Virus record (IMG/VR): IMGVR_UViG_3300017719_000146
Location: 1 to 27,588 of that record
Reading direction: 5' to 3' (one strand)
Length of the DNA stretch: 27,588 nt
Source of the DNA: a virus
Of this stretch, positions 1 through 27,588 are shown piece by piece. Position 1 is the first letter of the stretch; every line of letters starts with the position of its first letter. The position numbers and the translations under genes are program-made. A model generated the notes under the pieces. That model worked only from the letters and a program-made list of their open reading frames with translations, was not told where the DNA came from and ran no database searches.

Positions 1-324
1 CCGAAAAAGAAATTGACGGTTTCACAATTCCGAAAAATCGCACAGGACATTTCCGACAAGGCGTATGGCGGCGAAGTCCGCAAGGCCGAATACTATTGCC
101 CCGACACTAACAAGAATTGGATTCAAGAAACCCGCACCTGTTACGACCCTGCGGCGTTCATCCTACGCACCCCAAACCACGCCATCGGCCTTGACAGTAC
201 AGGCAAGGTCGTGGTTGATACCGCTCCCCGAAAGTCCGACAGGCGAACCGTCACTCATGTGTACATGGTGTGCTGGGGCGAGCCATCGAAGACCGAACTC
301 TTTGGAGGTTTTGTCGAAGAATGA
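1..324 (+). CDS. Hypothetical protein, 5' end outside window
   Basis: The reading frame is open from the first base of the window (Pro-Lys-Lys-Lys-Leu-Thr-Val...), so this is probably the C-terminal part of a gene that starts upstream. A TTG at 13 could be a start, but there is no ribosome binding site visible before it. About 107 residues are visible, with three cysteines and a mixed hydrophilic sequence ending in FGGFVEE. I recognise no family. It ends just before the promoter at 336, so it is the last gene of a preceding operon. Confidence 0.6.
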   Translation, partial: PKKKLTVSQFRKIAQDISDKAYGGEVRKAEYYCPDTNKNWIQETRTCYDPAAFILRTPNHAIGLDSTGKVVVDTAPRKSDRRTVTHVYMVCWGEPSKTELFGGFVEE

Positions 325-335
325 GGGTAGTAGTG

Positions 336-392
336 TTTAGTCGGGCCACCGGAACCTTTAAATAGTAGGACATTGTACTCTATTTGTAAGCG
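336..392 (+). promoter_or_regulatory. Archaeal promoter P1 of a repeated three-part family
   Basis: TTTAGTCG at 336-343, then 13 bases, then the TATA box TTTAAATAG from 357, then TTTGTAAGCGGAC from 383, where transcription should start (26 bases after the first T of the box). Promoters P2 (2767), P3 (6473) and P4 (14101) keep the same three blocks at the same spacing. The roughly 60-base leader that follows is A-rich before the first start codon, as in P2. Confidence 0.8.
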
Positions 393-445
393 GACAAAGA
401 CGACGACACACTGAAACAAACAAAAAAAACATGGAAGGAATTATT

Positions 446-835
446 ATGCAAAAAATACACATACCAGCAAACATTGAAGATGAATTTTGGGAGGTCACAG
501 ACCCCACCCAATTTGTGAGAACATACAACGCCCTGCGACGACAACGGTCCAAGATTCGTATGGACCCTCGTGAGCATTGGAACCCGCTCAAGAACAGCGT
601 ACAAATTAACTTGGGTGTCGGCTACTCCGCCGACGGCTATTGGTTTGACATGACGAACAAGCAGACCGAAGAACTGCTCACCAAACACGCCAACGCCAAG
701 CCGAACCGGTTCCGTGACTGTATGACAACGCCAGCCGTTCGATTCAAGGTTTCCCGATGGCACATTTCCGTTTGGTGCTACCACGAAACCGACGACACAC
801 GCAACAAGGCCAACAACTGGGGTGAGGAAGAATGA
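446..835 (+). CDS. Hypothetical protein, first gene of operon 1
   Basis: The 129-residue protein starts MQKIHIPANI. An in-frame ATG at 431 would add five residues, but the purine-rich GGAAGGA at 434-440 fits as a ribosome binding site for the ATG at 446, so I chose that one. The sequence is rich in Trp, Tyr, Asn and charged residues, has no membrane segment and ends in GEEE. I recognise no family. It lies directly behind promoter P1 and its stop overlaps the ardA start (ATGA), so the two are probably co-expressed and translationally coupled; a role early in infection beside the anti-restriction gene is inference. Confidence 0.8.
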   Translation: MQKIHIPANIEDEFWEVTDPTQFVRTYNALRRQRSKIRMDPREHWNPLKNSVQINLGVGYSADGYWFDMTNKQTEELLTKHANAKPNRFRDCMTTPAVRFKVSRWHISVWCYHETDDTRNKANNWGEEE

Positions 836-1314
836 GCGAACCACAAGTGTACATGGCTTGCCTCTCATCCTACAACAACGGACTGCTCCGTGGCGCATGG
901 AGAGATGCCGACCAATTGGAAAACGGCAAACGCAATCCCGGAAGCGGCGAAGAATGGGCGATTCACGATTATGACGGCGTTCCCAACATGGGCGAGCATC
1001 CCGACATTGCTTTCCTCATCGAAGCCATGCGTTGCATCGAAGAACACGGCGACGGATTCTTCCGATGGTTTGAACAGGATTCATGGAACATGTCGCACCT
1101 CAAAGGTGAACTTTCCGAAAAATTCCAAGAACAATACAGGGGAGAATACGATTCACCCAAAGCGTTCGCCGAAGAATATGCCGCCGAAGTCGGATGGCTT
1201 TCAAACGACAACAACAACCCACTGTTCCGCTATGTGGACTTTGATTGGTATTGGAAAGCCGACCTGCGCCACTCTTTCACCTACTCTCACGGCCATGTGT
1301 GGTGTTGCGAATGA
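832..1314 (+). CDS. ardA: ArdA-like anti-restriction protein
   Basis: The 160-residue protein matches the ArdA family over its whole length. The N-terminal strand reads QVYMACLSSYNNGLLRGAW (residues 5-23), followed by EEWAIHDYDG near 40-49, a central acidic helical stretch with YRGEYDSP, and YVDFDWYWKADL near the C-terminus, the equivalent of the family's YIDY...DL block. ArdA proteins of plasmids, transposons and phages are acidic dimers that mimic B-form DNA and block type I restriction-modification enzymes. The protein here is likewise rich in Asp and Glu, and its length is typical (about 165). It is the second gene behind promoter P1, a sensible place for a protein needed soon after DNA entry. 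The family call is strong; which host enzyme it blocks is unknown. Confidence 0.92.
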   Translation: MSEPQVYMACLSSYNNGLLRGAWRDADQLENGKRNPGSGEEWAIHDYDGVPNMGEHPDIAFLIEAMRCIEEHGDGFFRWFEQDSWNMSHLKGELSEKFQEQYRGEYDSPKAFAEEYAAEVGWLSNDNNNPLFRYVDFDWYWKADLRHSFTYSHGHVWCCE

Positions 1315-1493
1315 GTCACGAAAAATACATCGGTCACTCATCCAGCCGACCTTGTGAATATCCATCATGCACAGTCGCCATTTACGGAAGAAGGTTCGTC
1401 ATCCACAGTGACCGCACCCTCCCTCTCACGCAAGGCACCCGCCTTGAAGTGTGTACCGATTGTCACTCAAAGTTCTTCGGGGTGTTTGAATGA
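1311..1493 (+). CDS. Small Cys-pair protein
   Basis: The 60-residue frame begins at the ATG overlapping the ardA stop (ATGA at 1311-1314); a longer in-frame start inside ardA is unlikely. It contains CEYPSC and CTDCHSKFF, four cysteines spaced like a zinc ribbon or zinc knuckle, with FVIHSDRTLPL between them. I recognise no named family. It ends in an ATGA overlap with the next small gene. Zinc binding is inference from the Cys pairs. Confidence 0.72.
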   Translation: MSHEKYIGHSSSRPCEYPSCTVAIYGRRFVIHSDRTLPLTQGTRLEVCTDCHSKFFGVFE

Positions 1494-1624
1494 GTGCCGG
1501 TTGCCCCTGCTCAAATTGCCACGACATTTACGCTCGCTTCATAGCGAGAAAAGTGCTTGAAATGGACATGACACGGGAAGAGGTTGAAGCCTACTTCCGA
1601 AGACTCGATGAGGTGAGCGAATGA
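1490..1624 (+). CDS. 44-residue CxCxxCH micro-protein
   Basis: The frame starts at the ATG overlapping the previous stop (1490-1493) and ends in an ATGA overlap with the next gene (1621-1624). The N-terminus MSAGCPCSNCHDIYARFIAR holds a compact CPCSNCH cluster, followed by an amphipathic helix (MTREEVEAYFRRLDEV). The last codons, GAGGTGAGCGAATGA, contain the ribosome binding site for the next gene. The tight overlaps on both sides and the coherent protein support a real gene despite its size. The function is unknown; metal binding is plausible. Confidence 0.65.
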   Translation: MSAGCPCSNCHDIYARFIARKVLEMDMTREEVEAYFRRLDEVSE

Positions 1625-1965
1625 TTCACATCCACGCCATCAAAACCCTCGGTCGAAACGACGAACCGGCAGAACTTCGTGCGCTTCCCGCACCCAAGAC
1701 AGCGGGACAATTGTTCGACTCCATTATACGGCTGTACAACGACGAAGACCACATCATCGACCTTGAACAAGCCACAAACCAAGTCCTCGGACTCTCCGCC
1801 GACAAAGAATCGAAGGTGTTCTATTGGTACAAGGTTGACCTTGAGAGCGACTTTCAGTATTCCGCTTTCATCGCCGTCAAGAGCCTCAACTCCGCAGACC
1901 ATGAATGGGCCAAGCAAGAAGCAAGACACCGAAGGTGGACTGCCGTGGGAGCGTGTACCCAATGA
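1621..1965 (+). CDS. Hypothetical protein
   Basis: This 114-residue protein starts at an ATG overlapping the previous stop and served by GAGGTGA at 1610-1616. It is soluble and slightly acidic, with a helix-rich middle (TAGQLFDSIIRLYNDEDHI) and an aromatic FYWYKVDLESDFQYSAF block that suggests a strand-rich second half. I recognise no family. It belongs to operon 1 and overlaps its downstream neighbour by ATGA at 1962. Confidence 0.75.
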   Translation: MIHIHAIKTLGRNDEPAELRALPAPKTAGQLFDSIIRLYNDEDHIIDLEQATNQVLGLSADKESKVFYWYKVDLESDFQYSAFIAVKSLNSADHEWAKQEARHRRWTAVGACTQ

Positions 1966-2108
1966 GTGACGACAGACTTGAGCGAGCCTTGATGGTCTTG
2001 AACTCATGCCCTACACCCGAAGAGATGAAGGCCGAAGGCTTCTGTATGGCCCACTTTCTTTCGGAAATGGCATGTGCCGCCGCAGACATTTTGGAGGGGA
2101 AAGAATGA
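1962..2108 (+). CDS. Small helical protein
   Basis: The 48-residue frame MSDDRLERALMVLNSCPTPE... begins at an ATGA overlap (1962-1965) and ends in another (2105-2108). It is mostly predicted helix and acidic. The last codons, TTGGAGGGGAAAGAATGA, supply a strong ribosome binding site for the next gene. A longer in-frame start at 1905 is possible but lies inside the upstream gene and has no binding site. The function is unknown. Confidence 0.68.
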   Translation: MSDDRLERALMVLNSCPTPEEMKAEGFCMAHFLSEMACAAADILEGKE

Positions 2109-2407
2109 ACGGAAGAAAGGATTTCACCATTGATATTATGGAAAAAGTAATATCCGAAATGATTGGCGAAGAAACCAGCGGTGACGGAGTGTACCTCCAA
2201 GACCGATTGATGTGGGTTTCACAGGTCAACATGATACGCATGACATGCCAAACATGCGGCACCGAATTTGTTGGGCCGGACTACAATGTGTACCACATGC
2301 TCGCCACGCACGACTTCGGCCACCGCAAGGAAATGGAAATGACAGAACTCAACACCGCTATGGGTGACGACGACGACGAACCACAAGAAGGGGGTGCAAT
2401 ACTTTGA
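2105..2407 (+). CDS. C2H2 zinc-finger-like protein
   Basis: The 100-residue protein has a single finger-like motif, CQTCGTEF, eight residues, then H-x4-H (VYHMLATHDFGH), close to the classical C2H2 spacing (C-x2-C-x3-F...H-x3-5-H). The N-terminal half is helical and the C-terminus is very acidic (MGDDDDEPQEGG). C2H2 fingers occur in archaeal virus proteins, often as DNA-binding regulators; that role is inference here. The ATG at 2105 overlaps the previous stop and follows GGAGGGGAAAG. Confidence 0.72.
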   Translation: MNGRKDFTIDIMEKVISEMIGEETSGDGVYLQDRLMWVSQVNMIRMTCQTCGTEFVGPDYNVYHMLATHDFGHRKEMEMTELNTAMGDDDDEPQEGGAIL

Positions 2408-2751
2408 CGACAAAATTAACTTTGAAATGTATGCGAGAGATGCACGAACTCATGGCATACCACTCACAAGTCGCTAAACAACCTGTCAAGTTCACCCGTA
2501 CCGAACTTTTCAATTTGATGGAAAAGGTTTGGCCGTATGTGTCAAAATCGCCACTGCGAAACCACTTTCCAACAACCGCAGTGTGGGCGCAGTATTTGAA
2601 AAAGTATAACGCCAACAATAAACACTCAAGTATTGTTTCGTCAAGACAATGGCGAATAGAATACGAAGACGGCGTAGGAGTACAACGCCAAACCACTCGC
2701 TGGGCTGTCCACTTGCCCCCACATCACAGGGGGCGTGAAGACTCGCAGTGA
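2404..2751 (+). CDS. Probable winged-helix-like protein, TTG start
   Basis: The 115-residue frame starts at a TTG overlapping the previous stop (TTGA at 2404-2407) with GGGGGTG upstream. The middle (KFTRTELFNLMEKVWPYVS) followed by HFPTTAVWAQYLKKY resembles the layout of the virus's winged-helix proteins at 5014, 8059, 9406 and 13701, where a helix pair is followed by an IP(S/T) turn and another helix. The match is weak and the family call is inference. It is the last gene of operon 1; promoter P2 follows. Confidence 0.65.
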   Translation: MTTKLTLKCMREMHELMAYHSQVAKQPVKFTRTELFNLMEKVWPYVSKSPLRNHFPTTAVWAQYLKKYNANNKHSSIVSSRQWRIEYEDGVGVQRQTTRWAVHLPPHHRGREDSQ

Positions 2752-2766
2752 AACGGTGTGTGTGTG

Positions 2767-2823
2767 TTTAGTCGTCCTACCGAAAGACTTAAATAGTAGA
2801 AAGGATTAGTTAATTTGTAGGCG
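2767..2823 (+). promoter_or_regulatory. Archaeal promoter P2 of the repeated family
   Basis: TTTAGTCG at 2767-2774, CTTAAATAG TATA box from 2788 and TTTGTAGGCGGA from 2814 keep the spacing of P1. The leader that follows (about 70 bases) contains GACGACGCACTACACCAAAC and an A-run closely resembling the P1 leader. Confidence 0.8.
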
Positions 2824-2870
2824 GAACAAGCCGACAAGCCGACGACGCACTACACCAAACAAAAAAACAA

Positions 2871-2894
2871 ATGAAAAAACAGGAAGTGAAATGA
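2871..2894 (+). other. Possible leader micro-ORF (MKKQEVK)
   Basis: In the P2 leader, ATG at 2871 opens a seven-codon frame whose TGA overlaps the ATG of the DUF932 gene (ATGA at 2891-2894). Its last codons hold the ribosome binding site GGAAGTGA. It could couple translation of the main gene to the leader. The frame is too short to be tested by eye. Confidence 0.3.
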
Positions 2895-3865
2895 TGACAA
2901 GAATGATTGCCGCATATATGACGATGGGCCAGCAGGCCCGTGGAGATACGACCGCCGAGGTACTTGCCAATTCCGGCATGGACTTCGGTGTGAAGACCGA
3001 ACCGCTGTACACAGCACAGGGCCGAGAAGTCCGAAGCAAGTTCCAGCGTGTTGCAAGAACAGACAACGACCATACGCTGGGAGTGGTGGGTAAAACCTAC
3101 AATGTTTTGCAAAACGAAGAACTGCTTGCGATGGCTGATACCCTTGTGGGAACAGGCGAGATTGAATGGGACCGAGTAGGAATGATTGACGGAGGCTCAC
3201 GCCTTTACGCATCCTTCTCCTTGCCCGACTCCTTCCGCATCGACGGATGGGACGACCTCAACCAGTACATCTACCTCACCAACGCCCACGACGGGTCGCA
3301 AGGTGTGCGATGTGTGCCGACGAATGTCCGACTTGGTTGCACCAACCAATTCCGCCATGCGATGTCAAGCCTCAAGCGGGCTGGCATCAACCCCCGTGAC
3401 CTCTCAATCCGGCACTCATCGAAGATGCACGACCGGCTTGCTGAAATGCGACACGCCATCAAATTGACCGACACGCTCAATCAAAATTTTGCCGACACTG
3501 CTGGCGAATTGTTGGCCGTCGAGATGGATGCTGTTGACAGGGCAGAATACTACATCGACATCCTCGGCCTCAAGACCGAAGAAAAATTGCGTGATGGTGA
3601 AAATGAACACGGCCTCAAGACCCGTGGACTCAACACCATGAACCACCTTCTCGCCCTTGAGAAGTCCCGCACGAACAACACTTCCGCTATGCGTGACACC
3701 GCTTGGCAGTCGTTCAATGTCGTCACCGAATACATCGACCACGCATGGGTCCACAACGCCGCAGGCACCGTGAACCAAAAGCGAGTCGAATCCGCCGTCC
3801 TCGGCGTCGGTTCCAACACAAAGGCAAAAGCATGGGATGAGGTGGTCGCCCGAATCATCGCTTGA
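2891..3865 (+). CDS. DUF932 (TIGR03299-like) phage/plasmid protein
   Basis: The 324-residue protein carries the landmarks of the DUF932 family: GVVGKTYNVLQNEE (64-77), YLTNAHDGSQGVRCVPTNVR (128-147) followed by LGCTNQ, and the RHSSKMHDRLAEMRHAI helix (174-190). Family members are widespread in phages and plasmids; their biochemical function is not established, although placement near replication or early genes is common. Start at 2891 or the adjacent ATG at 2894; GGAAGTGA at 2882-2889 fits the second slightly better. It opens operon 2 behind promoter P2. The length is normal for the family and no truncation is visible. Confidence 0.88.
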   Translation: MMTRMIAAYMTMGQQARGDTTAEVLANSGMDFGVKTEPLYTAQGREVRSKFQRVARTDNDHTLGVVGKTYNVLQNEELLAMADTLVGTGEIEWDRVGMIDGGSRLYASFSLPDSFRIDGWDDLNQYIYLTNAHDGSQGVRCVPTNVRLGCTNQFRHAMSSLKRAGINPRDLSIRHSSKMHDRLAEMRHAIKLTDTLNQNFADTAGELLAVEMDAVDRAEYYIDILGLKTEEKLRDGENEHGLKTRGLNTMNHLLALEKSRTNNTSAMRDTAWQSFNVVTEYIDHAWVHNAAGTVNQKRVESAVLGVGSNTKAKAWDEVVARIIA

Positions 3866-3955
3866 GTTGCCGATGTGACCGTGAATGACGGCCAGCCACG
3901 ATGCTTGCCCGACACCAACACATTCCAAACACAAAAAAACAATGGAGGAAAAAAT

Positions 3956-4090
3956 ATGTACACAATACCAAAAAGAGCAAAGCAAACAGCAGACATACCA
4001 GCCGCAGACCGCAACGAGTGGGGCCACCCATCCGTCAAGTGGGTCTTCGCAGGCTACGCAGACGAAACCGCATGGTGGGTGAAGGCATGA
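3956..4090 (+). CDS. Small basic-aromatic protein
   Basis: The 44-residue frame MYTIPKRAKQTADIPAADRN... starts 7 bases after GGAGG (3945-3949). A longer in-frame start at 3875 has no binding site. The 90 bases before it hold no TATA box but end in CCAAACACAAAAAAACAATG, which resembles the A-rich ends of the P1 and P2 leaders. The protein has four tryptophans and no recognised family. The stop overlaps the next start (ATGA at 4087). Confidence 0.6.
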   Translation: MYTIPKRAKQTADIPAADRNEWGHPSVKWVFAGYADETAWWVKA

Positions 4091-4278
4091 AAGAACCCTA
4101 CATTATCACTCGCTCGATGTGGGAAGACTACTACGCTGTCCAAATGTCCGGCAGAATCAACATGATGTTGCACCCCCTCGTCGTGTTCTTCATGTCGCAC
4201 AACGCTTGGCAGAAGTCATTCGACCACTTTGAAACCAACGCTCAAACAGACGCCCTTATTATTGAGGTGAAAGTATGA
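4087..4278 (+). CDS. Small hypothetical protein
   Basis: The 63-residue protein, MKEPYIITRSMWEDYYAV..., has a hydrophobic middle (MMLHPLVVFFMSHNAW) that is borderline for a membrane helix; I would treat it as amphipathic. It starts in an ATGA overlap and ends in EVKV, encoded by ATTGAGGTGAAAGTATGA, which carries the ribosome binding site and start of the next gene. The same 18 bases end the unrelated gene at 16624. Function unknown. Confidence 0.68.
   Translation: MKEPYIITRSMWEDYYAVQMSGRINMMLHPLVVFFMSHNAWQKSFDHFETNAQTDALIIEVKV
4261..4278 (+). repeat. 18-base gene-junction cassette, copy 1
   Basis: ATTGAGGTGAAAGTATGA is identical to 16765-16782, and its last 15 bases recur at 4437-4451. Each copy supplies the last codons (EVKV), the stop, the GAGGTGA ribosome binding site and the overlapping ATG of the next gene. 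Confidence 0.75.
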
Positions 4279-4451
4279 GTACCTTCATCCCTGCACCACG
4301 GGTACGAGTTCAAAACAACTCGGTCAACTGTCCCAACCCACGATGCCTCGAAGAATCACTGTCCCTTGAGTGGCACATCAACTTCAACACCACTGCTGGC
4401 AAGGTTCACTGCTTCCAATGCGAAACGCTCATCGGTGAGGTGAAAGTATGA
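4275..4451 (+). CDS. 58-residue zinc-ribbon-like protein
   Basis: The frame fills the gap between 4278 and 4448 and overlaps both neighbours by ATGA. It contains CPNPRC and CFQC about 20 residues apart, a typical zinc-ribbon layout, with the sequence WHINFNTTAGKVHCFQCE resembling primase- or transcription-factor-type ribbons. It ends in EVKV on the same junction cassette as its neighbour. GAGGTGA at 4265-4271 serves its ATG. Zinc binding is inference; function unknown. Confidence 0.7.
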   Translation: MSTFIPAPRVRVQNNSVNCPNPRCLEESLSLEWHINFNTTAGKVHCFQCETLIGEVKV

Positions 4452-5014
4452 CTAAGTTGACCCCAATCGCATACTTCGTCACGGAACACCTTGACCCCGT
4501 ACACACGGAACAAGACGGTACGAAGATTTACCGATTTGCTGTCACCGAAAAAATGACTCGGTACGCTACCATCACCGGCCCAAAATCCGTTGCCGCCGCC
4601 CGTGAGTACATCGAACGAAGCGGGTACAATTTCGGGTACGGCGAAGTGGCCGACGACGGTGACTTCACCTTCAACGGCGAACACGAACCGGACTACGATG
4701 GCACAAGCGAACCACGCCTCGTTTCCCGTGGCGTCTTCTCACAGTGCATGTTCCACGGCAGTTCCATGACCCCACCAGCCTCATACCCCAAAGAAAAAAT
4801 GAAGTACATGGCCGGTTCGACAGCATTCCAATGGGAAGAGGGTATGCACACCTTTGAATCTCGCTGGGGTTCAAACAAGCACCCAGCCGTCAAGTTCGTC
4901 ACCTGCAAGAAGTTGGTTGACGGTACCACACGCACCGCCTGCAACAACTGCCACGACCGACTCCAAGCGGGTTGGCGAATCCTCCAAGAAAGAGCAAAGG
5001 ATGGTGAAGAGTGA
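4448..5014 (+). CDS. Hypothetical protein with C-terminal CxxC
   Basis: The 188-residue protein starts at an ATGA overlap behind GAGGTGA. The first half (YATITGPKSVAAAREYIERSG) looks like an alpha/beta fold and the second half carries HPAVKFVTCKK and CNNCHDRLQAGWRILQERA, a CxxCH pair in a C-terminal helix. A second cysteine pair is not obvious, so a full zinc site is uncertain. I recognise no family. It is part of operon 2. Confidence 0.78.
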   Translation: MTKLTPIAYFVTEHLDPVHTEQDGTKIYRFAVTEKMTRYATITGPKSVAAAREYIERSGYNFGYGEVADDGDFTFNGEHEPDYDGTSEPRLVSRGVFSQCMFHGSSMTPPASYPKEKMKYMAGSTAFQWEEGMHTFESRWGSNKHPAVKFVTCKKLVDGTTRTACNNCHDRLQAGWRILQERAKDGEE

Positions 5015-5346
5015 TGGCAGTCGGCGACAGAACAGCGAAGCGACGCAAGCAAATCACCGACCGACTTGCTTTTGCCTTAACAACAAATGGCAACCAGTGG
5101 ACGACGGCCCGTGGACTCACGGAAATGCTCGCAGACCAGCGCAAGAACCCACCAACCAACCAGCGCAAGCGGTCCACAGTGACCATGCGCTACATGCCAA
5201 CCAACCACCAAATCGCAAAGTTCGTGAAATTGGATGAGCGGTTTGAAGAAAACCCAGCAGAAAAATTGCGACAAAAGGAATACCGACTAAAGGAAAACCT
5301 TATAAACAAAGACTCGCATGATGATTTATTGGAGGAATCACAATGA
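5014..5346 (+). CDS. Winged-helix family protein, member A
   Basis: The 110-residue protein is strongly basic at the N-terminus (DRTAKRRKQITDRLAFAL), has a middle helix (WTTARGLTEMLAD) and then MRYMPTNHQIAKFVKLDERF. The order basic helix, 'turn on/assign' helix, then a (H/Y)(I/M)P(S/T) turn followed by a recognition-like helix is shared with proteins at 8059, 9406, 13701 and 22986. I infer a paralogous winged-helix DNA-binding family. The start is ATG 5014 (TGATG overlap), with GTG 5011 as an alternative; GGTGA at 5003-5007 serves either. The 3' end contains the TATA box for the next gene. Confidence 0.72.
   Translation: MAVGDRTAKRRKQITDRLAFALTTNGNQWTTARGLTEMLADQRKNPPTNQRKRSTVTMRYMPTNHQIAKFVKLDERFEENPAEKLRQKEYRLKENLINKDSHDDLLEESQ
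5298..5306 (+). promoter_or_regulatory. Internal TATA box CCTTATAAA
   Basis: The TATA-like box begins its T-run at 5300. The predicted start near 5326 leaves a 17-base leader that still includes GGAGG (5331-5335) ahead of the ATG at 5343. CCGACTAAA at 5283-5291, the reverse complement of TTTAGTCGG from promoters P1-P4, lies just upstream, but within coding sequence. Confidence 0.55.
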
Positions 5347-5951
5347 CAACACAAAACACATGCGAAGACCAATGGGGCGATGGGACACAAGTGAAGAATT
5401 GGGTGCGCCGCATTGATGTGGTGTTGGCCGATGAGCGAGTATCAAAGTACCCCGTCGTCAAGCGACGATTACAAAAGATGCGACGACACGCCTTGAAGTG
5501 TGACCAAGAACGCCTCGCACATATTCAGCAGTGCAAGGATGGTTTTTACGCAGGCGACAAATGGTCAAACCAACGACAGGCGAATGAACACTTCGGGCGA
5601 CTCAATTCAAAAATGTGGTGGTGCTGTCCGACCAAGAGCCGCAAGCAACACGAGGCATCATGTCCCTTCTGTCAAGACGATTGGAGAACTACCGGTAATG
5701 TTGGCGAAAGACTAACTATGACTTGGACACAATCGGATAATGTCGCCGAATCTTGGAACGATTTGTCAACCCCGTCTAACCCCTACACTCACGACTTTGG
5801 CGACCCCGCCATCCAAAACGCTTCCCGTGACTGTGTAGTTCTTGCTGGCGTTTCATTCTTCATCGGCAACGATGCAATGACAGACAATAAATTCTATCTT
5901 GTTCTCGTTGACGGCAAGTTCGTCAAAGTCTATGCGGGGTTGAGCCAATGA
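5343..5951 (+). CDS. Hypothetical Cys/His-containing protein
   Basis: The 202-residue protein starts 7 bases after GGAGG and overlaps the previous stop by ATGA. The N-terminal part is basic and helical (VKRRLQKMRRHALKCD). The centre has WWCCPTKSRKQHEASCPFC, a C/H cluster that could bind one zinc. The C-terminal third is strand-like (DCVVLAGVSFFIGND, FYLVLVDGKFVKVY). I recognise no family. It could have its own promoter at 5298 as well as read-through from operon 2. Confidence 0.76.
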   Translation: MTTQNTCEDQWGDGTQVKNWVRRIDVVLADERVSKYPVVKRRLQKMRRHALKCDQERLAHIQQCKDGFYAGDKWSNQRQANEHFGRLNSKMWWCCPTKSRKQHEASCPFCQDDWRTTGNVGERLTMTWTQSDNVAESWNDLSTPSNPYTHDFGDPAIQNASRDCVVLAGVSFFIGNDAMTDNKFYLVLVDGKFVKVYAGLSQ

Positions 5952-6457
5952 TGATTCTATTCTCAACCGATGGTGCTTCACCACAGTTCTTCGCCGGTCT
6001 TGGCAGTCCGTGGCGCATCACCACAGACATTGCGTTCGCCACCAAAGTGTCCGATTCAAACCGAGAACTCTATCGCAGGGGTCTTGAAAAGTACACAGGA
6101 ATCACTTGGCAAGCCGCCCCACTCAAAGAACTATTGCCCCAAAAGTTCTTCTCATGCTCCGAGTGTGCAATCTCTTGGTCGCACGAAGAAGGCATGTGCG
6201 CCATCGCAGGTGGAGAAGATTTGGTCGTGTATGGTCCCAAAGACTTCGGCATCCCCATCGGCAGTCCACTACACAACCCAACAGAACGACAAGCATTCAT
6301 CAACGCAATCAAGAGTCCGGCACAATGTCACTCTTGTGGTGACCTGTTCTGTTCCGAACACAAACCCAACACTCGTGGCAAGGGTGCGAACCTTTGCAAG
6401 CCCTGCTACAAGAAGCAGAAAATCGAAGAACGAAAAACAAGGGAGGGGCGAAGATAA
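5948..6457 (+). CDS. Protein with FYVE/treble-clef-like zinc motif
   Basis: The 169-residue protein starts at an ATGA overlap; ATG 5951 is an alternative. It contains CSEC near residue 70 and, close to the C-terminus, CHSCGDLFCSEH followed by CKPCYKK, a C-x2-C-x4-C-x2-H...C-x2-C pattern like two-zinc treble-clef or B-box domains. The tail is very basic (KKQKIEERKTREGRR). Binding to nucleic acid or a protein partner is inference. It is the last gene before promoter P3. Confidence 0.76.
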   Translation: MMILFSTDGASPQFFAGLGSPWRITTDIAFATKVSDSNRELYRRGLEKYTGITWQAAPLKELLPQKFFSCSECAISWSHEEGMCAIAGGEDLVVYGPKDFGIPIGSPLHNPTERQAFINAIKSPAQCHSCGDLFCSEHKPNTRGKGANLCKPCYKKQKIEERKTREGRR

Positions 6458-6472
6458 ACACCCCCTCTCTCT

Positions 6473-6529
6473 CTTAGTCGCCCCACCAACAGGTTTAAAT
6501 AGTAGAAGGTTCTACTTAATTTGTAGGCA
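6473..6529 (+). promoter_or_regulatory. Archaeal promoter P3 of the repeated family
   Basis: CTTAGTCG at 6473-6480, TTTAAATAG from 6494 and TTTGTAGGCAGAC from 6520 have exactly the spacing of P1 and P2. The leader is shorter (about 40 bases) and ends in the ribosome binding site AGGAGAG before ATG 6563. Confidence 0.8.
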
Positions 6530-6562
6530 GACAACCCGACACACCCCACAGGAGAGATACAC

Positions 6563-7015
6563 ATGACCCATAACACAGAAACAATTATTGACGCAACACT
6601 ACGAAAGTACGATTACACCGACAACCTCGCAAGGTTCATTGAGCAAATGACGATTCGTGGTTTTACAATCGCTCGCTTCTTCACCATGCCCGACCGATAC
6701 GACCTTTACCACCTAATCGACCAGTGCGGCCACGCTCTTGACTATCACGAGGTTGCTCACCAAGCACTGAACTACGAACACACCAACATCACCTTCCAGT
6801 ACGGAGTACGACACGAAGGCGTCATGGAGCCAAACGGCTACCGACAGACCATCAGCGTGATGCTGACCGGCGACCCGTGGTGCGATGTAGTACCAATCAA
6901 CGATTGGTCTTTCAGCCACCAACACCCCGACGCAGTAAAAGAAATCGTCAACGCACTTCGCACCGAACTGCTGTCCGACGAAGCCCTTGAAGAAAAATTG
7001 GGGGAATACCAATGA
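6563..7015 (+). CDS. Hypothetical protein, first gene of operon 3
   Basis: The 150-residue protein follows promoter P3, with AGGAGAG about 7 bases before its ATG. It is soluble, with many His, Tyr and Asp residues (YDLYHLIDQCGHALDYHEVAHQ) and an acidic helical C-terminus (LLSDEALEEKLGEY). Histidines are frequent but I see no recognised metal motif. It overlaps the next small gene by ATGA at 7012. Function unknown. Confidence 0.8.
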   Translation: MTHNTETIIDATLRKYDYTDNLARFIEQMTIRGFTIARFFTMPDRYDLYHLIDQCGHALDYHEVAHQALNYEHTNITFQYGVRHEGVMEPNGYRQTISVMLTGDPWCDVVPINDWSFSHQHPDAVKEIVNALRTELLSDEALEEKLGEYQ

Positions 7016-7158
7016 CCACCATCCCAATCGAAATCGAAGGAGTCATGTGGAACTTGGTCATCGACCGAGCATCACAACACACCGTTGAATCACCATCGGG
7101 CAGACAAGTGGTTGCTTTCAAGGCAACCGTTGTCGCAAAATTGGAGGAATCGGAATGA
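7012..7158 (+). CDS. 48-residue beta-rich protein
   Basis: The frame MTTIPIEIEGVMWNLVIDRA... lies exactly between its neighbours, with ATGA overlaps at both ends. It alternates hydrophobic and polar residues like a small beta sheet. The end of the gene (TTGGAGGAATCGGAATGA) provides the ribosome binding site for the next gene. Function unknown. Confidence 0.66.
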   Translation: MTTIPIEIEGVMWNLVIDRASQHTVESPSGRQVVAFKATVVAKLEESE

Positions 7159-7388
7159 GCATCAAATTCACCATCAACGATTTCGCTAACAACATGGAGG
7201 TATTGCTCGCCATCCAAAAGCAGTGTACCGCCGATGTACAGATTGTCGCTCAAGACGCAATCCGAATCATCACAGAACTATGCCACAACCTCGGCATGGA
7301 CCCAACGACTCTCACAGTTCCTCTCGTTCACCGACTCATGGAAGCCCACCAAGACGCCATGAACGCCGTAAAGGAGATGAAAGAATGA
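7155..7388 (+). CDS. Small helical protein
   Basis: The 77-residue protein starts 7 bases after GGAGG and overlaps the previous stop by ATGA. It is almost entirely predicted helix (NNMEVLLAIQKQCTADVQIV, LVHRLMEAHQDAMNAVKEM), with no basic surface that would suggest DNA binding. I recognise no family. It is part of operon 3; GGAGATGAAAGAATGA at its end serves the next gene. Confidence 0.7.
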   Translation: MSIKFTINDFANNMEVLLAIQKQCTADVQIVAQDAIRIITELCHNLGMDPTTLTVPLVHRLMEAHQDAMNAVKEMKE

Positions 7389-7510
7389 AGGTAAATAAAG
7401 AAAAGTTGTTAATCAACATGATTATCATTCATTTCAGTATTGCCGATACCTTGACAGCCAATGACCTTAAAGACTACATGGATTCAGCGTTTGGGAGTGA
7501 GGAAGAATGA
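7385..7510 (+). CDS. 41-residue protein, possible half winged helix
   Basis: The frame MKVNKEKLLINMIIIHFSIA... overlaps both neighbours by ATGA. The sequence KLLINMIIIHF...DTLTANDLKDYMDSAFG resembles the first two helices of the virus's winged-helix proteins (basic helix, then a 'T-A-N-D-L' helix), without the recognition part. It could be a degenerate member of that family; this is weak inference. GTGAGGAAGAATGA at its end serves the next gene. Confidence 0.58.
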   Translation: MKVNKEKLLINMIIIHFSIADTLTANDLKDYMDSAFGSEEE

Positions 7511-8058
7511 ACATCTTCGTACTTGATGAAGACCCCTACAAAGCGGCCGAAATGGTATGTGATTCTCACGCAAGCAAGATGTGTGTCGAAAGCATACAGA
7601 TGCTTGTTTCGGGCCTGCTCAACAACGGTGCGCCCGCTCACAGAATGCCTCTCACCAAGACAACCGGCCAGCCACACAAGGGCGGGTACAAAAATCACCC
7701 AGCGACAAAGTGGGCCTCCGAAAATTTTAACAATTGGATTTGGCTTTACCAACACGCTCAAGGACTATGCGACCAATTCAAATTGCGGTTTGACAAAGAG
7801 CATTTTGCTCAAACACAATTGACACAATTGAAAAAGGCGGTCGTTTGGACAGAATACTTGCCTATGCACATAGAACAAACAGCGTTTGCTCGTTGCCTCA
7901 ACCAATCTCAATCCCGCAACCTCGACCTGCTCGACCCCAAAAAGTACAGCGCAGTCGAAGCCTATCGCATCTTTTATATGCGAGAAAAGAGTGGCTTTGC
8001 TCGTTGGGACAAGGGTGTACCTGCACCGTCTTGGTGGAACCCGACGGAGGTTATTTGA
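7507..8058 (+). CDS. Conserved phage-type protein (MNIFVLD-DP family)
   Basis: The 183-residue protein begins MNIFVLDEDPYKAAEMVCDS and continues with a KNHPATKWA segment, an aromatic NNWIWLYQHAQGLC helix and a C-terminal AYRIFYMREKSGFARW. From memory, proteins with this layout (MNIFxLDxDP, a C/V-D-x-H-x-x-K-M helix, HP-x-x-x-W, AYR-x-(Y/F)Y...K-x-x-x-A-x-W) are common in marine myoviruses and other large phages, without an established function. In most relatives I recall the helix reads H-V-V-K-M; here it is HASKM. It sits in operon 3 beside a winged-helix gene. The start is fixed by an ATGA overlap. Confidence 0.8.
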   Translation: MNIFVLDEDPYKAAEMVCDSHASKMCVESIQMLVSGLLNNGAPAHRMPLTKTTGQPHKGGYKNHPATKWASENFNNWIWLYQHAQGLCDQFKLRFDKEHFAQTQLTQLKKAVVWTEYLPMHIEQTAFARCLNQSQSRNLDLLDPKKYSAVEAYRIFYMREKSGFARWDKGVPAPSWWNPTEVI

Positions 8059-8355
8059 ATGGCACGAGTCAAGCGTCTTGCTCTAAAAAATCGAATCGTC
8101 AAGATTCTCAAAGAGAATGATGATAGAATTATTTCCGCAAAAGAAATGAAGGACTTGCTCATCGCCTCCGGCTTGAGTTCGTCATACATACCGACTTCCA
8201 ACGGCGTCGCACAGACCATGAGGATTATGAAAGGTGTGAACTCTCGCACCGTGAGCATGAAAGGTGTCGCAGACGAAACATATTTGAGTGAGGGCTACTA
8301 CCTTGAAAGCGAAGACGCATGGACAACATGGGTCGCCGCTAAGGTGAAAAGATGA
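8059..8355 (+). CDS. Winged-helix family protein, member B
   Basis: The 98-residue protein follows the previous stop directly, with GGAGGT 8 bases before its ATG. It has a basic first helix (RVKRLALKNRIVKILKEN), a second helix after 'IISAKEMKDLL', and the SSYIPTSNGVAQTMRIMKG segment that matches the IP(S/T) turn plus recognition helix of the family. The C-terminal part (TVSMKGVADETYLSEGYYLE) could be the wing. DNA binding is inferred; the target is unknown. Confidence 0.78.
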   Translation: MARVKRLALKNRIVKILKENDDRIISAKEMKDLLIASGLSSSYIPTSNGVAQTMRIMKGVNSRTVSMKGVADETYLSEGYYLESEDAWTTWVAAKVKR

Positions 8356-9191
8356 AAATAGGTACTTGGCTCTTTTGTCCCACAGATAAATTGTCAGTAT
8401 CTTTTTATTACCCTTATAGCAAAAAGAGATACGGTGCAAATTCAGCCTCGTACATCTTCCAACCATACTTCGGAATCGACACGCCGAGCGGCGAAGTCAT
8501 ACTACACGGCAAGAGAGCCTTGTGGTCATTGCTCGACGCATTGTTCCCCAACGACCCGCTACCACGCATACCCATCAACAACGACTTGAAAGACCCAACG
8601 CTGGGTAGGATAGTCCTAAACGGACTACTGCAAGACCCCAACGCATGGCCCCACCTTCGATTACAAATACGAGATGGAGATTGGGTTGACCACCAAGCAC
8701 ACCCGACTAAAGGAACCTTTTGTTTGAGCGCATCGCCGAGCGCATCGGAGATTGACATTACCCCTAATCTTCTGTTACTCGCAGGGGAATACAAAAGTTC
8801 GTACAGTATTCCCTTAACATTTCAAACGAGAACGAGAATTAAAACAATTCCCGCATTAGTGATTACTTTACCCGAAGATGAAAATTACAAAGTCGTAATC
8901 ATGGATAGTATTGGGGGAAATCATGTTATATTTTCCGTGATAGAAAAAGAGGGGTCCGGATTCCGACCACAAAGACATGACACATTTCCGGTTTCGGGAG
9001 TTGAAAAAATCACTAAAAATATCGGGGAAAGGTTGGATTTACTTTCCACAATCCTCCGCAGTAATTTTGTATTCCCTCAATTGAAACCTTTAGACAACGG
9101 AATGAGATTTGTTGAGAGGGATGATTTGGAGTTCCGAAGGTTCCAATCATGCAATTCTTTTTCCTCTTTGAACGAATCACTGAAAGAATAA
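8352..9191 (+). CDS. Hypothetical protein with AT-richer 3' half
   Basis: The 279-residue protein starts at an ATGA overlap behind AAGGTGAAAAG. It is mainly beta-strand-like (TWLFCPTDKLSVSFYYPYSK, YKVVIMDSIGGNHVIFSVIE), with no membrane helix or known motif. From about 8760 to its end the DNA is visibly richer in A+T and uses AGA/AAT/TTA-type codons more than neighbouring genes. This may reflect recent acquisition or weak codon selection. It is the last gene of operon 3, followed by a 214-base gap. Confidence 0.75.
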   Translation: MKIGTWLFCPTDKLSVSFYYPYSKKRYGANSASYIFQPYFGIDTPSGEVILHGKRALWSLLDALFPNDPLPRIPINNDLKDPTLGRIVLNGLLQDPNAWPHLRLQIRDGDWVDHQAHPTKGTFCLSASPSASEIDITPNLLLLAGEYKSSYSIPLTFQTRTRIKTIPALVITLPEDENYKVVIMDSIGGNHVIFSVIEKEGSGFRPQRHDTFPVSGVEKITKNIGERLDLLSTILRSNFVFPQLKPLDNGMRFVERDDLEFRRFQSCNSFSSLNESLKE

Positions 9192-9373
9192 AACGCTACA
9201 CTGCGAGCCAGTTCCCTAATTCTTTCATTACTTCATAGGTATTTCAGTAAAGGCTTCCTATCTTAGTTATTACTTCTTTTCTTAAACCTCTATGAAACAA
9301 AAAAAGAATTAACACATTTGAGCGCAGTACATCGTTTATTTCTTTTCCGGACTTCCGAATCAACAAAAACAAA
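9192..9373. other. AT-rich intergenic gap
   Basis: This is the longest stretch without a gene in the window (the gap runs to 9405). It is AT-rich and has a pyrimidine-rich patch at about 9272-9284 (ACTTCTTTTCTT) that could end transcription of operon 3, since archaeal terminators are often T-rich. I see no inverted repeat strong enough for a hairpin, no repeat array and no tRNA. Confidence 0.45.
9272..9284 (+). terminator. Possible T-rich archaeal terminator
   Basis: The patch ACTTCTTTTCTT, about 80 bases after the stop of the last gene of operon 3, is the most T-rich run in the gap. Archaeal RNA polymerase can terminate at such runs without a hairpin. There is no other support. Confidence 0.25.
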
Positions 9374-9383
9374 GCCCTTATAA
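9374..9383 (+). promoter_or_regulatory. TATA box for a probably leaderless gene
   Basis: GCCCTTATAA, with the T-run starting at 9378, lies 28 bases before the ATG at 9406. With the usual archaeal spacing the transcript would start at or next to the ATG. There is no ribosome binding site before that ATG, which fits a leaderless message. Confidence 0.6.
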
Positions 9384-9405
9384 CCCTACATGCGTACCAC
9401 AAGAT

Positions 9406-9822
9406 ATGGGCAAGCGCAACAACAACCGATTGGCACAAAGGGTATGGACATTCTTGACAAACCACGACGACGCCATGACAACCTCTTCTATCCACAACCA
9501 TCTCGTTACCGTGTACGGTGTTCGTGACATACCAAAGCAACAGACCTTGACACAGGTACTTCTCCAATCCCGCATGTTCAAGCGGGTTGGATGGTACAAC
9601 GAAGTAACATTTCAAACCCACCCCTTCACCGGAAGCATGAGCGCACTAAACCGAAGCACAGGTATTCCGAGTACCAACCTTGTGTGTATCTTGGAGGCCC
9701 GTACAATGGAAGAAGTGTGCCAGCCCTACCTCGACCCCACTAACTCCCCACTCCGTCGCTTAGACCGTATGCCAGCGTTTGTACGGAAGCATGTTGAATC
9801 CCTACGAGGTGATGCACAATGA
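9406..9822 (+). CDS. Winged-helix family protein, member C
   Basis: The 138-residue protein has a basic N-terminus (MGKRNNNRLAQRVWTFL), a helix after 'AMTTSSIHNHLV', then GVRDIPKQQTLTQVLLQSRM, the family's IP turn and recognition-like helix, and a C-terminal extension (NLVCILEARTMEEVCQPYLD). The same layout occurs at 5014, 8059, 13701 and 22986. It is probably translated from a leaderless message. It overlaps the PAC2-like gene by ATGA at 9819. DNA binding is inferred. Confidence 0.78.
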   Translation: MGKRNNNRLAQRVWTFLTNHDDAMTTSSIHNHLVTVYGVRDIPKQQTLTQVLLQSRMFKRVGWYNEVTFQTHPFTGSMSALNRSTGIPSTNLVCILEARTMEEVCQPYLDPTNSPLRRLDRMPAFVRKHVESLRGDAQ

Positions 9823-10574
9823 AGATGATGCAATCCTTCCGTGACATTGACATTTTCTTCAACGACGGTACCAAACAGATTAACGCCAAAAATACTTTCA
9901 TCTATGTCGAGGGTGAGTATGGTTTCATCCCTCTCATTTGCGGCAAGGCTGTTGAAGCGAATGGTTACGAGATTGGACAGATAGCATCGAAGTACCAAAA
10001 TGTCGAATCCTTCAATCGTTTCCCGCAACCGAACCTCCCAACATGGCGAGTCACTCAAACCAATGAAGACACTATCTTTGTCGCTATAACAAATTGGTTT
10101 CCGAACAGTGACGGTAAAGGTGAACCAAACCCTTCTCTTTGGAGTAACTCGTACCCCGTTATGAAATCCCTGCTCCAATGGTTGCAACAGAATGGGTGCA
10201 AGAATGTGACTACCTTGACGAGTATGAACATCCTTGACGCAGAAAAGAATTCGTCTGTCAATGTACATAATTCGCACAACGATTGGCAAGGCAAGTATTC
10301 CGACGAAGACTCATACCTCGCTCTCCCTGCGTGGTCATTCCCGTGGCTCGCAGACAAGATGGGTATGTATGGTCGATGTGTTGTCACCAGCCAAGACGAA
10401 GGACAGTTCATTGACTACGAAGCACTCACTAAGACTCAAATTTGGTTGTCGTTGCAAGGTCTTGACTGCGACAAGAGTGTTACGGAAAAAACAATCAACA
10501 TGCTGATGAGTGTGGAAACAGAAATCACAAGTCAAGGTTTCGATGAAGATGGTTCTATGGGGGAATTTCAGTGA
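9819..10574 (+). CDS. PAC2-like (proteasome assembly chaperone fold) protein
   Basis: The 251-residue protein starts at ATG 9819 (ATGA overlap), after GAGGTGA. The middle reads DTIFVAITNWFP (about 84-95), SYPVMKSLLQWLQQNG and VTTLTSMN, followed by LPAWSFPWLADKMGMYGRCV (from about 170) and DYEALTKTQIWLSLQGLDCD. This order, a strand, an organising helix, a 'gv..iitlgG' strand, then a gly/alpha segment and a P-D-x-x-A-x-x-x-L-L-like helix, matches the PAC2 family in outline. Archaeal PAC2 proteins act as proteasome assembly factors or ATP-independent chaperones. The match is distant and made by eye. The gene precedes the MCM-like ATPase by a GTGA overlap, so it may instead serve replication. Confidence 0.5.
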   Translation: MKMMQSFRDIDIFFNDGTKQINAKNTFIYVEGEYGFIPLICGKAVEANGYEIGQIASKYQNVESFNRFPQPNLPTWRVTQTNEDTIFVAITNWFPNSDGKGEPNPSLWSNSYPVMKSLLQWLQQNGCKNVTTLTSMNILDAEKNSSVNVHNSHNDWQGKYSDEDSYLALPAWSFPWLADKMGMYGRCVVTSQDEGQFIDYEALTKTQIWLSLQGLDCDKSVTEKTINMLMSVETEITSQGFDEDGSMGEFQ

Positions 10575-11905
10575 CTCGTATTATTGACCGAATACTTAAC
10601 TTTGCCAAAGGTAATTACTATGTCGATGTCGAAGACAAAATACCAATCTTCGTAACCTCGATTGGCGCACACATCTTCAACGCAATAAACAAGTGTAGCC
10701 GGTGTGACTTTGACCCGTTGCACAACGCAGACTTCAACATCCCGACTTGTCCACTGCGACATAACTTCGCACCGATTTACACACCAATGTCACAACTGGC
10801 AGACACACGAGTCCACATCTTGATGCGTGGTGAGAAGGGTTCCGGTAAAAGTATGCTCATCAATATGTTCCTCGCAGAAGGTACAGGCTTGCTTTACACA
10901 CCAACGGCGTTTGAGGATGGTTCCGGTTTCCGGACAATGCTCGGACCTAACTCGGTCACGGAAGCAGGTATGTTCGGCTCCGTTGACGAAGATGGTAACA
11001 TTGTAGGACGCCCCCTCGCTCGTGACATGTGTGGTGGATTCCTCGGCTTTGAAGAATCATCATCGCTCACTGATGCAAACAAGAAAGACCACAGCGTTGA
11101 CATGAAGAATCAACTCCTAACTTCCCTTGACAATGGTCGGGTTGAGAAGGCGATGAGAAGCGGTAGGGTTCGATACAATACCCGCTATACTATGTGGGGC
11201 GGTACCCAACCTTCTCGTCTTGAGATGGAGTCCGGTCTTGACCGTCGTCTGTTCATCATCGACATTGAGATGAGTCCGGAGAAAGAGGCGGCGTACAAGA
11301 CGGCGCAACACAAGCAGGTCAATATGACCCGTGAAGACCGAGCCATGCTCGCCGAAGAAGTGATTCACATTCGCAATTGGATTAACACCCGAATGCTCGA
11401 CGCAATCTTCGACCCTCCGAGTGGTGTCCACTTCTCTAATGAATTAGGGACATGGCTCGACCGACCGGACATTCGCTCTTTTGAGTCCGACCTTTTCCGG
11501 CGCATCGCAATCGGGTACGCCATGATGAGTGATGAGTGGGTCGGCAACCAAGTCCTCAACATTACTCTTGACGAAAAATTACTCAAGATTCTTGAGGCCG
11601 CACTTGTCATGCGTCGCTCGGTTATGGATTCCGACGCACGACTCATCAAGGATGCGTTTTGGATGCAAGACATTACCAAGTCCACCTTGCTCAAAGAAAT
11701 CGCTCGCATCATCACCCGTGGTGACTACACTGCGGCGAAGCGGTGGATTGACGACAATCTCGTCAACCAACCGTGGTACTGTGAATATACCCCCAAGACT
11801 AAGGGGCGAGGTCGCAAGGGTGTCATGTGTCGAATAGGAACCTTAACAGACCCAGCCCAAGTGGTACAGAAGTGGGGAGGTGAATCCGATGAGAAGCCAG
11901 CGTGA
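10571..11905 (+). CDS. MCM-like AAA+ ATPase, putative replicative helicase
   Basis: The 444-residue protein begins at GTG 10571, overlapping the upstream stop. It has a possible zinc site (C42-x2-C45...C60-x3-H64), the Walker A motif GEKGSGKS (87-94), MCM-like YTPTAFEDGSGFRTMLGP (109-126) in the place of 'YTSGKGSSAAGLTA', Walker B GGFLGFEE (155-162), a DNGRVEKAMRSGR segment (187-199) like MCM's 'ISIAKAGI', sensor-1-like GGTQPSR (210-216) and LDRR (223-226) as the arginine finger. The C-terminal part is helical with a basic KTKGRGRKG. MCM rings unwind DNA at archaeal forks. The canonical Walker B aspartate is replaced (FEE). The sequence is divergent, so another AAA+ role (packaging, helicase loading) cannot be excluded. 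Confidence 0.6.
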   Translation: MTRIIDRILNFAKGNYYVDVEDKIPIFVTSIGAHIFNAINKCSRCDFDPLHNADFNIPTCPLRHNFAPIYTPMSQLADTRVHILMRGEKGSGKSMLINMFLAEGTGLLYTPTAFEDGSGFRTMLGPNSVTEAGMFGSVDEDGNIVGRPLARDMCGGFLGFEESSSLTDANKKDHSVDMKNQLLTSLDNGRVEKAMRSGRVRYNTRYTMWGGTQPSRLEMESGLDRRLFIIDIEMSPEKEAAYKTAQHKQVNMTREDRAMLAEEVIHIRNWINTRMLDAIFDPPSGVHFSNELGTWLDRPDIRSFESDLFRRIAIGYAMMSDEWVGNQVLNITLDEKLLKILEAALVMRRSVMDSDARLIKDAFWMQDITKSTLLKEIARIITRGDYTAAKRWIDDNLVNQPWYCEYTPKTKGRGRKGVMCRIGTLTDPAQVVQKWGGESDEKPA

Positions 11906-12512
11906 GATTGAACAACGACTTGCCAGCGAAGGTAGCGCACTGAACATTGAAACCTTGCGGTGGGTTCTCGATACTCCCGAATGTCCCATGTGTGGTATCT
12001 CAACTCGCAAAGAACTTGAGGTCGAAATCCATGTGGGAGATGTGAGTCCGTCGTACCTTGAGGAAAAGTATTCTTGGCCTGTCGGCACTGTCATGGAACA
12101 CATGGACAATCATGTGGACTACGACCCCGAAGAAGCGAAGCACATGGAAGCAATGAGGTACGAGAGCATCAACACCCTCGATGCGGCGCAAGACATTGTG
12201 AGCAGACTACTTGGTTGGCTCGATGAACTTGAATCCATGAAGGACAGTCAAGGTGGTATCACTTCCGAGTGGGTCACCGACGCCGCAAAATTGGTTGCTC
12301 AAGCGAACACTTCCCTTCGACTTGTCGGACAATTGAAGAAAGAGATTGGGGTTGACTCGCAGTTATTGTTAGCGCAAAAACAAATGGATGGTGTGATGGG
12401 CGTACTTGTGAACACCCTCCGTGATGAGCCTAAGTTACTTGACATGATTGAGTTGCGGGTTGCCGCTTTGAAGCCCCCTACGCACACCGTTGATGTAGAT
12501 TGGGAGGATTGA
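11889..12512 (+). CDS. Small-terminase-like DNA-binding protein
   Basis: The 207-residue protein starts at ATG 11889, six bases after GGAGGTG; GTG 11880 is the alternative. It overlaps the end of the MCM-like gene by 17 bases. The N-terminal half has ECPMCGISTRKELEVEIHVG, then YLEEKYSWPVGTVMEHMDNH: a Cys pair followed by a helix-turn-helix and an H-x5-H-like end. The C-terminal half is a long helical region. This is the layout of a common phage family (CxxC-HTH-RHxxNH, then a coil) usually annotated as terminase small subunit. No large terminase is in the window, and helicase loading or origin binding is an alternative given the neighbour. Confidence 0.5.
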   Translation: MRSQREIEQRLASEGSALNIETLRWVLDTPECPMCGISTRKELEVEIHVGDVSPSYLEEKYSWPVGTVMEHMDNHVDYDPEEAKHMEAMRYESINTLDAAQDIVSRLLGWLDELESMKDSQGGITSEWVTDAAKLVAQANTSLRLVGQLKKEIGVDSQLLLAQKQMDGVMGVLVNTLRDEPKLLDMIELRVAALKPPTHTVDVDWED

Positions 12513-12514
12513 GC

Positions 12515-12796
12515 ATGGAATGGAGAAAGGGTCCGAAGAACAGCCTCTACGCTCGTCGCATTGAGCGTTCGGAGTACCCACAGTTAATCGCCGCCATGAT
12601 GGAGCATGGTACCATGTGTTTGATTACAGACAAGGGTTTGGTTTGGTACTACGGACCCTATGTTATCCAAAGTATTGTTGTCCGAAAAGTATGGGGCATC
12701 AGTCACGCTCAAATGCAACGCTTGAAGACTCACATTTTGGAACATGACCCGTGGGGAGGTGCGGAGTATGCAGGGCATCGTTATCTTGACGAGTGA
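12515..12796 (+). CDS. Hypothetical protein
   Basis: The 93-residue protein starts at ATG 12515, behind GGAGGA (12503-12508). It is basic at the N-terminus (MEWRKGPKNSLYARRIERSE) and has a tryptophan/tyrosine-rich centre (GLVWYYGPYVIQSIVVRKVW) and a helical end. The next gene starts inside its 3' end (12768), an overlap of 29 bases in another frame. I recognise no family. Confidence 0.74.
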   Translation: MEWRKGPKNSLYARRIERSEYPQLIAAMMEHGTMCLITDKGLVWYYGPYVIQSIVVRKVWGISHAQMQRLKTHILEHDPWGGAEYAGHRYLDE

Positions 12797-13442
12797 CGAA
12801 AGAGGTTATCGGGTCGGCAATGTTGTCGAAACCCGTGGCATCAATTACCCACCCGTCGCTCCCAACACAACATACATCATTCACGGTGTTAAGGTTACCG
12901 AAAAAGAAATCAAACGGTGGACTGATGTTGTTTCGTATAGGATGGTTTTCGTTATTGACAAGTTACCTAAATTGTCAAAGAAAATTAAGGAAGAAATAAT
13001 CGTGGACAAGAGTCTTAAGGCTGGGTCCACTGGATTCAAAAGGGAAGTGGATATGATGTTTCGCTGGGACAACCGTACTCGTGTGTTCACCGAGATTAGC
13101 AAGAATCCAATCCCAATACCTCTCGCACTGTCCTTCCTACGCAAGAATAGGGTTGAGGAAATAGAACTTTGGAGGCTGTTGTCACAGACCAAGTTCACCC
13201 TACCGGCGATGTACACCGAAGCCCTTCTCGCATACGGCGTTCGACCCCGAAGGGGCATGTGGCAGTGGCCCAGCAAATCCGTGAAGCATGAATCCCCACC
13301 CGACGGATTCCGAGAGAGTGATAAGTATTGGCGAAACATTATTGCTCTTGATACCGAAACAAGAAACACTTTACGAACCAGTAACGAATCACTTCCCAAG
13401 TCTGTTAAAAAAACACAGGAGAGGGTTTTGAAATGGGTGTGA
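12768..13442 (+). CDS. Hypothetical protein, possible clamp-loader partner
   Basis: The 224-residue protein starts at ATG 12768 behind GGGGAGGTG; ATG 12744 is possible but lacks a binding site. It begins with strand-like MQGIVILTSDERGYRVGNV, then FVIDKLPKLSKKIKEEI, and later a helical KNPIPIPLALSFLRKNRVEE and LPAMYTEALLAYGVRP. The alternation of an N-terminal strand domain and a helical 'collar'-like region reminds me of delta- or gp62-like clamp-loader subunits. That is speculation; there is no diagnostic motif. The position, between the MCM-like and RFC-like genes, would suit it. Confidence 0.6.
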   Translation: MQGIVILTSDERGYRVGNVVETRGINYPPVAPNTTYIIHGVKVTEKEIKRWTDVVSYRMVFVIDKLPKLSKKIKEEIIVDKSLKAGSTGFKREVDMMFRWDNRTRVFTEISKNPIPIPLALSFLRKNRVEEIELWRLLSQTKFTLPAMYTEALLAYGVRPRRGMWQWPSKSVKHESPPDGFRESDKYWRNIIALDTETRNTLRTSNESLPKSVKKTQERVLKWV

Positions 13443-13657
13443 TGGATGTCCTCGTTTTCATTATCTTCTTTGCTTCGCTCGGATTCAATGGGTACTTGAT
13501 GATGAGGGTGATTGAACTTCAAATCATGTACGGTCACGCTCCCCGACTGAATACTGTCGGAGTACCTAATCTATACCAACCTCCACACATGGAAGCGGCT
13601 CAACAAGCCGAGGTTGCGGCGGTCGCAATGGATGCGCTGATGTGGTATGACTCATAA
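13433..13657 (+). CDS. Small single-pass membrane protein
   Basis: The 74-residue protein starts at ATG 13433, 7-10 bases after AGGAGAGGG, overlapping the previous gene by 10 bases. Residues 4-24 (start MDVLVFIIFFASLGFN) form a clear hydrophobic helix; the rest (MRVIELQIMYGHAPRLNT, then EAAQQAEVAAVAMDALMWYD) is soluble. A signal-anchor topology is likely. It could be a membrane-targeted virus protein (holin-like, envelope or inhibitor); nothing decides between these. Confidence 0.7.
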   Translation: MGVMDVLVFIIFFASLGFNGYLMMRVIELQIMYGHAPRLNTVGVPNLYQPPHMEAAQQAEVAAVAMDALMWYDS

Positions 13658-13668
13658 CTGTTGAGGCA

Positions 13669-13678
13669 ACATTAAATA
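13669..13678 (+). promoter_or_regulatory. TATA box ACATTAAATA
   Basis: The box T-run starts at 13672, 29 bases before the ATG at 13701. There is no clear ribosome binding site at that ATG, so a leaderless message is likely. Confidence 0.5.
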
Positions 13679-13700
13679 AATCACTTGCTTGGGACCAACC

Positions 13701-14105
13701 ATGAGCGCAACCAATCGTCGTGTCCGACGAGCCATTCTCGAAATACTTTGGGAAGGTGGGCCGATGACGAAAGAAGATGTTGCCGTCGCTCTTGGAGAGA
13801 AAAAAGGGGTCAACCACATACCTTCCCCTCACTCACTCTCCGCCCTACTGTGCAAGTCCCACTCCGTTATCACGGTCGGCAAGCGCAAGGTCGAGAATAT
13901 CCTCGGTCACCGTTCGTCGCATTCGTTATACGATTTGGACCGTGAAGTAGTATTAACGAAAGACGAAATCAAGTTCATCCGTGAACCTTCGACCATGACT
14001 CCAACGGAGCGCAGACAAGCCATGAAATGTGTGGCTTGTGGTCGGACTCGCATCTTTCCTCCGGACTCCGAGGAATGTTTGCATTGTGGTAGAATATCCG
14101 TTTAG
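13701..14105 (+). CDS. Winged-helix family protein, member D, with zinc ribbon
   Basis: The 134-residue protein has a basic N-terminus (SATNRRVRRAILEILWEGG), PMTKEDVAVALG, then GVNHIPSPHSLSALLCKSHS, the family's (H/Y)IP(S/T) turn and recognition-like helix, and a wing-like VITVGKRKVENI. Unlike members A-C it carries a C-terminal zinc ribbon, CVACGRTRIFPP then CLHCGRISV. ATG 13701 is preferred to TTG 13689 because of the TATA spacing. Its stop codon lies inside the TTTAGTCG motif of promoter P4. Virus-encoded regulator is the likely role. Confidence 0.8.
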   Translation: MSATNRRVRRAILEILWEGGPMTKEDVAVALGEKKGVNHIPSPHSLSALLCKSHSVITVGKRKVENILGHRSSHSLYDLDREVVLTKDEIKFIREPSTMTPTERRQAMKCVACGRTRIFPPDSEECLHCGRISV

Positions 14106-14156
14106 TCGGACTACCGAAACCTTTATAAGCCCAGCCGTCTATGTATATTTAGAGGC
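14101..14156 (+). promoter_or_regulatory. Archaeal promoter P4 of the repeated family
   Basis: TTTAGTCGGACTACCGAAAC at 14101-14120 is the best-conserved upstream element; TAGTCGGACTA (14103-14113) is a perfect inverted repeat around its centre. The TATA box TTTATAAG starts at 14122 and TTTAGAGGCAGG at 14148, with the same spacing as P1-P3. The leader is only about 12 bases. Confidence 0.75.
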
Positions 14157-14162
14157 AGGGAG

Positions 14163-14387
14163 ATGCGAGCCAAGACAGTACCACATGTTGAATACGAGAT
14201 TTTGAAAGAGGTGTTGAATAACATACCTCTCGATGAAGTCGAGGATAGCATGGTTGACTGTCCGGTAACCGAGAAGCGTTTCACAACAGCGGCCAAGAAT
14301 ATCGCTGGTTTGATTCGCAACCTTATGGTCCGACGCCAGCATCGCCTACCTCACACACACAATGATTACAAACAAAAGGAGGAATGA
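14163..14387 (+). CDS. Small hypothetical protein
   Basis: The 74-residue protein, MRAKTVPHVEYEILKEVLNN..., follows promoter P4. GGGAG lies too close to its ATG to be a normal binding site. It is helical with a basic C-terminal half (KRFTTAAKNIAGLIRNLMVRRQHRL), which could bind nucleic acid. The 3' end contains AAAGGAGG, the binding site for the next gene. Confidence 0.68.
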   Translation: MRAKTVPHVEYEILKEVLNNIPLDEVEDSMVDCPVTEKRFTTAAKNIAGLIRNLMVRRQHRLPHTHNDYKQKEE

Positions 14388-14392
14388 AACAC

Positions 14393-14854
14393 ATGACAAA
14401 CACACAAACAGAAAAACCGCTACACGCCTTTTCCGGCGAACGCTCGGATGCCGCTTTTACCTGCGGCGAATGCTTCACACCGATGACCAACGACGGGGGA
14501 GTGGATTGGCCACACCGCTCTTGCGGCCATTCCGAAGTTGGACAATTTAACCCAATCATCAATTGGAGGAACACCAACGATTGGTTGGATGCGGTACGCC
14601 ATCGCTACAACCTCGGCGACTGTCGTAGTACACATGAAGTGGTACTGCTTTCCCAACTTTTGACGAACGAAATTAGAACTCATAACGGATTACAGAAAGT
14701 GCTTGATAGTCAAAGTGAGCAGTCGGGTTCTTCCGTTCTCACAGCACTACCGCAAAATGTATTGAGGTTCGACCGACTTTTGTTGCTCGCAGAATCGTCG
14801 CACCAAAAAATCAAGATGCTGGAAGGCGCAATTAAGTTCGGGGTGAACGCATGA
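14393..14854 (+). CDS. Hypothetical protein with N-terminal Cys motif
   Basis: The 153-residue protein starts at ATG 14393, about 10 bases after GGAGG; ATG 14384 overlaps the binding site and is less likely. It has AAFTCGECFTPM and later HRSCGH, a possible C-x2-C...C-x-H zinc site, then long helices with LLSQLLTNEIRTHNGLQKVL and VLRFDRLLLLAESSHQKIKM. I recognise no family. It overlaps the next gene by ATGA. Confidence 0.76.
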   Translation: MTNTQTEKPLHAFSGERSDAAFTCGECFTPMTNDGGVDWPHRSCGHSEVGQFNPIINWRNTNDWLDAVRHRYNLGDCRSTHEVVLLSQLLTNEIRTHNGLQKVLDSQSEQSGSSVLTALPQNVLRFDRLLLLAESSHQKIKMLEGAIKFGVNA

Positions 14855-15471
14855 GTCTTCCCGCAATACATTACAACACCTACACACAGGAAATCAAGCA
14901 TCCTAAACCGTGGCAACTCGATGAACACGGTGAGCCTAATGTCAACGAGTTCGTTATCAGCGACCCTTGCTACTACATCAAGGACTCCGAATGGCATGAT
15001 TTCTGTGATGTGTGGAACGCCGCCACCAAAAGTCAAGGCTACGGCTCCAACATTGTCAAGTGGAAAGGTTTCAACCTCGTTATCCAATCGACGGGTGGCG
15101 ACGGCTCATGGGAATACACCGGTTTGGGACACAAGGATTGGCACTGTGGTGGTACATCTCACTGTGCTGACACAGCATCCATTTGTTGCATCCCCTTTGC
15201 TCTTTGCGACACCAACCCTTTAGAGAATTATGCGGGTAAAGGCATCATCGGTCACACTGACTACGGTATGAAAGACTACCCCGAAATCACTTGTGAGGGT
15301 GGCTACACCGGAGTCGGTGAACCATTTGCTATTGACGGAATAGTACAGAACGGCTACACTCTTTGTTGTGGTCAATATGTGGACGACGACCAATTTGAAT
15401 GGTGTGGTAGTGGTTCATGCGAAGGTTGTTGGTCTTGCTTTGAATGCGACTGTGAGGATGATGAACAATGA
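14851..15471 (+). CDS. Cys-rich 'DPCY' phage-type protein
   Basis: The 206-residue protein has FVISDPCYYIKDSEWHDFC (34-52), a 'SDPCY' motif found in a group of phage proteins of unknown function. Cysteines are unusually frequent (17), including SICCIPFALC and a C-terminal tail with CGSGSC, CEGC, CFEC and CDC before acidic DDEQ. In the cytoplasm these would suit metal binding rather than disulfides. The start is fixed by an ATGA overlap. Confidence 0.75.
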   Translation: MSLPAIHYNTYTQEIKHPKPWQLDEHGEPNVNEFVISDPCYYIKDSEWHDFCDVWNAATKSQGYGSNIVKWKGFNLVIQSTGGDGSWEYTGLGHKDWHCGGTSHCADTASICCIPFALCDTNPLENYAGKGIIGHTDYGMKDYPEITCEGGYTGVGEPFAIDGIVQNGYTLCCGQYVDDDQFEWCGSGSCEGCWSCFECDCEDDEQ

Positions 15472-15890
15472 GCGCAACACGAAGCCCCTTCAAGGTCGGC
15501 GAGAAGTTGACCGTTTCTCAAATCAAGGAGTGTGCTGGTCGCACGACTGTTCCTTCCAAGACTGGTGGGTTCATCATCACCGCAGTGGTGAAGACCAATC
15601 ATTCCAGTGGTGGATATGTCTTCAACGCCGAGTCCGTGAGGGCTGTCAACGGTCGCAAGGTCGAAGTCGCTTGGCATCTCATGCACCCAACCCGCCGAGC
15701 AAAGAACGGAAACAAGATGGTTTCAAGGAAACAATACTTCTCGGCCTTCCGTGTACTCGTACCGGAGGTTGAACCGAAGCCTTATATGCCTCGCAGTGAA
15801 AGGGAGATTGAAGCCCCTGTGAGCAAAACGCAACCGGCTGGGACACGAAGATACAAAGGCATCGTACTCGCAGACTTTTTGGAGGATTAA
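15468..15890 (+). CDS. Hypothetical basic protein
   Basis: The 140-residue protein starts in an ATGA overlap. It is basic and strand-rich (GEKLTVSQIKECAGRTTVPS, GFIITAVVKTNHSSGGYVF, VEVAWHLMHPTRRAKNGNKM), with a proline-rich linker and a C-terminal helix (GIVLADFLED). An SH3- or OB-like small beta barrel is possible. I recognise no family. Confidence 0.74.
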   Translation: MSATRSPFKVGEKLTVSQIKECAGRTTVPSKTGGFIITAVVKTNHSSGGYVFNAESVRAVNGRKVEVAWHLMHPTRRAKNGNKMVSRKQYFSAFRVLVPEVEPKPYMPRSEREIEAPVSKTQPAGTRRYKGIVLADFLED

Positions 15891-15892
15891 AT

Positions 15893-16042
15893 ATGAAAAT
15901 AACAGTAAAAATTGACCTAAGCCTTGACCTTGATATTGACATTGACGAACTAATGGGGGATAACTTGCGTGAAATCATTTGTGTGGCTCTTGAGCAAAAT
16001 CACATGAACGACATTATGGATTCTATTGAGGTGAGCGAATGA
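15893..16042 (+). CDS. 49-residue acidic protein
   Basis: The frame MKITVKIDLSLDLDIDIDEL... starts 7 bases after GGAGG (15881-15885) and ends EVSE in GAGGTGAGCGAATGA, the same junction as at 1610-1624. The alternating Leu/Asp/Ile pattern is one acidic strand followed by a helix. ATG 15893 and the overlap at 16039 support a real gene. Function unknown. Confidence 0.66.
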   Translation: MKITVKIDLSLDLDIDIDELMGDNLREIICVALEQNHMNDIMDSIEVSE

Positions 16043-16251
16043 GTTACAGCAACCTGCTTGAACTCGCTGTCATTGTTGCCAACGATGTTTGGGAGTACGA
16101 CCGTGATACTGTCGAATACATGTGTGACGAGTCCGAGGCAGAAGTCGTCATTGACTTCTTTCATTCCCATGAAGACAAGTTCGGCTCCGATTGTTCACTC
16201 CAAATCGCATTTGCGGCTCAATACCTTTCCATGAAGGAGGCGGAAGAATGA
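16039..16251 (+). CDS. Small acidic protein
   Basis: The 70-residue protein starts at an ATGA overlap behind GAGGTGA. It is helical and strongly acidic (VWEYDRDTVEYMCDESEAEV). It ends MKEAEE, encoded by AAGGAGGCGGAAGAATGA, which supplies the next binding site. DNA mimicry comes to mind for such small acidic virus proteins, but nothing specific supports it. Confidence 0.7.
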   Translation: MSYSNLLELAVIVANDVWEYDRDTVEYMCDESEAEVVIDFFHSHEDKFGSDCSLQIAFAAQYLSMKEAEE

Positions 16252-16388
16252 AACAAAGCGAGGCAGAAAACATGGATAATGAAGATTTTAGAGAATGGTG
16301 GATAAATGAAGTGAGTGGTATTCCCAAAGGCGAATTGATTCAAATGTTTATGACTGACGAATGGCAACTCATAGAGGTGGAAGCATGA
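16248..16388 (+). CDS. 46-residue acidic protein
   Basis: The frame MKQSEAENMDNEDFREWWIN... overlaps both neighbours by ATGA, with GGAGG before its start and ATAGAGGTGGAAGCATGA at its end. It is acidic with four tryptophans. It forms a run of small acidic genes with 15893 and 16039. Function unknown. Confidence 0.65.
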   Translation: MKQSEAENMDNEDFREWWINEVSGIPKGELIQMFMTDEWQLIEVEA

Positions 16389-16627
16389 GTGCTTCATTTT
16401 ACGCTCAAGTCAACAAAGTGCTTGAGGATTTGAAGTACCTCGGTCGCCTCGATTACAATACTTTTAAGAGTGTACTTTTCCCACAGGCTACGGAAGATTA
16501 CCTCGATGAGAAGTGGCTCTTGTGGAACAAGGACAGGCTCGGATTCATGTACTCATGTTCTTCCGACAAGATAATGTTGCTTTGTGACTACATCGAAATC
16601 TGCAAACATGGCGGGTGTGGTAATTGA
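16385..16627 (+). CDS. Small helical protein
   Basis: The 80-residue protein, MSASFYAQVNKVLEDLKYLG..., starts at an ATGA overlap behind GAGGTGG. It alternates helices and has a C-terminal CxxxxxxCKHGGC-like cluster (CDYIEICKHGGCGN) that may bind metal. I recognise no family. The stop overlaps a TTG that starts the next small gene. Confidence 0.7.
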   Translation: MSASFYAQVNKVLEDLKYLGRLDYNTFKSVLFPQATEDYLDEKWLLWNKDRLGFMYSCSSDKIMLLCDYIEICKHGGCGN

Positions 16628-16782
16628 TTAACAAGGTCGCACGATACTTTACTCGTCGGGTTCTTGACTCGAAAGGTATGAGGCTTTGTCCTCTATGTGA
16701 CGACGCAGTTATCGGCAACCAAGAACACGCTTGTATGATTTGTACTCTTGACGCAACTTTTGGTATTGAGGTGAAAGTATGA
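16624..16782 (+). CDS. 52-residue zinc-ribbon protein, TTG start
   Basis: The frame starts at TTG 16624, overlapping the previous stop (TTGA), and continues INKVARYFTRRVLDSKGMRL, then CPLC and CMIC twelve residues apart. The two CxxC knuckles make a compact zinc ribbon. It ends FGIEVKV on the 18-base junction cassette also found at 4261. Small size and a weak upstream binding site lower confidence, but it exactly fills the gap. Confidence 0.66.
   Translation: MINKVARYFTRRVLDSKGMRLCPLCDDAVIGNQEHACMICTLDATFGIEVKV
16765..16782 (+). repeat. 18-base gene-junction cassette, copy 2
   Basis: ATTGAGGTGAAAGTATGA, identical to 4261-4278 although the surrounding genes are unrelated. It encodes the C-terminal EVKV, the GAGGTGA binding site, the stop and the overlapping ATG of the next gene. 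Confidence 0.75.
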
Positions 16783-16985
16783 CATACAAGGTTCTTGGGC
16801 GATGGACTACATGCCCCCACTGTGGTAAAACATACAAGGACAAAATCATTGGAAGAATCCCCTGCCCGCATTGCGTCAAATGCACACGACCGGAGAAGTG
16901 CTTCCCTCAATTTGAGGGTCGCTACCACTGCAAATTGTGCGCCGCACAGAAAGTGATTACCGACCTAACGGGGGAAGAGGAATGA
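16779..16985 (+). CDS. Small protein with three CxxC motifs
   Basis: The 68-residue protein has TTCPHCGKTY, RIPCPHCVKC and RYHCKLCAAQ, six to eight cysteines that could hold two zinc ions. It resembles rubredoxin-like or double zinc-ribbon adaptors. It starts at an ATGA overlap behind GAGGTGA and ends in an ATGA overlap with the clamp-loader gene, so it may be made together with that protein. A role in replication or transcription is inference. Confidence 0.75.
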   Translation: MTYKVLGRWTTCPHCGKTYKDKIIGRIPCPHCVKCTRPEKCFPQFEGRYHCKLCAAQKVITDLTGEEE

Positions 16986-17887
16986 GCGTTTGGGCTACAC
17001 ACCACCGACCCACAAGTCTTACGGGAATAGTAGGTCAGCCGGAACTCATCGCTGAACTGCATCAAATCGTTCTTGGCGAACTGCCGATGCAACACTACTT
17101 GTTCTTTTCTCCGGAGGCTGGTACCGGCAAGACCTCCGTCGCTCACGCTCTTGCAAAGGACTTGGGCTGGCAGTTGGTCACCTTCAACGCATCTTCCAAG
17201 AGAGAGCGAGGTATCGAGTTCGTTGAGGATGTTCTCATTCCTATGACCCGAAGTGGTATTCAAGAAAGAATCTTTTTGCTCGATGAAGCGGACCAATTGA
17301 CCGATGCCGCCCAATCCGCTCTCAAGGGTGTGATTGAAAACGCTAACGGTTATTTTATTCTCACCTGCAACCGACTCCCAAAGGTTTCACGCTGGTTGCA
17401 ATCTCGGTGCCAAGTTCGTACTTTTAACGCAATACCACTCTTGGACATGACAGAACGATTGACCTCTATCGCTGTACAGACCGGCAACGGTGACATTTCC
17501 AAGACTTCTGTTGGTGTTATCGCAAGGGCGCACAGCGGCGACCTGCGTAATGCTATCGGTGCTTTACAGACCTACTGTGGTATGAGCGGGCGAAGTGCCG
17601 AATCATTCCTCGATGGGCTGACCGCACCCCACATCGACTTCTCGAAAATGCTCATAGTATGTTTTCGGGAAAAGAACTTTGAAACAGCAGTCAAGATGTT
17701 GAAGGGTGATGTTCGGTACCAAATCCGAGAATGTTTCCAATACGCCGTCGAATCCGGCGCAAAAGTACAGTCCAAGATGCGTGTCATTGAAGCGGCGATT
17801 ACCGCCGAGCGTGACATAATCAACGGTGTGGATGAAGAAGTAGTGCGCTACAACTTCGTCCGTATGCTGGTCGGAGGGAGCCAGTAA
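16982..17887 (+). CDS. rfcS: RFC small-subunit-like clamp loader ATPase
   Basis: The 301-residue protein has all key AAA+ clamp-loader motifs: an N-terminal RPTSLTGIVGQPELI (RFC box II-like), Walker A SPEAGTGKTS (43-52), Walker B IFLLDEAD (97-104), sensor 1 around N130, the SRC arginine-finger motif (141-143) and sensor 2 GDLRNAIGALQ (186-196), followed by a helical collar. RFC small subunits form the ATP-driven part that opens PCNA rings and loads them on primed DNA. The first residues of Walker A are SPEA rather than GPPG, a mild change. The start is fixed by the ATGA overlap at 16982. No classical large subunit is in the window; the gene at 12768 is a very tentative partner. Confidence 0.92.
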   Translation: MSVWATHHRPTSLTGIVGQPELIAELHQIVLGELPMQHYLFFSPEAGTGKTSVAHALAKDLGWQLVTFNASSKRERGIEFVEDVLIPMTRSGIQERIFLLDEADQLTDAAQSALKGVIENANGYFILTCNRLPKVSRWLQSRCQVRTFNAIPLLDMTERLTSIAVQTGNGDISKTSVGVIARAHSGDLRNAIGALQTYCGMSGRSAESFLDGLTAPHIDFSKMLIVCFREKNFETAVKMLKGDVRYQIRECFQYAVESGAKVQSKMRVIEAAITAERDIINGVDEEVVRYNFVRMLVGGSQ

Positions 17888-17889
17888 CA

Positions 17890-17899
17890 ACCTTTATAT
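17890..17899 (+). promoter_or_regulatory. Archaeal promoter ACCTTTATAT
   Basis: TTTATAT begins at 17893; transcription should start near 17919, leaving an 18-base leader that contains AGGAGA (17924-17929) before ATG 17937. The box has the CCTTTATAT form shared with 20789, 24438 and 24799. Confidence 0.75.
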
Positions 17900-17936
17900 C
17901 CCCCCAACATGACGACAAAATACAGGAGAAATCTAC

Positions 17937-19163
17937 ATGGTAGCATACGAACAGATGATTGAAAAAGTAGCAACGCAAGTCGGAACTGACCCCAAGACGC
18001 TATCGGCGAAAGCCGAAGCAATCCTCGCCCAAGAAGGCGCAGGTTGGGAAGCATCCGGCAAGAACGAAGAACAACGCAAGACTCTTGCCCTACGAGTAGC
18101 GGCACGACAATTGGTGGCTGAAAAGGCAAAATTGACCCGCAGTGGTGCAACGATGTACGAAGGTATGTTCGTCAATGTTCCCCGTGAAAAGGATTGGGCT
18201 AAGATGGCCTACAACAAGATGAGCAAGACTCTCAAGGCTATGCCGGACATGGCACAACGCCTCGCTCTTGTTGGTCAAGGTGCGCTCACCATCTACGAGA
18301 ACAACCACGACGGTTCGTGGACTCGTCACGCCAACCCTTCTTTGTTGAATCAACAGGACTTCGCCGAGGGTACTCGCTCCGACGAAATCACTCAAATCCC
18401 ACCACGACATGTGGTGCTTGATGCGAACACCTCGTTCTCACTGATTTGGGACAAGGCAACCACACACTTCGCAAACGGCAAGCCGAACTTCAAGTACGGC
18501 TCCGCTCGACCACTTGAAGAACCCGACCGCTCGTGTCAATTCTTGGGTCGCAAGGCTGGCTCCAACGACGCTCCAAGTCTTCACGACTTCCGATACAACG
18601 GTGTCTTGGCAAAGCAATCTTGGCCGACCTTCGTCACCGGTACTATCGGTATGAAACCTGCCAACCGTGAGGGGATGGCATACGGCACAAAGGTCACCGC
18701 CTTCACCGCTGATGCTGACCTCTCTTCAATCTTCACCGCTCCACCTCTCATGGTTGACGAAAACGGTGCAAGTGGACTCGTCGCTGACTGGCTTGGGGAA
18801 ACGCTCATGTCTTCTCTCGACAAGTGTCACGAACACTACGCAACTCTTGACGACAAAGCAAAGTGGAACACCACCTACGCTACCGTTGTTGAAGTGGTTC
18901 ACATCGACCCTCGTGAGAACGGCGGTTTCATCGTGACCGTGGCTGATGCCGATATTATGTCGGAAACCCCACCAATCGAAGTGTATGTCGGTGCCTCCGA
19001 GGAAACCTCGGTTGACTTCGGCGTTGGTTCGGAACTCGTTGTTGTTGGCTCTCCGTGGGTCACCCGTGATGGCGAGGCTCGCTTTATGACCTCCGCATGG
19101 TGGTGCATGAACCGCATCGCACCTCTCGCTGACACTGACGATGGCGAAGACGGCTGGGATTGA
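17937..19163 (+). CDS. RPA-like single-stranded DNA-binding protein
   Basis: The 408-residue protein starts MVAYEQMIEKVATQVGTDPK, like the helical N-terminus of archaeal RPA proteins (E-x-x-IE+IA...TG-x-x-x-E). The C-terminal third has ATVVEVVHIDPRENGGFIVT, then FGVGSELVVVGSPWVTRDGE, the order of strands in an OB fold ('Gd-x-V-x-V-G'), and ends in an acidic tail, DTDDGEDGWD, like the protein-binding tails of SSB/RPA. The centre may hold another domain. RPA coats single-stranded DNA at the fork. It has its own promoter and a good binding site. The call rests on N-terminus, OB-like pattern and tail together; no single motif is decisive. Confidence 0.6.
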   Translation: MVAYEQMIEKVATQVGTDPKTLSAKAEAILAQEGAGWEASGKNEEQRKTLALRVAARQLVAEKAKLTRSGATMYEGMFVNVPREKDWAKMAYNKMSKTLKAMPDMAQRLALVGQGALTIYENNHDGSWTRHANPSLLNQQDFAEGTRSDEITQIPPRHVVLDANTSFSLIWDKATTHFANGKPNFKYGSARPLEEPDRSCQFLGRKAGSNDAPSLHDFRYNGVLAKQSWPTFVTGTIGMKPANREGMAYGTKVTAFTADADLSSIFTAPPLMVDENGASGLVADWLGETLMSSLDKCHEHYATLDDKAKWNTTYATVVEVVHIDPRENGGFIVTVADADIMSETPPIEVYVGASEETSVDFGVGSELVVVGSPWVTRDGEARFMTSAWWCMNRIAPLADTDDGEDGWD

Positions 19164-19191
19164 GTCGCATATAACTTTGGGGGTAAAGTAA

Positions 19192-20778
19192 ATGTCGAAT
19201 GTAGTCATGGGTGAGCAAGCGCAAGCCGCTCTCTTGGAAGCAATCAACCTTGTCGCTGATGCCGTGGAAGGTACGCTGGGACCGCAGGCGAGAACTGTTC
19301 TCGTCACGCATCCCGAACGACCACCGGCAGTGTTGAACGACGGTGTGAAAATTGTTTCCTCCGTCAAGTCCGAAAAACCTGCGGTACAAGCCGCAGTGCA
19401 ATTGTTCCGACAGGCCGCACTTGAGGCTCAACAGGCATCGGGCGACGGTACTACAACGGCAACACTACTTGCTCGTGCTATCTGCAACGCATACACCGAC
19501 CATCCCAACAAAGTCCAAGCCGCTCAAGAAATCGCTGAACTGACAGACGAAACCGTTGCATACATCGAACGGCAAAGCGAGGAAATTGACTTTGATGCAC
19601 TCACTGACGAAGGTGAATGGGATGAGTTAGAACAGCGGTTAAAGTTCGTGGCTACTGTTGCCGCCAACAACGACGAACCTCTCGGTGAACTGGTTGCTGA
19701 AATCTTCACCGAACTCGGTCCCGACGCACTTGTCAATCTCAAGGTCGGCTCTCTCGACCACACGATTTGGTCACATGCTATCGGTACGAGTATTCCCACA
19801 ACATTCGTTTCTCCGATGTTCTGCAATACGGACAAGCGAACTGTGGAGTATCACAACCCGCTGTTTATTCTTACCCAAACAGTAATTGAAGACTTTGAGG
19901 ATTTGATGCCTGCTCTTGAAATCGCAGTCGAGAACAACCGACCTCTCATCATCGTCTGTCAAGACATTAAGGGTGTTGCTTTGTCAAACCTCATCGCTAA
20001 CCATGTAGGAGGCGTTGTCAAGGCATGTGCCATCAAGGTTCCCTATGCTGACCCTCTCGCTTGGATTGACGACATTCAAGCCCTTGTGGGTGGCAAGAAC
20101 TTCTTCGATGCCAAAGGTCACACTATCGCCGATGTTGTCGCTGGTTCCAAAATGATTGGTTCCGCCGACACAATTAGGATTACCGAAACAGAAACCGTTA
20201 TCATCGCTGGTGAGGTTGGGAAGGGCTTGTTGCCTCATCATGTGTTGAATCTGCAAAAGCGAGCCGCCGCTTCTGTCCATTCTTTCACCAAAGAGAAATT
20301 ACTTACTCGTGCCGCAAGACTAAATTCAAAGATTGCTAACATTCACATCGGAGGATTCAGCGAGGCTGAAATTCGTGAAACGAGGGAAAGGGTTGACGAT
20401 GCTGTCAACGCTACCCGACTCGCCATGAAGGGTGGTACTGTTCTTGGTGCTGGTGTGACTCTTGCACGATTGACTACCGTCACCACGGCACCTGCCACCC
20501 GCACACGCAACGAACGCTGGGAAAAGGTTCTCCTTGAGCCGGTTCGTGTGTTGACCAAGAACGCTGGGAGTGAGCAATCGCTCGCAGATATTAGGAAGTT
20601 ATTCGTACAGAAACACTACTATTCCAATCTTCACAAGGCGAAGTTCAGCATCGAAACACAAGACACTTGCAATGTGTACGACGCTACGCTTGTGCTTGTG
20701 AACTCAATCAAAGCCGCCGCATCAATTGCTCGGCTCATGCTACTCACCGACCGAATCGTTTTGGTGGGCGAACAATAG
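19192..20778 (+). CDS. groL: Group I chaperonin (GroEL/HSP60-like)
   Basis: The 528-residue protein is a group I chaperonin along its length. Equatorial motifs: VADAVEGTLGPQARTV (21-36), DGVKI with Asp50, ASGDGTTTATLLARAI (82-97), VDDAVNATRL (401-410, with the ATPase Asp), GTVLGAGVTL (415-424, GroEL GVVAGGGVAL) and a C-terminal YDATLVLVNSIKAAASIARL. The apical domain matches GroEL (TTFVSPMFCN, PLIIVCQDIKGVALSNLIAN, ACAIKVPYADP). Thermosome signatures are absent. It lacks the GGM tail. No groES-like gene is visible. GroEL folds proteins in an ATP-driven chamber; a virus copy could fold capsid or replication proteins. ATG 19192 follows GGGGG; only a weak TATA-like CATATAAC precedes it, so it may be read from the 17890 promoter. 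Confidence 0.93.
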   Translation: MSNVVMGEQAQAALLEAINLVADAVEGTLGPQARTVLVTHPERPPAVLNDGVKIVSSVKSEKPAVQAAVQLFRQAALEAQQASGDGTTTATLLARAICNAYTDHPNKVQAAQEIAELTDETVAYIERQSEEIDFDALTDEGEWDELEQRLKFVATVAANNDEPLGELVAEIFTELGPDALVNLKVGSLDHTIWSHAIGTSIPTTFVSPMFCNTDKRTVEYHNPLFILTQTVIEDFEDLMPALEIAVENNRPLIIVCQDIKGVALSNLIANHVGGVVKACAIKVPYADPLAWIDDIQALVGGKNFFDAKGHTIADVVAGSKMIGSADTIRITETETVIIAGEVGKGLLPHHVLNLQKRAAASVHSFTKEKLLTRAARLNSKIANIHIGGFSEAEIRETRERVDDAVNATRLAMKGGTVLGAGVTLARLTTVTTAPATRTRNERWEKVLLEPVRVLTKNAGSEQSLADIRKLFVQKHYYSNLHKAKFSIETQDTCNVYDATLVLVNSIKAAASIARLMLLTDRIVLVGEQ

Positions 20779-20787
20779 GCGAAGCCA

Positions 20788-20797
20788 ACCTTTATAT
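20788..20797 (+). promoter_or_regulatory. Archaeal promoter ACCTTTATAT
   Basis: TTTATAT begins at 20791, 29 bases before ATG 20820. Normal spacing would put the start of transcription at about 20817, downstream of the ribosome binding site AGGAGG (20807-20812), so that site would only work on read-through messages from the chaperonin gene. Confidence 0.7.
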
Positions 20798-20819
20798 GGC
20801 TACAATAGGAGGAAATAAT

Positions 20820-21752
20820 ATGTCTTGGGGAACTAAAGCAACAGAAGCGACCGTCACTAAAACGGGATTTGACAAGGACTACTACCGTGGTCTTTTTGAG
20901 AACAACACCGCACAATCGGTGCCTGTACGCATGGCACTAATCGGCAAGGAGAACTGTGCCAAGACCGGTACAGCCATCAGCATTTGTCGGCAGGTACGGC
21001 CGAAGGGTCGCATCTATGTGTTCGATGTTGATAACTCGGCGAAGGCCACCATCGACTCCGCATACGCAGGCGACGATGAAATCACAGTCCTTCCCCTTCT
21101 TGACGAGCGTGACGATAGCATCTTCAACGACGATGCTACCGTGAACTACGCTAACTTGATTGACAAGGTGAACTACTTCGTGAACATTGTCGCAGACAAG
21201 TCAAAGGAAGGAGAAGATATTGCCGGAATAGTATTCGACGGTGGTTCTACTTTCTTGAAGTGGTGCGAGTTCGCCATGACTGATGTTCTGCTCCGAAAGG
21301 GCGTTATCAAAGAAGAAGGCGACTCCTTCAACCAAAAGGAATGGCGCACCCGCAACCAACTCTTCCGCCAAGTTATGACTCGACTTCACGGTCTTGCTGT
21401 GCCTTGTGTGTTCTTCACCTTCCATCTCAAAGATGTGTCGAACTATGTTGACAACGGCTCCGGTGGCAAAGTTCTAATGAAGGTCGGTGAGCGACCGGAA
21501 TGGGACAAAGGCACCATGCGCTTGTTCTCCCAGCAAATCTTCTTGTCACGCTACATGAAGAAGGCTGATACCGCCGCTGGCGTCAAGGCTGACCCGACTC
21601 TCAAGAACGACGACGATTGGGTTGTCAAGGCTACCATTGAAGAAATCAAGGGACAACACATGGAGTTCATCGGACAGACCACCACCATCCTCTCTATTAT
21701 CAAGGGTAAAGTACAATGGGCCGGACTTCCAATGCTCACATGGGGTGAGTGA
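20820..21752 (+). CDS. RadA/Sak4-like recombinase ATPase
   Basis: The 310-residue protein starts at ATG 20820 behind AGGAGG. It has a P-loop, IGKENCAKTGTA (41-52), a strand ending in FDVDNSAKA, and a Walker B strand, IAGIVFDGGS (134-143), followed by a helix and VPCVFFTFHLKDVSNYV, a 'vi.tah'-like switch strand. This is the layout of RecA-fold ATPases of the AAA_24/Sak4 group, which phages use for homologous recombination. The P-loop has Ala where the glycine before Lys is normal (GxxxxAKT) and should be checked for activity. Role in recombination-dependent replication or repair is inferred. Confidence 0.65.
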   Translation: MSWGTKATEATVTKTGFDKDYYRGLFENNTAQSVPVRMALIGKENCAKTGTAISICRQVRPKGRIYVFDVDNSAKATIDSAYAGDDEITVLPLLDERDDSIFNDDATVNYANLIDKVNYFVNIVADKSKEGEDIAGIVFDGGSTFLKWCEFAMTDVLLRKGVIKEEGDSFNQKEWRTRNQLFRQVMTRLHGLAVPCVFFTFHLKDVSNYVDNGSGGKVLMKVGERPEWDKGTMRLFSQQIFLSRYMKKADTAAGVKADPTLKNDDDWVVKATIEEIKGQHMEFIGQTTTILSIIKGKVQWAGLPMLTWGE

Positions 21753-21753
21753 A

Positions 21754-21966
21754 GTGAACGGTGAATTGTTTGAAGCGTTGGAAGGTGTTATCATCGCACT
21801 GAAAGACAGAATCGAAGCGATTGAATCCCGCCTTGCTGATTTGGAGTTCACGCTTGATGAACTTCCCGAAGTAGGGAACATTGCCGCCGCAGTCCAAGAA
21901 CTACAAGAACTTCACGAAGCACCCGCCTCCAAGTTCACACACTACATTTCGGGGGTGAAACAATGA
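21754..21966 (+). CDS. Small coiled-coil protein, GTG start
   Basis: The 70-residue frame starts at GTG 21754, behind GGGGTGAG, two bases after the upstream stop. It is almost wholly heptad-like helix (LFEALEGVIIALKDRIEAIE, SRLADLEFTLDELPEV) with a short C-terminal tail, so a dimeric coiled coil is likely. Its position between the Sak4-like ATPase and the clamp suggests an adaptor. Function unknown. Confidence 0.7.
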   Translation: MNGELFEALEGVIIALKDRIEAIESRLADLEFTLDELPEVGNIAAAVQELQELHEAPASKFTHYISGVKQ

Positions 21967-22865
21967 CCTTCGTTGAAATCACCTCCGTTGACATCGCCAA
22001 CGCTGACCTCGCTCGCCTCTTGACGGTTATGAAGCGCAAGCAGACTGTCAATGGGAAGCAACAGTCGCAGGTTGAGTCACTACTCTTGACTTGTATGCAC
22101 ACCGGATTTGACAAGGCGGAAGGCAGGGGTGGACAAGCAATCGCCACCAGCCTAACGAGGGACTTGTCGGGATTGACACAGGTCACCATGCCTTGCACTG
22201 TCAACGGCTCCGATGTTTGTAGCATCCCCATCCAAAGCATTGACAATATGCTGGGAATCATCAAGTACCACGGCACCCAATTGTCACTCATCTTCGATGA
22301 AGAGAAGAATCGTTTGAAGATTAAAAGTACGGGAAAACAAACAACTCTCGACGCTTCAAAGAACGCTAAGGCATTCTCCCACAGTCCGGACACTATCTCG
22401 GAGTTCCACATGAAAGGTATTGAACTAACGAACCGTATTTGGCACACTGACGGTATGTACTACATCAGTGCTACTAATGAGCGCATCCACCCTTTCGCCA
22501 AATACACTGTTGATTCGACACAAATGTACGAGGCTTTGCGTTGCGACACCATGAATGGACAGCGACTCAACCGCTACACTATCGGTGCGGAATACGGCTC
22601 TCACCACTTGAAGGTTCAAGTCGGCGACATGCACCTCGGACAAACGACAACCGATGTTGCACTTGAAACAATGGCAAAAGAAACATGGGAATGGCAGTTC
22701 GACGGCGGTCTTGACGAAGTGTTCAAATTCATGCCATCCACCTGCGACCTTTACATTTACGACTTCCGTGAATACGGACAAGGTATGCGAATCTTCATGC
22801 ACTGGCCTAACATTTTGGGTGCCAGTGAGTTCTTTGCTTTCCAAGCGGGAGTTCTTACTTATTGA
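21963..22865 (+). CDS. PCNA/gp45-like sliding clamp
   Basis: The 300-residue protein starts at ATG 21963 (ATGA overlap) behind GGGGGTGAAA. Central residues CSIPIQSIDNMLGIIKYHGT followed by QLSLIFDEEKNRLKIKS match the 'l-x-x-L-x-x-i-L-K...D-x-l-x-l-x-x' strand-helix-strand unit of PCNA, and the C-terminal CDLYIYDFREYGQGMRIFMH then WPN matches the PCNA end 'P-l-x-l-x-y-x-i...g-x-i-x-f-y-L-A-P'. A clamp would serve the polymerase and the RFC-like loader in this window. The sequence is divergent and longer than usual PCNA (about 245), so I rate it as probable. Confidence 0.6.
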   Translation: MTFVEITSVDIANADLARLLTVMKRKQTVNGKQQSQVESLLLTCMHTGFDKAEGRGGQAIATSLTRDLSGLTQVTMPCTVNGSDVCSIPIQSIDNMLGIIKYHGTQLSLIFDEEKNRLKIKSTGKQTTLDASKNAKAFSHSPDTISEFHMKGIELTNRIWHTDGMYYISATNERIHPFAKYTVDSTQMYEALRCDTMNGQRLNRYTIGAEYGSHHLKVQVGDMHLGQTTTDVALETMAKETWEWQFDGGLDEVFKFMPSTCDLYIYDFREYGQGMRIFMHWPNILGASEFFAFQAGVLTY

Positions 22866-22985
22866 TTACGACATGGTGGGGTTTGCACCTCGAAAAAGGG
22901 TAAAAGTGTACCTCCAACGCATGAGGGAGATTTGTGTTTCTCTTCCGTACCCGCCCCGCCGCCGTCGTATATTTTGGTGACTGTC

Positions 22986-23315
22986 ATGGAAGACAACACT
23001 ATCAATACTCTCAACGGTAGTCTTAAGGGACTATCAATCGAACAAGTGCGGGAGATGTATGACCACACAGGCGGTCGTCTTAAGGGTAGGAAAATCTATC
23101 TTAAATTGGCCTGTCTTGCTGTCCTCAAATATCAAAGCAACGGACGACCTTTGAGCGCACGACAGGTTCGTGAGTTAGGCGACAAATATATCCCTAACGG
23201 ACAAGGGTGGTCGAACCAAGTGGTGGGAAGTGTTCTCGGAATGTTATCTCGCATGGGTTTGATTGACCGTTCATACGACAAACCTCATACATATTGGTGG
23301 AAGCATGAATTTTGA
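22986..23315 (+). CDS. Winged-helix family protein, member E
   Basis: The 109-residue protein has an N-terminal segment, KGLSIEQVREMYDHTGGRLK, then a helix (KLACLAVLKYQSNG), RPLSARQVRELGDKYIPNGQ and NQVVGSVLGMLSRMGLIDRS, an ordinary winged helix whose YIPN turn matches the family at 5014, 8059, 9406 and 13701. ATG 22986 is preferred; GTG 22977 in frame is the alternative. A binding site is not evident. It overlaps the methyltransferase by 11 bases. Transcriptional control is inferred. Confidence 0.78.
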   Translation: MEDNTINTLNGSLKGLSIEQVREMYDHTGGRLKGRKIYLKLACLAVLKYQSNGRPLSARQVRELGDKYIPNGQGWSNQVVGSVLGMLSRMGLIDRSYDKPHTYWWKHEF

Positions 23316-24276
23316 AATACGCACAGGGGATTGCGTCGAACTGATGCGGGGGATGGATGATGAGTCCGTTGACACCTGCGTCACTTCCCCTCCCTATTGG
23401 GGTCTTCGTGACTATGGTGGTGGCGAAGGTCAATTGGGTCTTGAAGCCACGCCCGAAGAATACATTGATAATATGGTAAAAGTATTCCGTGAAGTCAAGC
23501 GTATTCTCAAACCCGAAGGTACGCTGTGGCTCAACATAGGTGATTCGTATTGTGCTGGCTCTCGCAAGAGTGGCGTTGCGGACTCCACAGGTGGCGACCG
23601 TGGTCTTCCTACTACTCACCGCAACCAAGCCTCCGGCGACCTCAAGCAGAAAGATTTGGTCGGCATCCCGTGGATGCTTGCATTTGCCCTTCGTGCTGAC
23701 GGTTGGTATTTGCGCCAAGACATAATTTGGGCTAAACCAAGTTGTATGCCGGAGTCTGTTCGTGACCGCTGTACGAAAAACCATGAGTATATTTTTCTTT
23801 TATCGAAAAACAAAGATTACTACTATGACCACGAAGCCATCAAAGAAGATACCGTGAGCAAGGCCGACAAGAACAAGTCTGCTTTCACATACGCCGATAA
23901 CGAGGATTGGGCCAAGAATAAAGATGTTTCACGAATCAGTAAGGCTAAGGGTATAGCAGATGCTCGTGTTAAACAATACGATAAAAGAAACAAGCGCAGT
24001 GTTTGGTCGGTTAATCCAAAACCATTCCCCGAAGCACATTTCGCAGTATTCCCCGTTGAACTGATTGAACCTTGCATCCTCGCTGGTTCGCCGTTGGGTG
24101 GGTTGGTCTTGGACCCCTTCGGTGGTGCAGGTACTACGGCAATAGCGGCTATCAAGCATGGTCGCAACGCTTTGTTGTGTGAGTATTCCTCCCATTATGT
24201 CGAGATAGCACACAAGCGAATCTTCGCCTACGAAAAAGAACTCGGTCTTGACAAAGCGAACAGGGAGTGGTTCTAA
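23305..24276 (+). CDS. DNA methyltransferase, beta-class N4/N6
   Basis: The 323-residue protein has motif IV TSPPYWGLRD (27-36) near the N-terminus and motif I DPFGGAGTTA (270-279) near the C-terminus, the order of beta-class enzymes (PF01555) that methylate adenine-N6 or cytosine-N4. The SPPY form occurs in both. SVWSVNPKPFPEAHFAVFP (232-250) is the usual segment before motif I. No restriction enzyme gene is adjacent, so it is an orphan methyltransferase. The target cannot be read from the sequence; GATC is unlikely since the genome seems to lack it. ATG 23305 follows TTGGTGG and overlaps the upstream gene. Confidence 0.92.
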   Translation: MNFEIRTGDCVELMRGMDDESVDTCVTSPPYWGLRDYGGGEGQLGLEATPEEYIDNMVKVFREVKRILKPEGTLWLNIGDSYCAGSRKSGVADSTGGDRGLPTTHRNQASGDLKQKDLVGIPWMLAFALRADGWYLRQDIIWAKPSCMPESVRDRCTKNHEYIFLLSKNKDYYYDHEAIKEDTVSKADKNKSAFTYADNEDWAKNKDVSRISKAKGIADARVKQYDKRNKRSVWSVNPKPFPEAHFAVFPVELIEPCILAGSPLGGLVLDPFGGAGTTAIAAIKHGRNALLCEYSSHYVEIAHKRIFAYEKELGLDKANREWF

Positions 24277-24437
24277 TTCCAAGACACTGCCTTCGCAAGT
24301 GTAATGGGTGCGGTCGAGTAGTTATGTCCGCCGCTAATAATCACCGGATTAGTATAAATGGTGAGAGAGCATACTGCGGAACCCAGCGTGTCGTTCGTGA
24401 TGAGGAAACGATTCGGGTTTATATGGCTGACCAGTGA
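24267..24437 (+). CDS. 56-residue zinc-ribbon-like protein, GTG start
   Basis: The frame starts at GTG 24267, inside the last codons of the methyltransferase, and runs VLIPRHCLRKCNGCGRVVMS, with a further Cys (YCGT) about 21 residues later. C-x3-C-x2-C-G is a plausible knuckle. The rest is basic and soluble, ending in MADQ. It fills the gap before the 24437 promoter. The GTG start and the closeness of CAGGGAG are weak points. Confidence 0.55.
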   Translation: MVLIPRHCLRKCNGCGRVVMSAANNHRISINGERAYCGTQRVVRDEETIRVYMADQ

Positions 24438-24445
24438 CTTTATAT
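24437..24445 (+). promoter_or_regulatory. TATA box ACTTTATAT, leaderless gene
   Basis: TTTATAT begins at 24439, 29 bases before ATG 24468. The spacer is C-rich (CCCTCCCCCC) with no ribosome binding site, so a leaderless message is likely. Confidence 0.65.
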
Positions 24446-24467
24446 CCCTCCCCCCTAATCAAGTATC

Positions 24468-24797
24468 ATGGAACAGTACCCGCTAACCGAATCCCTAAAG
24501 GAGAATCTAATCCTCAACACCATTAGAATGATGGATGTTGACGAGGATGCCAGTCCGAATTGCGAAACAGAATTTCAATTCGATTATGGTGGCCGAACAA
24601 TTGTTGCTTCGGTTAAAATTACCGAAATACCAAAGGACAAATTATACAGGGACCGAGATTGGTTGTATAACGAGTATGTCAACAAGGGTAAAACGCTCAA
24701 AGAAATAGCATCAATTTTCAATATCACTCCGATGAGTATTCATCAATGGCTTGTCAAATTAGGCATCCCTGCAAGACCTCGTGGTCGCCGTCAATAA
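24468..24797 (+). CDS. Helix-turn-helix regulator-like protein
   Basis: The 109-residue protein has an N-terminal acidic part and a C-terminal helix-turn-helix: LYNEYVNKGKTLKEIASIFN then ITPMSIHQWLVKLGI, followed by a basic tail, PARPRGRRQ. This is a homeodomain-like/HTH_7 arrangement as in resolvase or transposase tails and small phage regulators. No catalytic domain is present. A transcriptional or DNA-binding role is inferred. Confidence 0.75.
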   Translation: MEQYPLTESLKENLILNTIRMMDVDEDASPNCETEFQFDYGGRTIVASVKITEIPKDKLYRDRDWLYNEYVNKGKTLKEIASIFNITPMSIHQWLVKLGIPARPRGRRQ

Positions 24798-24806
24798 CCT
24801 TTATAT
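24797..24806 (+). promoter_or_regulatory. Archaeal promoter ACCTTTATAT
   Basis: TTTATAT begins at 24800, so transcription should start near 24826, leaving a leader of about 14 bases before ATG 24840. It drives the small gene and the overlapping DNA polymerase gene. Confidence 0.72.
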
Positions 24807-24839
24807 GCCTACAATACAAGGGTATATTGGGGCAGACAG

Positions 24840-25163
24840 ATGGTTGACACAGACAAATACGAAGGACATACAGAAGGCGAATGGATTGCTGATGGTGATG
24901 ATGAATGGGGATGGGCTGTTGAAACACCTAAACATGATGACCCCTACGCCTTCATTGAAAGAAGAAATGATGATGGGGAAGTAGTATCGCTTAGTGAAGC
25001 AGACGCACGACTCATAGCAGACGCACCACTCCTACTCGCAGAAGTCATACGATTGCGTGAGCAATTGAAAGAAGCAAACGATGTTATCCAGTACGCTCTT
25101 GAAATGTCAAGTGATGATGATTCAACAAGAGTGTTTGAGGATTACTTAGAGGTGATTGAATGA
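24840..25163 (+). CDS. Small acidic phage-type protein
   Basis: The 107-residue protein is strongly acidic at both ends. Residues around 52-73 (SEADARLIADAPLLLAEVIR) resemble the 'N/DA+LIAAAP-LL' segment common in phage proteins of unknown function. The C-terminal half is helical (LREQLKEANDVIQYALEM). It overlaps the polymerase gene by ATGA at 25160, so the two are probably translationally coupled. Confidence 0.75.
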   Translation: MVDTDKYEGHTEGEWIADGDDEWGWAVETPKHDDPYAFIERRNDDGEVVSLSEADARLIADAPLLLAEVIRLREQLKEANDVIQYALEMSSDDDSTRVFEDYLEVIE

Positions 25164-27427
25164 TTGTTGAGCAGAAAGGCAAAAACGATGTGGTCGTTCG
25201 CTATCGTGACAAAAACGATAAGCGTCAAGAAACAGTAATCAAGAAGTATCTCCCGTACTGCTATGTCAGCGAAGAAGACTCAAAGTACATTCACGGTTAT
25301 ACTAAGACCAATGGTTTCACAGGAGTCTTCGGTACGCCTCTCGTAAAAGTCGAGGGTTATTCTACTTGGGATATTCGTGAAATCAACAAGACCGGACACA
25401 CATGGGAAGGCAACATTCCCTTCACCAACCAAGCATTGACGGCACGAGTCAAGTCCGGCGAGAAGCCATTTGAATCCTACAACCACAGGGTTTGGTACCT
25501 TGACGGTGAGTGGAAAATCAACAGTGGCGAAATCACAATGCTCTCGGTCTATGATTCTTTTACGGAAAGACTATACTCGTGGGCCGTAATGCCTAAAGGT
25601 GCTTATTGGGATTCTCTCGGCAAAGGGAAATACAAGATGCTCAAAGGTGAAGACGGCAAGGAGTACCACTTTGATACTCCCGTCATTCTCTTCGACACCG
25701 AGGCTGAACTCTTGTCGCATTTTGTATCTTTCATGCGGAAGCATGACCCCGACATTATCACCGGTTGGTATGTCACGGGAGCCGACATAAAACAAATCAT
25801 GGAACGGTGTGTCAAAACCGGCGTTCGTGCCAGCACTATGTCGCCGATGAACAAGTTGCGCTACGAGTTCAAAGATTGGTCACAACCAATCGTCGGTCGG
25901 AACATTATCGACTTGCGCCTCGCATTCCCCAAGTTGTACGAGTTGAAGAATGGCAAATTGCCGAACTACAAGTTAGATGATGTTGCTTGGGAAGCATTAG
26001 GGGAAAAGAAAGTCGAACTCAAGGATGGTCACGATACCTACTACACTGACCCCGTTCTGTATCTTCACTACAACCGCATAGATGTTGAACTCCTTCCGAA
26101 GTTAGACAAGATGGTCAACGCATTGGAATACTTCATCGCTGTACAGCACATCGCTCAATGTGAGATTCGCTCGACACCACACATCACGCAGGTTTTCTCG
26201 TGTCTTGCTTTGAGCGACCCACAGTTCACAAAACAATTGCCAAGTGAACCACGATTTAAAGCGGAGGCGTATGAAGGTGCGATTGTCATGGATGGTGAGA
26301 AGGGCGTGTATGACGACATCGGTATTTTTGACATAAAAGCAATGTACCACAGCAATGTCGCTTTGCACAACATTTCTTGGGACACACTGTACAAAGATGG
26401 TCAATTCGGCGTTGATGTTCGGGACTGTGGAAATGGGACTCGTTTCTTTCACGGGGCAGATAAGAAGGGTTTGCTTGTCCGACAAATGGATAAAATGACT
26501 GTCTTGCGTGACCACTACAAGGTTTTGATGAAGCAGGCTACAACCGAGGCAGAAAAGGTGCGATACGACGCCTTGCAGTACGCTACAAAGTCCCTCGTCG
26601 CTTCGATGTACGGTGTGGCCGGTGACAGCAAATACGGGCTGTATCACCCCGAAATCGCTTCGGCCATCACATACACCTCTCGACAGACCTTGCTGAAATT
26701 AGCATCCGTCGCAGAAGACATGGGTCACCCTGTTGTGTACGGTCACACCGATTCGGTGATGTGCCAAGTATTCAGTCCCGAAGAAGGGATGAAATCGGTC
26801 ATTGAAATGAACAAGCGTATGCACCCAATCATCGTGCAATTTGAGAAGTGGTCGCAGTCATTCCTACTGATGGAGAAGAATCGGTACGCCGGTTTGGTGA
26901 CTTGGACCGATGGGGAATACCACGAAGCCAAGCGTTATGTTAAGGGAATAGAAATGAAGCAAGCGAGGATGCCAAGCGTGATGAAAAATGCGATGGGTCT
27001 TGTCATTGATTCGGTGCTAAAGCACTACTGCTCCGATGATGTGAACGCTGAATTGACTGAACTTATTGAAGGCGTCATGGAGAAGAAGTTCCCCGATGAA
27101 GACTTGTGTATGAAGGGTAAATTGACAAAGGACTTGAAACAATATACGAGTATCGCTGGTCCCGCCGCAGGCGCACAGTGGGCCAACCGTGTGTTGGGTA
27201 AAGGTTACCGAGGTGGTGACTATTTCCTTTGTAGTATTGACGAGAAAGGCAATTACATAGCCTTTGACGACCCATCCGAAATCGAAGGCGTTGCCAAGAT
27301 TGGTCGGCAGGTAATGGTCGAACGGTTCATCATCAAGAAGGTTTTACCGTATTACCAAGTGGCTAATTGGGATATTGAACCGTTGCACCGAGCCATGAAC
27401 GGCAAGTCTAAGGTACAGTGGTTCTAA
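25160..27427 (+). CDS. polB: Family B DNA polymerase with 3'-5' exonuclease
   Basis: The 755-residue protein has exonuclease motifs LDGEW (D115, E117), WYVTGAD (D209) and YNRID (304-308), and polymerase motif A FDIKAMYHS (390-398; usual DFxSLYPS), motif B KSLVASMYG (477-485; usual KxxxNSxYG), motif C YGHTDS (527-532; usual YGDTDS) and thumb KNRYAG (573-578) plus KGIEM. The catalytic aspartates of motif A (D391) and motif C (D531) are kept, but motif B has Ala for Asn and motif C His for the first Asp. The C-terminus, KSKVQWF, could be a short clamp-binding peptide. The length is normal. ATG 25160 overlaps the previous stop, with GAGGTGATTG as the binding site. It is the virus's replicative polymerase. 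Confidence 0.95.
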   Translation: MIVEQKGKNDVVVRYRDKNDKRQETVIKKYLPYCYVSEEDSKYIHGYTKTNGFTGVFGTPLVKVEGYSTWDIREINKTGHTWEGNIPFTNQALTARVKSGEKPFESYNHRVWYLDGEWKINSGEITMLSVYDSFTERLYSWAVMPKGAYWDSLGKGKYKMLKGEDGKEYHFDTPVILFDTEAELLSHFVSFMRKHDPDIITGWYVTGADIKQIMERCVKTGVRASTMSPMNKLRYEFKDWSQPIVGRNIIDLRLAFPKLYELKNGKLPNYKLDDVAWEALGEKKVELKDGHDTYYTDPVLYLHYNRIDVELLPKLDKMVNALEYFIAVQHIAQCEIRSTPHITQVFSCLALSDPQFTKQLPSEPRFKAEAYEGAIVMDGEKGVYDDIGIFDIKAMYHSNVALHNISWDTLYKDGQFGVDVRDCGNGTRFFHGADKKGLLVRQMDKMTVLRDHYKVLMKQATTEAEKVRYDALQYATKSLVASMYGVAGDSKYGLYHPEIASAITYTSRQTLLKLASVAEDMGHPVVYGHTDSVMCQVFSPEEGMKSVIEMNKRMHPIIVQFEKWSQSFLLMEKNRYAGLVTWTDGEYHEAKRYVKGIEMKQARMPSVMKNAMGLVIDSVLKHYCSDDVNAELTELIEGVMEKKFPDEDLCMKGKLTKDLKQYTSIAGPAAGAQWANRVLGKGYRGGDYFLCSIDEKGNYIAFDDPSEIEGVAKIGRQVMVERFIIKKVLPYYQVANWDIEPLHRAMNGKSKVQWF

Positions 27428-27440
27428 GTGCCGGTTAGAC

Positions 27441-27450
27441 AGGTTTATAA
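27441..27450 (+). promoter_or_regulatory. TATA box AGGTTTATAA
   Basis: TTTATAA begins at 27444; transcription should start near 27470, about 12 bases before ATG 27482. Short leader, no strong binding site. Confidence 0.6.
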
Positions 27451-27481
27451 GAAGGCGTTACTTGGGAAGGGTTGATAGAGG

Positions 27482-27588
27482 ATGGCAAACGGCGTTCGTG
27501 GAATCAAAAAAATGAGCCAAAATCAATTGACGCAAGCGTTGGTTGAATTGAACGCGAGAGTACACATGCTTTCCACTGCTGTGTCTAA
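27482..27588 (+). CDS. Partial CDS at window end
   Basis: Only 35 codons are visible, MANGVRGIKKMSQNQLTQAL..., after a TATA box at 27444. The sequence is helical and somewhat basic. The product cannot be named from this part. Confidence 0.6.
   Translation, partial: MANGVRGIKKMSQNQLTQALVELNARVHMLSTAVS

Follow-up and report, generated by a model that had tools for sequence, protein, structure and literature searches.

A magrovirus-related virus clade with a group I chaperonin that has probably lost its GroES gene

Group I and group II chaperonins were both reported in 2017 from Marine Group II (MGII) genomes, and group I chaperonins from MGII viruses, where they cluster with the GroEL of the MGII host (Nishimura et al., PMC5332604). 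Because MGII genomes and viruses are known to carry group I, such a chaperonin is not exotic for a host or virus of this kind. In the Aoguangviridae, GroES beside GroEL has been classed as an auxiliary function and is therefore not strictly defining (PMC10768690), and a separate magrovirus survey does not mention chaperonins (PMC10160649). For the chaperonins of phages EL, OBP and AR9, activity independent of a cochaperonin is reported (PMC7185714, PMC9598537).

The window, meaning the whole stretch of DNA analysed here, is a 27.6-kb virus record and appears to be a fragment of a ~66-kb genome, as judged from overlapping contigs of different viruses. Contig G006 begins in the region of window position 9406 and ends near 2751; G006 and G027 are complementary, each covering a part missing from the other, and with the window they span the whole gene map. 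Since these two contigs fill each other's gaps, the ~66-kb map is complete for the clade taken as a whole, though for no single genome. Window-clade GC content is 48–49%. The chaperonin gene lies in a replication operon, as follows.

16937..17887, plus strand: clamp-loader small subunit (RFC-S-like) of the same operon, with Pfam/PHROG-type family matches and 49% identity to the L039 neighbour gene
17937..19163, plus strand: conserved 408-aa virus-specific protein directly upstream of the chaperonin, with no family matches; at a guess single-strand-binding-like
19164..19191, plus strand: 28-nt gap with a Shine-Dalgarno-like GGGGGT, the empty slot in which L034 and L039, with the same operon, have a GroES gene (72–97 aa)
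19192..20778, plus strand: group I chaperonin (GroEL/Cpn60 family) ORF, intact from its ATG start, 528 aa, ending in LVGEQ
20796..21752, plus strand: RecA-like AAA_24 ATPase directly downstream of the chaperonin, 56% identical to the L034/L039 neighbours
21963..22865, plus strand: conserved 300-aa protein in the sliding-clamp position, with no family matches; at a guess PCNA-like
25160..27427, plus strand: family B DNA polymerase (PolB) in one piece, its best matches being haloarchaeal tailed viruses

The proposal in an earlier note that this is an archaeal-type virus is supported by the PolB matches, the clamp loader, the ERCC4-domain protein and tail genes present in relatives, and 13 ORFs of contig G029 that match window-clade proteins. 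Relatives of 59.8 and 60.8 kb encode portal, tail tube, tape measure and terminase genes. G029 itself (94.9 kb, 34–35% GC, polymerase in two genes) fits the published magroviruses; its two family B polymerase genes lie at L133:7781-8686 and L133:10010-11632, an arrangement found in magroviruses, while the window-clade enzyme is in one piece.

Several further features were recorded. Positions 832–1314 of the window read by eye as an ArdA antirestriction protein, a family that Pfam finds among the window ORFs (E=8.4e-21), and positions 2891–3865 encode a DUF932 protein (E=1.4e-36) that is missing from G006, whose assembly lacks that region. A 444-aa protein (window 10571–11905) carries a P-loop-like GEKGSGKS motif and is 97% identical across viruses; it has no Pfam or PHROG family match and is possibly the replicative helicase. 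A 339-aa protein at L013:88-1107 resembles the archaeal primase small subunit, with no Pfam match, and an ERCC4-domain protein comes after it. Near its end, contig G027 contains a 22-nt repeat in three perfect tandem copies (L139:68-133).

The chaperonin matches Pfam Cpn60_TCP1 (E=1.5e-30) and PHROG 5725 groEL (E=5.6e-85), and its full-length PDB matches are GroEL/Hsp60. NCBIfam GroEL models score it at up to 278 bits, under the NCBI curated cut-off of every one of these models, whereas the top thermosome model reaches 46 bits; a group II chaperonin (thermosome) was rejected, the best thermosome stretch being residues 5–97 only. The group I assignment made previously is thus borne out by profiles, PHROG and PDB matches alike. 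The protein is 28–30% identical to GroEL of E. coli as well as to the best-matching GroELs of phages. Purifying selection between clade members (dN/dS 0.16–0.21), together with synteny kept in many contigs, indicates that the gene is real and maintained, and rules out an artefact or a decaying gene. The parts of the protein referred to below are these.

19441..19473, plus strand: ATP-site motif GDGTTTATLLA, residues 84–94, positioned by computation from the ORF start
19594..19638, plus strand: acidic insertion at the equatorial/intermediate boundary, residues about 135–149, from the alignment
19948..19998 (approximate), plus strand: apical helix I (VALSNLIAN...), GroEL positions 255–269, from the alignment
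20392..20418, plus strand: VDDAVNATR with the catalytic Asp (GroEL D398), from the alignment
20446..20454, plus strand: GAG replacing GroEL GGG 414–416, from the alignment

Alignments reproduce each sequence detail that had been read from the DNA earlier, namely GDGTTTATLLA, VDDAVNATR, GAG for GGG and the absent GGM tail. GDGTTTATLLA is invariant in three alignments, and the ATP and catalytic residues D52, D87, GDGTTT, D398 and D495 (GroEL numbering) are kept; departures from GroEL include K51 to N and G415 to A. The acidic insertion is ~12 aa longer than in GroEL and 4 aa in clade members that are 50% identical. The GGM-rich C-terminal tail is also missing from magrovirus relatives, and it is common in bacterial GroEL without strictly defining group I. 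Since three clade members retain GGG, GAG is no general mark of the clade, and it was dropped as an explanation of lid loss. Alteration of the left inter-ring site is common to all these viruses, lid-bearing relatives included, and was likewise set aside as an explanation; some inter-ring and allosteric changes, being common to lid-bearing relatives, are therefore no consequence of lid loss. The right inter-ring site (R452, E461, S463) is kept in the window and lost in many clade members. The fold model (pLDDT 83) has the three-domain GroEL fold, with GroEL/Hsp60 as best PDB matches (TM 0.84–0.87), and no apical insertion or helical protrusion of the built-in lid type was seen in the aligned segments.

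No Pfam Cpn10 match at E≤1 was found in the window and ten near relatives, which make up the 11 records of the close clade, or in 17 more distant clade records (G011–G027). A six-frame search of clade contigs with a profile of small viral GroES proteins gave nothing significant; the best match, L003:463-714 (E=0.14), was discarded as it is out of frame and absent from the window. Among 160 small-protein families that jointly cover the clade gene map, profile–profile comparison gave GroES likeness a probability of at most 2.9%, the positive comparison by the same method, small GroES versus true GroES, reaching 89.9%. In window-clade contigs with an intact junction the 408-aa gene stops 22–30 nt ahead of the chaperonin. 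The lack of GroES noted earlier for the window therefore holds and extends to the rest of the genome at clade level, where none was detected in contigs jointly covering the gene map, an absence pieced together from contigs that overlap but come from different viruses, each clade genome being partial.

The related viruses differ at this slot. Magrovirus-type relatives and L034/L039 have a GroES gene of ~72 aa just upstream of the chaperonin, and in L040 and L043 it lies slightly further upstream. Two sub-threshold Pfam Cpn10 matches beside the chaperonin of magrovirus-type relatives were later recognised as real reduced GroES. These ORFs (70–97 aa) start with MKAVG, contain a TxSGI-like loop and finish in a YxxIMAV-like end. 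A profile built from 13 such sequences upstream of the chaperonin, from magrovirus-type contigs and L034/L039, recovers all 13 sources as well as L040, L043, E. coli groS (E=0.04) and phage GroES genes, and in the profile–profile comparison above the small proteins align with true GroES along their length. A fold model of one of them (pLDDT 80) has GroES/Cpn10 as all of its top 16 PDB matches, with co-chaperonins leading in a viral structure library. Across L026–L043 and L034/L039 the reduced GroES falls under the Pfam Cpn10 cut-off, its GroES fold being supported by the model. Because a viral GroES of ~72 aa under the Pfam cut-off may escape routine annotation, claims of a viral GroEL without GroES need checks at the profile level.

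In L039 the gene order is clamp loader, a 389-aa protein, small GroES, chaperonin and RecA-like gene, and in L034 it is small GroES, chaperonin, RecA-like and clamp-like gene. Their neighbour genes are homologous to those of the window (47–49%, 36–40%, 56% and 34–37% identity), and the chaperonin is about 33% identical to theirs, compared with 56% for the RecA-like neighbour.

In the chaperonin tree the window clade has full support (100/100) and joins L034/L039 (97/99), then the magrovirus group, on a stem of 1.8–2.1 changes per site versus 0.3–0.45 for sister stems. Viral and Poseidoniia (the MGII class) GroELs unite (88/99), and an alternative tree with the Poseidoniia proteins beside E. 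coli-like GroELs is rejected (p-AU 0.0007), in a test chosen after the tree had been seen and with narrow cellular sampling. The earlier note had proposed such a phylogeny and had counted a Poseidoniales group I chaperonin as nearest relative among the outcomes that would refute its reading; among the cellular sequences this outcome was obtained, so the group I gene by itself is not exotic for such a host. The best explanation is that the viral ancestor derived from, or shares an ancestor with, an MGII-class group I chaperonin. What remains unusual is that the clade has probably lost a cochaperonin gene which its relatives carry. GroES has probably been lost in the window lineage rather than merely gone undetected, and a single loss on the window-clade stem would be the simplest history suggested by these sequences. 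Parsimony by itself does not decide between loss and gain; the case for loss is stronger, since the clade is flanked by two lineages that have the lid and GroES accompanies the host version too.

The host of the clade is presumably an MGII archaeon, as magrovirus kinship and the chaperonin tree suggest. The 16S probe sequence EURY806 was used to centre the search for MGII-class genomes, and nearly all of its matches have titles naming Poseidoniales, Marine Group II or Euryarchaeota. Group I GroEL occurs in 60 of the 293 MGII-class genomes, GroES is its neighbour at 31 of the 36 loci inspected, and Cpn10 exceeds the cut-off in 6 of the 50 genomes sampled. L230–L258 are ordinary GroES–GroEL operons with GGM tails, found in about one-fifth of MGII-class genomes, single-cell genomes included. 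The suggestion that the host may have no GroES is not supported by these counts or by the 2017 literature: because MGII-class GroEL usually adjoins GroES, the host may well possess one. Within the 293 genomes no match stood out from the level of the cellular GroELs, the best scoring 337 bits, and the scan of species genomes for a host link returned no relative of the conserved upstream protein.

The apical groove of GroEL, formed by helices H and I, binds both the client and the GroES loop. Mean identity in helix I is 97% within the window clade versus 52% in the lid-bearing magrovirus group, and in helix H 81% versus 49%, with equatorial domains differing similarly in both clades (0.61 and 0.58); the groove excess inside the apical domain is modest, 3.3% of shifts being equally high. 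Identity across the ATP core is 93% among clade members. Relative to host GroEL, groove residues change at 263 (V to I), 264 (L/I to A), 257 (E/Q to V) and 231 (Q to D/E).

Taken together, these observations lead us to a reading to which we assign a probability of about 0.5, namely that a clade of tailed viruses related to magroviruses has lost its lid gene and encodes an ATP-driven chaperonin that would act without a viral lid, specialised on one conserved partner or a few. The ancestor would have worked with a small GroES lid whose gene lay immediately before its own; along the branch leading to the window clade the lid gene would have disappeared while the chaperonin evolved fast, leaving a protein that keeps its ATPase machinery and an apical groove that hardly varies. 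Through ATP cycling it may bind and release a single conserved partner or a few of them, probably proteins of the virus, in a presumed ring that would stay open, without a virus-encoded lid. Such cycling most likely continues, because the ATPase machinery and the groove are conserved. By analogy, open-ring working like that of the EL, OBP and AR9 chaperonins would be the likeliest mechanism, at odds close to even. The narrower scenario, in which the descendant of a lid-using ancestor came to serve a single conserved client as its dedicated chaperone, with the lid lost, the body evolving fast and the groove then freezing, is tentative, and we expect it to hold in a minority of outcomes.

The idea in the earlier note that the chaperonin works alone stands as regards the virus, in which GroES is undetected, and is weakened in that host GroES could serve as the lid. 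Borrowing of this kind, which would spare the virus a lid of its own, is unlikely, though next in rank after the open ring. It draws on the MGII-class loci counted above, single-cell genomes included, and a frozen groove would also be expected from binding the conserved mobile loop of a host protein. The window fold model resembles the GroES-bound state as well, lying closer to bound subunits (TM 0.84–0.87) than to open ones (about 0.57), which is weak evidence because such models settle on one state. However, most sampled genomes lack a match (Cpn10 in 6 of 50, GroEL in about 20%), and groove residues 263, 264, 257 and 231 differ from those of host GroEL. Rather improbable is a virus-encoded lid too divergent for recognition, as T4 gp31 is relative to GroES: the clade has several small conserved proteins of no known family, and sequence methods can miss a lid because the GroES of the sister viruses itself falls under the Pfam cut-off, yet none of the 160 small families exceeded 2.9% and the ancestral slot is empty.

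Loss of any protein-folding role, with the ring acting as a scaffold or sequestering device, is very improbable in our estimate; the location in an operon of replication genes (clamp loader, RecA-like, polymerase) and the lower conservation than in the RecA-like neighbour (about 33% versus 56% to L034/L039) would fit it, but the ATP-site motifs are fully kept and nearly invariant. Common descent of the lidless state with jumbo-phage chaperonins of the EL and PBS1/AR9 type we hold to be scarcely credible. Forcing the window clade and those proteins together lowers the log-likelihood by 18.7, a union disfavoured but not rejected at the 5% level (p-AU 0.088), although in the best tree they stand far apart, the clade grouping with lid-bearing archaeal-virus chaperonins (97/99); long branches affect both groups, and the operon supports the same archaeal-virus kinship.

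The question of how a chaperonin can dispense with its lid has been pursued mostly in a handful of bacterial jumbo phages, whose relatives lie too far away to be compared. The present operon occurs both with the lid gene (L034, L039) and lacking it (the window clade), and the tree puts the change on a single branch, so that consequences for ring, groove and client range are directly testable. If the preferred reading of lid loss and specialisation is true, the reduced 72-aa lid of the sister viruses permits a before-and-after comparison in natural proteins.

The presence of group I chaperonins in MGII viruses was already known in 2017; what is new is a viral lineage of them that has, probably, lost its cochaperonin gene. 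The MGII-virus clades 2–4 of that year likewise have a group I chaperonin, are tailed and have a polymerase that groups with haloviruses, and the available part of the text leaves the cochaperonin untreated and does not name GroES (Nishimura et al., PMC5332604). The Aoguangviridae, or magroviruses, are likewise archaeal tailed viruses with their own replication genes and GroEL, and homologues are shared with G029; they differ in having both GroEL and GroES, genomes of 90–100 kb and PolB as separate N- and C-terminal domains (PMC10768690), whereas in the window clade GroES is missing, PolB is a single piece, the map is ~66 kb and GC is 48–49%. The Poseidoniia proteins, the closest cellular chaperonins in the tree, have their own adjacent GroES and GGM tails, unlike the window. 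The EL, OBP and AR9 chaperonins are, like that of the window, virus-encoded and group I-like with no GroES of their own (PMC7185714, PMC9598537); they belong to bacterial jumbo phages and stand separate in the best tree, and the independence from GroES that was tested or reported there is, for the window clade, inferred.
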